Part shown: in pieces, positions 1 through 64,000 of the stretch
Layout of the letters: each line of letters begins with the position of its first letter
Position numbering within the stretch: position 1 is the stretch's first letter
Assembly: GCA_024743175.1 (NCBI GenBank)
Contig: JANSXA010000001.1
Span: 124,001 to 188,000, forward strand
Source of the DNA: Pseudomonadaceae bacterium
GTDB taxonomy: Bacteria > Pseudomonadota > Gammaproteobacteria > Pseudomonadales > Azotimanducaceae
Direction of reading: 5' to 3'
DNA length: 64,000 nucleotides
The notes under the pieces: generated by a model
The model's database searches: none
What the model was told of the DNA's origin: nothing
The model's input: only the letters and a program-made list of their open reading frames with translations
Translations under genes and position numbers: made by a program

Positions 1-28
1 TAGTTTCTTTCAGTTTCATTACATTCAT

Positions 29-544
29 TTGACGACAATGCGTAGAATGGGCGCAATGGCGCAGGTAAAAAGTGAATTTATCGCAGATCTTTTTGAGCAA
101 CAGGCTGTTCCGTTGCTCAAATACCTGACTGCGCGCTTTAAAAACGTCGATGAAGCCAAGGAAGTGGCTCAGGAAGCCTGGTTGCGGGTGTTTCGTCTTG
201 ATCACCCCGAAGAGCTTGAAAACGCCAAGGCTTTTCTCTTTCAAACCGCGTCTAACCTCAGTATTGACCGCATTCGCAGAGTTTCCCTGGAACGTAATCA
301 TGAGGTCATGGCAGAGGAGCCAGTGCAGTCAGTAGAGGCGACCGTCGCGGCTCAGGAGACTCTGCGTACCATCGAATTATCTTTGTTCGAGTTGCCAACA
401 AAATGCCGCCAGGCGTTTGTCATGCACCGGCAGAAAAACATGTCTTACCCGATGATTGCAGAACAGCTCGGCGTCAGCACCAGCATGGTGGAAAAGTACA
501 TCATTCAGGCATTGAAGCACTTTCGTAACAAATTGGAACAATAA
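29..544 (+). CDS. ECF sigma factor, FecI-like
   Basis: This is an extracytoplasmic-function sigma-70 factor of about 160-171 residues, the usual family length. Region 2 (core binding and -10 recognition) spans roughly residues 20-90 and includes the run EVAQEAWLRVFR. Region 4 (helix-turn-helix, -35 recognition) spans about 110-165, with SYPMIAEQLGVSTSMVEKYI as its HTH. It is followed by a FecR-type gene and a TonB receptor with a signalling domain, the classic cell-surface signalling trio, so it probably directs transcription of the receptor gene when the receptor's ligand is bound. The start is uncertain: TTG at 29 and ATG at 38, 47 and 56 are all in frame, and none has a clear Shine-Dalgarno sequence. 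The family call is firm; the regulon is inferred. Confidence 0.9.
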   Translation: MTTMRRMGAMAQVKSEFIADLFEQQAVPLLKYLTARFKNVDEAKEVAQEAWLRVFRLDHPEELENAKAFLFQTASNLSIDRIRRVSLERNHEVMAEEPVQSVEATVAAQETLRTIELSLFELPTKCRQAFVMHRQKNMSYPMIAEQLGVSTSMVEKYIIQALKHFRNKLEQ

Positions 545-605
545 TGCGCTGAGGGAATTGTGCTCTGGTGCGTTTAATACTTGAGAGACGGAGTTAAGTC
601 GCTAA

Positions 606-1544
606 ATGCAGAATCATCAACTAGACAGTGCGGGCTCAGCGTCCGACCAGGCCATCGAGTGGCTTGCACGTCTGCGAGCTGATGATGTTACCCCACAGGA
701 AACTGCCGATTTTGCGATCTGGTTAGCCGCTTCTCAGGAAAACCAGCAGGCGTTTGATAACGCAGCGGAGATCTGGCAACTCACTGCCCGGATGCCGGTT
801 CAATCCGTCACACTGAAACCCAGGAAGATGCATCGTTATGGCAGCCTGCTGCCGCTGGCAACCGCAGCGTCAGTCCTGTTTGCGGCTTTCATGATGGTGT
901 TGCAGCTGGCCACTCCGAGCTTCGCAACGGGAAAAGGTGAACAGCGTCGTGTGGTGTTAGCAGACGGCAGCATCGCTTTTATGAACACTGCCTCAAAAAT
1001 ACAGGTGCATTATTCGGCAGATGAACGACGCATTGTCCTGCAGCAGGGTGAAGTGTGGTTCGATGTTGCCAGAAACGCCCAGCGTCCATTTACTGTGGAC
1101 GGTCGTTATGCAGATGCAAAAGCGGTGGGCACAGCGTTCAGTGTGCGCGAAACGCCGGGCTTCACAAGAGTTACCGTCACCGAAGGTGCGGTTGTACTGC
1201 TCAGCGACAACGGCCAGCAAAGCCCACATCTCGGTCCAGGAGATGAAAGCACGGTTTCCGCGACGGCAACTGATTATCAGCAGGTTGATCCTGAAATTGT
1301 CCTGTCCTGGCAGCGGGGTCAGCTGGTGTACAACGACGTTCGCCTGGATGCCCTGCTCAAAGACCTGAATCGGTATCTGCCCAAAACCATGACCATCAAC
1401 GACCAGCACCTTGAAGGCCTGCGTGTGAGTGCGGTGCTGAACCTTGATGACCAGGAAGCGATGCTGGAAGCGCTCAGCAGAACGTTGCCTATCCGCTGGA
1501 AAAGCCTGTCTGACACTCTGATCATCGTCACCTCCAGCACCTGA
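606..1544 (+). CDS. FecR-type anti-sigma factor / signal transducer
   Basis: This inner-membrane regulator carries signal from a TonB receptor to the sigma factor encoded just upstream. The N-terminal cytoplasmic region (about residues 12-60, rich in W and A and resembling DUF4880) would bind the sigma factor. One membrane segment lies at about residues 80-103. The periplasmic FecR domain follows (about 110-205, with the typical GEQRRVVLADGS motif). A C-terminal region (about 240-310) resembles the STN-like fold that meets the receptor's signalling domain. Length (312 aa) is normal. It sits 61 bp after the sigma gene and 53 bp before the receptor gene, so the three are probably co-regulated. 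Confidence 0.9.
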   Translation: MQNHQLDSAGSASDQAIEWLARLRADDVTPQETADFAIWLAASQENQQAFDNAAEIWQLTARMPVQSVTLKPRKMHRYGSLLPLATAASVLFAAFMMVLQLATPSFATGKGEQRRVVLADGSIAFMNTASKIQVHYSADERRIVLQQGEVWFDVARNAQRPFTVDGRYADAKAVGTAFSVRETPGFTRVTVTEGAVVLLSDNGQQSPHLGPGDESTVSATATDYQQVDPEIVLSWQRGQLVYNDVRLDALLKDLNRYLPKTMTINDQHLEGLRVSAVLNLDDQEAMLEALSRTLPIRWKSLSDTLIIVTSST

Positions 1545-1597
1545 AATCAGACAACTTCCTTTTTGTAATGCCCGGCGCGGTTGATTAGCATGCGCGC

Positions 1598-4576
1598 ATG
1601 ACTCTATATGCACATCGGCGCCGTTTGCTGCTTTTCGCAGTGGTCTGTGTCGTTGTAGCCCTGCTACCACGCCCATTGCATGCAAATGCCGAATCTGAAA
1701 CCACCTATCTGCTGGATCTGCCAGGTGGTGAACTGCAATCAACGCTGCTGCGTTTTGCCCGTGAGCATCAGGTTTCAATCTTTTTTTCGAAAGACACCGT
1801 GGCAGGTGTGCAACATGATGCTGTGCAGGGGACGTACACCCTGGCTGAAGTGTTTGCACGCCTCTTGGGTACTGCCTGTTTAGACTATGAATTCATACGC
1901 GAACGTTTGATTGCGATCGTACCGGGTTGCGAGGAGACCATAGCGGTAGCTCAGCTACCGGATGCTGACGAGGTATCTGCACTTGAGTCTGTGCCGCAGT
2001 CCATTGTTGAAGAGATTCTGGTTCGAGAGCCCCACCTGACCGGTACGCGCCTGCGTAATCCCGCAGCCAGCTTTGCCATGCCTTTGGAGGTAATCGACCA
2101 GACCGACATCAGGCTCTCGGGATATCAGGCTGTTGGAGAACTGTTGCGCTATGTACCTGCGGTTTCCGGTAACAGTGCCAGTACGCTGATCTCAAACGGG
2201 GGTGACGGAACCGCTACGGTCACCCTGCGCGGCTTGCCAGCCAGTAACACGCTGGTGTTACTTAACGGTCGACGCATGAACACAGATGCATTGCGCGGTG
2301 GTGCTGTCGACCTCAATACCCTGCCCCTGGGAATTGTTGATCGCATCGAGATATTAAAAGATGGCGCTTCAGCCATTTATGGTTCTGATGCAATAGCCGG
2401 TGTAGTAAATGTCATTACCAAGCAGGATATCAGTGGCTTTTCCTTCGATGCTTATTCCGGCCAGTCTGCTCGGGGCGATTTACAGACTACCCATTTATCG
2501 GGTCTATGGGGTACTGAAGGAGATCGTTGGAATGGCGCTTTAGGCATCAACTACTACGATCAAAGCGGTGTCTACAGCCGACACAGGCGCCTGTCTTCCT
2601 CTTCAGATGATCGCCTTCGAGGGGGTATAGACAAGCGCAGCAGTGCAATCAACCCTACCTGGCTCGGTCTGCCTACCGGCCCGGTAGTGCTGGCGGATAA
2701 TGCCGCTGGGGATTCTCCCGAAGATTTTCGATCCGTAACTGATGAGGACCGCTTCGAATATCGAGATTTTACCTCCTCTATTGTCCCCTCAACACGGCTG
2801 GGTGGATTTGCAAATCTATCCTGGGATCTGGGCAGCCAATGGCAGGGTTATTTTGAAGCCCTGTATCACCAGACTGAGTCCACGAACACGCTGGCACCAA
2901 CACCGCTGCTGAGTGCTTTTGAGGCTGAACAGATCGTTGTGGCCGCTCAGCAGGTGTTTAACCCTTTTGCCCAGAACCTGTTTGACGTGCGTGGACGCCT
3001 TTCAGAGCTGGGTTTGCGTAAGCAGATCAATGACACCGAGACTTATCGAACCGTTTTAGGTCTTAAACGCCAGTCCCAACAATTAAGTCTAGAGGCGGCT
3101 ATTACCTATGATCAGACCGACGCAAAGGAGACTTTTCGCAATGGCGCAAATGCAGCGCTGGTTTCATTGGCGCTCAGCGACGATTGTGAAGCACCCTGTG
3201 TACCGCTGAATATTTTTGGTCCCAGCGGTTCAATCAATGCAGACATGCGGGCGTTTATAGGCACAGATGCGCGGATCGAAGGCACCAGCCGCATGCTGGG
3301 CCTGACCATGGACTTAGACTGGCTTGTGAAACAGACGCCTAATGGCGATGTTGAGCTGTCGAGCGGGCTTGAATACCGTCGCGATGAACTGCGCACCTCA
3401 CCGGATGAAGTGCTGAGCAATAATCTTCTGCTTGGCGGTGGTAATCGGCGTGCCATAAAGGGCAGTCGCGACATTATAGAAGCCTATGCTGAAGCCCTCA
3501 TTCCACTGGCAGGCAACCGACCTTTTGTTGAGCGTCTCGATGTGCAGTTGGCGGCTCGTGTATCGCGTTACAGTGATTTTGGTTACCAGGTGAATCCGCG
3601 AGTGGTCCTGCACTGGATGCCGGCCAAAAATCTGAGCTGGCGGGCCAGTGGTGCCAGAGGATTTCGTGCGCCGACGCTGCTGCAGCTTTACGCCAGTTCG
3701 TTGCAGTCTTTTGAGCAACTCAACGATCCCTGCACGGTGTCATCCAATGTCGGTTTTTTTCAGGGGTGTGAGCAACGCAGTGATCCATCGCTGACCCAGT
3801 ATCTGACAATCACGGGTGGTGATGCATCACTGGATCCGGAGCGTTCTTCGACCTTCAGTACCGGTCTGGTGTGGCGCCCGGCCTGGCCGCATACACGTTT
3901 GTTCTTCAGTGCGGACTGGTACTACATTGATTCTGAAGATGTGGTTGAGTCTTCCGCGCAGTTTGTTGTAGATCAGAATGCACGTCTGGGTAGATTTGAA
4001 AATCGAGTCATGCGCAACGCTGATGGCAACCTTGAAATGGTGCTGGCAACGTTGCAGAACATCGGCAGGCGTAAGGTCAGTGGTTTTGATTTTGCAGCTC
4101 GCATGGAGCGTGATTTTGATGAAGCGGGACGTTTGACCTTTGCCGTGAACGCAACGCACATTACCCGATTTCAAGATCAGTTTGATCCTGCATCGCCCTC
4201 CATAGACAAAGCCGGTACGTTCACAGACGAAGCGGCAGGCGGTTTAGGTGCTTTACCTGACTGGAAGGTAAATACCGGTATCAGCTGGCAGCACCAATAC
4301 TGGCAGGGCCACTACAATATTTATCATGTGAGTTCTCTGTCTGAAGAAGTGCCTTTACTGGAAACAAGACGCTCAATCTCATCCTGGACAACCCACAATT
4401 TTAACGTCAGTTACCTTGGTCCATTAACCCAGTGGTTCCGACTGACCGGCGGCGTAAACAACCTGTTTGACAGAGCTCCACCCTTCTCAGCGGCGGCATT
4501 TAATGACAGTTACGATGGTCGAACCTATGACATCACCGGGCGTTACTTTTTTGTGAAAGTAGATAAGTCGTTTTGA
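1598..4576 (+). CDS. TonB-dependent receptor with N-terminal signalling (STN) domain
   Basis: This is an outer-membrane, energy-coupled transporter of 992 residues. A signal peptide of about 31 residues ends near LHANA. An STN domain (about residues 40-108) is the part expected to touch the FecR-type protein encoded upstream. A plug domain (about 145-260) includes the conserved run ending in KDGASAIYGSDAIAGVVN. A long beta-barrel ends in the terminal Phe required for BAM assembly. The substrate cannot be read from sequence: iron-siderophore is the classic case for this gene trio, but glycans and other ligands occur. There is no adjacent transporter or hydrolase to narrow it down. It is convergent with a second receptor gene. 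Confidence 0.92.
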   Translation: MTLYAHRRRLLLFAVVCVVVALLPRPLHANAESETTYLLDLPGGELQSTLLRFAREHQVSIFFSKDTVAGVQHDAVQGTYTLAEVFARLLGTACLDYEFIRERLIAIVPGCEETIAVAQLPDADEVSALESVPQSIVEEILVREPHLTGTRLRNPAASFAMPLEVIDQTDIRLSGYQAVGELLRYVPAVSGNSASTLISNGGDGTATVTLRGLPASNTLVLLNGRRMNTDALRGGAVDLNTLPLGIVDRIEILKDGASAIYGSDAIAGVVNVITKQDISGFSFDAYSGQSARGDLQTTHLSGLWGTEGDRWNGALGINYYDQSGVYSRHRRLSSSSDDRLRGGIDKRSSAINPTWLGLPTGPVVLADNAAGDSPEDFRSVTDEDRFEYRDFTSSIVPSTRLGGFANLSWDLGSQWQGYFEALYHQTESTNTLAPTPLLSAFEAEQIVVAAQQVFNPFAQNLFDVRGRLSELGLRKQINDTETYRTVLGLKRQSQQLSLEAAITYDQTDAKETFRNGANAALVSLALSDDCEAPCVPLNIFGPSGSINADMRAFIGTDARIEGTSRMLGLTMDLDWLVKQTPNGDVELSSGLEYRRDELRTSPDEVLSNNLLLGGGNRRAIKGSRDIIEAYAEALIPLAGNRPFVERLDVQLAARVSRYSDFGYQVNPRVVLHWMPAKNLSWRASGARGFRAPTLLQLYASSLQSFEQLNDPCTVSSNVGFFQGCEQRSDPSLTQYLTITGGDASLDPERSSTFSTGLVWRPAWPHTRLFFSADWYYIDSEDVVESSAQFVVDQNARLGRFENRVMRNADGNLEMVLATLQNIGRRKVSGFDFAARMERDFDEAGRLTFAVNATHITRFQDQFDPASPSIDKAGTFTDEAAGGLGALPDWKVNTGISWQHQYWQGHYNIYHVSSLSEEVPLLETRRSISSWTTHNFNVSYLGPLTQWFRLTGGVNNLFDRAPPFSAAAFNDSYDGRTYDITGRYFFVKVDKSF

Positions 4577-4609
4577 GCCGCAGCCATCGGCTTGAAAGAA
4601 TTCAGGCAT

Positions 4610-4640
4610 AAAAAAAGGGGCTGCAACGCAGCCCCTTAAA
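4610..4640 (-). terminator. Intrinsic terminator between convergent receptor genes
   Basis: An 8-bp GC stem GGGGCTGC/GCAGCCCC (4617-4624 with 4628-4635) with loop AAC is flanked on its left by seven A's, which read as a U-run on the minus strand. It therefore best serves the minus-strand receptor gene. The short T/A flank on the right gives only weak support for termination in the other direction. Confidence 0.8.
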
Positions 4641-4665
4641 ACGCTCGGTTATTATTATATCGAGC

Positions 4666-7470
4666 TTATAGCGATGCGCTCACGCGCAAGAAGAAGTAAC
4701 GACCAATTGGCGAGTACAGGAACAGGTCCGTGTTGTTGCCGGTAGCAAAAACATAAGGTGGGTCTCGATCAAAGAGATCGTTCACACCAAACACTGCCGT
4801 GTACTGGTCAAAGTCGTAACGCACACGAATGTCACTCTCGGTGTGTGAAGGCACGTCGTCATAACCGAAGACGTTGTTGCCATCAAAGCGAGGATCGTTC
4901 ATGCCGTGGATGTATCGCATTCTCCATGCGAAGTTCCACTCATTCCACTGCACATTGGCGTTGAAGTTGGCTTTGATGCGCGGAATGGAGCCACGGTCAT
5001 CAGCGCCGCCAGCGCCTGGGTAGAATGTGTTTTCTTTCACATAGGTACCTTGCAGATCAAGGTTAACCACCGTGTCCATGGGACCGTCAAACTCGTACGC
5101 TGCGCCAACGTCGAAACCATCGGTGCTGACGCTGTCCAGGTTAGACAATCGGTTGGTCAGGCCACGAACGGACAAACCGGCGCCAGAAACTGCGAGGCTG
5201 AACTGGTCACACTCGGGTGCGGCAAGGCCAGCAGGTCCGAAGTAACAGGCGTCAACGATAGAGTCTGACGTGTTACGGCTGATCAGGTCTTCAACTTCGA
5301 TATCCCAGTAGTCAACAGACATGCTGAAACCATCAAGGAAGCTGGGTGTGAAGACAATACCGATGCTGGTTGTGTCTGCAGTTTCAGGCTCAAGTTCAGC
5401 GTTACCACCGGAAAGTGCAGCAAACTGACCCGCAGCCTGAGACACAGCGGTAGGAATACCGTCTAACGTACAGTTAGCATCTACACCTGGATTGCTGGCA
5501 CGAATGCCCGCATCCGAGCAAGGTACGGTGAAGAAGTCAAAGCTGGTAACACCACCGCCGAACAGGTCAGTGATTTGAGGTGCACGATACGCGGTACTGA
5601 CTGTAGCGCGAATACGAACATCGTCAATGATCTGCCAGTTGAGGCCAAATCGTTGAACGGTTTCTTCACCAAAGTTTGAGTAGTCAGAAAAACGAACCTG
5701 CGCGTTGAAATCCAGAGACTGGAATCCAGGCACGTTGGCAAGCAGAGGTACGTCTAATTCAGCAAAGTACTCATCGACACTGAAAGAACCTTCGGTTGTG
5801 AACACCTGGTTCGCAACAGATTCACCTGATTCAGTGACTGAGTCCGGCTTGGACAAACCTTCGTCGGTTCGGGTTTCAAAACCCACCGCGACGTTGACTT
5901 CACCGGCAGGAACTTCAAAGACAGGGCCAGAAGCTACACCAAAGAAGCCAGTGGTCTGGAACTTGGACAGTGCTGAAGAATTCTGACGCAGGTATTGAAT
6001 TTCATCCTGGGTCCAGTTTCCTGGGCGGATAACGTCCAAAGCGCCGCTCGGGTTAACAACCTGTGAACACAGCGTATCGATTGCACACTGATCCGGGTCA
6101 GAGATGCGAATGAAACGACCGAGGTTCCAGGTGCCTGCTGTCTGCAGTGTAGCGTCCAGACGTGTGTACAGATAAGACAGTTCCCATGACCAGTTGTTCA
6201 GGAAGCTGTCTTCGTTGATGATCTCGCCGCGCAGACCTGCAACCAGTCGGGTTGTGTTGACTTCATAGTCTGAAGTACGTGGACCTATGGTGCTGGTAGG
6301 ACGGAAGTAAAACTCACCGCCGAGGCTGCCAGCAGGCAGGTTCGGGTTGGTGGCTGGAATGGCTGTGGTGCCCTGTGGATATCCAGGTGTACCAAATGAG
6401 CCAGGGTTACCGTCAAGACGGCTGACACCGGTGCGCTTGGAATACTGAACTTCGAGGAAACCTTCGATCCCGTCAAACAGCTCATACACACCATAACCCG
6501 CAGTGCTGTACAGCTCTGTTGTGGTGATCAGATCCTGCTGGAGCGCATAATCGTAACGCTGGAGGGTAACCTGGTCAGGATTGTTTACCGCGCCCTGGCC
6601 TAGCAAAGAAGGACAGTTTGCCAGGTCGTTGGTGATTTCGTCACCGCCAAACGCTTTCGGTACAGTACAGTAAAGGTCTGTTCCGTTGGCATCAAAGAAG
6701 ATACCGCCAGGTGAGAAGAAGCTACCGTTGTTGGCACCAGTGGCCGTCAAACTCGAAATGGTTGGGAAAGCCCAATCGCGATCGGTTTGATTCACGTTGT
6801 CCTGGTAACGGTATTCCATGCCCAGAAGGACAGAACCGCGGTCGCTTGTGGTACCAATAGCAAAGTCAGCATTGTACTGCTCGCCGTCACCTTCGCCTGA
6901 AATACCTGAAGAAGCACCTACTTCTACACCTTCAAAACGTTCTTTAAGAATGACGTTTACCACACCGGAGATAGCGTCTGAACCGTAAATGGCAGACGCG
7001 CCGTCACGCAGAATATCAACGCGATCGATCATAGCGGTAGGTACAAAGCTCAGGTCAACTGCCTGGTTTGCCAGTGCATCTGCAAAGCTTGCAACGCGCT
7101 TGCCGTTAACCAGGATCAACACACGGCTCTGGCCGAGGTTTCTCAGGTCAACTGAGCTGGCGCCGCCGCCGGACAGAATACTGGATTGGTTAAAACCTGC
7201 TGTACCTGCGACAGCTTGGTTTCGGAGCGCTTCACCGAGGTTGCTGAAGCCTGATTCCAGAATCGACTGACCACTGATTACAGTGATTGGGCTCGAAGAC
7301 GTGAAGTCTGAGCGCTTGATTCGCGAACCGGTTACAACAATTTCTTCAACCACTTCTGCGTCTTCGTCGTCTTCGGCGGCGAATGCAAGTTGTGGCGCGG
7401 TGAGGGTGATCATAGCCAGCGCTAACACTTTAAAAAGCGATCGCGCCCATATTGGCTGTTCTACAGTCAT
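4666..7470 (-). CDS. TonB-dependent receptor (no STN domain)
   Basis: This outer-membrane receptor has 934 residues. The signal peptide ends near LAFAA. A TonB-box-like acidic segment with VVEEIVVTGSRIKRSDF follows, typical of the Caulobacter/Xanthomonas-style receptors that carry varied substrates. The plug (about residues 55-165) contains KDGASAIYGSDAISGVVNVI-like sequence, and the barrel ends in a hydrophobic segment with a C-terminal Leu rather than Phe. It lacks the signalling domain present in the receptor at 1598-4576, so it should not act through the FecI/FecR pair directly. Plug similarity to that neighbour suggests shared family origin, not a recent tandem copy. Substrate unknown. 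Confidence 0.92.
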   Translation of the reverse strand: MTVEQPIWARSLFKVLALAMITLTAPQLAFAAEDDEDAEVVEEIVVTGSRIKRSDFTSSSPITVISGQSILESGFSNLGEALRNQAVAGTAGFNQSSILSGGGASSVDLRNLGQSRVLILVNGKRVASFADALANQAVDLSFVPTAMIDRVDILRDGASAIYGSDAISGVVNVILKERFEGVEVGASSGISGEGDGEQYNADFAIGTTSDRGSVLLGMEYRYQDNVNQTDRDWAFPTISSLTATGANNGSFFSPGGIFFDANGTDLYCTVPKAFGGDEITNDLANCPSLLGQGAVNNPDQVTLQRYDYALQQDLITTTELYSTAGYGVYELFDGIEGFLEVQYSKRTGVSRLDGNPGSFGTPGYPQGTTAIPATNPNLPAGSLGGEFYFRPTSTIGPRTSDYEVNTTRLVAGLRGEIINEDSFLNNWSWELSYLYTRLDATLQTAGTWNLGRFIRISDPDQCAIDTLCSQVVNPSGALDVIRPGNWTQDEIQYLRQNSSALSKFQTTGFFGVASGPVFEVPAGEVNVAVGFETRTDEGLSKPDSVTESGESVANQVFTTEGSFSVDEYFAELDVPLLANVPGFQSLDFNAQVRFSDYSNFGEETVQRFGLNWQIIDDVRIRATVSTAYRAPQITDLFGGGVTSFDFFTVPCSDAGIRASNPGVDANCTLDGIPTAVSQAAGQFAALSGGNAELEPETADTTSIGIVFTPSFLDGFSMSVDYWDIEVEDLISRNTSDSIVDACYFGPAGLAAPECDQFSLAVSGAGLSVRGLTNRLSNLDSVSTDGFDVGAAYEFDGPMDTVVNLDLQGTYVKENTFYPGAGGADDRGSIPRIKANFNANVQWNEWNFAWRMRYIHGMNDPRFDGNNVFGYDDVPSHTESDIRVRYDFDQYTAVFGVNDLFDRDPPYVFATGNNTDLFLYSPIGRYFFLRVSASL

Positions 7471-7738
7471 GTTTATCCCCCAACTGTAAGGTTTATGAAA
7501 ATACGGAATTGAACGTTAACTTTCAGGTGTAACACATTGATAAAAAACAGTTTTAATGTCCGGTTAGTCGGATCTTATTGTTACTGTTCTTCATGCTTTT
7601 GCGTGACTCACAAAAAGCAGGCGCTCTTCCGCTACGTACAAGACGTATAAGGCTGGGGATCCCTCAATAAAAAATTCACATTTTTTTCATTTTTCAGTCG
7701 GCCGTACCCCGGCTCTGCATGGATTGAGCGGTAAAGAT

Positions 7739-8245
7739 TCACTGAATGCGTTTGACACCGACACTGCGGTTGGAGGAGAGGACCTTCAGATAATAACCAA
7801 AGCGCCCCTTTGTTATTTCGACTTCCGGGTCTGTCATTTTTGGTCCCCGATATCTGCTGCCGACCCGCTGCTGCCAGACCTGGCCATTGTCCAGTCGAAA
7901 AATGCTTTTACCATCCCATCCTCTGAACTCACCTTTGATATGAGCCCGGATCGCGATGGGGACTTCGGCAGCAACGGGGACTTCCAGCTGCTCCTGGCCG
8001 AACTCCGTTACTTCTGGGGCTGCCTGCGTAGCGGGCGCTTGTGCAGCCCGGGGTGCGGCTTTTGGCTCTTGAGGAGCCTTGTTCAGCCAGCGATTCAGTG
8101 CTGCAAGCTCTGCCGTACTGAGCTTGTGCAACCCTGCGGCCCGGAACTCAGCTTCATCCATGTCGTCCTGCAGCTTCGCAGATGCGGAACCAGCGCCCAG
8201 GGCAAAACTCAAGGTAACAAACAACAAAAAAGCACAACGCATCAT
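7739..8245 (-). CDS. Secreted protein of unknown function
   Basis: This is a 168-residue protein with a clear signal peptide (about residues 1-23, ending ASA before KLQDD). An early segment with LSTAELAALNRWLN is followed by an Ala/Pro/Gln-rich linker (about 60-85). The compact C-terminal part (about 95-168) is rich in W, Y and G, with HIKGEFRGWDGKSIFRL and GQVWQQRV. The layout matches small periplasmic proteins common in gammaproteobacteria whose function is not known. It is divergent from pyrB. About 265 bp separate it from the receptor gene; I see no other gene in that gap. Confidence 0.75.
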   Translation of the reverse strand: MMRCAFLLFVTLSFALGAGSASAKLQDDMDEAEFRAAGLHKLSTAELAALNRWLNKAPQEPKAAPRAAQAPATQAAPEVTEFGQEQLEVPVAAEVPIAIRAHIKGEFRGWDGKSIFRLDNGQVWQQRVGSRYRGPKMTDPEVEITKGRFGYYLKVLSSNRSVGVKRIQ

Positions 8246-8334
8246 ATCAGTTATCCAGCGGGTTATAGCGACATGCTAACCGAGCCGGCCCGCGTGTTCG
8301 AGTATCTGTTGTTAAGCTCGGAACGTATTTTGGT

Positions 8335-9417
8335 GTGGGGTCAGGAGACCGGACAGAGTATTATGCCCGGCAGTTTCGAAGCGGGACAAAGAATTTGGAT
8401 TTTGTTGGTAACCACATTTTATCGGTGGATCAGTTTTGTCGAGCAGATGTCGACCGGATCTTTAAGGTGGCAGACGACATGCGTCCGTATGCCATGCGCA
8501 GGCGTATAACACGGGTACTGGAAGGTGCCATCGTTTCTAATATGTTTTTTGAGCCCTCCACCCGGACACGCGTGTCTTTTGGTTCCGCATTCAACCTTCT
8601 GGGCGGGCAGGTCAGAGAAACCACTGAAGTGAAATCATCGGCTCTGGCCAAAGGAGAGTCGCTGTACGACACAGCACGGGTCCTGTCTGGTTACAGCGAT
8701 GTGATTGTCATGCGGCATCCAGAGCCAGGAAGTGTGGCGGAATTTGCTCAGGCCAGCCGGGTTCCGGTGATCAACGGCGGTGATGGTCCAAATGAGCACC
8801 CCAGTCAGGCGCTGCTGGACCTGTATACGATGCGCCAGGAAATGGCGGGTCGAGGGCGTGGTCTTGATGATCTGCGTATCGCGTTGATTGGAGACCTGAA
8901 ATACGGTCGCGCGGTGCACTCGCTCTGTAAGCTGCTGGGTCTTTACAATAATGTCACCCTGCACTTTGTCTCTCCCCCGGAACTTGATATCCCGGTTGAG
9001 ATTGCCGCAGAACTGAAGACAAAGGGACATCGCATTGCAACTTTCCATGAGTTGGAACACGGCATTCACGATGTCGATATTCTTTATGTAACGCGAACCC
9101 AGGAGGAGCGGTTCCCCTCGCAGGCTGAAGCGGACAAATACCGGGGCTTGTTTCGCCTCAATCAATCTGTCTATACCCAGCACTGCGAACCCAACACGGT
9201 GATCATGCATCCCCTGCCCCGCGATTCGCGCTCAGAAGCCCAGGAGCTGGCGGATGATTTGAATCAGAACCCCAATCTGGCCATTTTCAGACAGACGGAT
9301 AACGGCGTGCTGGTGCGGATGGCACTGTTTTCACTGGTGCTGGATGTTGTGGAAGAAGTTGATAATCACGCCAAACCCGTCACCTGGTTCACTGCGAAGC
9401 GCAGAGAGGCGTTATAA
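8335..9417 (+). CDS. pyrB: Aspartate carbamoyltransferase catalytic subunit
   Basis: The enzyme transfers a carbamoyl group to aspartate, the committed step of pyrimidine synthesis, in the cytoplasm. The carbamoyl-phosphate motif FEPSTRTRVSF lies near residue 80. The Asp-binding loop carries K and GES (SSALAKGES), and HPLPR lies near residue 295. The protein is longer (about 340-360 aa) than the ~310-aa E. coli chain, mostly through N- and C-terminal extensions. No pyrI regulatory gene or pyrC is adjacent. The start is uncertain: GTG at 8335 gives the longest form, and an in-frame TTG at 8395 would give an N terminus MDFVGNHILS closer to known homologues. Confidence 0.9.
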   Translation: MGSGDRTEYYARQFRSGTKNLDFVGNHILSVDQFCRADVDRIFKVADDMRPYAMRRRITRVLEGAIVSNMFFEPSTRTRVSFGSAFNLLGGQVRETTEVKSSALAKGESLYDTARVLSGYSDVIVMRHPEPGSVAEFAQASRVPVINGGDGPNEHPSQALLDLYTMRQEMAGRGRGLDDLRIALIGDLKYGRAVHSLCKLLGLYNNVTLHFVSPPELDIPVEIAAELKTKGHRIATFHELEHGIHDVDILYVTRTQEERFPSQAEADKYRGLFRLNQSVYTQHCEPNTVIMHPLPRDSRSEAQELADDLNQNPNLAIFRQTDNGVLVRMALFSLVLDVVEEVDNHAKPVTWFTAKRREAL

Positions 9418-9419
9418 AC

Positions 9420-9455
9420 GCTTAAAAACCGGCAATTACATACCGGTTTTTAAGC
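9420..9455 (+). terminator. Bidirectional intrinsic terminator after pyrB
   Basis: A perfect 13-bp inverted repeat, GCTTAAAAACCGG (9420-9432) and CCGGTTTTTAAGC (9443-9455), has a 10-nt loop. T5/A5 tracts within the arms suit termination from both sides. It separates pyrB from the convergent gene at 9474-9980. Confidence 0.8.
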
Positions 9456-9473
9456 ACAAAGAGAAATGTGGCC

Positions 9474-9980
9474 TTAGCGCTTTTTCGGCGCCTTTTTTGA
9501 AGCTTTTCTGGTCGCCTTCTCAGGCGCGGTTTTAGCCGCTGCCTTCTGCTTCGGTACTTTCGGCATTCTATCTTTCCAGGCTTTTGGCGCGCTTTTGTAG
9601 CCGCGACAGGTCGCCAGGAATTTAGTGGCCTCAGCCCAGGCTTTTTCAGCGCCGAGACGCTTTACGGAAAATTCACGTACGTGAGATTTGCCGCTGGTTT
9701 GAACCTGCACTCGAAATGCTGGCGAAGGCCGGTGCACCAGGTTGATACCGCGCACTCCGGTGGAGTGTTTTTTGTCGGTATCCGCTTCGCGCACCCGCTT
9801 CGCCTTTGCGGCGTCTTGTTTGTCAGCCCACTTCTGGTCTAACGCTTTCGCTTCACGGCGCACTTCTTTCTGTTTGGTTTTGTTCAAACCAATCAGGCTG
9901 AAGTATTCCTGCTGGAGTTTGCCGTCGATACTGCGGGCGACACGCAACAGCTGTCCGTTGTTCAGTTCATATACTGCCAC
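9474..9980 (-). CDS. AP2/ERF-like domain protein with lysine-rich tail
   Basis: This is a 168-residue basic protein. The middle (about residues 73-125) begins TGVRGINLV and contains GKSHVREFSVKRLG, then AEKAWAEATKFL. That is the pattern of AP2/ERF-type DNA-binding domains known from plants and from bacterial and phage proteins: a three-strand sheet followed by a helix. Residues about 130-168 form a Lys/Ala/Pro-rich tail resembling histone H1-like tails. Both parts suggest DNA binding, possibly as a nucleoid-associated protein; this is inferred from pattern only. It stands alone between the pyrB terminator and the etfBA operon, and nothing nearby fixes its role. Confidence 0.7.
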   Translation of the reverse strand: MAVYELNNGQLLRVARSIDGKLQQEYFSLIGLNKTKQKEVRREAKALDQKWADKQDAAKAKRVREADTDKKHSTGVRGINLVHRPSPAFRVQVQTSGKSHVREFSVKRLGAEKAWAEATKFLATCRGYKSAPKAWKDRMPKVPKQKAAAKTAPEKATRKASKKAPKKR

Positions 9981-10015
9981 TGGATTACTCCTCTTTGCTT
10001 GGCCAGTAACAAGAA

Positions 10016-10945
10016 CTATAGCAGAGCTTCGAGTTCAGGTAGAGCCTTAAACAAGTCGGCTACCAGACCATAATCAGCGACCTGAAAAATAGGTGCGTCT
10101 TCATCTTTGTTTATGGCTACGATGATTTTGCTGTCTTTCATCCCAGCCAGGTGCTGGATTGCACCGGAAATGCCCACCGCGATGTACAAATCAGGTGCCA
10201 CAATCTTGCCGGTCTGGCCTACCTGCATATCGTTAGGCACAAACCCGGCATCGACCGCCGCACGGGATGCACCAATGGCTGCACCGAGTTTGTCTGCTAT
10301 GCCTTCGAGCATAGCGAAGTTGTCACCACTCTGCATGCCGCGACCACCAGAAATGATGATGCCGGCAGAAGTCAGCTCGGGACGTTCAGATTGAACCACT
10401 TCTTCGCTGACAAATTCTGAAAGGCCTGCGTCAGTTGCCGCGTCCAGTTTTTCGATAGCGGCACTGCCACCATCCGCTGGCACGGGGTCATAAGCGGTTC
10501 CACGTACAGACACAACTTTAACGGCGTCACTGGCTTTTACCGTGGCAATCGCATTACCGGCATAAATTGGACGCTTGAAGGTGTCTTCACTCTCAACGCT
10601 GACGATGTCAGAAATCATGGCAACACCCAGGTTTGCTGCAACCCGCGGCATGAAGTTTTTACCGTTGGTTGTGTGTGCACACAGGATGTGTGAGTAACCC
10701 GAAGCGGTGTCTACGACTAACGCTGCCAGGTTCTCCGGCAGTTGGTGAGCGTAAGCTGCATTGTCAGCAACCAGTACTTTGTTTACCCCGCCAACAGCTG
10801 CAGCTTCGCTGGCAACGCCATCAACATCTGCGCCGGCAACAAGTACATCTACGTCTCCGCCGATGGCCGCAGCAGCAGCCAAAGCAACGCGGGTTGCGGG
10901 TTTGAGTTCAGAATTATCGTGTTCTGCAACAACTAATATGCTCAT
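10016..10945 (-). CDS. etfA: Electron transfer flavoprotein, alpha subunit
   Basis: The FAD-binding subunit of ETF accepts electrons from acyl-CoA and other flavin dehydrogenases and passes them to ETF-quinone oxidoreductase, encoded divergently at 11943. At 309 residues it has the normal length. The C-terminal FAD domain (about 185-305) shows [46 protein letters not shown] and [19 protein letters not shown], all diagnostic. Its ATG shares one base with the stop codon of etfB, so the two are translationally coupled. Confidence 0.96.
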
Positions 10946-11694
10946 TAAATTACCTTCGCTTCATTTTTAAGCTTTTCAACCAGCTCTTCGACTGATTCCA
11001 CTTTGATGCCGGCTTCACGCTCAGCAGGGGGCTCAACTTTCAACGTCTCCACGGTGGGTTTGACGTCAACACCCAGTTCATCGGGTGAGGTTGTGTCTAA
11101 AGGCTTCTTCTTGGCCTTCATGATGTTTGGTAGCGAAGCGTAGCGTGGCTCGTTGAGGCGTAAATCCGTGGTTACAACACATGGCAGGGAGACTTTCACC
11201 GTCTGCAGACCACCGTCAATTTCCCGGATTACCTGTGCTTTGCCGTCTTCAATCTTCAGTTCAGAGGCAAAAGTAGCCTGTCCCATGCCGGTTAAGGCTG
11301 CAAACATCTGCCCTGTCTGGCTGTTGTCGCCATCAATACTCTGCTTACCGAAAATAATGATGTCTGCGCTTTCTTTAGCCTGCAGTGCCTGCAGAGCACG
11401 TGCAATGCCCAGAGGCTGAACGTCTTCGTCTGTTTCGATCAGCACGGCTCGATCTGCACCCAGAGCCAGACAGGTGCGCAGTTGTTCCTGACAGGCAGAA
11501 CTGCCCACAGCAACCGCGACCACTTCAGTTGCAGTGCCCGCCTCTTTCAGGCGTACAGCTTCCTCTATGGCTATTTCGCAAAATGGGTTCACCGACATTT
11601 TCACATTGGATAAGTCGACGCCGGTATGGTCTGGTTTGACACGTACTTTGACGTTGTAGTCAACGACGCGCTTCACGGGTACCAGTACTTTCAT
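10945..11694 (-). CDS. etfB: Electron transfer flavoprotein, beta subunit
   Basis: This is the AMP-binding subunit of ETF, 249 residues, as usual. It opens [17 protein letters not shown] and includes [31 protein letters not shown] (the nucleotide loop) and [22 protein letters not shown], the recognition-loop signature that contacts partner dehydrogenases. It is the first gene of etfBA. With the divergent ETF-QO gene it makes a complete route from fatty-acid or amino-acid oxidation to the quinone pool. Confidence 0.96.
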
Positions 11695-11897
11695 AAGTTC
11701 CTCACTTCAAAGCTCTAACTCAGATGTTAGATTGGTATTGGGTTTGTAGGTATTGCTTGATGGGCGACCATGAGATGTGGTGCCGAACACGATTTGCGAC
11801 AAACGAGGATGACCCGCTACCGCCGTGACCCATTTTTTTTTGGCGGCGTATTGTCGCCATGCACCATTTCAAGGTCAAGGAATGAGTGAAATGGGGT

Positions 11898-11903
11898 TAT
11901 AAT
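11898..11903 (+). promoter_or_regulatory. Candidate -10 element (TATAAT) for ETF-QO gene
   Basis: A consensus TATAAT lies 39 bp before the GTG start of the ETF-quinone oxidoreductase gene in the 248-bp divergent gap. No good -35 hexamer is visible at 16-18 bp spacing, so an activator or a different sigma factor may be needed. Confidence 0.35.
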
Positions 11904-11942
11904 GGGCGGCAGAAAACTATTTGCCGTAAGGATGTGTGAACT

Positions 11943-13604
11943 GTGAGCGAAATTGAACGCGAATCGATGGAATTTGACGTTGTTATTGTCGGTGGTGGAC
12001 CAGCGGGTTTAAGTGCGGCCTGTCGATTGATGCAACTGGGCGAAGCTGCGGGCACTGAAATCTCGGTGTGTCTGGTGGAAAAAGGCTCTGAAATCGGTGC
12101 GCACATTCTTTCTGGCGCTATTTTTGAGCCCACAGCGTTGAATGAGTTGTTTCCTGACTGGGCAGAACGTGGTGCGCCGCTGGACAATCCGGTGACCGAA
12201 GACCTGATTTATTACATGGTCAACGACACCAACAGAATCAAGATCCCCGGCATGTTTGTGCCTAAAGACGCACACAATGAAGGCAATCATGCAATCAGCC
12301 TGGGTAATCTGTGCCGCTGGATGGGCGAACAGGCTGAAAACATGGGGGTCAACGTATTCCCGGGCTTTGCCGCATCTGAAGTGTTGTACAACGACGATGG
12401 CTCGGTGGCGGGCATTGCCACAGGCGATATGGGTGTTGGCGCTGATGGTGAACACAAAGGCACTTTTGCCCCCGGCTATGAGTTGCGCGCAAAATACACG
12501 CTGTTCACGGAAGGTTGTCGCGGCCACCTCGGCAAACAGCTGATCAAAAAATTCAATCTGGACGCTGATTCCGGCACGCAACACTATGGCATTGGCTTTA
12601 AGGAGCTGTGGACTGTAGATCCTGCTAAACACAAAGCAGGGAAAGTCATGCATACCGTTGGCTGGCCGCTCGGGCATCTGCCCGGCTCGACGACAGGCGG
12701 TTCTTATCTGTACCACCTGCCGAATAATCAGGTGTCACTGGGGCTGATCATCGATCTCAGCTATTCCAACCCTCACCTTTCACCCTTTGATGAATTTCAG
12801 CGATGGAAACATCACCCGGAAATAGCCGGTCTGCTCGAGGGTGGTGAGCGTGTGTCTTATGGCGCGCGGGCCATCATTAAAGGCGGATTGCAGGCGTTAC
12901 CCACCCTGACGATTCCCGGTGCAGCCCTGGCAGGTGACGATGCAGGTTTTCTGAACCCGTTGAAGATCAAAGGCAGTCATACTGCAATGAAATCCGGCAT
13001 GCTGGCCGCAGAGGCTGTGTTCGAAGAGCTCGCCGCGGGTCATGCGTACACGGAAGTGGCCAGCTATCAGGAGAAATTTGAGAAATCCTGGTTGTTTGAC
13101 GAGTTGAACCGCGCGCGTAATGTTGCGCCTGGCTTACACAAGTTTGGCGTTCTGGGCGGCTCTGCCCATGCCTTTGTGGATCAGTTTTTCAAAGGCAACC
13201 AGAGTTGGACGCTGAGTGATCCGACGCCGGATTACGCCACGCTTAAAGAAGCTTCGAAAGCGAAAAAAATTAACTATCCCAAGCCGGATGGTAAAATCTC
13301 TTTCGACAAACTCTCGTCGGTGTTCATTTCCAATACTACGCACGAAGAAGATCAACCCTGTCACCTGGTGCTGGCTGATCCTGATATCCCGTTAAAGGTC
13401 AATTTGCCCAAGTACGATGAGCCTGCGCAGCGATACTGTCCTGCCGGTGTTTATGAAATTGTTGAAGAGAACGGCACGCAGCGGTTTCAGATCAACGCGC
13501 AAAACTGTGTGCATTGTAAAACCTGTGACATCAAAGACCCTGCGCAGAATATCAACTGGGTTGTGCCAGAGGGTACCGGCGGACCAAACTACCCCAACAT
13601 GTAG
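11943..13604 (+). CDS. Electron transfer flavoprotein-ubiquinone oxidoreductase
   Basis: This membrane-associated flavo-iron-sulfur enzyme passes electrons from ETF to ubiquinone. At 553 residues it is the usual length. An N-terminal FAD motif (DVVIVGGGPAGLSAACRL, about residues 12-30) is followed by ubiquinone- and FAD-domain signatures (GAHILSGAIFEP; GDDAGFLNPLKIKGSHTAMKSGMLAAE). The C-terminal 4Fe-4S cluster site has CVHCKTCDIKDP plus an upstream Cys (RYCPAGVYE). The GTG start gives MSEIERESMEFDVV; an internal ATG (M9) is possible. It is divergent from etfBA, its electron donor, which supports the function. Confidence 0.96.
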   Translation: MSEIERESMEFDVVIVGGGPAGLSAACRLMQLGEAAGTEISVCLVEKGSEIGAHILSGAIFEPTALNELFPDWAERGAPLDNPVTEDLIYYMVNDTNRIKIPGMFVPKDAHNEGNHAISLGNLCRWMGEQAENMGVNVFPGFAASEVLYNDDGSVAGIATGDMGVGADGEHKGTFAPGYELRAKYTLFTEGCRGHLGKQLIKKFNLDADSGTQHYGIGFKELWTVDPAKHKAGKVMHTVGWPLGHLPGSTTGGSYLYHLPNNQVSLGLIIDLSYSNPHLSPFDEFQRWKHHPEIAGLLEGGERVSYGARAIIKGGLQALPTLTIPGAALAGDDAGFLNPLKIKGSHTAMKSGMLAAEAVFEELAAGHAYTEVASYQEKFEKSWLFDELNRARNVAPGLHKFGVLGGSAHAFVDQFFKGNQSWTLSDPTPDYATLKEASKAKKINYPKPDGKISFDKLSSVFISNTTHEEDQPCHLVLADPDIPLKVNLPKYDEPAQRYCPAGVYEIVEENGTQRFQINAQNCVHCKTCDIKDPAQNINWVVPEGTGGPNYPNM

Positions 13605-13613
13605 AATTCGGGG

Positions 13614-14144
13614 CTAGTTAAGTAAGCCAAGGTCAAAAGGCTGACCTTGGCTGTACACGTAGAGGTGTCCTGCCTCTTCTACACCGTGATCGATCAGGCG
13701 GTAATATACATTTCGCGTCAGACGCGCCTCTAAACCATTACGTACATGCAGATACGGGCGCTCTTCGCGCATCATTATCTGATTGTCTGCTCCGGCCTTA
13801 ACATAGTCGCCAACGTTAGTTGTGAACAGCAGCTCCGAGTCTTTACCGCTGCCGCGCACATCTAAATCTGTTGCTATGAAAGGTACGTCGGCAACCTGAA
13901 TCGCCATCTTTTCCGCAGGTGTCACAAGATAATAGTCATCCCCCTCCCGCCTCAAGATGGTGGCAAATAGATCCGCTAATGCCTGTCGTTGTATTTTGCT
14001 GCCTTCGTGGAACCACTCACCGTCATTATTGATGGCAATGTCTATGCTGCCTGTATGTTCAGGCTGCCACTGTTCAACGGGCGGCAGTTTTTTTTTGGCC
14101 TGTAAACTGGTGAGGGTGTTAAACAAACTGTCTATATCGTTCAT
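13614..14144 (-). CDS. DUF1285 family protein
   Basis: This cytoplasmic protein of 176 residues belongs, by pattern, to the DUF1285 family, which is widespread in proteobacteria and has no settled function. Recognisable stretches are DIAINNDGEWFHEGSKIQRQALADLFATILRREGDDYYLVTPAEKM and the C-terminal RNVYYRLIDHGVE. It has no signal peptide or membrane segment. It is convergent with ETF-QO (9-bp gap). Its 3' end contains a hairpin (GCCAAGGTCA/TGACCTTGGC, 13627-13652) that could help end transcription from either side, although no T-run follows. Confidence 0.85.
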   Translation of the reverse strand: MNDIDSLFNTLTSLQAKKKLPPVEQWQPEHTGSIDIAINNDGEWFHEGSKIQRQALADLFATILRREGDDYYLVTPAEKMAIQVADVPFIATDLDVRGSGKDSELLFTTNVGDYVKAGADNQIMMREERPYLHVRNGLEARLTRNVYYRLIDHGVEEAGHLYVYSQGQPFDLGLLN

Positions 14145-14153
14145 CTCGACAGT

Positions 14154-14714
14154 TTAACCGTCTCGCAAGGTCTCCGCGAGGCGCCGGAAGCTGTTTTGTA
14201 GGTGTGTAGGATCCCGCCAGTCTGGGCCCCACAGTGCCGGGCTGATATGCAGGGTCATGTGGGCAATCGTATTGCCGTGGTTATCTGTCAATTTAACCGG
14301 CAGGCGCGCGGTTTCGGCTGGGGTTGGAATGGCGGTCAGGCCGAGCAAGGCGACCTCGGTCGAATTCTGCTGCCCGGCTTGTTGTGGCGCCTGCTGACTG
14401 GGCCAGCGCACAAGCAGCTGATAGCTGCGGGCGTCGGCGTGTGTCGCAAAAACCTCGGCAACGCCCAGGGATGCGGAATCCAGCCACGCTGCGGGTGTAG
14501 TGTGATCATCAAAGACAGTTAATCCGGCATCTGCTGGCAGCGTGAATCTGGGCGCACCTACAACAACCGTATTCGCATCAAGGCGCAGCACACCCGGAGC
14601 GCTGGCAATGGCATGAGCTGTATTCTGCCAGCTGCAGGCTTGCTGCAGGGCTGTTGCAGTAATCAGCAGCGTGGCGAGAACTTTCTTTTTCAGGGCGGTG
14701 TTTGGCGACATCAA
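14154..14714 (-). CDS. Exported protein of unknown function, possible lipoprotein
   Basis: This is a 186-residue protein. A basic N terminus and hydrophobic stretch (about residues 8-25) are followed by LQQAC. Cys at this place suggests a lipoprotein, but Gln at -2 is not a good lipobox, so ordinary Sec export is equally possible. The rest has no motif I recognise; W-rich segments (ALWGPDWRDP) lie near the C terminus. It lies 9 bp upstream of the DUF1285 gene on the same strand, so the two are probably co-transcribed. Confidence 0.6.
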   Translation of the reverse strand: MMSPNTALKKKVLATLLITATALQQACSWQNTAHAIASAPGVLRLDANTVVVGAPRFTLPADAGLTVFDDHTTPAAWLDSASLGVAEVFATHADARSYQLLVRWPSQQAPQQAGQQNSTEVALLGLTAIPTPAETARLPVKLTDNHGNTIAHMTLHISPALWGPDWRDPTHLQNSFRRLAETLRDG

Positions 14715-14788
14715 GGCATACTCAAGAGCTGTTTTTGAGTATAGAAGAGCTGACTATTCCTGCCTGAACTGGGCTGCGCAGATCTGCA

Positions 14789-15754
14789 TCAGCCGCCGAT
14801 AAATTTCATCACAGTAACTTCGCCGCGAAAACTTGCCAGCTGCTTGTCTGCCAGGGCGTTGCCCAGGATAGATTGTAACTGTGCAATCGCCTGGGGTTCA
14901 GGCAGGCTCAGCAGGTGACGCAGGTCGTAAGATTTGGCATTTGACAGGCAGCCGTAGAGTTTGCCGTTTGAAGAAAGGCGCAGGCGCGAGCAGGTTCGGC
15001 AGAATGGCTCACTTTCATTGGCAATGATGCCAAACATACCGCGATCGGGTATTTCAAATCGAGCTGCTGTTGAGTCCAGTGGTGCCTCTGCGCGGGTGAA
15101 TTCGTACTGCTGGGCGATGAGCTCCAGAATTTCATCCATGCCGTAAAACTGTCGTTCAAACAGCGCGTTGCCCTGCAGGTGCCCCATGTTCATTAATTCG
15201 ATAAAACGCAGCTCTATACCTCTGGCTAATGCGTAATCCAGCATCGTCAGGATCTGATGATCGTTTCTGCCGCGCATCGGTACCATATTAAGTTTGACCT
15301 TAATGCCCGCTTCCAGCATCAGATCAATACCCTTCAAGACTGTAGCAAGGTCTCCCGATCGGGCAATGTCGCGAAAGGCTTTGTCGTCCAGGGTATCCAG
15401 ACTGATATTGATGCGCTTTAAACCTGCTTCTATGATCAGCGGTGCTTTGCGCGGCAGCAATTGTCCATTGGTGGTGAGTGAGACATCCGCCAGACCCAGC
15501 TGCATAACTTCAGGCAATATCGCGTCGAATTTGGGTGATAACAAGGGTTCGCCGCCAGTGATACGTAACTTGTCGATGCCGGCAGTGTCGATCAACAGGC
15601 CTACTGCTTTCACCATTTCGTCTGCTTCCAGCTCTGCGTTGGCCGCCAGCAGTCGTTTACCGTCGGGCACGCAGTAGGTACAGGCATAGTTGCACGCTGC
15701 CGTGAGGCTGAGACGTAAGTTGCGAAATTGGCGGCCAAGATGATCTACGATCAA
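14789..15754 (-). CDS. moaA: GTP 3',8-cyclase (molybdenum cofactor synthesis)
   Basis: This radical-SAM enzyme converts GTP to 3',8-cyclo-GTP, the first step to molybdopterin. The SAM cluster ligands are C21, C25 and C28 (CNYACTYC). The second, GTP-binding cluster sits in the C-terminal part (FCRTCSRLRLSSNGKLYGCL). The protein ends in GG (KFIGG), as needed for MoaA activation by MoaC. At 321 residues it is of normal length. No moaC, moaD or moaE lies nearby. Confidence 0.95.
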   Translation of the reverse strand: MIVDHLGRQFRNLRLSLTAACNYACTYCVPDGKRLLAANAELEADEMVKAVGLLIDTAGIDKLRITGGEPLLSPKFDAILPEVMQLGLADVSLTTNGQLLPRKAPLIIEAGLKRINISLDTLDDKAFRDIARSGDLATVLKGIDLMLEAGIKVKLNMVPMRGRNDHQILTMLDYALARGIELRFIELMNMGHLQGNALFERQFYGMDEILELIAQQYEFTRAEAPLDSTAARFEIPDRGMFGIIANESEPFCRTCSRLRLSSNGKLYGCLSNAKSYDLRHLLSLPEPQAIAQLQSILGNALADKQLASFRGEVTVMKFIGG

Positions 15755-15952
15755 TGTGTTGTTTCCAGCTGAATTTGATGCTCAGTATGAGCCATACAGG
15801 CAAAAAATGTGACCTGGTTCCTGGCACATTTTCAGACTTATGCTTAACTTCAATTGTCGCTGCTCACGTCTCCCCCCCAACGATTGCAGCGGCTTCAGAA
15901 TAAACATGCTGATCCATCAGCTTATTTTGAAAGTGTGACTCCTAATGGTACT

Positions 15953-15979
15953 TGCCCGGCTAGTCCGGGCTTTTTTTTT
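15953..15979 (+). terminator. Orphan plus-strand intrinsic terminator
   Basis: The stem GCCCGG/CCGGGC with loop CTAGT (15955-15970 region) is followed by nine T's on the plus strand. Both flanking genes (moaA and murF) are on the minus strand, so this terminator serves no annotated gene. It may end a small RNA starting somewhere in 15840-15930. I see no convincing ORF in the 234-bp gap. Confidence 0.6.
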
Positions 15980-15988
15980 GCTTTAATT

Positions 15989-17422
15989 TCAATTTGTTAC
16001 ACGTGAAACATATAACGGCTCGAGTTTGTCTCTGAGGCGTTGAACAAAATTTTCAGCCCAGAAAACCCTGTTTGAGCCTTTTACCAGGACTGTGCTGCGG
16101 CTTGTGCAGGTAGCGATGACTTCCTGCAGTAATCTTTCATTGGCTTGCTCGTGCCAGGAGCAACCTAATACCTGTGCCAGTTTGCGCGTGCCCGGGCCGA
16201 CACAAAACACCTCGTCTAAATCTTCTAGTGTGGCTGCCAGCGCCAGGTGCCCTGCTTCGCCGGCGTCACCGAGTTCAAGCATTTCGCCAATCAGAGCAAT
16301 CTGATGAGCCTGCCCGGTCTGCGTGCTCGCTTGTCCCGAGGTTAAGCTGTTGATTGCAGCCAGCATGCTGTCGGGATTGGCATTATAACTGTCGTCGATC
16401 AGAGTGATTTCGCCGATTTTAATGATATTGCCCCGCCCGGCTGGGATCAGGTCGTGGGGCAGCTCACAGGCGCGTGAAAGATCCTGCTCAAGCAGGTGGC
16501 TCACCAGCAGTGTTGCGGCCAGGGTGGTGGCTCGATGAAGGCCACCGCCGGGTATCCGGGCGCTGAGGGATTGGCCTGACAGAACAATGGTTGCACGATC
16601 TCCCTGCACGTCTTTCACACAGGCGTCCGCGCGTGAATCGGTGCCAAAGGTCAAGCCGTGCTGCACCTCCAGGGAGTATTCAGAAACAGTATTCGATTTG
16701 TTATCTATTGCGTTGAAAAGGCTCAGCTTTTCTTTCTTTAATGCCTCCCAGTTTTCAAAATTTTCGATATGTGCGGATTGTACGTTCAGCAACAAAGCGA
16801 CGTCGGGGGTAATCATCCGGGCCAGTGGTTCAATTTCACCCGGGTGATTGGTACCCACCTCAAACACCGCAAACGGGCTCTGCGCCGGCGTGTTGGCCAG
16901 CGACAGCGGTACGCCGATATGGTTGTTGAAACTGCCTGGCGGGGCGTAAGCGTCCAGAGCGGCGCTGATGAAGTGTTTCGCGGTAGTTTTACCACTACTG
17001 CCGGTGATGGCCACCGCTTTACCTTGCAGTCTTGCGCGCCCCATATGTCCCAGAGCCCACAATCCGTCGTAGGTGTCAGCGACCTGCAGCAGCGGCAAGT
17101 CTGCCTCTAAACCCAAAGCGCTGGCGCTCTGGTGGACAAGTGCGCCCGCAGCGCCTGCTGCAGCGGCCTGGGCAATAAAGCTGTGTCCATCGACAGTGCT
17201 GCGGTAGCTTGGATTAAACCTTGGGCCCGGGTCTCCGGGGAGCGCGACAAACAGTTGGCCTGGCTGCACGGTGCGGCTGTCAACAACGATACCGCTGACG
17301 TCGAGGTCCGGCTGGTGTGCATCCGGGTCCTGCCGGGTTAACTGGCCCCGGGTGGATAACCCCTGGATCAGTTCGGACCAGCGCCACAGGGGGCGGTTGG
17401 TGGTGTTTTGTGCTGTTGTCAT
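15989..17422 (-). CDS. murF: UDP-N-acetylmuramoyl-tripeptide--D-alanyl-D-alanine ligase
   Basis: This is the last cytoplasmic Mur ligase; it adds D-Ala-D-Ala to the UDP-MurNAc-tripeptide. At 477 residues it is slightly longer than E. coli MurF (452). The N-terminal substrate domain contains DSRTVQPGQLFVALPG. The ATP loop GSSGKTTAKHF is near residue 145, followed by FEVGTNHPGEI, LLNVQSAHIENF and DDSYNANPDSMLAA, all MurF signatures. It is unusual that the gene stands alone here and not in a dcw cluster with murE, mraY and murD. It diverges from sppA across a 118-bp gap. Confidence 0.93.
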   Translation of the reverse strand: MTTAQNTTNRPLWRWSELIQGLSTRGQLTRQDPDAHQPDLDVSGIVVDSRTVQPGQLFVALPGDPGPRFNPSYRSTVDGHSFIAQAAAAGAAGALVHQSASALGLEADLPLLQVADTYDGLWALGHMGRARLQGKAVAITGSSGKTTAKHFISAALDAYAPPGSFNNHIGVPLSLANTPAQSPFAVFEVGTNHPGEIEPLARMITPDVALLLNVQSAHIENFENWEALKKEKLSLFNAIDNKSNTVSEYSLEVQHGLTFGTDSRADACVKDVQGDRATIVLSGQSLSARIPGGGLHRATTLAATLLVSHLLEQDLSRACELPHDLIPAGRGNIIKIGEITLIDDSYNANPDSMLAAINSLTSGQASTQTGQAHQIALIGEMLELGDAGEAGHLALAATLEDLDEVFCVGPGTRKLAQVLGCSWHEQANERLLQEVIATCTSRSTVLVKGSNRVFWAENFVQRLRDKLEPLYVSRVTN

Positions 17423-17540
17423 GGCGAGATCTTAGCGCTTTTCACATCCTGCTGGTCGAAAAAACGATAAGATCACATTCTGTTGTCGTCGCGAAGAACC
17501 CGGCGACTGATTTGTTCCTTCTTGATGGCGCTAAAACTGT

Positions 17541-19382
17541 ATGTCTAATTCCAACGTCAGCATTCTCAGCCGTATTGGTGGCGGGATAACAAAGCTGCGT
17601 AACTTTTTCGTTAATACCCTGTTTCTTGCGATTCTTGTGCTCATCACGGTAGCTTTGCTGACCACCTGTCAGGGCATCACTGTGCCAGACAATGCAGCGC
17701 TGGTGATCAACCCGCGTGGCGTGATTGTCGATGCGGCAACTGTGCCTGATCCTTTTGAAGAGCTTCTGACTGCGGGGCCGCGCCTGGCAGAGGTTGAACT
17801 GCGCAGTCTCCTGCGTGCGATCGAACTGGCGACCACGGATGCGCAGATAAAGATGATTGTGCTCGACCTGGATAAGTTGGCCTGGGCGGCGCCAGCACAT
17901 GCACAGCGCATTGGTGAAGCGCTGGTTGGCTTCCAGATGGCAGGTAAGAAAGTGGTGTCTTATGGCCAGTTCTACAGTCAGGCCCAGTACTACATCGCAA
18001 GCTTCGCAGATGCCCTGTATCTACACCCCATGGGTCAGATTGTGTTTGAAGGATTTGGCGGCTTTAGCTTTTACTTCAAAGACTTGCTCGATAAATTTGA
18101 TGTCAATGTGCATGTATTTCGGGTCGGTGACTATAAATCTGCAGTAGAACCGTTCACGCGTAATGACATGTCAGAAGAATCTCGTCTGGCCAGCGAACAG
18201 TTGTATCAGGAGATCTGGCAGCATTTTCTGCGCGATATCTCTCGTAATCGCCTGATCGAAAAACCTGCCCTGCAATCTTATGCCGACAACCTGGCAGGCA
18301 TTCTCGATGTTACCCAGGGTGATATGGCACGCGCGGCGCTCGAGAGCCAGCTGGTCGACGAACTGCTCACATCGGATCAGGCTAATGTACGCATCGCGGA
18401 TGATGTTGGCTTTCGAAACAGGCAGCTGGGTGAAATTAATGGCATTGATTTCCAGACCTATCTGAATGCAAACGCGCTGTATGAGCCGGCGGCTGCACTT
18501 GGCAAAGCCAAAATCGCGGAAGTTGTGGTGCAGGGCATCATCATGAATCAGGGTCAGAGCAACCAGATTGCTGATGCGGAAAGTGTTATTCGCCTCATCC
18601 GTCAGGCGCGCGACGAAAGCGCCGTTAAAGCACTGGTTTTGCGAGTGGATTCTCCCGGAGGCAGTCAGTTTGCTTCAGAGTTGATCCGACAGGAACTGGA
18701 GCTGTTGCAGCTGGCAGGCAAACCCGTTGTGGCCTCCTTTGGTGCCAGTGCGGCGTCCGGTGGTTATTGGATATCAGCCACTGCAGACGCCATTGTGGCT
18801 GAACCAACGTCGATTACTGGCTCGATCGGCATTTTCAGTTTCATTCCCACCTTTGAAGAGACGTTGCAGAAATACGGGGTGTACACGGACGGTGTGGGCA
18901 CTACCGAACTTACTGGCAGCCTGAACCCGTTCACCGGCATAAATCAACCCATGGCGGATATCCTGCAGGCCCAGGTAGAGCATGGCTACGCACAGTTTCT
19001 GGCGCTGGTGGCGCGTGGGCGCGATATGAGCCTGGATCAGGTCGACGCCGTGGCCCAGGGGCGCGTATGGACCGGCGAAACCGCTAAACAGCTGGGCCTG
19101 GTAGATGATCTGGGCGGAATTCGTCTGGCACAGGAAAAAGCCGCAGAGCTTGCGGGTTTAGATGATTGGGAGCCCATACGACTGCTGCCACCAATTGATC
19201 CACGCGCGGCTTTTCTGGCGGAGCTGATGATGCCGGAAGCGCGGACGAAAGTGACAAAAACAAATGTGCTGACACAACTGCAGCAGGGTCTGTCGGTTCT
19301 GGCTCAGTTTGATGACCCGACCAACAGTTATGTGCTGTGCGAAAGTTGTCTTGGGAGTAACGCTTTAAATCTGCTGCGTTAG
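17541..19382 (+). CDS. sppA: Signal peptide peptidase SppA, 67K type
   Basis: This inner-membrane serine peptidase degrades cleaved signal peptides. A single N-terminal membrane segment (about residues 24-46) is followed by two tandem S49 domains. The catalytic pair of this family is visible: Lys about 199 ([11 protein letters not shown]) in the first repeat and Ser about 404 ([12 protein letters not shown]) in the second. At 613 residues it matches the long E. coli form. It ends overlapping the convergent symporter gene by 4 bp. Confidence 0.94.
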
Positions 19383-21040
19383 GGTTTTTGTTTTTTCCAG
19401 TACTCTGCTGCCATATTTTTGACTTCTTTGCGCATCAGGAAAATGCCTGCCAGGTTCGGCAGCGTCATCAGTGCAACGGTAATGGCTGAAATTAACCAGA
19501 CCAGGCTTGTATCCGCTACTGTCGCGAGGAAGAAACCGACAACGTACAGCATGCGGTAAGGGGTGACCCAACGTGAACCCACCAGGTAAGTGACCGCGCG
19601 ATCACCGTAGTATGACCATGCCAGGGCGGTTGAAAACGCAAACATCACCAGGCCGATAGTCACAACGTATTCACCAAACATCCCTAGAAAGCTGGCCTGA
19701 AAGGCCTGGGCGGTCAGCGGTACCGAGTGCAGCAGGGATTTACCCTGTAACAGCAGATTTTCAGTGACCAGGCTACCGTCTTCAACCTGCACAACACCAC
19801 TATAGGGTAGGTTGTCCTGCAGCACGCTGACGTCTTCAGCAATAGAACGATTGTGCACAATGGTTGCAGCGTCCCCCTGAATGACGCCATTGATAACGTT
19901 CAGTTCACCACTGAACGCTTTTACAGGATCGTTTGCCGGAGGGGATAGATCCAGGTGTGCAAACAACTGGGACACATGTTGCGGATTCTGATCGCTGTAG
20001 GTGCCGGCAATGATGTGTGTGTCGAATTGTGCAAAAGGGTTTTCAAATTTCTGTTGCCATACACCGGATGACAGAATGACCAGTCCGGTTAAGGTGCAGA
20101 TAATCAAGGTATCGATGAAAGGCTCCAGGATCGACACCATACCTTCAGAGACCGGCTCTCTGGTTTTTGCGGAAGCGTGCGCAATAGGTGCGGACCCCTG
20201 CCCGGCTTCGTTTGAATACAGCCCCCGGTTTACACCACGGTTAAATGCATAGGCGAAACTGGCACCCAGAAATCCGCCGGTTGCTGCAGAGCCTGTGAAA
20301 GCGTCGCTCACCACAGATGCAAGTGCCGGTAAAACGTTTTCGTAGTTTGAGAATACAACCGCCAATGCACCAAAGGCATAGAGAATGCCCATGAACGGCA
20401 CCAGGGTGGCAGCAACGATTGCAATACGCCGAATACCGCCGATGATCACCAGGCCTAACAGAACAGCTAACACCGCGCCGCTGAGCCAGGTTGGAATGGC
20501 AAATGAGGTCATCAGACCGGACGCCATGTTGTTAGCCTGAGGCAGATTACCGCTGCCAAAACTGCTGATGACGGTAGCGATAGCAAAGAATACCGCCAGC
20601 CACTTCATGTTCAGGCCATATTCCATGTAGTGCATGGGGCCGCCGACCATATTGCCGTTATCATCCTGCTTGCGGTATTTATGACTGATCGACACTTCAA
20701 CAAATTTGGTAGTCATACCCACAAAGGCGGTAGCCCACATCCAGAATAATGCAGCGGGTCCACCCAGGAAAATAGCTAAACCAACACCGCCTATGTTGCC
20801 TGTGCCTACCGTGCCGGACAGCGCTGTCGACAGCGCCTGAAAGTGGGTAGTGTCGCCAGGGTCATCCTGCTGCGTGTGCTTGCCGAGAAGTACCGACCAG
20901 GCATGTTTGAAGTACCTGATCTGCGGGAAACCGAGGTAGAAGGTGAAAAACAGGCCCATCCCCAGCAATACCAGAGGGAAATATGCCGCGCTGCCGAGCA
21001 GCCCGTCGAGGAAATTCAGGCCATCTTCTATCGTTTGCAT
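19379..21040 (-). CDS. Alanine/glycine:cation (Na+) symporter, AGCS family
   Basis: This is an inner-membrane sodium-coupled amino-acid carrier. Family signatures include [31 protein letters not shown] and [23 protein letters not shown]. At 553 residues it is about 100 longer than common AGCS proteins. The extra length is a hydrophilic block of roughly residues 335-430, between [10 protein letters not shown] and [13 protein letters not shown]. That places it in a loop between transmembrane helices, probably on the periplasmic face. The transport substrate is inferred from family only. Confidence 0.9.
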
Positions 21041-21089
21041 AGTGGCAACTTAAGCTGTGTTGGAAAAGTGAATCGGCAGTGCACCCTGT

Positions 21090-22496
21090 TTATTTTTTGT
21101 CTTTTTTGTTGTCATCGAACAAGGCGCCCATCATAACGTCGAACAACTTGTTCTGTTCCATGGTGCCGCGCACGGCATCTGCATTTTTGCCCGTTGCAAA
21201 TGCAGCAACGTCTTCGCCACCGTGGGTTTCAGAAGGCAATGGCACGGTTCCCAGTTGCTGGTAGTTAGGCGCAGTTGTATCAACGTCGCTCAGGTCGGGG
21301 AGCGTTTCGGAATAACCCGGCCCGTTGGCATAGCTCAGCGTGGTATAAGGCAAAGCGCCTTCGATGCGATATGAAGGGTCTTCAGGTTGTGGCACTTTAC
21401 CCAGGATCGGATTGCCCCGTGGCGGGTAGCCGCTGATGGTCATGGTGTGACTGTGATCTGCGGTTACCAGAATAAGCGTTTCATCAAGGTCCACCAGTTC
21501 CAACGCCGCAGCTACTGCATCAGACATGGCCACTGTATCGGATAATGCGCGATAGGCGTTGGAGAAATGATGGGCATGGTCAATGCGACCTGATTCAACC
21601 AGCAGGAAATAGCCCTTCCTGTTGTTTTGCAGACGTTTGATTGCAAAAGCGGTCATCTCAGCCACGGAGGGTTCACCGCCGGGATCGCGAGGGCGGTCAG
21701 CTTCGAACTGCATGTGTGAGGGTTCAAACAGCGCCATATATTGCTTGTCAGGGCTGGTGTCGAATTTCTCAAAACCTTCCTGGTTCCAGGCATACATGCG
21801 GTTGTTCCCTTTTTTCAACCAGGCTTGCACCAGGTTCCTGCCGTCGTCACGCGCGCCTGTTTTGTCCGCGTATTCAGGATCATTTGTGCTGTCGGGATAA
21901 AACTGTGCTCTCCCACCGCCCAGGATAACGTCAACGCCGTCACCATGATCCATGTCGATTAACTGCTGGGCAATATCTTTGCAGCCAAAGGCGCGCTGTT
22001 CATCGGTCATTTCACTGCTGTTTTCCCAGTTACGATCCGGCGCATGGGCGTAGGTGCCAGCGGGTGTCGCATGGGTGATGCGAGCAGTGGAAACAACGCC
22101 GGACGCGTAGCCAGCGGATTCTGCAAGCTGCAGAATAGTGGGTAACTCGTGATTCAAAGCTTTGACGCAATCGCCGCGAGGCACGTCAGCGGTCACACTG
22201 AGCACACCCATGCGGGTTTTCTGTCCGGTCACAATCGCTGAAATAGTGCCTGCGCTATCAGGTACCTGGGCATCCGTATTGTAGGTTTTCACCAGCGCCA
22301 CGTTTTCAAATCGATCAAAAGCAAGATCGTATTCTTCGCCGTCCAACCCCTTCTGCTGACCGGCAAAAATACGAGCCGCCGTCACTGTGCTGATACCCAT
22401 GCCATCACCGAGGAAAAGGATGACGTTTTTGGCATGTGCAGGACCGCTCAGAAGCAAGCTGCAGGTGATCGATGCAATTAAAATGAACTGTTTCAT
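21090..22496 (-). CDS. Alkaline phosphatase (PhoA family)
   Basis: This periplasmic phosphomonoesterase has 468 residues with a signal peptide ending near GPAHA. Metal and nucleophile sites are visible: FLGDGMG (Asp ligand), VPDSAGT (nucleophilic Ser), ESGRIDHAHH and TADHSHTM (Zn/Mg ligands), and the late SETHGGEDVA histidine. It lies only 5 bp downstream of the glutathione reductase gene, so the two are probably co-transcribed; no separate Pho-box region fits between them. The C terminus is Lys/Asp-rich. Confidence 0.93.
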   Translation of the reverse strand: MKQFILIASITCSLLLSGPAHAKNVILFLGDGMGISTVTAARIFAGQQKGLDGEEYDLAFDRFENVALVKTYNTDAQVPDSAGTISAIVTGQKTRMGVLSVTADVPRGDCVKALNHELPTILQLAESAGYASGVVSTARITHATPAGTYAHAPDRNWENSSEMTDEQRAFGCKDIAQQLIDMDHGDGVDVILGGGRAQFYPDSTNDPEYADKTGARDDGRNLVQAWLKKGNNRMYAWNQEGFEKFDTSPDKQYMALFEPSHMQFEADRPRDPGGEPSVAEMTAFAIKRLQNNRKGYFLLVESGRIDHAHHFSNAYRALSDTVAMSDAVAAALELVDLDETLILVTADHSHTMTISGYPPRGNPILGKVPQPEDPSYRIEGALPYTTLSYANGPGYSETLPDLSDVDTTAPNYQQLGTVPLPSETHGGEDVAAFATGKNADAVRGTMEQNKLFDVMMGALFDDNKKDKK

Positions 22497-22501
22497 AAGG
22501 G

Positions 22502-23863
22502 TTATGCCTCTCGTGATTTTTCCCGCAATGTGACTAATTCTTCTGCCGCCGTTGGATGAATGCCAACTGTTGTATCAAACAGCTTTTTGGTTGCACCGGC
22601 CACTATGGCAACAGCGATCCCCTGGATAATTTCCCCAGCATCCGGCCCCACCATATGTACCGCCAGCACGACGTCATCAGAACGGCGAACAATCATTTTC
22701 ATGTAGGTCCGTTCGTCACGACCGCTGAGGGTATGTTTCATCGGCTTGAAGGTAGATTCATAAATATCCAGATCACCCCCATGCAAAGCCACCGCCTCAG
22801 CTTCCGTCGGACCTACCGTGCCAATGTTGGGCTGGCAGAAAACAGCGGTTGGAATAGTGTCGTAGTTAAGGTGGATTTTTGGCCGGTCGGTAAACAGATT
22901 GTTGGCGATGCACATGCCCTCCTCGATCGCTACCGGTGTCAGCTGAATTCTGTCGGTGACGTCGCCGATGGCATAAATGTTCGGCACGTTGGTCTGATAG
23001 TCCTCGTTTATCTGTATTTCGCCACGCGCGCCGAGGTTGACCCCTGCCGATTCTAAACCGAGATTCTCGGTATTGGGGTGGCGCCCGGTGGCATACAAGA
23101 CCAGATCCGCCGAAATAGTGGAACCATCCGTGAGGTGCACGATGCGGGTGTCACCCTCGCGTTCAATGCGTTGAACGTCGCTGTTAAAACGCAGATCGAT
23201 GCCCTTTTTTGGGAGCTCATCTTTAACAAATTCGCGTACCGAGTTGTCGAAACCCCGTAAAAACAGGGGGCCGCGATACAGCTGGATGGTCTGCGCACCC
23301 AACCCGGCAAATATGCCGGCAAATTCAACCGCGATGTAACCGCCGCCAACGACAACAACGCGTTCAGGAAAAGTATCGAGATAAAAGGCTTCGTTGGATG
23401 TGATGACGTGCTCTGCACCAGGAAACTCCGGCACGGTTGGCCAGCCACCGGTGGCAATCAGAATGTTCTCTGCGGTATGGCGCTCGCCATTGACCTCTAC
23501 CGTGTGCGCATCGATCAGTTTGGCATGACCTTCATGAAGATCCACACCGGCATTTTCCAGCAGATTGCGGTAAATGCCGTTTAATCTTTCAATCTCGGCG
23601 GTCTTATTGTCGCGTAGGGTTGGCCAGTCGAAGCCATTAACGCTGACATCCCAGCCATAGCCATTGGCGTCACTGAAGTCCTCATGAAAGTGCGAGCCAT
23701 AAACAAACAGCTTCTTCGGCACACAGCCGACATTGACGCAGGTACCGCCAAGATAAGTGGACTCTGCCACGGCTACTTTGGCGCCATAGCTTGCTGATAT
23801 TCGGCTGGCGCGCACGCCACCTGAGCCTGCGCCCAGTACATACAGGTTGTAATCGTATTCCAT
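22502..23863 (-). CDS. gor: Glutathione-disulfide reductase
   Basis: This NADPH-dependent flavoprotein keeps glutathione reduced. An N-terminal FAD motif ([12 protein letters not shown]) leads to the redox-active disulfide [14 protein letters not shown]. The NADPH-binding [11 protein letters not shown] and the C-terminal dimer signature GIHPTAAEE (His-Glu pair) follow. Ile/Val-rich spacing matches glutathione reductase and not lipoamide dehydrogenase. I chose ATG at 23863 (MEYDYNLYV, 453 aa), which matches the usual N terminus; an in-frame TTG at 23884 would add seven residues. The alkaline phosphatase gene follows directly. Confidence 0.93.
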
Positions 23864-24017
23864 AAGATCCAGGTAAGTTGTCAAAGACTAAATCAGGGGA
23901 GCAGCCTAAGTAAGTTACCGCGTCTGCGCAAGACAACACACTGTTTACAGTTCCCTGCTAGACCCTCCGGTCCGCCCCCCCTAAACTGCTGCTCATATCC
24001 CATACCGGTTCTTTTTC

Positions 24018-25568
24018 ATGGCTCAAAATGGCGCCCAGGCCCTACTGCAGACATTGGTCGATTGTGATGTGGACGTTTGTTTCACCAATCCCGGCACCTC
24101 AGAAATGCATTTTGTCGCCGCGCTGGACCAGCAGCCCGGTATGCGCGCGATTCTTGGCCTGTTTGAGGGGGTTGTTACAGGCGCGGCAGACGGCTATGGA
24201 AGGATGGCGGGTAAACCCGCGTGCACGCTGCTGCATCTGGGCCCGGGACTTGCCAATGGTCTGGCGAATCTGCACAACGCCCGCCGCGCGCGTACCCCGA
24301 TTGTCAACGTCGTCGGTGAACATGCCACCTATCATAGAGCTCTGGATGCGCCGCTGACGTCTGATATTGAAGGTTTTGCCCGTCCTGTGTCCGGTTGGAT
24401 TGAAGTCAGTGAGCAGGCTGAAGATGTGGCTCGAGATGGTGCACGTGCGGTGCAGGCTGCTTATGCCGGCTCCGGTCAGATCGCCACCCTGATATTGCCT
24501 GCGGACAGTGCCTGGAATGACTGTCCTGAATCAGCGACACCGTTGTCACGCCCTGCAAAAACAAAGGTTGCCACCGCCCAGGTTGAAGCAGTTGCCAGAG
24601 TATTGCGTAGCGGTGAACCGACGGTGTTGTTATGTAATGGTGACGCGGTAACCGAAAAAGGTCTGGCACTGCTGGGTAAAATCGCGACTGCCACCGGTGC
24701 ATCTTTAATGGGTGATACGTTTATTGGACGTATTGAGCGTGGCGTTGGTCGGGTGGAAATTCCGCGCCTGCCCTATTTTGCGGAACAGGCAGAAGAGGCG
24801 CTGCAACGTTTTGCCCACGTTGTACTTGTCGACACAAAAGCGCCTGTCAGCTTTTTTGCGTATCCGGGTAAAGCCAGCACGCTGACGCCAGAACATGCCG
24901 GTCTACACACCCTGGCTGAGCCTGGCGAGAACACCCTGCAGGCGCTCGCGGACCTGGTTGACGCCCTTGATGCAAACGCGGCTGTTGCGCCGCTGACAGA
25001 ACTGCAGCGCCCGGAATTGCCTGAGGGCGCACTCACGCCGGAAAGTATTGCACAAAGCGTTGCCGCACTGATGCCCGAGCAGGCGATTGTGGTTAACGAA
25101 GCAGCCACAGCGGGTTTTGCGATGCCGGGGTTTACCGCTTGTGCACCTCAGCACAGCTGGTTGGACCTCACTGGCGGCGCCATCGGCATGGGTATGCCTG
25201 CGGCTGTTGGTGCAGCGGTTGCCTGCCCGGACCGTCCGGTGCTCAGTTTACAGGCTGATGGCAGTGGCATGTATACGCTGCAGGCGCTGTGGACCCAGGC
25301 TCGAGAAAACCTGAATGTGACCACGGTCCTTTTCTCGAACCGCAAATATGCAATTCTGCAGGTTGAATTCATGCGTGTTGGTGCCGTCAATCCGGGTCGC
25401 AAGGCGATGGATATGATGGAGCTGACGCGTCCGGATCTGGATTGGGTAGCGCTGGCTCAAGGCATGGGTGTCGAGGCGGTCAAAGTTGAAAACGCAGCGG
25501 CGTTTAATCAGGCGGTGGCGGCTGCACTTTCGAACAACGGACCTAATCTCATTGAGGCGGTCCTTTAG
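24018..25568 (+). CDS. Thiamine-diphosphate enzyme of the acetolactate synthase large-subunit family
   Basis: This 516-residue ThDP enzyme has the three usual domains: PYR (residues 1-170), central (190-325) and PP (345-516). Glu50 in LFEGVVTGAADGYGR is the cofactor-activating glutamate. The ThDP/Mg motif is ADGSG followed about 25 residues later by SNRKYA. It resembles stand-alone proteins annotated as acetolactate synthase or benzoylformate decarboxylase-like. No ilvN/ilvH regulatory subunit or ilvC is adjacent, so biosynthetic acetolactate synthase is doubtful and the true substrate is unknown. It is divergent from gor and 37 bp upstream of ugd. Confidence 0.85.
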   Translation: MAQNGAQALLQTLVDCDVDVCFTNPGTSEMHFVAALDQQPGMRAILGLFEGVVTGAADGYGRMAGKPACTLLHLGPGLANGLANLHNARRARTPIVNVVGEHATYHRALDAPLTSDIEGFARPVSGWIEVSEQAEDVARDGARAVQAAYAGSGQIATLILPADSAWNDCPESATPLSRPAKTKVATAQVEAVARVLRSGEPTVLLCNGDAVTEKGLALLGKIATATGASLMGDTFIGRIERGVGRVEIPRLPYFAEQAEEALQRFAHVVLVDTKAPVSFFAYPGKASTLTPEHAGLHTLAEPGENTLQALADLVDALDANAAVAPLTELQRPELPEGALTPESIAQSVAALMPEQAIVVNEAATAGFAMPGFTACAPQHSWLDLTGGAIGMGMPAAVGAAVACPDRPVLSLQADGSGMYTLQALWTQARENLNVTTVLFSNRKYAILQVEFMRVGAVNPGRKAMDMMELTRPDLDWVALAQGMGVEAVKVENAAAFNQAVAAALSNNGPNLIEAVL

Positions 25569-25605
25569 ATTTTTTGCATTGATAGTTCTGGGATAGACGA
25601 GTTTT

Positions 25606-26940
25606 ATGAAGATATCGATCTTTGGTACGGGTTATGTGGGTCTGGTCACAGGCACCTGTTTTGCGGAAATGGGAAACGACGTCTTATGTGTTGATGTTGA
25701 CGCAGATAAGGTGGCTCGTCTGCAGGCCGGCGAAGTGCCTATATTCGAGCCAGGCCTGGAAGCCATGGTGCGCAGTAATTCAGCCCAGGGCCAGCTGTCG
25801 TTTACCACAGACATTGCCCAGGGTGTGAACCATGGGGAAATCGTATTTATCGCCGTCGGCACGCCCAGCGATGAAGATGGCTCCGCAGACCTTCAGTATG
25901 TGTTGTCAGTCGCCAACAGTATTGGTGAGCATATGCAGGGTGAGAAGATCATTGTTGATAAATCTACTGTGCCTGTCGGGACCGCGGACCAGGTGCAGGC
26001 GACAGTTGCGGCGGCGCTGGCTCAGCGCGGTGTTGAGATCCCCTTTCACGTCGTCTCCAACCCCGAATTTTTGAAAGAAGGTGCTGCGGTTGCAGATTTC
26101 ATGAAGCCCGATCGGGTTGTGATTGGCTCCTCCAGCGCTCGTGGTGCACAGGCTATGGATCAGCTCTACGCACCCTTTAATCGTAACCATGACAAGATTG
26201 TACACATGGATGTGCGTTCAGCGGAGCTGACTAAATATGCTGCCAACGTCATGTTGGCGACGCGGATCAGTTTGATGAATGAGATGGCTAATCTTGCTGA
26301 ACGGCTTGATGCGGACATCGAATCTGTTCGCCGCGGCATTGGTATGGACCCGCGGATCGGCTATCACTTTATCTACGCAGGTACAGGTTATGGCGGCTCC
26401 TGCTTCCCGAAAGATGTCAAAGCGCTCATTCATACGGCCAGTGAAGCCGGTTACGATGCGCAGATTGTCAGCAGTGTTGAAGCGGTGAATGTATCGCAGA
26501 AGCGCGTGCTGTTTGACAAGTTATTTCGGCATTTTGGCGGCGACCTGGCGGGTAAAACCTTTGCCATGTGGGGGCTTGCCTTCAAACCCAATACGGATGA
26601 TATGCGCGAAGCACCCAGCAGGACGTTGATCGACCTGTTAACCGCAGCGGGAGCAAACGTGCGTGCGTACGACCCGGAAGCCAACGATGAAGCGCGTCGT
26701 ATCTATGCGGACAACGCTAATCTGGAAGTCTGTGAGCGTCGCAGCCAGACTCTGACGGATGCGGATGGTCTGATTGTTGTAACGGAATGGAATGAGTTCC
26801 GCAGTCCCGATTTCAGCGCTATTAAAGATGCGCTGAAAGAGCCGGTGATATTTGATGGCCGTAACCTGTATGACCCGGAGATTTTGCGCCAGCAAGGTTT
26901 GAGTTATTACGGCATTGGCCGGGGTAATGATTCTAAGTAG
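25606..26940 (+). CDS. ugd: UDP-glucose 6-dehydrogenase
   Basis: This enzyme oxidises UDP-glucose twice with NAD+ to UDP-glucuronate, a precursor for acidic surface polysaccharides. It opens with the NAD motif [18 protein letters not shown]. The catalytic Cys lies in [13 protein letters not shown] (about residue 265), and the C-terminal domain has [17 protein letters not shown]. At 444 residues it has normal length. The product would feed the UDP-glucuronate 4-epimerase-like gene at 37465-38475, 10 kb away. Confidence 0.95.
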
Positions 26941-26979
26941 GCGCTGCCTCGCAGGTTCATTGGATTGGTAGACTGCACT

Positions 26980-27005
26980 CGATCTAAGTGAAACTACTTA
27001 GATCG
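26980..27005. promoter_or_regulatory. Perfect palindrome upstream of nitric oxide reductase gene
   Basis: Ten-base arms CGATCTAAGT (26980-26989) and ACTTAGATCG (26996-27005) surround GAAACT. No T-run follows, so it is more likely an operator for the nitric oxide reductase gene than a ugd terminator. It does not match the NorR (GT-N7-AC), FNR/Dnr or NsrR patterns well, so the regulator is unknown. Confidence 0.5.
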
Positions 27006-27025
27006 GCTGGTTAGACGAAGGCGTA

Positions 27026-27051
27026 CTGTTATCCCATAACAGGGGGATAAC
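27026..27051 (+). promoter_or_regulatory. Overlapping inverted repeats covering the nitric oxide reductase ribosome-binding site
   Basis: GTTATCCC (27028-27035) can pair with GGGATAAC (27044-27051), which contains the 3' part of the ribosome-binding site 5 bp before the ATG at 27056. Alternatively CTGTTAT (27026-27032) can pair with ATAACAG (27036-27042), leaving the AGGGGG free. Two exclusive hairpins, one hiding the ribosome-binding site, suggest translational control. Confidence 0.5.
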
Positions 27052-27055
27052 AACG

Positions 27056-29362
27056 ATGGCTACTTACCAGACAACATTCACGACAAGACGTTTGTGGATA
27101 ATCCTCTTAGTCAGCATGTTGGTCATGTTTTCAGTGTTGTTATTCTTCGGTCAGAAGATTTACCAGCAAGCTCCGCCTATCCCCGCCACGGTTGTGGTTG
27201 AAGATGCAGGTGTTTTGTTTACCAAAAGTGACATCGATCGCGGGCAAAACGTCTGGCAAGCACTCGGTGGTATGCAGCAAGGCTCAATTTGGGGCCACGG
27301 TAGCTATCTGGCGCCAGACTGGAGTGCAGACTGGTTGCACCGCGAAGCATTGGCGCTAATCGAGTATCGGATTGGAACCAGCCTCAGGCGCAACACCGCA
27401 GATCCTAACGTTTCTGTAGAGGAGCTTTATAAGTTATCTGTTCGGGCGGAATTGCGCGCGAATACTTATGATCCAGATACTCAAAGCCTCTCTTTGTCAC
27501 CTGGCCGTGCCGAAGCTGTGAAAGCGGTTGTGGCGCATTATAAGCCGATTTTTCAAGGCAATACCGCCGCTGGACTGGAGATGCGCGAGTATTACGCTTT
27601 CCCGTTGCACTCGACGCTTAACGATGAAGACTTTCATGCATTGTCCGCCTTTTTCTTCTGGACATCCTGGGCTGCAGTGACCAACCGCCCTGACGATAAC
27701 ATCAGTTATACCAGCAATTGGCCCCATGACCCGCTTGTTGGCAATGTGCCGCCGCCGTCACTTTATATGTGGAGCTTTATTTCTATTTTGCTTTTGCTTG
27801 GCGGGATCGGCGCACTGGTATGGTATTACGCCCGTGAGTTTGACGTCTGGCGGCAGAACCTGGAACCTGAAGAAGGGTTTGCTGACGCAGATCACTTAGG
27901 CTCGGCGGTGATCACACCTTCCATGAAAGCTACCGCCAAATACTTCTGGGTTGTGATTGCCCTTTTTGGTGTGCAGATTCTGCTTGGTATCTTAACCGCG
28001 CATTATCAGGTCGAAGGTCAAGGTTTATATGGCTTGCCGTTTGTTGATTACCTGCCTTATGCGGTGAGCCGTACCTGGCATACACAATTGTCTGTTCTTT
28101 GGATTGCAACCTCCTGGCTCGCCACCGGATTGTACGTTGCACCGTTGTTGTCAGGCCATGAACCGAAGTTCCAGCGATTCGGAGTGAACTTTCTCTTTAT
28201 CAGTTTGCTTTTAATTGTAGTGGGTTCTTTTGCCGGGCAATGGCTTGCCGTTCACGGCTATATCAACGACGGCCTGACCAACTTCTGGTTAGGACATCAG
28301 GGCTATGAATACGTAGATCTCGGTCGTTTCTGGCAAATCTATTTATTCATCGGACTGTTTCTCTGGGTTTTACTCATGCTTCGCGCCCTGTGGCCATTGC
28401 TGGTGAGTAAGACTAAAGATCCGTCTTTGGTTTACTTAGTGGTCATCTCCACGGTGACCATAGGATTGTTCTATGGGGCCGGACTGATGTGGGGGCAGAA
28501 TACGCACATCAGTGTGATGGAGTATTGGCGCTGGTGGGTTGTGCATCTTTGGGTGGAAGGTATTTTTGAAGTTTTTGCCACGGCCATTATTGCTACATTG
28601 TTTGTGCGCATGGGTTTGTTGAGAGTATCTGTCGCTACTGTCTCTGTGCTTTTTGCGACCATCATCTTTCTATCGGGGGGCGTCCTCGGAACCTTCCACC
28701 ATCTGTATTTCAGCGGCACCCCTATTTCAGTGATGGCATTGGGTGCAACCTTTTCGGCGCTGGAAGTTGTGCCTTTAATGGTGGTGGGGTTCGAAGCCTA
28801 CAACCATGCCAAAATCGAAAAACAGGCTTTATGGGAAGAGGCTTACCATTGGCCATTTATGTTCTTTTCAGCAGTGCTGGTGTGGAATTTGATTGGCGCA
28901 GGTTTGTTTGGCTTCCTGATTAATCCGCCGATCGCGCTTTACTTTATGCAGGGTTTAAACACGACGGCTAATCACGGTCACGCTGCGCTCTTTGGTGTAT
29001 ACGGTTTCTTAGGGCTGGGTCTGACGTTGTACTGCATGCGCGGCCTTACGAATATTCAAAACTGGGATCAGCGATTACTGAAAATCTCTTTCTGGAGTCT
29101 CAACGCAGGCCTTGCGATGATGACATTTCTGTCTTTGTTGCCTCAGGGTCTGTGGCAGACCTACAACGCAGTTGAGCACTACTACGCTTTTGCTCGAAGT
29201 GCGGAGTTTATGCACAGTAATCTTATGGAAGGCTTAGTTTGGGCTCGGGTACCCGGTGATGTGGTCTTCAGTGTCGGGGTTGGTGCGTTTGCATTGTTCG
29301 CCTGGAAAGCCTTTGTTGGGAAAAAGGAACAGCTACTTGAGGGGGCCGGCAGCCAGGCGTGA
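27056..29362 (+). CDS. norB: Quinol-dependent nitric oxide reductase (qNor)
   Basis: This integral membrane enzyme reduces two NO to N2O using quinol. The single 768-residue chain is the fused form: an N-terminal NorC-like extension (residues about 1-250, with one membrane helix at 12-32 and then a periplasmic domain without a CXXCH haem site) joined to a 12-helix NorB core. Haem and iron ligands are visible in SRTWHTQLSVLWIATSW, EYWRWWVVHLWVEGIFEVFATA, GTFHHLYFSG and NHGHAALFGVYG. With no nir or nos genes nearby, the role is probably NO detoxification and not full denitrification. Confidence 0.93.
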   Translation: MATYQTTFTTRRLWIILLVSMLVMFSVLLFFGQKIYQQAPPIPATVVVEDAGVLFTKSDIDRGQNVWQALGGMQQGSIWGHGSYLAPDWSADWLHREALALIEYRIGTSLRRNTADPNVSVEELYKLSVRAELRANTYDPDTQSLSLSPGRAEAVKAVVAHYKPIFQGNTAAGLEMREYYAFPLHSTLNDEDFHALSAFFFWTSWAAVTNRPDDNISYTSNWPHDPLVGNVPPPSLYMWSFISILLLLGGIGALVWYYAREFDVWRQNLEPEEGFADADHLGSAVITPSMKATAKYFWVVIALFGVQILLGILTAHYQVEGQGLYGLPFVDYLPYAVSRTWHTQLSVLWIATSWLATGLYVAPLLSGHEPKFQRFGVNFLFISLLLIVVGSFAGQWLAVHGYINDGLTNFWLGHQGYEYVDLGRFWQIYLFIGLFLWVLLMLRALWPLLVSKTKDPSLVYLVVISTVTIGLFYGAGLMWGQNTHISVMEYWRWWVVHLWVEGIFEVFATAIIATLFVRMGLLRVSVATVSVLFATIIFLSGGVLGTFHHLYFSGTPISVMALGATFSALEVVPLMVVGFEAYNHAKIEKQALWEEAYHWPFMFFSAVLVWNLIGAGLFGFLINPPIALYFMQGLNTTANHGHAALFGVYGFLGLGLTLYCMRGLTNIQNWDQRLLKISFWSLNAGLAMMTFLSLLPQGLWQTYNAVEHYYAFARSAEFMHSNLMEGLVWARVPGDVVFSVGVGAFALFAWKAFVGKKEQLLEGAGSQA

Positions 29363-29403
29363 CGGAACACATGACTTAAACCACCACATCCAGCACAATC
29401 ATC

Positions 29404-29457
29404 TTGATACTGGTTATTTATACAGTTATCCTGATCGACCCCTGTAAAAAAATACAG
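29404..29457 (+). promoter_or_regulatory. imuA promoter with two LexA (SOS) boxes
   Basis: A -35 TTGATA (29404-29409) and -10 TATCCT (29427-29432) are 17 bp apart. The spacer holds a CTG-N10-CAG LexA box (29410-29425; extended form TACTGGTTATTTATACAGTT). A second CTG-N10-CAG box lies at 29442-29457, just after the predicted transcription start and before the ATG at 29465. Both are close to the Escherichia/Pseudomonas SOS consensus, so LexA should repress the imuA-imuB-dnaE2 operon tightly. Confidence 0.85.
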
Positions 29458-29464
29458 CGTCGCG

Positions 29465-30433
29465 ATGGACCTTTTTGCAACAGAACAGATCACTCAAGAG
29501 CCTGACCTGCAGGATATCCTGCAGGATAAAAAGAAGCAGGACACTAAAAAGCAGGACACTAAAAAGCAGGACATCAGAACCAGGCTCCTGCGCCACCCTA
29601 ACCTGTGGCGTGCAGGGCAGCTGGCAGAGCAGAATCAACAGCAGAAACCAGGTATCCCCAGCGGCTATAAACAGCTGGATGAGCACCTGCCTGGCAAGGG
29701 CTGGCCTGTCGCCGGGTTAATGGAGTTCATGCTGACCTCCGCAGGCGTTGGCGAATTGCGACTGCTAGTGCCAGCTTTGCAGCGGCTCAGTCAAAGTGAG
29801 GCGCGCTGGCTGACCTGGATCAACCCGCCCTTTATACCTTATGCCCCGGCTCTGCAGTCTGTTGGTATTGATACCCGCAAAATTTTGCTGATCCACCCAC
29901 GCACACACCTTGATGCGTTGTGGGCGTTGGAGCGTGCCTGTAAATCCGGGAGCTGCAGCATGGCGCTGGCCTGGCTGGATGAGAAAAAGCTGAAACTAAA
30001 AGATACCCAACGCCTGCAGGTTGCTGCCAAACAGGGCCAGACCTCAACCTGTCTGTTCAGGCCAAAAACAGCGCTGACACAGTCCAGTATGGCTGAATTG
30101 CGTCTGGCTCTGAATCCTCTGAAGCCTCTTAATCCTCTGAGGCCAGGCCAGGTATCCGTAGATATTTTAAAGCGACGCGGTGGCTGGCCGGTTAACAATG
30201 TGGTGTTGCCTGTTGCGCAAACAACCGAGACAGATTACCCGGAGTCGGCTGACGTACAGCATCACCTTGAGGTGTGGCGCGCATTCACCCGGCAAGGTGA
30301 CGCAAATGTTGATCAGGCGGGGGCTCAACAGACGACATCAGAACGGCTATTCAGTGCATCTTCTATGGCTGAGCCTGCGCCCGTTATTGAACCGTCACCT
30401 CTTATCAAACCGTTACCGGGTCCTACCCACTGA
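29465..30433 (+). CDS. imuA: ImuA, SOS mutasome RecA-like/SulA-like protein
   Basis: This accessory protein of the ImuA-ImuB-DnaE2 translesion system is a RecA/SulA-like fold thought to link the mutasome to RecA. The core (about residues 60-250) has the family pattern: GIPSGYKQLDEHLPGKGWPVAGLMEFM, then AGVGELRLLVPAL, and WINPPFIPYAPALQ. No intact Walker A is evident, as in relatives. The N terminus (residues about 14-38) is unusual: a palindromic 20-bp segment and then a 15-bp tandem repeat that encodes KKQDT repeats. Two LexA boxes precede it, and imuB starts 1 nt after its stop. Confidence 0.88.
   Translation: MDLFATEQITQEPDLQDILQDKKKQDTKKQDTKKQDIRTRLLRHPNLWRAGQLAEQNQQQKPGIPSGYKQLDEHLPGKGWPVAGLMEFMLTSAGVGELRLLVPALQRLSQSEARWLTWINPPFIPYAPALQSVGIDTRKILLIHPRTHLDALWALERACKSGSCSMALAWLDEKKLKLKDTQRLQVAAKQGQTSTCLFRPKTALTQSSMAELRLALNPLKPLNPLRPGQVSVDILKRRGGWPVNNVVLPVAQTTETDYPESADVQHHLEVWRAFTRQGDANVDQAGAQQTTSERLFSASSMAEPAPVIEPSPLIKPLPGPTH
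29526..29572 (+). repeat. 15-bp tandem repeat inside imuA
   Basis: Three near-identical copies of a unit like AAGCAGGACACTAAA encode KKQDT-KKQDT-KKQDI. Directly upstream, 29506-29525 is a perfect 20-bp palindrome, CCTGCAGGATATCCTGCAGG. In-frame 15-bp units can expand or contract without breaking imuA. Confidence 0.8.
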
Positions 30434-30434
30434 T

Positions 30435-31868
30435 ATGCTCTGGCTGGCGATACATTTCCCGCGTCTGCCGCTGGAAATTTTCAGCATCGCCTCGAGTGAG
30501 CCTGCCGTTGTGCTGGAGAACAACCGGGTGTTGTTACGTAATCAGGCGGCACAGGCCAGCGGTATTACCCCGGGCACTACCCTGGCAACGGCGCACAGTA
30601 TTACCCCCGGGCTTAAACACAAACACCGTGCGCCTGTTGCTGAGCTTAAGAAGTTAACTACTCTGGCAGATACACTTTATCGTTTCAGCAGCTATGTCAG
30701 CCTGCAGCCACCAGACTGCATATTGCTGGAAATAGGCGCCAGCCTGAAACTGTTCGGCAGTTCAATTCAGCTGGGTGAACAGGTTGTTGCGCTTTGCCAT
30801 GAGCTGGGTCATCAGGTTGTGGTGCGTGAGGCACAAACCCCCTGGGCGGCCATTGCCCTGGCCCGCTCCAGGCAGCAGGCGCTGGCGCAGGTCTCCCTGG
30901 CGGATGCGGGGCTGGAACTGGCTGGCATTAAAGCTGATGTTGTGGAGCGGTTTGCCAATATGGGTATTTATACCCTGGGCCCTTTACTGAAAATGTCTGC
31001 CAAATCTCTGGGTCGACGGTTCGGCAAGCCATTGCTGACTTATCTGGCGCAGTTAACGGGTGATCTGCCCGATCCGCGCGTAGCGACCTCCCCTGCTGCA
31101 ACGTTCAGCCAGGCCCTGCATCTGTTGGACCCTATTCGCGACAAAGACACGTTACACCAATACGCCTTCAGTCCTATGTCCAAACTGACACAGGCTTTAC
31201 AACACTGGCTGATCACACATCAACTGGGTTGTGAGGCTCTGGTCTGGGTATTTTCCAGCCATCAACAAGAGTGTATAGAGGTGCCGCTGCGTTTCACCAA
31301 TGGTAAACAGAATAGCCAGGAGCTGCTGAAGGTCAGTCAGTTAAAGCTGGATCAGGCGCAGTTGCCGCGTGAAGTGTTAACTGTGGCCTTGACTGCAAAG
31401 CGGGTGCAGCCCTGGCTGGGTGCGAGCCAGAGCCTGTTTAAAACCCTGTCTCCGGTAACCAGCAATAACAGCCATCTGGGTGCAATGGTGGACGAGTTAG
31501 TGGCGCGCCTGGGTGATCAGAGTGTACGTGGCATTCAAAGCCAACCCCAGCATCGCCCGGAAGCTGCCTGGACCACAGTGCCCGCGCACCAGCTGCTGAA
31601 AACCAGGCCCAAGGCTGCAAGCGCGCGACTGACAAACAACACTCCGGCGCAGTCAGGTCGACGGCCGCTGTGGTTGTTTGATCCACCTCGTTGTGTGTCG
31701 CCCGCTCAGTTGCAGATTCTGCATGGTCCGGAACGTATTGTTTCGCACTGGTGGCAAGGTGAGGCTGTCTGCCGCGACTATTATATTGCCCGACATCAAC
31801 AGGGTGCCCAGTGCTGGGTTTATGAAGATGTCTCGGCGCAATGGTATTTGCATGGCTACTTTGGATAA
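30435..31868 (+). CDS. imuB: ImuB, catalytically inactive Y-family polymerase homologue
   Basis: ImuB is a Y-family-like hub that binds the beta clamp and recruits DnaE2 during SOS mutagenesis. I place the start at ATG 30435 (MLWLAIHFPRLPLE, 477 aa), right after the imuA stop; the open frame extends farther upstream but overlaps imuA. The N-terminal site that in DinB carries the metal-binding acids reads LAIHFPRLPLE, so catalysis is absent, as in the family. The C-terminal domain has the typical RRPLWLFDPPR and HWWQGEAVCRDYYIA followed by WYLHGYFG. It overlaps dnaE2 by 17 bp. Confidence 0.92.
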   Translation: MLWLAIHFPRLPLEIFSIASSEPAVVLENNRVLLRNQAAQASGITPGTTLATAHSITPGLKHKHRAPVAELKKLTTLADTLYRFSSYVSLQPPDCILLEIGASLKLFGSSIQLGEQVVALCHELGHQVVVREAQTPWAAIALARSRQQALAQVSLADAGLELAGIKADVVERFANMGIYTLGPLLKMSAKSLGRRFGKPLLTYLAQLTGDLPDPRVATSPAATFSQALHLLDPIRDKDTLHQYAFSPMSKLTQALQHWLITHQLGCEALVWVFSSHQQECIEVPLRFTNGKQNSQELLKVSQLKLDQAQLPREVLTVALTAKRVQPWLGASQSLFKTLSPVTSNNSHLGAMVDELVARLGDQSVRGIQSQPQHRPEAAWTTVPAHQLLKTRPKAASARLTNNTPAQSGRRPLWLFDPPRCVSPAQLQILHGPERIVSHWWQGEAVCRDYYIARHQQGAQCWVYEDVSAQWYLHGYFG

Positions 31869-34800
31869 GTCTTTTAACAGCAGTGTTGAACTGCAGGCCT
31901 GTGCTTTTGCTGAGTTACACTGTTTGAGCAACTATTCGTTCCTGCGTGGTGCCTCGCATCCTGAAGAACTGGTGAAACAGGCAAAGATGCTGGGCTACAA
32001 AGCGCTTGCCCTGACAGACGAGTGTACCTACGCCGGCCTGGTCAAAGCGCACATTGCGGCTAAAGACCTGGGTATAAAACTTATTATCGGTTCTGAATTT
32101 GAAATAAATCTGCCGCCATCCGATGACAATGCGGAAGCACTTGGCGCTAAAGTTGTGTTGTTAGCACCCGATCGTGCAACGTATGGGCAGTTATCAGCGC
32201 TGATATCCAAGCTCAGGCGGCGTGCCAATAAAGGTGAATACGCGGCGACCTTAGATGACTTTCGCTGGGGTATGAAAGGTTGTCTGGCGTTGTGGATATT
32301 GCCGGTTGATCAGATCGGCAGACAAATGTTTATCGGTGAAACTTTAAAAACAGTGTTCCCCGAGTTGTGGATTGCACTCGAACTGTTCAGAGATGGCCAT
32401 GATCTCGATAAAACCGCCCATGCTCTGACCTTATCCATGCGTTTGAACCTGCCGATTGTTGCGGCCAATGATGTACATACCCATCAGCCTGAGCGTCAGC
32501 CATTACAGGATCTGCTCACTGCCGTGCGCTTAAAGACTCAGGTCAGTGAAGTGGGTCTGCAGGGTTTCGCAAATGCCGAGCGCACCCTGCGCAGTGTGGC
32601 TGACCTGCAGCAGCTCTATGCGCCGGAGATGCTGGCTGAAACCATGGTGATTGCCAACCGCTGCCAGTTTTCCATGGATGAGTTGCGCTATGAATATCCG
32701 GAAGATCTGGTACCCCCTCATCTGACCCCACATGCGTATCTGCGTCAGCTGACAATGGCCGGCGCCCGCGAGCGCTGGCCGGCAGGTATACCCCCGGATA
32801 TGCATCAGTTGCTGGATAAAGAGCTGGGGTTAATTGCTGAATTGAACTACGAACACTACTTCCTCACCGTGCAGGACATTGTGCAGTTTGCCCGCAGCCA
32901 GAATATTCTGTGTCAGGGGCGCGGCTCTGCGGCTAACTCCGCGGTGTGTTATTGCCTGCATGTGACGGAAGTGGACCCGGATCGCATGCACTTATTGTTT
33001 GAGCGTTTTGTGTCTAAAGAACGTAACGAGCCGCCGGATATAGACGTTGATTTTGAGCATGAGCGGCGCGAAGAAGTGATTCAGTACATCTACAAACGCT
33101 ATGGTCGGGATCGTGCGGCCCTTGCCGCGACGCTGGTCTGTTACCGTCCACGCAGCGCGATTCGTGATGTCGGCAAAGCTTTGGGTTTAAGTGCAGATGT
33201 GACCGATCTGCTGGCTAAATCCATGGCCTGGTGGGATAAAAAAGAGGAGATTCCGGCGCGCCTGCGTGCTGCAGGCCTGGATCCTGAAAGCCTGGTTGCT
33301 GAGCAGTTCTTATATTTTGTCAATGAGATCCTGGGTTTTCCCAGGCACCTGTCTCAACACGTGGGCGGTTTTGTTATCTCCAGAGGTCCGCTGGCGCAGC
33401 TGGTACCGGTAGAAAATGCCTCAATGCCTGAGCGTACCGTTATTCAATGGGACAAAGACGATCTTGAAGCGCTGGGGCTGCTCAAAATTGATGTGCTGGC
33501 ACTGGGTATGTTAACTGCGATACGTAAATCGCTGCAGGTGCTTAATGCCTACAACGGTACGTCTCTGACTGTCGAGCAAATCCCCGCAGAAGACCCGCAA
33601 ACCTATGCCATGCTGCAGGCTGGCGATAGTGTCGGGGTTTTTCAGGTCGAATCGCGTGCGCAGATGGCCATGCTGCCACGGCTCAAACCGCAACATTTCT
33701 ACGACCTGGTGATTGAGGTTGCCATTGTGCGCCCGGGGCCGATACAGGGCGATATGGTCCACCCCTACCTGCGCCGTCGCCAGGGTCTTGAGCCGATACA
33801 TTACCCCAGCGAAGCGGTGCGTCAGGTGCTTGAGCGTACGCTGGGCATACCTATATTTCAGGAGCAGGTGATTGAGCTTGCTATGGTGGCCGCAGGGTTC
33901 AGCGCCGGAGAGGCGGACCAGCTGCGGCGTGCCATGGCGGCCTGGAAAAAGCGCGGTGGATTGGAAGTGTTTGAGCAAAAGCTGGTAGATGGCATGTTGG
34001 CGCGAGGACATGACAAGACCTTTGCGCAGCGCGTATTCAAGCAGATCAAAGGTTTTGGCGATTATGGTTTCCCGGAATCTCATGCGGCCAGTTTTGCACT
34101 ACTGGTATACGTTTCCTCCTGGCTTAAGTGTCATGAACCGGCGGCCTTTTACTGTGGTTTGCTCAACAGTCTGCCCATGGGGTTTTATTCTCCTGCGCAG
34201 CTTATCCAGGACGCTCAGCGGCACAATATTGAAGTGCGTGAGATTGACGTCTGCATCAGTCAGTGGGCACATACGCTGGAGCCCCTGGATGCCAGCTTGC
34301 GCGCGCCGGCTGCTTTGCGGCTGGGTTTACGCATGGTTAAAGGGCTTAATGAAGAAACTGCACAGCGGATCAGTCAGGCTCGCCAGCAGCAGCCGTTTGC
34401 TGATGCAGCAGACCTTGCGCGCCGGGCTGGATTAAATGATCAGACCATGCGCTTTCTGGCTCGCGCCGGAGCACTCAAACAAATCAGCGGTCACCGTCAT
34501 CAAGCCCATTGGCAGGTTGCGGGCATACATCCCCCGCTGCCCCTGGAGACTGCAAACGTGGTGTGTGATGCGCCGGATACCGAGCAGGAGGAAATGCCTG
34601 TACCCAGTGTTAAAGAAGACCTGCTTGATGATTATCGTTATACCGGTTTAACTCTGGGGCCCCACCCGATGCAGGTGCTGCGCTCTCAGGCGTCTTTGAA
34701 AGCGTATCGCACCGCAGAAGAACTGTTGGGTTATCGGCAGGGTCAGATGATACGTATCGCCGGCCTGGTTACCGGTCGACAGCGACCGGGTACGGCAACC

Positions 34801-35061
34801 GGGGTGGTTTTCTTAACTCTGGAAGACGAAACCGGGAACATCAACGTAGTGATCTGGTCTTCTGTGTTGCAACGTTATCGAGCAGCTTTACTGCAGGGGC
34901 AGTTGCTGAAGATCAAAGGTGTGGTGGAGCGCGAAGGTACGGTTATTCACGTTGTCGCCGGACATGTTGAAGATGCAACAGAAATGCTTACTGACATGTC
35001 ACTACACGAGGCATCTTCTCAGGAACAATCTTTTCCCTTTAAATCAAGAGACTTTCACTAG
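31852..35061 (+). CDS. dnaE2: Error-prone DNA polymerase DnaE2
   Basis: This C-family polymerase (ImuC) performs error-prone bypass in the SOS mutasome. I chose ATG 31852 (MATLDKSF, 1069 aa), overlapping imuB by 17 bp; this matches the family length. The N-terminal PHP domain begins AELHCLSNYSFLRGASHPEEL. The palm has the metal-binding PDIDVDFEHERREEVI and CQGRGSAANS motifs. GDYGFPESHAASFALLVY and a C-terminal OB domain (IRIAGLVTGRQRPGTATGVVFLTLEDETGNINVV) follow. It is the last gene of the LexA-controlled operon and is convergent with the ATPase gene at 35078. Confidence 0.96.
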   Translation: MATLDKSFNSSVELQACAFAELHCLSNYSFLRGASHPEELVKQAKMLGYKALALTDECTYAGLVKAHIAAKDLGIKLIIGSEFEINLPPSDDNAEALGAKVVLLAPDRATYGQLSALISKLRRRANKGEYAATLDDFRWGMKGCLALWILPVDQIGRQMFIGETLKTVFPELWIALELFRDGHDLDKTAHALTLSMRLNLPIVAANDVHTHQPERQPLQDLLTAVRLKTQVSEVGLQGFANAERTLRSVADLQQLYAPEMLAETMVIANRCQFSMDELRYEYPEDLVPPHLTPHAYLRQLTMAGARERWPAGIPPDMHQLLDKELGLIAELNYEHYFLTVQDIVQFARSQNILCQGRGSAANSAVCYCLHVTEVDPDRMHLLFERFVSKERNEPPDIDVDFEHERREEVIQYIYKRYGRDRAALAATLVCYRPRSAIRDVGKALGLSADVTDLLAKSMAWWDKKEEIPARLRAAGLDPESLVAEQFLYFVNEILGFPRHLSQHVGGFVISRGPLAQLVPVENASMPERTVIQWDKDDLEALGLLKIDVLALGMLTAIRKSLQVLNAYNGTSLTVEQIPAEDPQTYAMLQAGDSVGVFQVESRAQMAMLPRLKPQHFYDLVIEVAIVRPGPIQGDMVHPYLRRRQGLEPIHYPSEAVRQVLERTLGIPIFQEQVIELAMVAAGFSAGEADQLRRAMAAWKKRGGLEVFEQKLVDGMLARGHDKTFAQRVFKQIKGFGDYGFPESHAASFALLVYVSSWLKCHEPAAFYCGLLNSLPMGFYSPAQLIQDAQRHNIEVREIDVCISQWAHTLEPLDASLRAPAALRLGLRMVKGLNEETAQRISQARQQQPFADAADLARRAGLNDQTMRFLARAGALKQISGHRHQAHWQVAGIHPPLPLETANVVCDAPDTEQEEMPVPSVKEDLLDDYRYTGLTLGPHPMQVLRSQASLKAYRTAEELLGYRQGQMIRIAGLVTGRQRPGTATGVVFLTLEDETGNINVVIWSSVLQRYRAALLQGQLLKIKGVVEREGTVIHVVAGHVEDATEMLTDMSLHEASSQEQSFPFKSRDFH

Positions 35062-35077
35062 GGCATCTCTCTGGCTT

Positions 35078-36190
35078 TTAAGCGCTTTTTTTGCTGTCGC
35101 CTGTGTCAACGCCATTCTGGCTGCGCACTTCATGTAAGACGTCTTCCAGCATCAGACGGATAAAACCCAGTTCTTCCCGCAGATCTGCAATTTCCGGCTT
35201 GATGTTATGCCCAAGGCTATCAACGGCACGCTCCAGAGCGGCCAGTCTGTTCTGCACATTGGCTTTGTCAAACATGGTGCGCGCCATGGTTTCCAGAGGC
35301 GCCTGGGGCGTATCAAACACTTCCGCTGCAGCAGGTTTGGCGCTTTCCGCCGCGACTACAGGCTCGGGTGTGCCGCCCCAGAATTCTGAGCCTATTTCAT
35401 TGCTGACGTTTTCAACGACGTGTTTGTCGATGTTGTCGATATCTTCCAGATAAGCAAACAGCAACAGGCGATCACAGACGTTGTTGATACGTCGTGGAAC
35501 ACCTTCGCAGAATGCGTAAATCGCCGCAAAGGCATCATCGTCAAAAGCTGGATGTCCCTGCCAACCGGCAACACTCAGGCGGTGAGTGATGTAGGTTTTT
35601 GTATCTTCTTCGGTGAGTGGATTGAGATGATAAGTCGCGATAATGCGCTGGCGCAGTTGCTCAAAACCTTCAGAAAGCAGTGTGGTACGGAATTCCTGCT
35701 GTCCCAGGAGAAAAATCTGCACCAGCGGTTTGCCGTCAAATTGGAAATTAGACAGCATGCGTAACTCTTCCACAGACTCTGAGGGCAGGTTCTGGGCTTC
35801 ATCCACAATCAGCAGAATACGTCGCTGGGCTTTCGCCTGTTGTAGAAAATTGTGTTCCAGATCTCGCAGTAAGCCGGCTTTATTCCCCTGCCCCGTTGGC
35901 ACACCAAAACTGTGCGCCACCATTTGCAGCAGATCGTCTTCTTTCAGATTGGAAGTCACAATGGTGGCGACAGAAAGATCTGCGTCATCAAGGTCAGCCA
36001 GCAGTGCCTGTACCAGGGTGGTTTTTCCGGTGCCGACATTTCCCGTGATGACAATAAACCCGTCACCCTGGTTTAAGCCGTACTGTAAAAACGACAGCGC
36101 TCGCTTGTGTTCAACACTGGGGAAGAAAAACCGTGCATCCGGGCTCAGCTGAAACGGTTTTCGGCTGAGCTGAAAATGTTCTTCATACAT
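35078..36190 (-). CDS. ExeA-like AAA ATPase of XrtA/PEP-CTERM exopolysaccharide loci
   Basis: This is a 370-residue P-loop ATPase. I chose ATG 36190 (MYEEHFQLSRKPFQLSPD), the standard N terminus of this family; a longer frame runs back into the upstream kinase gene. Walker A is GNVGTGKTT and Walker B is ILLIVDEAQNL, with a sensor region PLTEEDTKTYI. The pattern matches the secretion/exopolysaccharide ATPase found beside XrtA-type exosortase loci. The C-terminal part (about 270-370) is Ala/Glu-rich with a likely coiled coil. It follows the tyrosine-kinase gene after 5 bp. No exosortase gene lies in this window. Confidence 0.85.
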   Translation of the reverse strand: MYEEHFQLSRKPFQLSPDARFFFPSVEHKRALSFLQYGLNQGDGFIVITGNVGTGKTTLVQALLADLDDADLSVATIVTSNLKEDDLLQMVAHSFGVPTGQGNKAGLLRDLEHNFLQQAKAQRRILLIVDEAQNLPSESVEELRMLSNFQFDGKPLVQIFLLGQQEFRTTLLSEGFEQLRQRIIATYHLNPLTEEDTKTYITHRLSVAGWQGHPAFDDDAFAAIYAFCEGVPRRINNVCDRLLLFAYLEDIDNIDKHVVENVSNEIGSEFWGGTPEPVVAAESAKPAAAEVFDTPQAPLETMARTMFDKANVQNRLAALERAVDSLGHNIKPEIADLREELGFIRLMLEDVLHEVRSQNGVDTGDSKKSA

Positions 36191-36195
36191 CGGCT

Positions 36196-37119
36196 TTACT
36201 CGCTGCTTTTCGCATGTTGACCGTATCCATACCCGTATCCATAACCATATCCAGCGCTGTTCGAACCCGTGGCTTTGTTGAGCAATGAACTGACCAGCTG
36301 GCAACCCTCCAGTTGCGCAGCCGCTTGCTCAACGGCTGATTGAGGTGTTTTGTTGGCTTCGACAACCAGAACCACCTGCCCCATCCGGCGTGCCAGTACT
36401 GCAGCTTCCGTAGTGGCGATCAGTGGCGGGCCATCAACAATTAAAATCCTGTTGCTGTCAAAACTGGCGAGACCTGATAGCAGTGTGTCCATTAACTTAC
36501 TGGCATACAGTTCGTCCAGATTGTCGACCATGGCGCCGCAGGGCATGACCTGCAGTCGATCAACGTTGGTGTCGATGATGCTGCTTTCGGCATACGGTTT
36601 GCCCGTGGTCAGCAGATCCACCAGTCCGGGCTGGTCGGCAATACCCATCCAGCGGCTGAGATCCTGTTTTGCGGCATCGCCGTCAATCAGAAGCACACTT
36701 TTGTCCAGTTCGGCAGCCAGGCTCAGTGCCAGATTCAGCGAAACAAATGTCTTACCTTCCCCCGGCATGGCGCTGGTGATAAAAATCACGTTGGTTGGCA
36801 GAGGCAGGTCGGCGGCAATTTTTGGTTGCTGATTTAACAGCAATGGTCGTTTGATACGACGAAATTCCTGCGACTGCTGGGGGTTATTGTGGCCAGGGAC
36901 AAGAAAACCGTTTTCCGCCAGCATCTCGAAATCGAGCTCACAGGTCTGGTGGAGAATTGTAGTTGTGCTGCTTTCTTCGGCAATTTTGTTGTCTATTCCG
37001 CTGACATTCACCGCAACGTCGGCAGCTCGAGTGTCAACTTTCTCGACCACGCTTTCCGAGGGCTGAACAATCTTCTTTTTGGAGACGAGTTTGGCGGCCG
37101 CCTTCTCTATCGTACTCAT
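36196..37119 (-). CDS. Cytoplasmic tyrosine autokinase (CpsD/CapB type, XrtA-associated)
   Basis: This BY-kinase of 307 residues controls exopolysaccharide chain export. Walker A (SAMPGEGKTFVSLNLA, about residue 118), Walker A' (VLLIDGDAAKQDLSRW) and Walker B (RILIVDGPPLIA) are all present. The C terminus is a Tyr cluster, five GY repeats from a 6-bp tandem repeat, where autophosphorylation occurs in relatives. There is no transmembrane activator domain, so it needs a separate Wzc-N/chain-length protein that is not in this window. It forms a two-gene operon with the ATPase downstream. Confidence 0.9.
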   Translation of the reverse strand: MSTIEKAAAKLVSKKKIVQPSESVVEKVDTRAADVAVNVSGIDNKIAEESSTTTILHQTCELDFEMLAENGFLVPGHNNPQQSQEFRRIKRPLLLNQQPKIAADLPLPTNVIFITSAMPGEGKTFVSLNLALSLAAELDKSVLLIDGDAAKQDLSRWMGIADQPGLVDLLTTGKPYAESSIIDTNVDRLQVMPCGAMVDNLDELYASKLMDTLLSGLASFDSNRILIVDGPPLIATTEAAVLARRMGQVVLVVEANKTPQSAVEQAAAQLEGCQLVSSLLNKATGSNSAGYGYGYGYGYGQHAKSSE

Positions 37120-37321
37120 CTATGCCTCGGAACTGCTAATGTTTAAACGCAATCGTCATGATAGCGATGTTGGACACTCGATACTGTAATTTGATGTAAA
37201 TAGTGTAACAGGTAGCGCAGTTTTAGTGTCTATACAGCGCAGTAGTTACCGTCCTGAGGCATAATCAGGCTTGAGCGCTCAGCGGATAACACTTTTGTTT
37301 CAAATTTCAGTACCTGATTGT
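37120..37321. other. Intergenic region upstream of kinase operon
   Basis: This is noncoding DNA between the minus-strand kinase gene and the dehydrogenase remnant. It must hold the kinase promoter, but I see no clear -35/-10 pair and no other gene. Confidence 0.4.
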
Positions 37322-37440
37322 CAAATTGGCATCATCGGGCCCGGCTATGTCGACCTGACCGGTGAAGTGTCCCGCGAAGATTTCACCTGTACAAAACATC
37401 TGAGCCTGCGCAGCGATCCTGGCATCAAACACCTGAGGCC
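37322..37440 (+). pseudogene. Remnant of a nucleotide-sugar dehydrogenase gene (TviB/WbpA-like)
   Basis: The plus-strand frame here reads QIGIIGPGYVDL, close to the NAD-binding start IAIIGLGYVGL of UDP-GlcNAc/UDP-ManNAc-type dehydrogenases. It then jumps to TGEVSREDFTCTKHLSLRSD, which resembles a stretch about 35 residues farther on in those proteins (EVS-x2-E-x5-HLS-x2-SD). The pieces lie in one frame with the intervening codons missing, and the rest of the ~420-residue gene is absent. The remnant sits directly in front of the epimerase gene, the usual neighbour of such dehydrogenases. The identification rests on remembered family patterns. Confidence 0.55.
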
Positions 37441-37464
37441 GGAAGATAGCCTTGAGGGACGATT

Positions 37465-38475
37465 ATGATGCGCATTGTCATTACCGGCGCAGCGGGCTTC
37501 ATTGGTTCTGCAACCGCCCATCGGTTGTTGGACCGGGGTGATGAAGTTATTGGCATCGACAGTCTTAATGATTACTACGACGTCAATCTGAAGAAAGCAC
37601 GCCTTGCGCGTCTGCAGGACAAACCCGGTTTCAGTTTTCACAAGATTGATATTGCAGATGCACCGGCTTTGAAAAAAGTTTATCAATCTGCTGCTCCCCA
37701 GCGCGTTATACATCTGGCTGCTCAGGCAGGTGTTCGCTACAGTCTTGAGAACCCTCAGGCCTACATTGATGCCAACATCACGGGGTTCCTCAATGTGCTT
37801 GAAGCGGTGCGGCATTTTGGTTGTGAACATCTTGTTTTTGCATCCACATCCTCAGTGTACGGGTCTCATACCAATATGCCCTTCTCTGTTCATGAGGGCG
37901 TAGACCATCCGGTCTCGCTGTATGCGGCAACTAAGAAAAGCAACGAGCTGATGGCGCACACCTACGCTCATCTGTTCAATATGCCGGTCACAGGTCTGCG
38001 CTTTTTCACGGTTTACGGACCCTGGGGCCGACCGGACATGGCGTTGTTCCTGTTTACTAAGAATATTCTTGCCGGTGAACCTATCGATGTTTTCAATCAG
38101 GGTAACCACACCAGAGACTTTACATATATTGACGATATAGTTGAGGGGGTTGTTCGGGCGTGTGACCGTGTCGCGCAGGCTGATGAAAGCTGGAATCCAT
38201 CAGCGCCGGACCCGGCCTCATCTAAAGCGCCTTATCGCCTGTATAACATTGGTAGTAATAATCCCGTAAATCTTTCGCACTATATAGAAGTGTTGGAGCA
38301 GACATTAGGCATTCAGGCAAAACGCAATCTGTTACCTCTGCAGCCAGGTGATGTGCCGGATACGGCGGCTGATGTGAGTGATCTGGTTGCTGACATGGGT
38401 TACCACCCACAAACTCAAATAGAGACAGGCATTGCAAATTTTGTCGCCTGGTATCGTTCTTATTACAAAGTATAG
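37465..38475 (+). CDS. NAD-dependent epimerase, UDP-glucuronate 4-epimerase-like
   Basis: This short-chain epimerase of 336 residues has an N-terminal Rossmann motif [15 protein letters not shown]. It carries [45 protein letters not shown] and catalytic Tyr/Lys in YAATKKSNE. Then comes [22 protein letters not shown], a pattern typical of UDP-glucuronate 4-epimerases (UDP-galacturonate synthesis). The Ugd product made from 25606-26940 could be its substrate. Two tandem ATGs (37465 and 37468) are possible starts. A dehydrogenase remnant lies upstream and galE follows 23 bp downstream. Confidence 0.88.
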
Positions 38476-38498
38476 AGTTACAAGGTATAGAGGCCTGT

Positions 38499-39530
38499 AT
38501 GCCCCAGGATAAAATAAAAACCATTCTAGTTACCGGCGGCGCCGGGTACATTGGCTCTCACATGTGTGTGGAGCTGTTACAGGCTGGGCACAACGTGCTG
38601 GTGCTTGATGACTTATCCAACTCAAGCGAAAAAAGTCTGCAGGCCGTTGAGCGTATTACGCAGAAGTCTCTTTCGTTCATCCTTGGTGACATAAGAGATT
38701 CAGAGCTGTTAGCGCGTGTGTTTGCCGAAAACAAGATAGATGCGGTGCTGCATTTTGCAGGCCTGAAAGCTGTTGGCGAATCGGTTGCTGAGCCTATCCG
38801 TTACTACGACGTGAACCTCAATGGCACGCTCAAACTGATTGAAGCCATGACAAACGCAGACTGCAAAACGCTGGTGTTTTCAAGTTCTGCAACTGTTTAC
38901 GGCATACCGGAAACCATGCCGATTGAGGAAAACACTGCCACGGGTGCAATCAATCCCTATGGCCGGTCCAAGCTGATGGTTGAACAGGCCTTGATGGACT
39001 TACACGAGTCAGACCCAAGCTGGCGTATCGCCCTGTTACGCTATTTCAATCCTGTGGGTGCTCATGCCTCGGGTGAAATCGGCGAGGACCCCAACGATGT
39101 GCCGAACAACCTGATGCCTTTTATCAGCCAGGTTGCAGTCGGACGCCGCGAAAAGCTCAGCGTATTTGGTGATGATTACGATACGCCGGACGGTACCGGT
39201 GTACGTGATTATATTCACGTCGTTGATCTTGCCAGAGGGCATCTGAAAGCCCTGCAATATCTCGATGAGGCGCCCACGCTGGGTGTTTTTAACCTCGGCA
39301 CGGGCAATGGATATTCCGTGCTGGAGGCGATCAAGGCATTTGAAGCTGCCAGTGGTAAGACCATCGCCTATGAAGTGGTTGACCGACGTGCCGGTGATGC
39401 GGCTGTATCTTTTGCTGATCCCCAGAAGGCGCAGCGCGAGCTTGACTGGCGGGCTGAATATGACCTTGCTCGCATGTGTGAGGATGTCTGGCGCTGGCAA
39501 AAGAAACATCCAAATGGATTTAGCGACTAA
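38499..39530 (+). CDS. galE: UDP-glucose 4-epimerase
   Basis: This enzyme interconverts UDP-glucose and UDP-galactose. It has GGAGYIGSHMCVELL at the N terminus, DDLSNSS, the catalytic SSSATVYG and YGRSK (Tyr/Lys), LRYFNPVGAHASG and DGTGVRDYIHVVDLA; all are GalE signatures. At 343 residues it is normal. It follows the UDP-glucuronate epimerase-like gene and was probably part of a polysaccharide precursor operon. The tRNA-Ser gene begins 55 bp after it. Confidence 0.95.
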   Translation: MPQDKIKTILVTGGAGYIGSHMCVELLQAGHNVLVLDDLSNSSEKSLQAVERITQKSLSFILGDIRDSELLARVFAENKIDAVLHFAGLKAVGESVAEPIRYYDVNLNGTLKLIEAMTNADCKTLVFSSSATVYGIPETMPIEENTATGAINPYGRSKLMVEQALMDLHESDPSWRIALLRYFNPVGAHASGEIGEDPNDVPNNLMPFISQVAVGRREKLSVFGDDYDTPDGTGVRDYIHVVDLARGHLKALQYLDEAPTLGVFNLGTGNGYSVLEAIKAFEAASGKTIAYEVVDRRAGDAAVSFADPQKAQRELDWRAEYDLARMCEDVWRWQKKHPNGFSD

Positions 39531-39585
39531 ATTTGCACAACAGCCTTGAGATCGTCGACCTAAGTCGTCAAACTTCACACCCTTC

Positions 39586-39675
39586 GGAGGGATGGCTGAG
39601 CGGTCGAAAGCACTGGTCTTGAAAACCAGCAAGGGTTAACACTCTTCCAGGGTTCGAATCCCTGTCCCTCCGCCA
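39586..39675 (+). tRNA. tRNA-Ser (UGA anticodon)
   Basis: This 90-nt type II tRNA has acceptor stem GGAGGGA/TCCCTCC, discriminator G and an encoded CCA end (39673-39675). The anticodon TGA sits in the loop CTTGAAA and the T-arm contains GGTTCGAATCC. The long variable arm (AAGGG/CTCTT) has one G-T wobble. Its 3' part forms the left end of the integrated element. Confidence 0.97.
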
Positions 39676-39676
39676 C
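39618..39676 (+). repeat. attL (3' part of tRNA-Ser)
   Basis: This 59-bp block runs from the anticodon loop (CTTGAAAACC) to the base after CCA. It is identical to attR at 50703-50761 except for T39643 versus C50728. Integration kept the tRNA gene whole on this side. Confidence 0.93.
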
Positions 39677-39745
39677 TAAGATCATGTTTTCCATTGATAT
39701 TTCCCCACCTCCCCACTCGCTTACTTAAGCGTATCCTTATTTTGT

Positions 39746-39763
39746 GGCGTAACAAGGGCGTAA
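39746..39763 (+). promoter_or_regulatory. Candidate integrase arm-type site, left
   Basis: GGCGTAACAAGGGCGTAA contains two GGCGTAA units 11 bp apart. A one-base variant, in the same orientation, occurs at 50567-50584 near the other end. Paired repeats inside both ends of an element are typical of integrase or excisionase arm sites. Confidence 0.55.
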
Positions 39764-39885
39764 ATCCAGTAGCCACCAAACCAAAAATACCGGTATGCTT
39801 CCGAGTATTATTGCAGCGTTGTTTTAGTTAGGCACCGACAATGCCCTCAGCAAAATGTGCTGCGGCCCTACAATAGGAGGTAGAT

Positions 39886-40329
39886 TTGGTTGCCAGACTA
39901 ATAATTTGCGTTGTGGTGTTTTTCACAACCTTAAACACACAGGGAGCAGAAAGGGATTTCGCATATCTATGCTCTGCGGAAAAAGTAGCCGTCGTTAAGG
40001 TTGGTGATGACATGAAGTCTATCGGAGATGCAAAAGCCTACAATGACTCCAGCCTAACAAATCAAATTCGATACTGGGTCGAATCAGATGGTATTTCTAC
40101 CTACGGCTCAGCAGGAAAAATTTTCGATGACTGGAAGTGTGCGGTGCTGGGAGATGGGGACTTCCCAGTTTATTGTCGTACAGTCGGTGAAGACTTCTTT
40201 GCACCGATGCTAGGCTATATGTTCGTTAACGATCAACAACGTTTTGTAATCTACTCTACAGTTGCTTCTGAGATTGATGGAATGAGCAACGAGAGAATTG
40301 ACGTAGGTCGTTGCGAAAAAGTTAAATAA
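39886..40329 (+). CDS. Predicted secreted protein of unknown function (element cargo)
   Basis: This is a 147-residue protein with a signal peptide (about residues 1-20, cleavage near NTQGA). Four Cys residues in the mature part suggest disulfides in the periplasm. No family recognised. The start is TTG at 39886, fixed by a strong Shine-Dalgarno AGGAGG at 39875-39880. Its stop codon overlaps the integrase ATG (TAATG), so it is translated from the same transcript as the integrase. A second secreted protein of the same length lies at the other end of the element, without obvious sequence similarity. Confidence 0.7.
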   Translation: MVARLIICVVVFFTTLNTQGAERDFAYLCSAEKVAVVKVGDDMKSIGDAKAYNDSSLTNQIRYWVESDGISTYGSAGKIFDDWKCAVLGDGDFPVYCRTVGEDFFAPMLGYMFVNDQQRFVIYSTVASEIDGMSNERIDVGRCEKVK

Positions 40330-41399
40330 TGGCATCACTTTACGAACGAGAACGCCGAGACGGCACCAAAGTGTGGCGAGTCGAATATCGCCACCTCGGC
40401 CATGCTTCCAAATCCAAAACATTTGAACGCAAAGGCGATGCTCTAAACTACAAGCGTCGAGTTGAGCGTGAGTACGACGAGGTCCGCTCGGATCCCAACC
40501 GAATAAGCCATCACAAGCGTCTGCACGATGTCATCGCGGTTTATCGTGAACGTGAACTGCCGAAGATGAAAGCCAGCTACACACATGGCTTGGGCTGTGA
40601 TTTCTGGAAAGCGCGGCTCGGTCATATCAAGCTCGGTGAAATTACAGCGCCCATGATCAAAACTGAACTGGCTAAGCATGTTGCTGCTGGTCGCGCTGGG
40701 GCAACCGCCAATCGCAAATTGACCGTGTTGAGCGGAATGCTGAAGTTCGCCATCAACGAGCTGGGTTGGCTTCAGGATAACCCCTGCAGGCTTGTATCGC
40801 GTTACAAAGATGCAAAGCGTCGAGAACGCACGATTACCGCAAAAGAATGGGATGCTTTGCTTGAGGCTGCTGACGTGTTGGCCAGTACTGAGCGTGCTCG
40901 CGTCCGAGCCCAACAACTGCCTGCGTTTTTGCTCTTGTTATATGCCACTGGCATGCGCAAAGGGGAAGCTGAAGGTTTGCGATGGCGCGATGTCGATTTG
41001 GACAATATGCGTATTCAGTTGCGTGATACGAAGAATGGTCTTGGCCGCACTGTTCCACTCGATCAAGATACACGTGCCCTACTACTCGCGCATCAACAGC
41101 AATTCGGCACGACTGAATGGGTTTTCCCAAACGAAAAAGGCGACGGTCACACTGTCTTTGATGGTCCTTTTCGAGAGGCTCGGGAAAAAGCTAAGCTCGG
41201 CCTTGATGATCACGGCGAGCCTCTGGTACTCCACTCACTCCGACATAGCTTCGCTACTGAAGTTGCTCAGGGTGGAGCGACTTTGGTCGAACTGATGGCG
41301 GCCACGGGACACAAATCTGTCGCTGCGGCTGAACGCTATTTGCACCCTCAAGAACACCATGCTCGCTCGGCCGTTAGCAAGCGTCAGAGGGCAACATGA
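40329..41399 (+). CDS. int: Tyrosine-type site-specific integrase
   Basis: This 356-residue phage integrase carries out integration and excision at tRNA-Ser. An N-terminal arm-binding region (RRDGTKVWRVEYRHLG) and a core-binding SAM-like domain (about 60-160) are followed by the catalytic domain with all six expected residues: R210 (GMRKGE), K235, H302 and R305 (LHSLRHSF), H328 (TGHKS) and the nucleophile Y337 (RYLHP). The gene points away from the tRNA and lies 650 bp inside attL. It is coupled to the preceding secreted-protein gene (TAATG) and the following gene (ATGA). Confidence 0.96.
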   Translation: MASLYERERRDGTKVWRVEYRHLGHASKSKTFERKGDALNYKRRVEREYDEVRSDPNRISHHKRLHDVIAVYRERELPKMKASYTHGLGCDFWKARLGHIKLGEITAPMIKTELAKHVAAGRAGATANRKLTVLSGMLKFAINELGWLQDNPCRLVSRYKDAKRRERTITAKEWDALLEAADVLASTERARVRAQQLPAFLLLLYATGMRKGEAEGLRWRDVDLDNMRIQLRDTKNGLGRTVPLDQDTRALLLAHQQQFGTTEWVFPNEKGDGHTVFDGPFREAREKAKLGLDDHGEPLVLHSLRHSFATEVAQGGATLVELMAATGHKSVAAAERYLHPQEHHARSAVSKRQRAT

Positions 41400-41929
41400 T
41401 GACTGACGATAGACGCACTAAGCACACCGGAAGCCATGCTCCTGATGTAAGTTGGCCTACGTTTCTGAGCTTACTTAAAAGCGCAGCATTGAGTCTTGAA
41501 AACTTCGAAAGCCTTGATGGTAAAAAAACTGACTATGCACAATTTGTAGATCAAGCCCATAAAATGCTGGAACATGCATACTCGTTGTCCAAGAAAGGCG
41601 ACAGATCTGCAGAGATTGCTCAAGCGTTCGGCTTAAGTATTGAGCCACTGGAAGAGCGTAATATATTGCTCGCGGCACTTATATTTTGCTGCGGAGCTGA
41701 CGAGCCAAGAAGAAAAAGCAGTGCTTGTAAAAAAGCGGCAGACATTCTTCAGGGTAGATATGGCGAGGAATTAACCGAAAAATATCTCTTTGACATAGTG
41801 TATCCGAAGCACCGGCCTCGCCTCGACCAGTTGACCGAAGTTCTTGATCTTGAAGGCGTACTTTCATTTTTGGATGACTACTACCAAAAGACCAATAACG
41901 AAGAAACACGCCCCACTCCCAGGTTCTAG
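41396..41929 (+). CDS. Hypothetical protein downstream of integrase
   Basis: This is a 177-residue, mostly helical, soluble protein with a basic patch DEPRRKSSACKKAADILQGRYG. I recognise no family. Its ATG overlaps the integrase stop (ATGA), so it is translated with the integrase and may modulate integration, but this is only positional inference. Confidence 0.65.
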   Translation: MMTDDRRTKHTGSHAPDVSWPTFLSLLKSAALSLENFESLDGKKTDYAQFVDQAHKMLEHAYSLSKKGDRSAEIAQAFGLSIEPLEERNILLAALIFCCGADEPRRKSSACKKAADILQGRYGEELTEKYLFDIVYPKHRPRLDQLTEVLDLEGVLSFLDDYYQKTNNEETRPTPRF

Positions 41930-41933
41930 TTTT

Positions 41934-41966
41934 CCCTACTACTTCCATATAGTAGAGGGGATTTTT
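41934..41966 (+). terminator. Likely terminator of the integrase operon
   Basis: CCCTACTA (41934-41941) pairs with TAGTAG-A-GGG (from 41950, one bulged base), followed by ATTTTT. It lies 5 bp after the stop of the gene at 41396. Confidence 0.55.
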
Positions 41967-42028
41967 CCACGTTGAGATAACTCAAGATTGTCCCTCACTT
42001 AAGCAACCTTGTTAAAGAGAGTGTCAAT

Positions 42029-42334
42029 ATGACAAGCCAAGCAACACATTCTGAAGAGCTGCGTTACCCTATCCTTCTTACAAAGTCTCAATTCGTGCGC
42101 AAGCACATCGAGCATTTTGAAGGCGAAGGCGAATTGGGGTGGCAAGTCGTCAACCGTAGAACTAACGGCATGTTAAAGGCTGGTGCTGTTGTGGAAGTGC
42201 GCAGCCGACCAGAAGCTAAACGCCCCAAAATACTGATCGATGAAGAACGCTATTTCCATTGGGTCAAAAACCAGCAGATCTATTTGGATATAGTGCTGCG
42301 GGATGAAATCTCAGCGATGGAAACTCACGCATAA
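42029..42334 (+). CDS. Small protein, possible DNA-binding/excisionase-like
   Basis: This is a 101-residue protein with a good position between the integrase operon and the primase gene, where satellites usually keep an AlpA/excisionase-type regulator. The first half contains LLTKSQFVRKHIEHFEGEG, which could be a helix-turn-helix start. The second half has RPKILIDEERYFHWVKNQ, the pattern that ends many excisionase-like proteins (basic residues, then an aromatic helix). The DNA-binding role is an inference; no family was firmly recognised. Confidence 0.6.
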   Translation: MTSQATHSEELRYPILLTKSQFVRKHIEHFEGEGELGWQVVNRRTNGMLKAGAVVEVRSRPEAKRPKILIDEERYFHWVKNQQIYLDIVLRDEISAMETHA

Positions 42335-42361
42335 AAAAGCCCGGAGCTGGGCCGGGCTTAG
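42334..42361 (-). terminator. Hairpin terminator between small gene and primase gene
   Basis: AAGCCCGG/CCGGGCTT stem with a 7-nt loop (AGCTGGG) is flanked at left by six A's. That reads as a U-run on the minus strand, so minus-strand termination is favoured. It may also weakly stop plus-strand transcripts from 42029. Confidence 0.6.
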
Positions 42362-42495
42362 TCTCTCCGCAGAGAGTAGAGTCGTTAGACTCCTGAAGAA
42401 ACACAATTCTGTTCTCTCCTGCCTTTGATGTAAAGCCTGTCCTTTGTCCACAGATTAACAAAACGTGCCACGCGATTTGTGGCAAGGATAGAAAA

Positions 42496-44877
42496 TTGGA
42501 TACTCCAACACAGGCACAAGTGAAAGCGCGCGCGCTTGAACTACTCAACCACCGTATATTCACTGTACCAATTCGAGCGGGGCAAAAAGTGCCCTACGCC
42601 AACCAGGGTGAGCAGTGGCAGGACCGTGTAATACTGAATGAATCTCACGTCTATAATCCGTATAACCTTCCAGGCGACGCGGGTGGATTGGGAATTTCAC
42701 ACCTACACAGCGGTACTGCTGTGGTAGACATTGACGACCTAGGCAAGGCCAGCGCATGGTGGCTCGAACACTACAAAATAGACTTGAATCACGAGCTAAA
42801 ACGTGAAGACGCGGTGCGCATCCAAAGTGGCAAGCCTAACCGAGCCAAATTGCTCTACAGAGTGCCACCCGAGCTTATGCCGCTGCAATCGGTCAAGCGG
42901 GATGCTGATGGGTTCGAACTGCGCAGCTGCACGAAGAAAGGGACGAGTCTGCAGGACGTCATTTGCGGAATACACCCGACCACAGGTCAGGCGTATGAAG
43001 TAACAGGAAATCTTGGCCGCATACCTGTAGTTCCTGACGACCTTTTAAGAAAATGGCTCGATATGCTTGCGGTGCGGGCTGATCGCCGGTCGCTGATTGG
43101 CGCACCACCAAATGAAGCCGTTATTCGATCCGCACTGTCTTCCATCGACCCAGACATCGAGTACAACGATTGGCTGGCCATCGGCATGGCGCTGGATGAA
43201 GTTGGGCTTGGAGATTTGTGGGAGGAATGGTCAGAAACGGGGAAATCATTTAAGCCAGGCGATTGTTGTGCACGGCTACAAGGGTTTACCCCTGGTGGCG
43301 GAGCAACGCTCGGCACTCTTTTCCATCATGCGCGGGAAGCAGGTTGGAGCGGCTCAGACGCTTGGCAGAGTGAAGCCGACAATTTGATCAGCAACACCAG
43401 CGGTAACATCGCTAATGATCTGAAGTTACTTGCGCAGCTTTACAGCCACTGCAAACCTGGGGAATCCAGCGTCGATTCATCACTGAAACAGCTGGCTAAG
43501 GCATATGGCGTTTCTATCGGGCCGCTACGGAATGATTTTCGAAACCTGCTGAAGAACTCAGATGGGAAAGATCTTACCCATCATGGAGTTGCACAACACT
43601 ACCTGAAAAGTAAAGGTCAAGCGATCAACTCATTAGCCAGTACCTACGTCTACGATCAATCCGCCGCATGCTGGAAACCGCTCAAAGAAGAGGTAATGCG
43701 TAACGAAATCGGTGAGCGCTATCAAGACCAGAAGCTCGTTCAGACAGCAACTGGAGTAAGTGGCGTCATCAAGCAGGCTCTGAGCTTCTATTGGCACGAC
43801 GACTATTTTGCCAACGCACCTCACAAAGGCATTGCCACTTTATCTGGCTTTCACGTGCTGCAGATAGATGGCACCTTCCAGTGTCAACCACATGCGCCAG
43901 AGCACCGTGTCAGGCGCGTTCTCCCGGCCGACCCTATCCCATGGGTACCGGGTAGCCCCGATGCCCCGCCGCTATTCTGTAAGTTGCTGGAAGCCCTGGG
44001 TAATACGGACCCCAATCAAGAATTGGTCCTCGCTGAGTACGTTGCCGCCTGCCTGCTAAGGGAAGTAGCTCCACTAAAACGCGCGCTATTTCTTCTGGGT
44101 GCACACGATTCTGGCAAATCCCAAATGCTACGAATCATGGAGTTACTGATCGGTGAGGAAAACCGGACAGCTATTGAACCTCATCAATTCAGTGAGCCCT
44201 ACTTCGCGGCCGTTCTAGCTGATTCAATGTTGAACTGCGTCGGAGAAGTGCCAATCAAAGAGGACGTTGCTAGTGCTGCGTTTTTGAAAATCACTTCAGG
44301 CGACAGCATCACTGGCAGGCACCCTTCAGGTAGGCCGTTTTCCTATAGGCCATCGGCAGGCCAGGTTTACGCCAACAACCACCTCCCTAAAACAAGCATG
44401 ACCGGTGAATACTTTTGGCGGCGCTGGGCATTAGTTGAGTTTTCCAAGTCAGTTCCAGCAGATGAACAAATCCCGAACCTCGGCGAGAAAGTATTCGAAA
44501 AAGAACTAGGACAGCTCGTGTACTGGGTAATGCAGGGCGCTCAGCGTGTACATAAAAACAAATGCTATTCGTTAGGAACCAAACATGAAGAACTGATCGC
44601 CGATTGGCGGTTGTCCCACAACGTGTTTTTGAAGTGCCTCAATGCTGAAGATGGACCATTTCTAAAAGGTGAGTCTATGAAGTTAAAGTTCGACCAGCTT
44701 CATGCAGCAGTCAAGGACTGGGCTTTATCAAACGGATACCGCCAGAGTGATCTGCCAGGTCGCAGTGAGTTGGTGAAACAAGCTTCTGAGCACTTCACTA
44801 TGGTCAAGCACGGTCGCAGTATTGGCAACCACCTTCAGGGTATCGGCATAGCGATCGACACGCATTATGGGAACTAA
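42496..44877 (+). CDS. Replicative primase-polymerase / SF3 helicase (P4-like)
   Basis: This 793-residue protein probably starts replication of the excised element. The N-terminal prim-pol domain has metal-binding D78 and D80 (VVDIDD). A PriCT-like segment (about 215-290) reads YNDWLAIGMALDEVG, then GFTPGGGATLGTLFHHAREAGW. The C-terminal D5/P4-type helicase has Walker A GAHDSGKSQ (about residue 535), a B-motif region (LNCVGEVP) and YANNHLPKTSMTGEYFWRRW. The start is TTG at 42496 with AAGGA 7-8 bp upstream. A primase-helicase with its own origin candidate (49808-49945) supports autonomous replication after excision. Confidence 0.9.
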   Translation: MDTPTQAQVKARALELLNHRIFTVPIRAGQKVPYANQGEQWQDRVILNESHVYNPYNLPGDAGGLGISHLHSGTAVVDIDDLGKASAWWLEHYKIDLNHELKREDAVRIQSGKPNRAKLLYRVPPELMPLQSVKRDADGFELRSCTKKGTSLQDVICGIHPTTGQAYEVTGNLGRIPVVPDDLLRKWLDMLAVRADRRSLIGAPPNEAVIRSALSSIDPDIEYNDWLAIGMALDEVGLGDLWEEWSETGKSFKPGDCCARLQGFTPGGGATLGTLFHHAREAGWSGSDAWQSEADNLISNTSGNIANDLKLLAQLYSHCKPGESSVDSSLKQLAKAYGVSIGPLRNDFRNLLKNSDGKDLTHHGVAQHYLKSKGQAINSLASTYVYDQSAACWKPLKEEVMRNEIGERYQDQKLVQTATGVSGVIKQALSFYWHDDYFANAPHKGIATLSGFHVLQIDGTFQCQPHAPEHRVRRVLPADPIPWVPGSPDAPPLFCKLLEALGNTDPNQELVLAEYVAACLLREVAPLKRALFLLGAHDSGKSQMLRIMELLIGEENRTAIEPHQFSEPYFAAVLADSMLNCVGEVPIKEDVASAAFLKITSGDSITGRHPSGRPFSYRPSAGQVYANNHLPKTSMTGEYFWRRWALVEFSKSVPADEQIPNLGEKVFEKELGQLVYWVMQGAQRVHKNKCYSLGTKHEELIADWRLSHNVFLKCLNAEDGPFLKGESMKLKFDQLHAAVKDWALSNGYRQSDLPGRSELVKQASEHFTMVKHGRSIGNHLQGIGIAIDTHYGN

Positions 44878-44919
44878 AACAATAAGACTGGAGCAGTGGG
44901 GTTACAGAAAGCCGCCCTC

Positions 44920-45076
44920 CCACCCCTCGGAGGGCGCCGAGGGTACTTTTCCTTATTCAATCATTCATATAGAAAAATCACAAATTCAGCTAATCCTTGA
45001 TATTTCTATATGCAGCTACTGGAGCAAATTATCCGCCCTCGGCGCCCTCCGGCGTGCGGGTCCTCCTGAGGGGTGG
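44920..45076. repeat. Large interrupted GC-rich inverted repeat
   Basis: The 16-nt arm 44928-44943 (CGGAGGGCGCCGAGGG) pairs exactly with 45036-45051. Outside it CCACCCCT (44920-44927) pairs with AGGGGTGG (45069-45076) after a 17-nt insertion on the right. The AT-richer loop is about 92 nt. It lies between the replication and capsid genes, where a packaging site, structured RNA or attenuator could sit. Confidence 0.75.
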
Positions 45077-45154
45077 CAACCTGCGGGTATAGGGAGGCGC
45101 GTGAAATCGCACATTTTGCATGTGCAAAACTAACGCTTGAGTCTGACTATCAAT

Positions 45155-45463
45155 ATGGACACATCGATTAACAATAACTATGAATCATATCAACGCTTGA
45201 TCGTGGCTTTGCGTGACCACCCGGACCTGGCAAGTTTCATGATATCCATCGCACGTGACAGCCAGGACATGATCGCTATCCGTGACGCAATGGCTACAGA
45301 AATCATCACTCGGCATTTGACAGGCTCACAAACGCAAAGATGCAAAAGGCTGATAGCACTTGTCAGTCAAAAACACCCATTAACGGATCAACTCAGGTCG
45401 CTGCCCTGCCCCATTCCAACAAATCATCGAGCACTGGCAAAGCGCATTTTTAAAAAAGATTAA
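45155..45463 (+). CDS. Small hypothetical protein upstream of capsid gene
   Basis: This is a soluble helical protein of 102 residues if it starts at ATG 45155 (MDTSINNNYESYQ); a TTG at 45137 would add six residues. It is Asp/Arg-rich in the first half (VALRDHPDLASFMISIARDSQDM) with a basic C terminus (ALAKRIFKKD). I recognise no family. It ends 45 bp before the protease-capsid gene, so it may be a small head-related or regulatory protein. Confidence 0.55.
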   Translation: MDTSINNNYESYQRLIVALRDHPDLASFMISIARDSQDMIAIRDAMATEIITRHLTGSQTQRCKRLIALVSQKHPLTDQLRSLPCPIPTNHRALAKRIFKKD

Positions 45464-45508
45464 AAAAGTGTTAGGCGAGGCCACCTGGCCGCGAGTTAGC
45501 CTTACAGC

Positions 45509-47416
45509 ATGTGGTACACAATTGAAAATCGCGGACCCCAATGCAAAGAGCTACGCATCTTTGGTGAAATTGGTTTTGAGGTCTCAGCTGAGCAGCTCGT
45601 CGCTGACTTGGACGAAATTGACCGCAACATACCCCTTCACGTTCAGATTCACACGCCAGGCGGCTCAGTATTTGACGGCTTGGCAATCTACAATCGCCTC
45701 AAAGCCCACCTTGCACCAGTAACAACCGAAGTGATCGGGATGGCAGCCAGCATGGGCAGCATCATAATGCTGGCTGGAGACCACCGCCTCATGAACGAAG
45801 GTTCATGGGTCATGATCCACAACCCCGCCAGTTCAGCCTTTGGTGAATCCAAAGATTTAAACAAGGCAGCGCAAACGCTTGACCAATTCAAATCAGGATT
45901 GCTGGATATCTATGCACGCAACCTGAAATTGCCCCGTGACACGATCAGCTCAATGATGGATGAGGAAACTTGGTTCAACGCGGCAGACGCGATTGCAGCC
46001 GGATTCGCCCACGAAGTAACCGCACCAGAAGTCGATGTTGCAGCCAACTTACGCGACGCAGACGTTACTAGATTTGAACGCCCACCCAATTTCTTGAAGG
46101 AGATTAAAGCCGTGAACACCAGTCAAACCAACCAAAAGTTAGCCAACCTGGAAGCCGAGGATCAGCGCAAAACCGAAATCTTAGCCGTCTTCGATGGCTT
46201 TCCTGCATACAGCGCTACGTTGCATGCCTGCCTCCAGGACCGAAGCTGCACCGAAGCACAAGCACGCCATAAGCTGCAGGACGCAATGAAAGCCTACAAC
46301 GACGCAAATATATCGCCGACAGGTGGAGTGGTCTCTGTGAAGTCGAATGTTGATGGCGATACGCGGCAAGCGTTTAGGGACCAGCTTGCAGTACGCATGG
46401 GTGCCAAGCCAACTGATGACATGCACCCTGCTGTACGCAATGGGGACATTAGCCGTATGGGTAACAAAGCGATATTCGAAGCTGTTGCACGGTCACGCGG
46501 TTTTACCAGCGAACCCGTAGGCGGATGGCTTCAGCAGCCTGGCTCAGACGTACCAGGAATCACCATTGATGCTGCCAACGTAGTCGCTGCACAGGCCTAC
46601 GATGAAGCGCCAGAGACCGACCGCTGGACGGCTGAAAACACTGCTAACGACTTCAAAACGCACAACCACGTGCAGTCAGACATCACAGGATTCCCAAAGC
46701 TCGAAAGTGAAAATGAGCAAATTCAATATGGGAAACTTTCTGATAAAAACGAGACCAATAGCGTTGATACCTACGGCGTGCAGATAGCCCTCAGCCGCCA
46801 GCTACTAGTGAATGGCGAGGTCGAAAACATTGGCCGCTTGGTTACGCAAATCGCCCGTACTGCGCGCTCCACGCAGCTGGACACGCTGTATAACAAACTC
46901 ATCGCTAACCCTACCTTGAGCGAAGACAGTACTGCCCTATTCCACGCTAACCATAGCAACCTGATATCAGGCGGTGGCTCAGTTCTAGGCGTTGCAGGCT
47001 TAACTGCTGCGCTCCTAGCAATGCGGCAGCAAACCGGGTTAGGCGGACGTAAACTGGGCCTCACTCCGGCTTACCTGCTTGTACCAGCGGCACTGGAAGT
47101 GACCGCACGTCAACTTATAGCGTCCAGCGTTGACCCGTCATCGAGCGGCGCTGACATTGCCAACCCATTCCAAAACTTCGTTGAGGTCATCGTTGAGTCA
47201 CGGCTGGATGATGATAGCGCCACAGCCTGGTACTTGATGGCCAACCCAAATCAGGTGGACACCTTTGAGCAATTGTATTTGGAAGGTCCAGCACCACGGA
47301 TCGTTGAAAACGACAACACGGCATCCGGCGTATTGGGCACAACTTGGCTCGCGTACTTCGATCATGGCGTTAGCCCACTCGATTTCCGAGGCATGCTGAA
47401 AAGCGCTGGCGCATAA
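45509..47416 (+). CDS. ClpP-type prohead protease fused to Mu-gpT-like major capsid protein
   Basis: One 635-residue chain combines two head-assembly proteins. Residues 1-185 are a ClpP/S14-like protease with catalytic Ser81 (GMAASMGSIIMLAG) and His104 (VMIHNPASS). Residues about 195-300 form a helical linker, possibly a scaffold. Residues about 305-635 resemble the Mu gpT type of HK97-fold capsid protein (TYGVQIALSRQLLVNGEVENIGRLVTQIARTAR, LFHANHSNLISGG, NPFQNFVEVIVESRLDD). In most phages the protease and capsid are separate genes. The protease could free the capsid domain in cis. This is the main evidence that the element makes its own shell. Confidence 0.9.
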   Translation: MWYTIENRGPQCKELRIFGEIGFEVSAEQLVADLDEIDRNIPLHVQIHTPGGSVFDGLAIYNRLKAHLAPVTTEVIGMAASMGSIIMLAGDHRLMNEGSWVMIHNPASSAFGESKDLNKAAQTLDQFKSGLLDIYARNLKLPRDTISSMMDEETWFNAADAIAAGFAHEVTAPEVDVAANLRDADVTRFERPPNFLKEIKAVNTSQTNQKLANLEAEDQRKTEILAVFDGFPAYSATLHACLQDRSCTEAQARHKLQDAMKAYNDANISPTGGVVSVKSNVDGDTRQAFRDQLAVRMGAKPTDDMHPAVRNGDISRMGNKAIFEAVARSRGFTSEPVGGWLQQPGSDVPGITIDAANVVAAQAYDEAPETDRWTAENTANDFKTHNHVQSDITGFPKLESENEQIQYGKLSDKNETNSVDTYGVQIALSRQLLVNGEVENIGRLVTQIARTARSTQLDTLYNKLIANPTLSEDSTALFHANHSNLISGGGSVLGVAGLTAALLAMRQQTGLGGRKLGLTPAYLLVPAALEVTARQLIASSVDPSSSGADIANPFQNFVEVIVESRLDDDSATAWYLMANPNQVDTFEQLYLEGPAPRIVENDNTASGVLGTTWLAYFDHGVSPLDFRGMLKSAGA

Positions 47417-47445
47417 CCACTTATTTCAACAGTTAGGAGCAGAGT

Positions 47446-47808
47446 ATGAGTTCCAGTTTTGTACGTGAGGGAAAGACCCTCGTTTATACCAATGGCGGAT
47501 CGGCGATCGTCGGTGGTTCCGTAGTGATCGTTGGTGATTTAGTTGCCGTGGCAGGTGAAGACATTGCCAACGGCGCTACCGGCGTTCTATACCTTGAGGG
47601 TGAGTTCTTACTGCCCAAGGTCAGCGGTGCAGAGATTGGCATTGGTGAAAAAGTGATATGGGACGACTCAGCAGATGCCTTCGAGGACTCTGCTGCAACA
47701 CCAGCAAGCGGTGACGTAAGCGGGGCTGCATTCGCAACGCAGACTGCTGGCAGTGGCACTACAACCGTAAACGTCAAGCTGGCTAATCCCGGCTCAGTCA
47801 CTGCGTAA
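47446..47808 (+). CDS. Capsid decoration protein, DUF2190-like
   Basis: This is a 120-residue, Gly/Ala/Val-rich beta protein without Cys. The pattern is that of DUF2190 phage proteins, which cement or decorate the capsid: VVIVGDLVAVAGEDIANGATGVLYLEGEFLLPK, then GEKVIWDDSADAF and the C-terminal TTTVNVKLAN. It follows the protease-capsid gene by 29 bp with a good ribosome-binding site (AGGAG). The position directly after the capsid gene is the normal one for decoration proteins. Confidence 0.85.
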   Translation: MSSSFVREGKTLVYTNGGSAIVGGSVVIVGDLVAVAGEDIANGATGVLYLEGEFLLPKVSGAEIGIGEKVIWDDSADAFEDSAATPASGDVSGAAFATQTAGSGTTTVNVKLANPGSVTA

Positions 47809-47819
47809 GTAGGCACCCC

Positions 47820-48140
47820 ATGAAAACAGTGATCAAGGAAGGTATGGAGCTTCAGGAGTTTGTTGAAGCAGAAACCAGCCAACTGAAAATGGAACGCACC
47901 CTGAAGGACTTAGTTGCCAACTACCGTGAAGAAAAATGGTCAGGGGTGATGAGGCTACTCGACTTCGCCACCAATACTTACTGGCTATTGGAATTCATGG
48001 ATGGGCTCATAACTCATCGCACGGCCTACACAGGCGTTCCACCGATTGCTGACAAGCACATGGTGCGGGTTCATGAGAATGCCAGGCTGGATTTTGGGCC
48101 GTTAGACGACAGCGATGAGTATGTGCCGGTGAGGCATTAA
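47820..48140 (+). CDS. Hypothetical protein, last gene of capsid module
   Basis: This is a 106-residue acidic protein with an N-terminal helix pair (MELQEFVEAETSQLKMERTLKDLVANYREEKWSGVMRLLDF). It starts 11 bp after the decoration gene, so it belongs to the head module. I recognise no family; a head completion, scaffold or size-control role is possible by position only. It overlaps the 3' end of the convergent SEFIR/TIR gene by 4 bp. Confidence 0.65.
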   Translation: MKTVIKEGMELQEFVEAETSQLKMERTLKDLVANYREEKWSGVMRLLDFATNTYWLLEFMDGLITHRTAYTGVPPIADKHMVRVHENARLDFGPLDDSDEYVPVRH

Positions 48141-48895
48141 GATAGCCCAACGAGGCCATGCTCAAAAACATAGGATCGGCCTTTGGGGGTGATTTCGATG
48201 TATGTACCATTTACTTCTTTACTTAAAACAATCAAACCGTCTTTTGCAGCCGTTTCTAGATAGTGGTCCAACGTAAATCGATGCATTCCGCTGACATGAA
48301 GCAGCTCATCCAACATCAAATAATCGTGTGACGAATTCGAGAAAGACGAGGAGATTGCTTCCATAAGTCTAAGAACGCCATCTGAGGCTCTATCTGGGCG
48401 AGATGAAGCCATTGGTTCGAATGATGCACTTCCGATTTCAGGTTTCGGGTATAAAGGTGCGCCTAACAATTTCCGCAGCAACTCGTCCAAACTGTACTCT
48501 TCTTCTTCATCACGAGAAAAGTCTATATAAATTTTGGAACTCATAAACGTTGGTGTTGGTGCTTCTAAACCAGACTGGCGGACTATGGGAATCACTTTAC
48601 TGTCGCCAATTTGCGAAAGTAGATTTGCAGTCATGATCATTTTTTCGTATCCAACTCCGCCCGATCCTGCGTTTGCCTTGTCGACATAAGCTTTAGTGCA
48701 GACCATAACAACAAAATCACAGCGCTCGAGCTGGGTTTCCATGAAGTGTGGCAGATCACCCCCTGGGCCCAAATCCCACTGATCTAAAACAGCATCGACA
48801 CCTCTTTTGCGAAGGGTTGTCGCAAAATCGAGGACCCATTCCTTATGCTCAGCTGAGTCGTGAGAATATGAGATAAAAACTACTGGCGGATTCAA
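48137..48895 (-). CDS. SEFIR/TIR-domain protein, putative phage defence
   Basis: The N-terminal 150 residues have the SEFIR/TIR fold pattern: PVVFISYSHDSAEHKEWV, FATTLRKRGVDAVLDQWDL, then VVMVCTKAYVDKANAG and GVGYEKMI. The C-terminal part (about 180-252) looks like a winged helix (LMLDELLHVSGMHRFTLDHYLETAAKDGLIVL). Such proteins occur in anti-phage systems as signalling or NAD-degrading effectors. I chose TTG 48895 (MNPPVVFISYSH, 252 aa) because AGAGAGG lies 6 bp upstream; ATGs at 48919 and 48928 are alternatives. It sits opposite to the capsid genes, as cargo genes often do. Confidence 0.8.
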   Translation of the reverse strand: MNPPVVFISYSHDSAEHKEWVLDFATTLRKRGVDAVLDQWDLGPGGDLPHFMETQLERCDFVVMVCTKAYVDKANAGSGGVGYEKMIMTANLLSQIGDSKVIPIVRQSGLEAPTPTFMSSKIYIDFSRDEEEEYSLDELLRKLLGAPLYPKPEIGSASFEPMASSRPDRASDGVLRLMEAISSSFSNSSHDYLMLDELLHVSGMHRFTLDHYLETAAKDGLIVLSKEVNGTYIEITPKGRSYVFEHGLVGLS

Positions 48896-49063
48896 GCGGC
48901 ACCTCTCTGATTTACGCATCCCTGACATTAGGGCACAGATCCAAAAGCGACAAGTTACAAGCCTTGCTTTGTTGAATGCTCCGAATCTGAGCTGAGGTTT
49001 TCGCAGGACTGTGGTTTTGACCCAATCGACGAAAACACAACAAATTGTGTCTACACCACGGAA

Positions 49064-49092
49064 TTGACACACATATAGTACTAGACTATTTT
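49064..49092 (+). promoter_or_regulatory. Sigma-70-type promoter for the gene at 49168
   Basis: A perfect -35 TTGACA (49064-49069) and a -10 TATTTT (49087-49092) are separated by 17 bp. The next plus-strand gene starts at 49168 with AGGAGA 7 bp before it. The rest of 48896-49167 shows no gene. Confidence 0.6.
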
Positions 49093-49167
49093 TGCATCAG
49101 GCGGATGCACATTGCTCACCTAGCAAGTCTAATGTAGAGTGCGCCGCGAATTCGAGGAGATGCTTTA

Positions 49168-49434
49168 ATGTTTACTGACAAAATCACAATTCTTATCGCA
49201 CAAGTTAAGAACGGTGGCTATCTAGTTGAAAGTAACGACTTGCCAGAACTGAACATCTTCGTGCGAGACGAGGCCAACCTGAAAACAGCGATTCCAGCCG
49301 CTATAAAATATCTCTACAAGCACAATCGGAATATAAACGTTCAGGTCTCTATGCAGGGGCCTGCACTTGATATTCCTCGCCCGGACGGAAGAGCAAGTAG
49401 TCGACGATACGTGGAGTTGCGTTCAGCTGCCTAG
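49168..49434 (+). CDS. Small protein, DUF1902/HicB-like pattern
   Basis: This is an 88-residue protein starting with an AGGAGA ribosome-binding site. The segment GGYLVESNDLPELNIFVRDEANLKTAIPAAIKYLYKHN resembles the short beta-beta-alpha fold of DUF1902 and HicB-type antitoxins. No HicA-like toxin is next to it, so it may be a lone antitoxin-type or regulatory protein. It ends overlapping the convergent gene at 49423 by 12 bp. Confidence 0.65.
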   Translation: MFTDKITILIAQVKNGGYLVESNDLPELNIFVRDEANLKTAIPAAIKYLYKHNRNINVQVSMQGPALDIPRPDGRASSRRYVELRSAA

Positions 49435-49680
49435 CGAATCTTTGATTCGGCGAAAAATTCGATTCCAGTCGCTCCAGCTGATCATGGGCATATCCATTTC
49501 ATATTCAGGATCATCTTCCAAACCATTTGAAACGCCAGGTACAAGGTATCGCCTACCCTCAACTGTTTCCCAGACTCCATTGGGAATTCCATCTTCAAAG
49601 TACTCAATGCCAACGTAGGTAAGCCCTAGTTCTTCGAGTTCTTGGCTATATTCAGGTCGTCTTAACAATCGGAGCGCCAT
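49423..49680 (-). CDS. Small hypothetical acidic protein
   Basis: This is an 85-residue soluble protein rich in Asp/Glu, with GVWETVEGRRYLVPG and a C-terminal WSDWNRIFRRIKDSL. I recognise no family. It has a plausible ribosome-binding site (AGGGGG, about 8-10 bp before ATG). Convergent with and overlapping 49168-49434; whether the two act together is unknown. Confidence 0.5.
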   Translation of the reverse strand: MALRLLRRPEYSQELEELGLTYVGIEYFEDGIPNGVWETVEGRRYLVPGVSNGLEDDPEYEMDMPMISWSDWNRIFRRIKDSLGS

Positions 49681-49807
49681 ATGGCAGTCCCCCTCACAAT
49701 TTATTCTATGTCATTGACCACTCACCAAAAGGCATTCCCCGTACCGGCGATAAGCGATATTTAAAGGAATGACACGAAACGTCACCCCAACCTTGTCCTT
49801 AGAAAAA

Positions 49808-49945
49808 TTTGACTGAGTCAAACAAAATAACCCCTACATATAGGGGTTCAAGAACGTAGAAGCACAAGATAATGGGACGCAACCCAGTTTGCAAGGTTTT
49901 GTCTGTGGATAACCTGTGGGTAATTCGGTGTGAGCTGTGCACAGC
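49808..49945. other. Palindrome-rich candidate replication origin of the element
   Basis: Within the 400-bp gene-free stretch 49681-50080 there are a perfect palindrome TTTGACTGAGTCAAA (49808-49822), an inverted repeat AACCCCTA-CATA-TAGGGGTT (49829-49848), two DnaA-box-like repeats TGTGGATAA (49904-49912) and TGTGGGTAA (49915-49923) 11 bp apart, and a palindrome GCTGTGCACAGC (49934-49945). The cluster suits an origin used by the element's primase-helicase, or an operator region. The rest of the gap shows nothing else. Confidence 0.5.
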
Positions 49946-50080
49946 CCTTTTCGTTGCTTTTCAGCAGGAGATGATTGACTCCCTGTTCTTAAAAACAACC
50001 AGTTAAGCTAGCAAACTATTGTACCTTTACGCACAGTTGCCTGTGCGATACTCGACAGCATCACCTGGAGCCAAACGACA

Positions 50081-50524
50081 GTGCATATAACAAAGTGTCT
50101 ACTTTTCGTTCTTTTAACTTCTACGGGATTTGCCAATGCGGCAAGCGAAATGGACGAAAATGCGCCGAACCTATTCGAGGCTTATCAACAATATGGGTTA
50201 GGCCTTAGTCGGTGCGTAATGTGGTCTCTCACCGCGAAGGAGATGATTTCAAACGGGCGCGAAGACCAAGGGGTTGAAGAGATTTTGACTTCCTCAGCAA
50301 ACAGTTATGACCTGTTTGCTGATGCTTTGTTCAGGCATTATGGTAGCGACAGCTTTGCAGAAAAATTAATGCATGCGGCTCTTCAAAGATCTGGGGAGAG
50401 GCTTAAAGAAGAGCTCGCCGGGGTTGTGAATCAGAAAGACCAAACGGTTAGACTAATGTTTCTAATTGAGATTGGAATGAATTGCGCTGCACATCAAGGA
50501 ATACTTGAGCACTATAAACCTTGA
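50081..50524 (+). CDS. Predicted secreted protein of unknown function (element cargo, right end)
   Basis: This is a 147-residue protein with a signal peptide (about residues 1-20, ending near FANA) and two Cys in the mature helical part. It starts with GTG at 50081 (MHITKCLLFVLLTS). No family recognised. It mirrors the secreted protein at the left end in length and export signal, and both could alter the cell surface or periplasm against other phages; this is speculation. Confidence 0.65.
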   Translation: MHITKCLLFVLLTSTGFANAASEMDENAPNLFEAYQQYGLGLSRCVMWSLTAKEMISNGREDQGVEEILTSSANSYDLFADALFRHYGSDSFAEKLMHAALQRSGERLKEELAGVVNQKDQTVRLMFLIEIGMNCAAHQGILEHYKP

Positions 50525-50566
50525 GCCCAACAGAAAGTCAAAAGGCTCTCCTATGCGACTTATCGC

Positions 50567-50584
50567 GGCGTAACAACGGCGTAA
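50567..50584 (+). promoter_or_regulatory. Candidate integrase arm-type site, right
   Basis: GGCGTAACAACGGCGTAA matches the left copy (39746-39763) at 17 of 18 positions. It lies 118 bp inside attR and in the same orientation. The 178-bp stretch 50525-50702 holds no gene. Confidence 0.55.
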
Positions 50585-50702
50585 TCTTCGACAAATCAGT
50601 GATAAATAGTTTTAACTTGTGACACAATGTTCTGTTAATAACTAACTGAAATTTAAACGGAATTAGTGGGTATTGGATAGGCTGAAGTAGGCGTTAAAGG
50701 CG

Positions 50703-50761
50703 CTTGAAAACCAGCAAGGGTTAACACCCTTCCAGGGTTCGAATCCCTGTCCCTCCGCCAC
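50703..50761 (+). repeat. attR (truncated tRNA-Ser copy)
   Basis: A 59-bp copy of the tRNA-Ser 3' part, from the anticodon loop through CCA. It lacks the 5' half, so it is not a functional tRNA. It differs from attL only at 50728, where C restores a perfect variable-arm stem (AAGGG/CCCTT). Confidence 0.93.
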
Positions 50762-50803
50762 ATCCCTGTGCAACTCAAACCCACGCAACCAGAACAGCTC
50801 AGC

Positions 50804-51196
50804 ATGATTTTCACAGTTGCCGTACATGGTGCCCCTTACGCCAGTTTTGCGAGCCACCACGCATTGGGTTTCTGCGAATCCCTGCTGTCCCAGGGGCATC
50901 AATTACATCGGGTGTTCTTTTACCATGAGGCTGTTCTGACAGGCCTGAATGCTCGGGTGGTACCTCAGGGTGAGGAGAACATCGTTCAACGCTGGCTTGA
51001 TCTCAAGCAGGAACATACTGTTGAGTTAGCCATCTGCATAGCTAATGCTCTGAAGCGCGGAGTTATCAATGAATCCGAACAAGCCCGTTACAGCAAACCT
51101 GCTGCAACTCTGTTGTCTGAGTTTGAGCTGGTTGGCCTTGGTCAGCTGATTGAAGCGGTAGCTCAAAGTGATCGCTACGTAGAGTTTCCGGCATGA
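50804..51196 (+). CDS. tusD: Sulfur relay protein TusD
   Basis: TusD belongs to the TusBCD complex, which passes persulfide sulfur from TusA to TusE for 2-thiouridine formation on tRNA. I start it at ATG 50804 (MIFTVAVHGAPYAS): this puts the active Cys at residue 78 (VELAICIANALKRGV), as in E. coli TusD, and gives 130 residues. A longer frame from 50768 would begin right after attR. It is the first gene of a tightly packed tusD-C-B-E operon; the promoter must lie in or beyond the element border. Confidence 0.92.
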   Translation: MIFTVAVHGAPYASFASHHALGFCESLLSQGHQLHRVFFYHEAVLTGLNARVVPQGEENIVQRWLDLKQEHTVELAICIANALKRGVINESEQARYSKPAATLLSEFELVGLGQLIEAVAQSDRYVEFPA

Positions 51197-51555
51197 AAAA
51201 ACTCATGTGTGTGATAAACCAGCCACCCTACGCAAACAGCCACGTGCTGGAACTGTTAGAAACAGCCATGGTTGCAGCAGTTTTCGATATGCAGGTGAGC
51301 CTGCTGTTCTGTGGCGAAGGCTTGTGGAATCTGTTGCAAAAGCAGAATGCTGATCCGCTTGGTCAGCGCACAGTTTCGAAGGTTTTATTGGCAATGCCGG
51401 ACTATGATGTCAGTGCAATATATGTCTGCGCCGACACACTCCAGGACAAACAGATTGATACCGACGAATTTGTTCTGCCGGTTACTTTTTTGAACAAGGC
51501 AGCGCAAGCGGATCTCATGTCCGAGCAGGATGCGGTTATGGGCACCGGCACATGA
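51193..51555 (+). CDS. tusC: Sulfur relay protein TusC
   Basis: TusC is the structural partner in the TusBCD heterohexamer. It has 120 residues with the DsrF-like pattern INQPPYANSHVLELLETAMVAAVFDMQVSLLFCGEGLWNLL. Its ATG overlaps the tusD stop by 4 bp and tusB overlaps its own stop by 4 bp, so the genes are translationally coupled. Confidence 0.9.
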   Translation: MKKLMCVINQPPYANSHVLELLETAMVAAVFDMQVSLLFCGEGLWNLLQKQNADPLGQRTVSKVLLAMPDYDVSAIYVCADTLQDKQIDTDEFVLPVTFLNKAAQADLMSEQDAVMGTGT

Positions 51556-51806
51556 GTTTGCATCTGGTCTTTTCGAATACGGGTTGGCAAAGCTGTCAGG
51601 GTCGGATAAAGCCGGACGATGGCATAGTGCTACTGGGGGACGGTGCCTACCTTGCCATGCAGCTAGATCAACATAATCACGTTTTTGTATTGCAGGACGA
51701 TCTTGAAGTGCGGGGTCTAACAGAAAAATCACGCGTACCCGGCGTTTCTTATAAGCAGCTGGTAGAGCTGACAATACAGTACAATCCAATCGTCAGCTGG
51801 TCGTGA
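51552..51806 (+). CDS. tusB: Sulfur relay protein TusB
   Basis: This DsrH-like small subunit of TusBCD has 84 residues, near the E. coli length of 95. It is recognised by GIVLLGDGAYLA and the C-terminal GVSYKQLVELTIQYNPIVSW. The usual DsrH Cys near residue 20 is not obvious, in line with TusB being structural and not catalytic. Coupled to tusC and tusE by overlapping stop and start codons. Confidence 0.85.
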   Translation: MSLHLVFSNTGWQSCQGRIKPDDGIVLLGDGAYLAMQLDQHNHVFVLQDDLEVRGLTEKSRVPGVSYKQLVELTIQYNPIVSWS

Positions 51807-52117
51807 TGAAGGTTGCATTAGATGACGACGGCTTCCTCGTGAATCTCAGTGATTGGGATCTCAACGTTGCGGCCTGGCTGGCTGAAAATGACGGGGTGAA
51901 GTTGCTTGAAGCTCATATTGAAGTTATCAAGCTGCTGCGCACCTATTATGCAAAAACTCAGGTGTCCCCTGCCATGCGTGTATTTGTGAAACTGGTGAGG
52001 ACGCAGCTGGGTGCCGAATCGGGTAACAGTATTTATCTGATGCAGCTGTTTGGCGAGAGCCCGGCAAAAACTGCGGCAAAATGGGCTGGTTTACCGCGCC
52101 CGACCAACTGTCTTTAA
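51806..52117 (+). CDS. tusE: Sulfur relay protein TusE (DsrC family)
   Basis: TusE accepts persulfide from TusBCD and hands it to MnmA for tRNA 2-thiolation. At 103 residues from ATG 51806, it contains DDDGFLVNLSDWDLNVAAWLA and the family C terminus AGLPRPTNCL with the acceptor Cys penultimate. A GTG at 51803 could add one residue. It ends the operon 7 bp before the convergent cysG. Confidence 0.93.
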   Translation: MKVALDDDGFLVNLSDWDLNVAAWLAENDGVKLLEAHIEVIKLLRTYYAKTQVSPAMRVFVKLVRTQLGAESGNSIYLMQLFGESPAKTAAKWAGLPRPTNCL

Positions 52118-52124
52118 ATCTGTC

Positions 52125-53534
52125 TCAGCTTTTTCGTTTGGCAACGACATCACCAATGATGACCACGCTGGGTCCAGTGACTTCTGCCGCCGCAGCCATG
52201 TCTGCCAGCGTTGATACGGTTGCCACAATCACGCGCTGCTCTGGCCAGGTTGCATTTTCGATCAGGGCTGCAGGACGCTCTACCTCGCAGCCATGTTCGA
52301 TGAGTTTGGCCAGAATTGTGGGTAACCCAACAAGCCCCATGTAAATCACCAGGGTCTGATCACGACGGCCCATTTCCGGCCAGTCCAGATTTACCACGTT
52401 TTCCACACGGTGACCGGTTACAAAGCGTACAGACTGAGACAGATTGCGGTAAGTCAGGGGTATGCCGGCGTAACTGGCAGCACCCAATGCAGCTGTGATG
52501 CCGGGCACCATGATGACCTCAAAACCCGCTTCGAGGACCTGTTCCATTTCCTCGCCACCACGGCCATAGATAAAAGGATCGCCACCTTTAAGCCGCACCA
52601 CGTTTCTGCCGGCTCTGGCGTGACCGATAATTGCATCGTTGATGCTGAACTGCTGATTACCGCGATTGTCCGGACGGGTTGGCGGACTGCCTGGTTTGGG
52701 ACCTTGTTTGCCGACAAATTCGAGTTCTGCATCCCGTCGTGCGTAGTCGAGGATGGCCGGATTTGCCAGTTTGTCATAGAGAATGACGTCAGCACTCTGG
52801 ATCAGACGCAGGGCTTTCAAAGTAATCAATTCCGGATCACCAGGTCCGGCACCAATCAGCGCGACGCTGGCTTGGGGGACGCCGCCGGTCTCCGTGGATG
52901 TGGTCGCGGTGAGCATTGCTTCCGCCTTTGTTTTAGCATCCCCCAGATTGCCCTGCATGGCTGATTCAGCCGCTGCGGAACGAAACAGGGTTTCCCAGAA
53001 AGCTTTGCGGGCGTCGACGGAGGGTAGCTCAATCTTTACGCGATCTCGAAGGCTACGCGCCAGGTCTGCCAGTTTACCCAAGTTTGGTGATAGCTGGGCT
53101 TCTATCCAACCGCGTACAACCCGCGCCAGCGTGGGTGCATTACCCATGCTGGTAATGGCGATCAGTATCGGGCTGCGGTCCACAATTGCCGGGAAAATAA
53201 AGGTGCACAGGTCCGGCTGATCGACGCAGTTGACCAATACTCCGGCTTTAATCGCAGCGTCATAGACAAATCGGTTCACGTCGCGATTATTTGTGGCTGA
53301 AATAATCAGACGCAGGTCTGGCGTCACCTGGCCCGGATCGAATACCGCGGTGGTAACTTTCAGCTTTCCGGCGTTGGCAAGTGCTTTTATCGCTGGCGAA
53401 ACATCCGGAGAAATGACCTCGATGTCTGCCTCTGCGCGCAGCAACCAGCGTATTTTTCTTACCGCAGTAGTACCCGCGCCGATAACCAGACAGCGAGCGC
53501 CAGCCAGGTTGTGATAAAGCGGTAGAAAAAACAT
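52125..53534 (-). CDS. cysG: Siroheme synthase CysG
   Basis: This is a multifunctional enzyme of 469 residues for siroheme, the cofactor of sulfite and nitrite reductases. The N-terminal half (1-~150) is a Rossmann precorrin-2 dehydrogenase/ferrochelatase (VIGAGTTAVRKIRWLL). The C-terminal half (about 215-465) is uroporphyrinogen-III methyltransferase (VALIGAGPGDPELITLKALR, VVRLKGGDPFIYGRGGEE, VPGITAALGAASYAGIPLTYR). It lies 11 bp after serS on the same strand. Confidence 0.96.
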   Translation of the reverse strand: MFFLPLYHNLAGARCLVIGAGTTAVRKIRWLLRAEADIEVISPDVSPAIKALANAGKLKVTTAVFDPGQVTPDLRLIISATNNRDVNRFVYDAAIKAGVLVNCVDQPDLCTFIFPAIVDRSPILIAITSMGNAPTLARVVRGWIEAQLSPNLGKLADLARSLRDRVKIELPSVDARKAFWETLFRSAAAESAMQGNLGDAKTKAEAMLTATTSTETGGVPQASVALIGAGPGDPELITLKALRLIQSADVILYDKLANPAILDYARRDAELEFVGKQGPKPGSPPTRPDNRGNQQFSINDAIIGHARAGRNVVRLKGGDPFIYGRGGEEMEQVLEAGFEVIMVPGITAALGAASYAGIPLTYRNLSQSVRFVTGHRVENVVNLDWPEMGRRDQTLVIYMGLVGLPTILAKLIEHGCEVERPAALIENATWPEQRVIVATVSTLADMAAAAEVTGPSVVIIGDVVAKRKS

Positions 53535-53545
53535 CTGCGAATTAT

Positions 53546-54820
53546 CTACAGCTCAATATGACTTGAACCACCCATGTAGGGTTTAAGGCAGTCGGGTACG
53601 GCAACTTTACCGTCACCATCCTGGTAGTTCTCAAGTACGGCGATCATAGTTCGCCCAACCGCCAGGCCGGATCCGTTCAGTGTGTGCAACAGAGCAGGTT
53701 TGTTGGTTTGTGGGTCGCGGTATCTGGCCTGCATACGGCGAGCCTGAAAGTCTGCAAAATGACTGCAGGAAGATACTTCACGATACTGGTCCTGACCGGG
53801 TAGCCAGACTTCCAGATCTATTGTTTTTGTGGCTGAAAAACCGAGGTCGCCGCCGCACAGCACGACGCTGCGAAACGGTAGTTCCAGTGCTTTCAGAATG
53901 TTTTCCGCATGATCGGTTAGCTCTTCAAATGCCTGCCAGGACTGCTCTGGTTGAACCAGCTGGACCATTTCAACTTTCTCGAACTGGTGTTGGCGAATCA
54001 TGCCGCGGGTATCGCGGCCATGAGCACCGGCTTCACTTCTGAAACAGGGAGAATGACAGACATGTTTGATTGGCAGTTCGTCAGCAGCAACGATGCTGTC
54101 GCGATAAATATTGGTTACCGGCACTTCAGCGGTGGGGATCAGATAAGTTTCAGTCTCCCCAGCGATACGAAACTGATCATCGGCAAACTTTGGCAGCTGT
54201 CCCGTACCATATAGACTGTCTGCATTAACAATGTACGGCACGTACACTTCCTGATAACCATGCTTGTGGACGTGTGTATCCAGCATGAATTGCGTCAATG
54301 CACGTTGCAGGCGCGCAAGTGAGCCATGTAGAACCACATAACGGGATCCGGAAATTTTCGCCGCTGCTTCAAAGTCCATACTGCCACCTTCAGTCAGCTC
54401 AACATGGTCTCTGGGTGTGAAATTAAATGCGGGCAGATTACCCCAACGACGAATTTCCTGATTGTCATCTTCGGTGCTGCCCTCAGGGACGGACTTATCC
54501 GGGGTGTTGGGTATCGCCTGCAGATAACCCTGCAATTCGTCCTGCAGCATATTGAAGCGTTCTTTGGCCTGATCAAGGCGCTCGCCCAGGTCGCCGACTT
54601 CAGCAACCAAAGGCGCAATATCCTCTCCCTTGGCTTTTGCCTGGCCAATGGCTTTTGATTTCTGATTGCGTTCATTCTGCAGGTGTTCGGTTTCTTGTTG
54701 CAGTACCCGACGTAGATTCTCCAGTTCGAGAAAGCGATCTACATCGAGGGTGAAACCTTTCACGGCTAACAGTTTTGCGCAGGCCTGCGGGTCAGCGCGA
54801 AGTATTTTTATATCCAACAT
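53546..54820 (-). CDS. serS: Seryl-tRNA synthetase
   Basis: This class II aminoacyl-tRNA synthetase charges tRNA-Ser, including the tRNA that hosts the integrated element. The 424 residues include an N-terminal coiled-coil arm (about 30-105) that grips the long variable arm. Motif 2 is [27 protein letters not shown] and motif 3 is [20 protein letters not shown]. It sits in the crcB-serS-cysG order on the minus strand, with 9 bp to crcB. Confidence 0.97.
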
Positions 54821-54829
54821 AACTAGTTC

Positions 54830-55210
54830 CTAAGGCAGCAACGCCTGCCCCGCTTTTTCTCCAAAATAGACGGCGATCAGGCACACCAATACGGAGGCCA
54901 GGACGTAGCCACCAGCAACGATGGATCTGTTGCTGTTGAGCAGATTGAGGGTTTCCAGCGAGAAAGCCGAAAAGGTTGTAAAACCGCCTAACATGCCAAC
55001 CACGATCAGCAATCTGCCCCAGTTCGCAAACCACTCAGTGTGTCCATAACCACCCCACACCAGGCCAATGGCAAATGAGCCGGCGATGTTAATGCTAAGT
55101 GTGGCCCAAGGAAACAGGTGATGTGTGCCGATTAGTGCGGCGATGGAAAAACGCAGGACGGCTCCCAGCGCACCGCCGGCGGCAACGGTCAGCAAGGCCA
55201 GCGCATTCAT
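54830..55210 (-). CDS. crcB: Fluoride exporter CrcB/Fluc
   Basis: This small dual-topology channel exports fluoride. The 126 residues have four membrane helices. Family motifs are GGALGAVLRF near the N terminus, GSFAIGLVWG, and GMLGGFTTFSAFSLETLNLL with the conserved FTTFS. It overlaps rarA by 4 bp. No fluoride riboswitch is possible immediately upstream because of that overlap. Confidence 0.94.
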   Translation of the reverse strand: MNALALLTVAAGGALGAVLRFSIAALIGTHHLFPWATLSINIAGSFAIGLVWGGYGHTEWFANWGRLLIVVGMLGGFTTFSAFSLETLNLLNSNRSIVAGGYVLASVLVCLIAVYFGEKAGQALLP

Positions 55211-56574
55211 GAGTTTTTATTGCCCTTTTCAGAGCTCCGACGCCTGCTTTGTGAGGCGTTCTGGTTCAACTGACGAAGCCGGGTCAGACGTTGGTTTATC
55301 TTCTGCTCTAAACCCTCTCCTGTAGGCAGGTAAAACCGTTGCGGGTCCATCTCTTCTGGAAAATAGTCTTCACCCGGCGCGAATGCACCTGCATCGGTAT
55401 TTTCACCATGCGCATGGCGGTATCCGGATCCGAACCCTAATCCGCGCATGAGCTGAGTCGGCGCGTTGCGCAGGTGCATGGGCACTGCATGCGAGGGTGA
55501 GTTGCGCACCGTGTCCATTGCCTGATTGAAAGCGCTGTAGACAGCATCACTCTTGGGTACGCTGGCCAGATACAAAACCGCCTGAGCAAGTGCCAGGTCA
55601 CCTTCAGGACTGCCTAGACGCTCATAGGTAGTCACTGCTGCGAGGGTGAGTTCCAAAGCCCGCGGATCCGCGTTGCCGACGTCTTCGCTGGCCATACGCA
55701 ACAGGCGGCGACCAAGATATCTCGGGTCTGCACCACCATCCAGCATACGGCAGAACCAATACAGCGCAGCGTCGGGATCACTGCCGCGTAACGATTTGTG
55801 CAGAGCAGATATCTGCTCATAAAAAATATCGCCGCCTTTGTCGAAACGCCGCACCTGATCACCCAGCGCGGTCGCAATATGCTCAGAGTGGATAACGTCC
55901 GCTGCCAGCTGCGCAGCAATGTCGAGCACGTTAAGCATGCGTCGTGCATCTCCGTCAGCCGCCTGAACCAGCTGCTGCTGTGCGGCTGCATCGAGTTGAA
56001 CCTGTAAAGCCGCAGCCCCGCGCTGGCAGAGGATGGCCAGATCAGCCGCTTCCAGGGGTTTTAAAACGTAAACCCGGGCGCGGGATAACAAAGCCGGGTT
56101 GACCTCAAACGAGGGGTTTTCAGTAGTGGCGCCGATGAAAGTGATGGTGCCTCGTTCAACGTGAGGCAGAAAAGCATCCTGTTGTGCTTTATTGAAGCGA
56201 TGCACTTCGTCCACAAACAGAATAGTTGATTGTCCCTGTGCGGCATATTGCTGGGCTGTGGCAACGGCCTCGCGAACTTCTTTAACACCCGCAAGAACTG
56301 CAGAGATAGATATGAAACGTGCAGCAGCACCTCTGGCTAACAATTGTGCCAGGGTAGTTTTGCCAGTGCCTGGCGGCCCCCACAATATCATTGAGTGGAC
56401 GTGCTGCCGGCGGGCAAGTTCGCCCAGAGCGCGATTTTTTCCCAGCAGGTGTTGCTGACCGACAAAGTCGGCCAGAATGGTCGGGCGCAGCCGCTCAGCC
56501 AGTGGGGGTTCACCCTGGGCAGTCTGGCCTGTAGTTAACCCCAGCGTGGTTTGCTGTGCCTCATCCTCGTACAA
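55207..56574 (-). CDS. rarA: Replication-associated recombination protein RarA
   Basis: This AAA+ ATPase (MgsA/WHIP1 homologue) works at stalled replication forks. The 455 residues have Walker A GPPGTGKTTLAQLLA, Walker B LFVDEVHRFNKAQQDAFLP, sensor GATTENPSFEVN, and the C-terminal tetramer region with LRGSDPDAALYWFCRMLDGGADP. The N-terminal LADFVGQQHLLG is typical. It overlaps lolA by 14 bp and crcB by 4 bp. Confidence 0.95.
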   Translation of the reverse strand: MYEDEAQQTTLGLTTGQTAQGEPPLAERLRPTILADFVGQQHLLGKNRALGELARRQHVHSMILWGPPGTGKTTLAQLLARGAAARFISISAVLAGVKEVREAVATAQQYAAQGQSTILFVDEVHRFNKAQQDAFLPHVERGTITFIGATTENPSFEVNPALLSRARVYVLKPLEAADLAILCQRGAAALQVQLDAAAQQQLVQAADGDARRMLNVLDIAAQLAADVIHSEHIATALGDQVRRFDKGGDIFYEQISALHKSLRGSDPDAALYWFCRMLDGGADPRYLGRRLLRMASEDVGNADPRALELTLAAVTTYERLGSPEGDLALAQAVLYLASVPKSDAVYSAFNQAMDTVRNSPSHAVPMHLRNAPTQLMRGLGFGSGYRHAHGENTDAGAFAPGEDYFPEEMDPQRFYLPTGEGLEQKINQRLTRLRQLNQNASQSRRRSSEKGNKNS

Positions 56575-57208
56575 AATCGGTACCCGGCGGATAATCCAGT
56601 TCGAAAACGCTGGATTGTATCACCTGCTGGGCTTGATATTGTTCGAACCGAATGAACGTCTGCTGGCCTGCGTGGTCAGCGATGTTGATCCCGCTGAGGG
56701 ATTCTCCACTGAACTGCAGCTCGAGGGTTTTGAATAACGCATCACTGGCAGTGGGTCGCAATACAAAGTGTGTACCACCGGCGTCAAGCGCGCCCCTGCT
56801 CACGGTAAAATGATCCGTTAGCACCGCCGCACCGGAAGACAGCAGCGCCAGGGGTGCCTGCTGCAGGTCGCCTTGGATATTGCGTTGTGTGACCTGTTCC
56901 AGATCCGGATCGTAGATTTCGATGTCATCACCATCCGCAATGATGATCTGTGGCAGCGGCGTTTCAACTTCCCAGCGGAAGCGGGGTTTGGCCAGGTACA
57001 GCACACCGCGGGTTTCCTCAACAACAAAACCCTGAGCGTTGGTTACCTGCTGCACAAAGTGCGCAATAACGCCGTCGAGTTTCTCAAGACGGGCCTGCAG
57101 CTGTTGTGCAGGCTGCATGGCGTTGATCTGTGCCTCTGCTGCACTGACTCCGGTGGACCAGAGCAGCAGGCTAATCGCGATTAGGTACAAGTATTTCACG
57201 GCTACCAT
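56561..57208 (-). CDS. lolA: Outer-membrane lipoprotein carrier LolA
   Basis: This periplasmic chaperone carries lipoproteins from LolCDE to LolB. The 215 residues have a signal peptide (ending near GVSAA) and the family pattern [57 protein letters not shown]. The ATG at 57208 lies 38 bp inside the ftsK 3' end; a GTG at 57199 would shorten this overlap slightly. Coupled on both sides. Confidence 0.93.
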
Positions 57209-59516
57209 TGGAACTCATTGAGGAGACAACACCGGCTGCTTCCATGGCCTCGATCAGGCGAGCAGCGCGGTTGTAACCGATGCGCAGTTTACGCTGCACG
57301 GAAGAGATGGATGCACGTCGTGATTCCAGCACAAACTGCACCGCTTCATCATATAGCTCATCATCCTGCTCAGTATCCCCGTTGGCGGAATCCAGCTGTA
57401 CAAACGGTTCACCTTCCATCTCACCGCTGAGAATGTCTTCGAGATAATCTGGTGAACCCCGTTGTTTCCAGTCTTCGACCACGCGATGGACTTCATCATC
57501 GGATACAAAGGCGCCGTGCACACGCTGCGGTAGCGCGGTGCCTGGTGGCAGATACAACATGTCGCCATGGCCAAGCAGCTGTTCTGCGCCACCCTGGTCG
57601 AGAATGGTGCGGGAATCAATTTTTGAAGACACCTGAAAACCCATCCGGGTTGGGATGTTGGCTTTGATCAGACCGGTAATCACATCCACTGAGGGTCGCT
57701 GGGTTGCCAGCACCAGATGGATGCCCGCCGCGCGCGCTTTCTGCGCAATACGCGCGATCAGCTGCTCCACCTTTTTACCCACAATCATCATCATGTCGGC
57801 AAACTCATCGATGATCACCACAATCGCAGGTAGGGTTGTCAGATCCGGTGCTTCTTCGAGTTCATCGGTCCACAACGGGTCTTTTATCGGTTCACCCCGG
57901 TTGATCGCGTCGCGCACCTGGCGGTTGAACCCAGCAAGGTTGCGCACGCCTAACGCGGCCATCAGGCGATAGCGACGCTCCATTTCGGCAACACACCAGT
58001 TCAAGGCATGGGCGGCTTCGCGCATGTCTGTGACTACTGGCGCGAGGAGGTGGGGGATGCCTTCGTAAACCGACAGCTCGAGCATCTTCGGGTCGACCAT
58101 GATCAGTCGAACCTGCTCAGGTGTGGACTTATACAGAATGCTCAAAATCATCGCGTTAACGCCGACAGACTTACCCGAGCCGGTTGTACCGGCCACCAGC
58201 AGGTGAGGCATTTTTGCAATATCGGCAACCACCGACGCACCAGCGATATCTTTGCCTAATGCCAGCGTCAGAGGTGACGGCGCGTCAGCAAAAACTGACG
58301 ACGTAAGGACCTCTTTCAGACGAACCATCTCGCGGTGCTCGTTGGGAATTTCAATGCCGACCACTGATTTACCGGGAATCACTTCAACGATACGCACGCT
58401 GATCACGGCAAGTGAGCGGGCCAGGTCTTTTGCCAGCGCTGAGATTTTCTGAACTTTGACGCCGGCTGCAGGTTGCAGCTCGAACCGAGTGATGACGGGG
58501 CCAGGCAGAACCGAAACCACCTCTGCTTCGACGCCGAAGTCGGCCAGCTTGAGCTCCAGTTGTTTTGACATCGCCTCAAGCGATGCAGATGAATATCCCA
58601 GACCGGTATCAGGCTCTTTTTCATCAAGCAGTTCCAGGTCAGGTAACTCACCGGGTGTTTTGGTATCGAACAGACGTTTCTGCTGGCCGCGACCTTTGGC
58701 CGCTTTTTCCTGCACCTTGGGAACAATTTTGAGCTTTGCCGCGTTGGACTGCTGCGCCTTAACCAGATCTTTATCGAGGGAAACTTTGCGTTCCTGCACC
58801 AGCTGTTTGGTCTGCAGTGACTGGCGTTTGTGTTCTTCGCGACGCTGCTTGTAGGCATCGTAGTGTTTGTCGTAAAAAACGACGATTGCATTGCTGGCCT
58901 GATAAAGGCGTCGGCCGGTTATCTCAGCAACGTTCAGCCAGGAAAACCCCGCCGCCGCCTGCATGCCGATCAGAGCACCCGCGGCACTCAGCAAGGTCAG
59001 CCCTACCCAACCGAAAATAGCCAAGCCGCCACTCACCAGCCATTGACCAAACACACCACCAGGACCTTCGGGCAGAGGTTGCTCCGGCGCTGTATGTAAT
59101 GCCAGGAGAACGCATCCACAAATCATAACCAATAACCAGCCGCTGGCGCGGATGCCCAGCGCCAGCCAGTGCAGCGGCTGGTGTCGAGCTGTGATCAGAC
59201 GGATGCCTACAAAGGTGAGCGCTAAGGGGATGGTGTATGCCAACCAGCCGAACAGATAGAGCACCAGATCGGCAAAATAAGCACCGCTGATACCGACCAG
59301 ATTGTTGATTTCGCCGCTCTGCCCGCTATAGCTGAAGGCTGGATCGGTGGGTGAATAGGAGCCGATTGCCAGCAGCAGAAATAAAGTTACTGCGCCAACC
59401 CCAACCAGGCTGATTTCCCGCACTGGAATGATACGCAGGGGTACAGAGGTAGCCACGTAGATTGTCCTTGATCTCAATTCAGGGCGAAGTGTAGCCAGAC
59501 CCGGCCAGCCATACAA
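57171..59516 (-). CDS. ftsK: DNA translocase FtsK
   Basis: This septal DNA pump clears chromosome termini and activates XerCD at dif. Four N-terminal membrane helices (about residues 30-205) are followed by a short basic linker with coiled-coil (about 215-290). The motor has Walker [19 protein letters not shown] and Walker [16 protein letters not shown]-terminal gamma winged helix (about 715-775, [28 protein letters not shown]) recognises KOPS. The 781-residue frame starts at ATG 59516; a GTG at 59456 could be the true start. Linker is short compared with E. coli FtsK (1329 aa). Confidence 0.95.
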
Positions 59517-59647
59517 ACTTTGTGAAATATTTTTTTCATCAAAATCAAACTGTTAATCCCTCTTCTTAAAAGATAACAAGCTAATCTTTTTGTGTTCGTT
59601 TGCGTACAATAGCGGCTTCTTCCTGAACAAGAGCAGAACGACTCAAT

Positions 59648-59926
59648 ATGCGTGCAGACAAAGCCAAAGTAGTTGATGAGGTATGGGACGATGCCCGTAT
59701 CGAGAGTTTCCTGGGCAAAGGTCCAATGGGCGCTGAAGAAGCAGAGTTCAGCGTGCTGCTGCATGCTTATCGCAGCATGCGCGTCGCAGATTTCGACCGC
59801 TTTCTGCAGAAATTCAAAGCACAGGGGCGCGACGTCCATGCGAAGGGCCGAGACGGTCGGGCTCTGGTCGACGTGATAGCGAGCCACGCTAAATCAGCGG
59901 AGTTTGTGCAACTGCTGCAGAGCTGA
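59648..59926 (+). CDS. PA4642-family protein
   Basis: This is a 92-residue soluble protein with the pattern of a small Pseudomonas family (PA4642-like): VVDEVWDDARIESFL, then LLHAYRSMRVADFDRFLQKFKAQGRDVHAKGRDGRALVDVI. Function unknown. It is divergent from ftsK (131-bp gap) and 9 bp upstream of aat, so co-transcribed with the transferase genes. From memory, Pseudomonas has a thioredoxin reductase gene in this position instead. Confidence 0.8.
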   Translation: MRADKAKVVDEVWDDARIESFLGKGPMGAEEAEFSVLLHAYRSMRVADFDRFLQKFKAQGRDVHAKGRDGRALVDVIASHAKSAEFVQLLQS

Positions 59927-59935
59927 GGCTCGACA

Positions 59936-60652
59936 GTGAGCGCCATTCCCCTTCTGCCACCCTCACCTGTCGCTTTTCCGAACCCGCGTTATGCGCTCGC
60001 AGAGCCTGACGGTCTGGTTGCTGCCGGCGGCGGGCTCAGCGTGCAATGGCTACTGTGTGCCTATAGTCAGGGCATTTTTCCCTGGTTTGATTCAGATGAA
60101 GAGCACGTACTGTGGTGGAGCCCGGCGCAGCGGGCAGTTCTTAAACCGGGGCAGATGCGTATTACACGCAGCTTGTCTAAACGCATCCGCAACAGCGGCT
60201 TTGTGGTTACCTTTGATCAGAATTTTTCAGCGGTTGTGACCGGCTGCAGTGGCCCGAGAGGCGATCAGCACGGCACCTGGATCACGCCTAAAATGATGGC
60301 TGCTTATAGCGACCTGCATCATGCTGGATTTGCGCATTCCGTTGAAGTCTGGCTGCAGGACGAGCTGGTTGGTGGCTTATACGGGGTTTCACTGGGCAAG
60401 CTGTTCTTTGGCGAGTCGATGTTTGCACGTGCTAAAGATGCTTCGAAAGTTGCATTTTTTGTGTTGCAGGACACCCTTGCCGGGTGGGCATTCGACTTGA
60501 TCGATTGTCAGATTATGAACCCACACCTTGAGAGCCTTGGCGTACACGGCATGCCTCGTGATGAATTCCTGGATATTCTGGCAGACAATGAACAATACCC
60601 TACACGACAGGGTCCCTGGCAGCGCGACAAGCAGGCTGCTAATCTAAGTTAA
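59936..60652 (+). CDS. aat: Leucyl/phenylalanyl-tRNA--protein transferase
   Basis: This enzyme adds Leu or Phe from tRNA to proteins with N-terminal Arg or Lys, marking them for ClpS-ClpAP. The 238 residues include FPNPRYALAEPDGLVAAGGGLSVQWLLCAYSQGIFPWF, WWSPAQRAVL, HSVEVWLQDELVGGLYGVSLGKLFFGESMF and the C-terminal DCQIMNPHLESLG. The start is GTG at 59936. The downstream bpt gene begins immediately after its stop. Confidence 0.96.
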   Translation: MSAIPLLPPSPVAFPNPRYALAEPDGLVAAGGGLSVQWLLCAYSQGIFPWFDSDEEHVLWWSPAQRAVLKPGQMRITRSLSKRIRNSGFVVTFDQNFSAVVTGCSGPRGDQHGTWITPKMMAAYSDLHHAGFAHSVEVWLQDELVGGLYGVSLGKLFFGESMFARAKDASKVAFFVLQDTLAGWAFDLIDCQIMNPHLESLGVHGMPRDEFLDILADNEQYPTRQGPWQRDKQAANLS

Positions 60653-61387
60653 GTGCAGTGCGAGCAGTTTGGTATGCAGGATTCCAATTCCGATCAGGTG
60701 CAGTTTTTCCTAACACCAAAACATCCCTGTTCGTACCTGAACCGGAACAACGCTCAGACGCTGTTTTTCGACCCTCGCGAGGTGATCTCGCCGAACATCT
60801 ATCAGAACCTGACAGACCAGGGTTTTCGCCGCAGTGGCAGTCACCTGTACCGACCGCATTGTGGCAGCTGTCAGGCCTGCGTACCAACCCGCGTTCCGGT
60901 TGATCAGTTCACACCAAAGCGCTCGCAGAAAAGAGTGCTGAAGAAAAACAGCGACCTGCATGTGCGGCTTGAAACAGCCACTTTCAGTAAACGTCACTAC
61001 CATCTTTATGAACGCTATATCAGTTTGCGACATACAGATGGGGATATGTACCCCGCCAGTGAAGATCAATACCGCTCCTTTCTTCTGAGCCCCTGGAGTA
61101 ACAGCCTTTTTGTCTGCCTGTACGATGGTGAGCGACTCTTGAGCGTAGCGGTAACAGATGAACAGCCGCGGGGGCTATCTGCAATTTATACGTTTTTCGA
61201 ACCCAGCGAAGATGCGCGAAGTCTCGGCGTGTTGAGTATCCTGAAACAGATAGAGCTGTGCCGGGAGCTTGGCCTGCCCTACCTGTACCTGGGTTACTGG
61301 ATCAAAGACTGCAACAAAATGAACTACAAAACCCAGTACCGACCAACAGAACTGTTTGTTAACGATCGCTGGGTTTTGATGACTTGA
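60653..61387 (+). CDS. bpt: Aspartate/glutamate leucyltransferase (arginyltransferase family)
   Basis: Bpt transfers Leu to proteins with N-terminal Asp or Glu (in bacteria), feeding the same N-degron route as Aat. The 244 residues include FFLTPKHPCSYLNRNNAQTLFFDP, the metal/Cys motif HCGSCQACVPTRVP, RHTDGDMYPAS and YLYLGYWIKDCNKMNYKTQYRPTE. The start is GTG at 60653; ATG 60674 is an alternative. It directly follows aat. Confidence 0.95.
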   Translation: MQCEQFGMQDSNSDQVQFFLTPKHPCSYLNRNNAQTLFFDPREVISPNIYQNLTDQGFRRSGSHLYRPHCGSCQACVPTRVPVDQFTPKRSQKRVLKKNSDLHVRLETATFSKRHYHLYERYISLRHTDGDMYPASEDQYRSFLLSPWSNSLFVCLYDGERLLSVAVTDEQPRGLSAIYTFFEPSEDARSLGVLSILKQIELCRELGLPYLYLGYWIKDCNKMNYKTQYRPTELFVNDRWVLMT

Positions 61388-61406
61388 ACTAGGGGTGTTG
61401 TCGCAG

Positions 61407-61477
61407 GAGTATCCGTCCGGATACTCGACCGGAAATCCTTCGGATTTCCACACTTTGCCTTTATCCCCGCATTGGGG
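61407..61477. repeat. Three consecutive hairpins in the infA leader
   Basis: GAGTATCCG/CGGATACTC (61407-61426, 2-nt loop), GGAAATCC/GGATTTCC around a cUUCGg tetraloop (61431-61449) and CCCC/GGGG (61465-61477) stand in a row between bpt and infA. There is no U-run, so they are unlikely to be a simple terminator. Confidence 0.65.
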
Positions 61478-61519
61478 CAGAATGCGCGCCTTCAAAAACG
61501 AGAAGGCCTGTAGCACTAC

Positions 61520-61735
61520 ATGTCAAAAGAAGAACAGATTGAGATGGACGGCACCGTCGTTGACACCCTACCGAACACGATGTTCAGGGTAGAGTTAGAC
61601 AATGGCCATGTGGTGACGGCTCATATCTCCGGAAAAATGCGAAAGAACTACATTCGTATCCTTACTGGAGACAAGGTGAAGGTGGAACTGACCCCTTACG
61701 ACCTGAGCAAGGGGCGTATCACTTTCCGTATGTAG
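61520..61735 (+). CDS. infA: Translation initiation factor IF-1
   Basis: This is a ribosomal A-site-binding OB-fold factor of 71 residues, near-invariant: [68 protein letters not shown]. It has its own terminator and a structured leader upstream. It lies between the bpt gene and the convergent clpA, the usual place. Confidence 0.98.
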
Positions 61736-61761
61736 GCCCGGTTGACGGCCTACGCTTTTTT
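61732..61761 (+). terminator. Intrinsic terminator of infA
   Basis: GTAGGCC (61732-61738, including the infA stop codon) pairs with GGCCTAC (61747-61753), followed by GC and six T's. A second hairpin, AGAGCGGC/GCCGCTCT (61769-61786), just after it lies 5 bp past the clpA stop. Confidence 0.85.
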
Positions 61762-61790
61762 ACCAGCGAGAGCGGCAGGCCGCTCTGTAC

Positions 61791-64000
61791 TCAAGCCTCT
61801 ACCGGACTGAGTATATCCAGCGCGATGTCACCATCTTCCACGGTGATTCTTACCGTTCCCCCACCCTTCGACAGATCACCAAACAGTAAATCTTCTGCCA
61901 GCTTGCGTTTGATTTTGTCCTGAATAAGGCGCTGCATCGGGCGAGCACCCATTTTCTCGTCGTAGCCTTCCCGCGCCAGCCATTCCAGGGCTTCATCTTC
62001 AACTTCCAGGGTAACGCGTTTATCGTCCAGCTGAGCCTGCAGTTCCGTTAAGAACTTGTCTGCCACGGTTTTGACAACCTCCAGCGGCAGTGAGCCGAAC
62101 TGCACGATAGCATCCAGACGGTTGCGGAATTCAGGCGTGAACATGCGTTTGATCACTTCCATGCCGTCGGTGGTGTTGTCCTGCTCAACAAAGCCAATAG
62201 ACGATCGATCCATTTCCTGGGCGCCGGCGTTGGTAGTCATAACCAGAACCACGTTCCGAAAATCAGCTTTACGACCATTGTTGTCGGTCAGCGTGCCGTG
62301 GTCCATCACCTGCAGTAACAGGTTGAAGACTTCCGGGTGCGCTTTTTCAATTTCATCCAGGAGTACCACGCTGTGCGGGTGCTTGGTGACAGCTTCAGTC
62401 AGCAGACCACCCTGGTCGAACCCAACATACCCAGGTGGTGCACCAATCAGGCGGGAGACCGTATGCCGCTCCATGTATTCAGACATGTCATAGCGCAGTA
62501 ACTCAACACCCATGATGTTGGCGAGCTGCCGTGAGACTTCCGTTTTACCCACACCGGTAGGACCGGCAAACAGGAAACACCCCGTTGGCTTGTCACCGGC
62601 TTTCAAACCGGCGCGGGACATTTTGATCGCAGTTGCCAGCTGATCAATTGCCTCATCCTGACCGAACACAACCATTTTCAATTTCTCGTCGAGGTCTTTC
62701 AGCGCCTGCTTGTCTGAGGTCGTGACCTGAGCTGATGGTATACGAGCAATTTTTGCAACAACCTGTTCGACGTCAGTAGCGCCAATACTCTTCTTGCGTC
62801 TGCTTGGTGGCAGCAGCTGCTGGGCAGCCCCTGCTTCATCAATGACGTCGATGGCTTTGTCAGGCATGAACCGATCATTGATATATTTCGCAGCCAGCTC
62901 GCTTGCCGTGCGCAGGGCTTTGTCGGTAAAGCGAATGCTGTAGTGGTCTTCAAATCGCGACTTCAGTCCCTTCAAAATGCGATACGTGTCTTCGACGTCG
63001 GGTTCGTTCACGTCGATTTTCTGAAAGCGTCGTGACAGGGCCCGATCTTTATCGAAGATGCCACGATATTCCTGATACGTTGTTGAACCCATACATTTGA
63101 TCTGGCCGGAGGTGAGCAACGGTTTCAGCAGATTGGATGCATCCATCACACCACCCGAAGCCGCGCCCGCGCCGATAATCGTGTGGATCTCGTCAATGAA
63201 AAGGATAGAGCCCTCTTCTTTTTTCAGCTCAGCCAGGACCGCTTTGAAGCGTTTTTCGAAATCGCCTCGATATTTGGTACCTGCCAGCAGTGCGCCAAGG
63301 TCAAGCGAATAAATCTGCGCTTCTGCAACAACCTCTGGAACGTCACCATCAACAATGCGCTTTGCCAGACCTTCAGCAATGGCAGTTTTGCCGACGCCGG
63401 ACTCCCCCACCAGAAGCGGATTATTTTTGCGTCGCCGACACAGAACCTGGATAACACGCTCCAGCTCGTCATTGCGCCCTACCAGAGGGTCGATACGTCC
63501 CGCCTTCGCCTCTTCATTCAAGTGGGTGGCAAACGAGGCCAGTGCGCTTTGACCGCTGCCCTCTGCGCCGCCTTCTTCTTCACCGGCAGACATGTCTTCA
63601 CCGCCGCCCTCTTCACCCGGCACTTTGCTGATACCGTGAGAGATATAGTTCACCACGTCGATACGCGCGATATTCTGCTGTTTCAGGAAATAGACCGCCT
63701 GACTTTCCTGTTCGCTGAAGATAGCGACCAGCACATTTGCGCCAGTGACTTCTTTGCGTCCGGAACTCTGTACGTGGAACACCGCCCGCTGCAGAACCCT
63801 CTGAAAGCCTAAAGTCGGCTGAGTTTCGCGGTCGTTATCCCCCGCAGGAATCAGCGGCGTGGTTGAATCGATGTACTGGTCCAGGTCGGTTCGCAGTTTG
63901 TCGAGATCTGCACCGATTTTTCGCAGGACATCAATGGCAATATCGTTGTCCAGCAATGCCAGCAGCAGGTGTTCGACGGTCATGAACTCATGACGTTTAC
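61791..64000 (-). CDS. clpA: ATP-dependent Clp protease ATPase subunit ClpA (5' end off window)
   Basis: This AAA+ unfoldase of ClpAP degrades N-degron and SsrA-tagged proteins. The frame runs to the window edge: codons before the internal ATG at 63983 read KRHEF, the normal ClpA sequence before [11 protein letters not shown], so about 20-25 N-terminal residues lie beyond 64000. Domains: Clp_N (to ~145), an acidic Gly-rich linker ([16 protein letters not shown]), AAA1 ([27 protein letters not shown]) and AAA2 ([27 protein letters not shown]). With aat and bpt nearby it completes most of the N-degron pathway; clpS is probably just off the window. Confidence 0.96.

Follow-up and report, generated by a model that had tools for sequence, protein, structure and literature searches.

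The stretch of DNA analysed (the window, 64,000 nucleotides) contained an 11,085-bp island inserted in a tRNA-Ser gene and flanked by the 59-bp att repeats that an earlier note on this DNA had described (Table 1). A direct repeat search returned two copies of 59 nt each with one mismatch and a spacing of 11,085, and attL formed the 3' part of the intact tRNA-Ser(TGA) reported by ARAGORN. A 'tRNA-Phe' called by the same program at 50666-50760 is, in this reading, the attR copy mistaken for a tRNA. Of eight regions fetched, one, from a same-genus genome (G810, L328), held an unoccupied galE-tRNA-Ser-tusD site with the same order and orientation; a second (G802, L329) carried the tRNA inverted, and no tRNA was found within the stretch fetched for the remaining six. 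Thus, an integrase and a specific att site are present, as in Gram-negative PICI, and the empty site is known in the same genus. In addition, comparison of the element with the whole genome at the DNA level noted a 143-bp match of 83% upstream of an apparent ribonucleotide reductase gene.

Table 1. Features of the tRNA-Ser island
Feature	Position	Strand	Basis
tRNA-Ser(TGA), integration target, intact, left end	39586..39675	+	ARAGORN
attL, 59 nt, 3' part of tRNA-Ser	39618..39676	+	direct repeat
Tyrosine integrase, 356 aa	40329..41399	+	PF00589 5e-26; phrog_1 4e-58
177-aa protein, no family	41396..41929	+	Pfam, PHROGs, NCBIfam; one PHROG match (E 0.097), not counted
101-aa protein, between integrase and primase	42029..42334	+	no significant profile match (Pfam, PHROGs, NCBIfam)
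Primase-polymerase/helicase (Prim-Pol, PriCT_2, DUF5906), 793 aa, TTG start	42496..44877	+	Pfam profiles
Predicted lambda-type cos site: cosQ-like GGGTCCT and cosN-like CGGG...CGCG	45058..45101	+	exact pattern
108-aa protein, just 5' of capsid gene	45137..45463	+	relatives hold a gene in the same place
ClpP-like prohead protease/major capsid protein fusion, 635 aa	45509..47416	+	Pfam, PHROGs, NCBIfam
DUF2190 head cement/decoration protein, 120 aa	47446..47808	+	PF09956 2e-20; phrog_122 2e-22
106-aa protein, no family	47820..48140	+	Pfam, PHROGs, NCBIfam
SEFIR/TIR protein (bSEFIR)	48137..49072	-	PF13676 1e-23; PF08357 5e-13; PADLOC bSEFIR 7e-78
88-aa frame	49168..49434	+	weak similarity to a gene of circular relative L025 (28%, E 8e-6)
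85-aa frame	49423..49680	-	weak similarity to the neighbouring L025 gene (41% over 49 aa, E 0.002)
147-aa open frame, no family	50081..50524	+	profile scans
attR, 59 nt, one mismatch vs attL	50703..50761	+	direct repeat

In agreement with the earlier note, the integrase, primase-helicase, protease-capsid fusion and DUF2190 genes were intact open frames with Pfam or PHROG matches. The primase supplies the replication gene of primase type expected of Gram-negative PICI, and was matched by the P4-family primase C-terminal model of NCBIfam below the cut-off of that model. At the place after int where an alpA-type gene was sought, the 101-aa gene is suggested to have an AlpA-like role by gene place only. 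The bSEFIR protein is predicted to be antiphage cargo. This gene, the cos site, the 101-aa frame and the small frames at 49168 and 49423 had been overlooked earlier.

Within the capsid operon, the fusion protein was matched by CLP_protease (2e-32), by Phage_capsid_4 (2e-36, model positions 9-262 of 262) and by phrog_133 (9e-132), and scored 432.8 bits against the NCBIfam fusion model NF045540, the cut-off of 475 not being reached. Residues Ser81 and His104, taken for the Ser and His of ClpP, were invariant across 12 aligned proteins. The 106-aa protein had been called a head-module gene, a label that found no backing in any family of Pfam, PHROGs or NCBIfam or in its predicted fold (mean pLDDT 49, too low to read); its place suggests that it belongs to the late operon. 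The reported absence of terminase, portal and tail genes was borne out, since TerL and portal profiles searched against six-frame open reading frames of the element (at least 50 aa) gave nothing significant (best E 3.3) and PHROG scans of 10 plus 4 window proteins returned no terminase, portal or tail family. The single lysis-class PHROG match in the window (E 0.097) was too weak to count.

The putative cos site, which sits directly 5' of the capsid operon, was compared with the ends of lambda and LLS records. The exact pattern occurred once in the window and in 0 of 100 shuffles; in the 4.72-Mb genome it had two matches, one in the island and one 70 bp before terS of a prophage on contig C18, and a reversed control had none. 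Because the pattern was defined after the window, C18, LLS and lambda had been seen, it is independent only for later loci, namely L233, four enteric-type contigs and both sets of phage loci. The element L233, which was retrieved once the pattern had been set, contained a match, as did four enteric-type contigs. In a control of 21 phage loci, two phages being represented twice (L026/L125 and L062/L095), the pattern lay at most 2.5 kb upstream of TerL in nine, which are close relatives of each other and so limit how far the reach of the pattern is measured. Elsewhere in these loci, 593,778 bases contained one match (L253), just after a capsid gene, as is the cos of enteric-type satellites. In a second control, 94 other viral loci (850,207 bases), which had been picked for a match to the cos core and included the contigs of L025 and L026, gave 0 matches, and among 28 later loci each of the three matches was within 0.7 kb upstream of TerL. 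When viral contigs were searched for the cos core, the 94 contigs obtained did not exceed a rough chance estimate, and this search was dropped as evidence. As judged from these matches, the island very probably carries a lambda-type packaging start site like that of Gram-negative PICI, and the predicted site is of the kind found before the terminase genes of complete phages.

Three other elements of similar plan without TerL or portal were noted. Two are integrated, L231 (genome G317) at tRNA-Pro with 46-bp att repeats (10,581 bp) and L233 (G557) at tRNA-Leu with 58-bp repeats (9,706 bp), while L025 is a circular contig of 10,271 bp with a 127-bp terminal repeat. Searches of the four elements with TerL and portal profiles found neither gene and detected no remnant, and the fused protease-capsid frame was uninterrupted in all four. 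The replication genes of L231 are toprim and DUF927 and that of L025 is initiator-like; a 520-aa gene at the corresponding place in L233 had no Pfam match. An HTH_17 (AlpA-like) match was clear in L233, whereas L231 and L025 scored below the curated cut-off. The genes before the capsid gene of L025, L231 and L233 were weakly alike (leave-one-out E 0.002 to 0.15), and a gene shared at this place by all the satellites was rejected, the 108-aa gene of the window being unsupported (E 80). A primase scan of viral contigs returned one distant relative, and none of four loci confirmed in a scan of genome contigs was used as a satellite.

Capsid genes related to that of the island were mostly found in phages. 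Thus, TerL and/or portal genes were present in 26 of 28 phylum-level neighbourhoods fetched, and a terminase was close to the related capsid gene in 9 of 12 genomes. A clade of the island capsid with those of L025, L231 and L233 alone was not rejected (p-AU 0.16), whereas a single clade of these four with the enteric-type L249 (p-AU 4e-100) or with L369 and L379 (p-AU 0.0001) was. The best trees of both runs placed the window capsid outside the L025/L231/L233 group (support 86/68 and 92/87) and gave it a long branch, which makes its placement among capsids tentative. By these tests, capsid genes of this ClpP-capsid family entered satellites more than once.

Satellites comparable to the island have been described. 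According to PMC6092414 and its sequence record, EcCICFT073 (about 11 kb) resembles the island in carrying a cos site together with genes for an integrase, a primase, a capsid protein and a head decoration protein, and in neither element was a terminase, portal or tail gene annotated or found. EcCICFT073 is listed with an HTH gene, AlpA not being detectable here, and, in contrast with the island, has a 351-aa capsid without protease instead of a 635-aa ClpP-capsid fusion with a DUF2190 cement protein; the SEFIR cargo is a further difference. Capsid genes are listed for 21 of 29 reference Gram-negative PICIs, and a CLP_protease gene for some E. coli PICIs, in PMC10111431, where the tRNA-Ile2 PICIs with CLP_protease may be compared with the E. 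coli tRNA-Ile element of NZ_CP097719. The latter resembles the island in its integrase, primase and ClpP-capsid fusion, with no TerL or portal annotated, and is listed with an HTH gene, but its fusion is marked as frameshifted and is followed by a TerS-like DUF1441 gene. Moreover, cos follows the capsid gene in enteric-type contigs whereas it precedes that of the island, and the enteric-type capsid sampled (L249) fell elsewhere in the capsid tree. P4-like satellites are defined by the capsid-size factor Sid and related P4 genes, without a capsid of their own, and P4 is not known to encode a capsid protein. No family of Sid or related P4 genes was found in Pfam and PHROG scans of the island. 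Similar size, a primase-helicase and cos packaging by a helper terminase, predicted in the case of the island, are nonetheless common to both, P4 differing in its use of Sid to redirect the helper capsid where the island has its own (PMC10690885, in part). The same source defines capsid-forming PICIs as also encoding portal, connectors, TerS, TerL and HNH; these share with the island an own capsid protein, a maturation protease and the proposed helper tails, but membership of the island was rejected as no portal, TerL, TerS, connector or HNH gene was found in the island by TerL and portal profiles and Pfam and PHROG scans. The Gram-positive SaPIbov5 is likewise a cos satellite with an HK97-type capsid homologue, Ccm (PMC5052747; PMC8569155), described in the available passages without a protease or cement partner. 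Thus, the premise of the earlier note that a known satellite either takes over helper capsids or brings its own terminase with the greater part of a head was incomplete, and its 'new satellite type' was too strong, as Gram-negative PICIs such as EcCICFT073 lack terminase and portal genes but already join capsid and decoration genes to an integrase, a primase and cos. The general kind is therefore known, and the island is a divergent version of it; what differs here is that the capsid is fused to its maturation protease and that capsid genes of this family entered satellites more than once.

The satellite part of that proposal was supported. Because relatives of similar plan lie at other tRNAs, a relative is circular, a cos site is present and the four elements lack TerL and portal, the island is probably a phage satellite of cos type that belongs with the Gram-negative PICIs and is helped by a phage as proposed below, and very probably would need the packaging motor, portal and tail of another phage. 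Several results count against this reading: TerS, cosB, a clear AlpA and a recognised repressor were not identified in the element; L231 had no cos match, strict or loose; L025 and L026 did not match the strict pattern; the cement gene was found by blastp only in the island and L025 among the four elements; and the packaged DNA of EcCICFT073 was phage-sized (PMC6092414, in part). The alternative of a prophage reduced by recent deletion and now dead would explain the phage-like gene types and the usual occurrence of related capsids in phages, but is very unlikely and was rejected as the main reading, because the island retains intact att repeats and main genes, cos immediately precedes the capsid operon, the search for TerL and portal detected no remnant of either, and the two integrated relatives with intact att and the 10.27-kb circular contig share a similar plan. 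Broken genes, lost att and remnants of terminase, portal or tail, the signs of a decayed prophage, were not seen in the island. Relatives with terminase, portal and tail genes and deletion scars, named earlier as grounds for refutation, were not encountered either; terminase and portal genes near related capsids belonged to phages, and the related satellites are separate elements.

For a satellite, the role of the capsid genes can be read in three ways. The fusion may co-assemble with the helper capsid and shrink the shell, or poison helper assembly, a plausible role that falls short of probable. In small procapsids, Ccm occupies the pentamers (PMC8569155), and it is unable to stand in for the capsid protein of the helper (PMC5052747); PmCI172 likewise has a capsid homologue, and its capsids are small (PMC6092414). 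Such a role, however, has no obvious need for a protease and a cement gene. It is possible, and tentatively entertained, that a complete small shell is assembled from the fusion and the cement protein, as in capsid-forming PICIs, with only portal, terminase and tail supplied by the helper, as the fusion, compared with the 351-aa capsid of EcCICFT073, is full length and includes a maturation protease with invariant Ser and His residues and an adjoining cement gene. Such a shell would need to match a portal of the helper, although identity between the fusion and the relatives compared is only about 29-34%. Neither L231 nor L233 was found to have a cement gene, and transfer of Gram-negative PICI is reported not to require their capsid genes (PMC10111431, in part). 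The last observation, the repeated uptake of capsid genes of this family, the long branch of the window capsid in both trees and the unrelieved interference with lambda in mutants of the two EcCICFT073 genes, capsid and decoration (PMC6092414, in part), would also fit a true satellite that picked up its capsid genes as passengers by recombination with helpers, or that uses them only to interfere with competitors; the uninterrupted protease-capsid frames of all four elements make this unlikely. Since the island capsid brings a protease and a cement protein, an own shell and a skewed helper shell predict different measurable outcomes, and the question of what capsid genes do in PICI-like satellites becomes testable.

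As proposed for the satellite, a helper phage whose terminase belongs to the GpA family (such as the C18 prophage or a relative) would start its lytic cycle, upon which the satellite would excise and replicate by its own primase. The helper terminase would then cut the satellite cos and package its DNA, the capsid fusion and cement protein would form the shell or alter it, either by themselves on the helper portal or mixed with helper capsid, and helper tails would complete the particle, while the SEFIR gene may defend host or satellite from other phages. Genes for TerS, TerL, a portal, a decoration protein, a tape measure, a J-like fibre and an amidase are present in the C18 prophage of the same genome; naming it as helper is a guess because no long DNA match to the element was found. 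No GpA terminase match was found in G317, the genome of L231. More speculatively, the island may represent a class of satellites with a minimal shell kit (protease, presumed scaffold stretch and capsid in one gene, here with a cement gene) and an own cos, the shell being plugged onto helper portal, terminase and tail, a class perhaps assembled several times independently from ClpP-capsid phages and once with a copy of the tape-measure gene of a co-occurring phage. The tape-measure gene of L025 was 88% identical to that of L026/G431, a myophage contig with the same metagenome number. These two contigs also share an 88%-identical 95-bp stretch holding a cosN-like motif, and the pair would provide a natural satellite and its candidate helper out of one metagenome. 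The island itself, at 11,085 bp without a complete packaging, tail or lysis set, compares with a range of roughly 10-20 kb for Gram-negative PICI.

The bounded island at tRNA-Ser that the earlier note proposed was evident from 59-nt direct repeats that differ in one base and are spaced 11,085 bp apart, from an intact tRNA-Ser(TGA) gene whose end forms attL on the left side, and from G810, a genome of the same genus in which galE, tRNA-Ser(TGA) and tusD are consecutive without an insert (the only exact empty site among eight regions compared). Profile matches identified an integrase, a Prim-Pol/PriCT_2/DUF5906 protein, a ClpP protease-major capsid protein fusion and a DUF2190 cement protein, the same families as the claimed integrase, primase-helicase, protease-capsid fusion and decoration protein. 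In agreement with the claimed absence of terminase, portal, tail and lysis genes, profile searches of the element detected neither terminase nor portal, and a PHROGs scan of 14 window proteins revealed no tail gene and no credible lysis gene. The claim of a small head-module gene was not borne out, as no family could be assigned to the 106-aa protein concerned. A SEFIR/TIR antiphage gene and a cos site, both beyond the gene list of the first reading, were also noted. A stretch similar to the region upstream of a gene that reads as ribonucleotide reductase is perhaps a captured promoter.

Features of the island, its relatives and the resident prophage
Feature	Location	Details
Left att repeat	window 39618-39676	59 nt
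Right att repeat	window 50703-50761	59 nt
Inverted repeat	window 44919-45060	arms of 25 nt (84% complementary) separated by 92 nt, directly preceding cos
cos	window 45058-45101	GGGTCCT-N19-CGGG-N10-CGCG
SEFIR/TIR gene	window 48137-49072 (-)	PADLOC bSEFIR, E 7e-78
Possible captured promoter	window 49803-49945	143 bp, 83% identical to G000:C14:307058-307200 (source genome)
Resident prophage	G000 contig C18, ~175-205 kb (L099, L100)	TerS, TerL, portal, ClpP-capsid fusion, decoration, tape measure, tail fibre, amidase; lambda-type cos; candidate helper
Frame beside resident prophage	L100:16313-17971	terminase-like, FtsK/SpoIIIE-like and Zot-like PHROG matches
Tape-measure gene of L025	L025:824-2392	
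Capsid frame of L369	L369:10679-11992	no obvious ClpP half; 3' of toprim-like gene
L231 element (G317)	in tRNA-Pro	10,581 bp, 46-bp repeats
L233 element (G557, class search)	in tRNA-Leu	9,706 bp, 58-bp repeats

The cos sequence lies directly 5' of the capsid operon, and side-by-side comparison placed the same blocks at the record ends of lambda and of E. coli phage LLS, for which a cohesive end is annotated. A degenerate pattern derived from four sites already known (i.e., those of the element, the C18 prophage, LLS and lambda) gave one match in the window and none in 100 shuffles, and two matches in the 4.72-Mb source genome, one in the element and the other 70 bp before terS of the C18 prophage, with none for the reversed control. 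The pattern then matched inside L233, which was obtained after the pattern was fixed, and it fits four viral contigs (L249, L250, L252 and L292) that were scanned with a looser pattern but contain sites satisfying the strict one. Among 21 phage loci in which 900 bases or more upstream of TerL were available (two phages being represented twice), nine that are mutually close relatives carried the pattern no more than 2.5 kb upstream of TerL; outside this zone the same loci gave a single match in 593,778 bases, located in L253 right after a capsid gene. The 94 other viral loci (850,207 bases) gave no match, and the three matches in 28 loci obtained later were all within 0.7 kb upstream of TerL. 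The inverted repeat before the cos sequence of the window could belong to cos or to a replication origin.

Satellites with comparable gene sets have been described. Thus, EcCICFT073 is reported to carry two cos sites, both functional, and genes for a capsid protein and for a protein that decorates the head; mutation of either gene reportedly did not relieve interference with lambda, and the packaged DNA was phage-sized (PMC6092414). PmCI172, which encodes a capsid homologue, formed small capsids by electron microscopy (PMC6092414). In the CFT073 record an integrase, an HTH gene, a primase, a 351-aa capsid protein and a decoration protein are annotated, but neither terminase nor portal. Of 29 reference Gram-negative PICIs, 21 are reported to have a capsid gene, which is described as dispensable for transfer, and tRNA-Ile2 PICIs with a CLP_protease gene are mentioned in the same source (PMC10111431); a sequence record was found for an E. 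coli example. In SaPIbov5, the capsid homologue Ccm (PMC5052747) sits at pentamers of small procapsids (PMC8569155). Capsid-forming PICIs make their own capsids (PMC11389934, PMC10803314) and by definition also encode portal and terminases (PMC10690885), whereas neither was detectable in the window element. By this comparison, the element is very probably a cos-type PICI-like satellite, set apart by the fusion of its capsid with the maturation protease. The CLP_protease PICIs aside, a literature search poor in subscription papers yielded no report that deals specifically with a ClpP-capsid fusion in a PICI.

We infer that such a satellite would excise and depend on a helper phage, that the helper terminase would package it, and that the capsid fusion may have a role in the shell. 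The C18 prophage may be the helper of the window element. The frame noted beside this prophage possibly belongs to another element.

A pattern expected of satellite and helper was noted between L025 and L026 (G431), two contigs with the same metagenome number. L025 is a viral contig of 10,398 bases that, because of its 127-base terminal repeat, is most likely circular (10,271 bp); it carries an integrase, a weak HTH_17 match, a replication-initiator-like gene, the fusion, a cement gene and a tape-measure gene. The 35.9-kb L026 contains TerL, portal, fusion and cement genes and, by reading of frames, sheath and tube genes. The shared tape-measure gene is 88% identical in DNA over 1,440 bases, with 117 synonymous versus 57 non-synonymous changed codons. 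A second shared stretch (95 bases, 88%) contains a cosN-like motif, the only part of the cos pattern present in these contigs, and lies upstream of the terminase genes in L026 and upstream of the capsid operon in L025. L026 is thus a likely helper of L025. The L025 tape-measure gene is nearly as long as that of the co-occurring phage and diverged at the N-terminus.

Related capsid genes were sought in viral contigs, genome contigs and 150 family, 293 order, 369 class and 398 phylum genomes, the genome sets being partly overlapping samples of each group. In nine of 12 genomes a GpA terminase was located within a few kilobases of the capsid gene; in two others (G074 and G264) the genes were on separate contigs, and no GpA match was found in G317, the source of L231. 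Both L231 and L233 encode an integrase, a small protein, the ClpP-capsid fusion and an HTH_17 protein, the last with a match under the cut-off in L231. The position of the replication genes is taken by toprim and DUF927 coding sequence in L231 and by a large gene with no Pfam assignment in L233. Profile searches revealed no TerL or portal in either element, nor was a cement gene found; L231 also lacked a match to the cos pattern, and L233 has in addition a TerS-like gene after cos and minor tail protein Z. In the phylum search, TerL and/or portal accompanied the capsid gene at 26 of the 28 places examined (of 42 listed). The other two are satellite candidates only. L379 has an integrase, a gene with weak similarity to the replication gene of L025 and, preceding the fusion, a small gene, but neither an att repeat nor a tRNA nor cos could be detected in it. 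L369, in which a toprim-like gene accompanies the capsid frame, may be a satellite of another kind or one in decay.

Among the viral-contig matches listed, L249, L250, L252 and L292 have an integrase and the fusion followed by cos and a TerS-like gene, with an HTH gene and/or primase-like gene in each (blastp). These contigs were named enteric-type because E. coli genomes match the fusions of L249 and L252 at approximately 84-87%; none of these genomes had a single place covering 80% of either. L246, L247 and L253 each have part of a TerL gene at one terminus and, further along, an integrase together with a ClpP-capsid stretch; they may represent satellites that lie within or next to helper prophages.

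Whether such elements descend from one decayed prophage was weighed from capsid phylogeny and cos position. L025, L231 and L233 grouped in two capsid trees (91/89 and 93/87), and the window capsid, on a long branch, fell outside this group in both with modest support, a single clade of all four not being rejected (p-AU 0.16). Addition of L249 to this clade was rejected by AU test, as was the six-row clade with L369 and L379 (p-AU 0.0001), which fell elsewhere in a larger tree, L379 beside another long branch. Capsid genes of the ClpP-fusion family were therefore acquired by such elements on more than one occasion. Repeated entry is more in keeping with the capture of segments of phage late regions than with the decay of a single old prophage. 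Gene order also varies between groups, the enteric-type contigs having cos 3' of the capsid gene and the window, L025 and L233 having a cos or cos-like site 5' of it.
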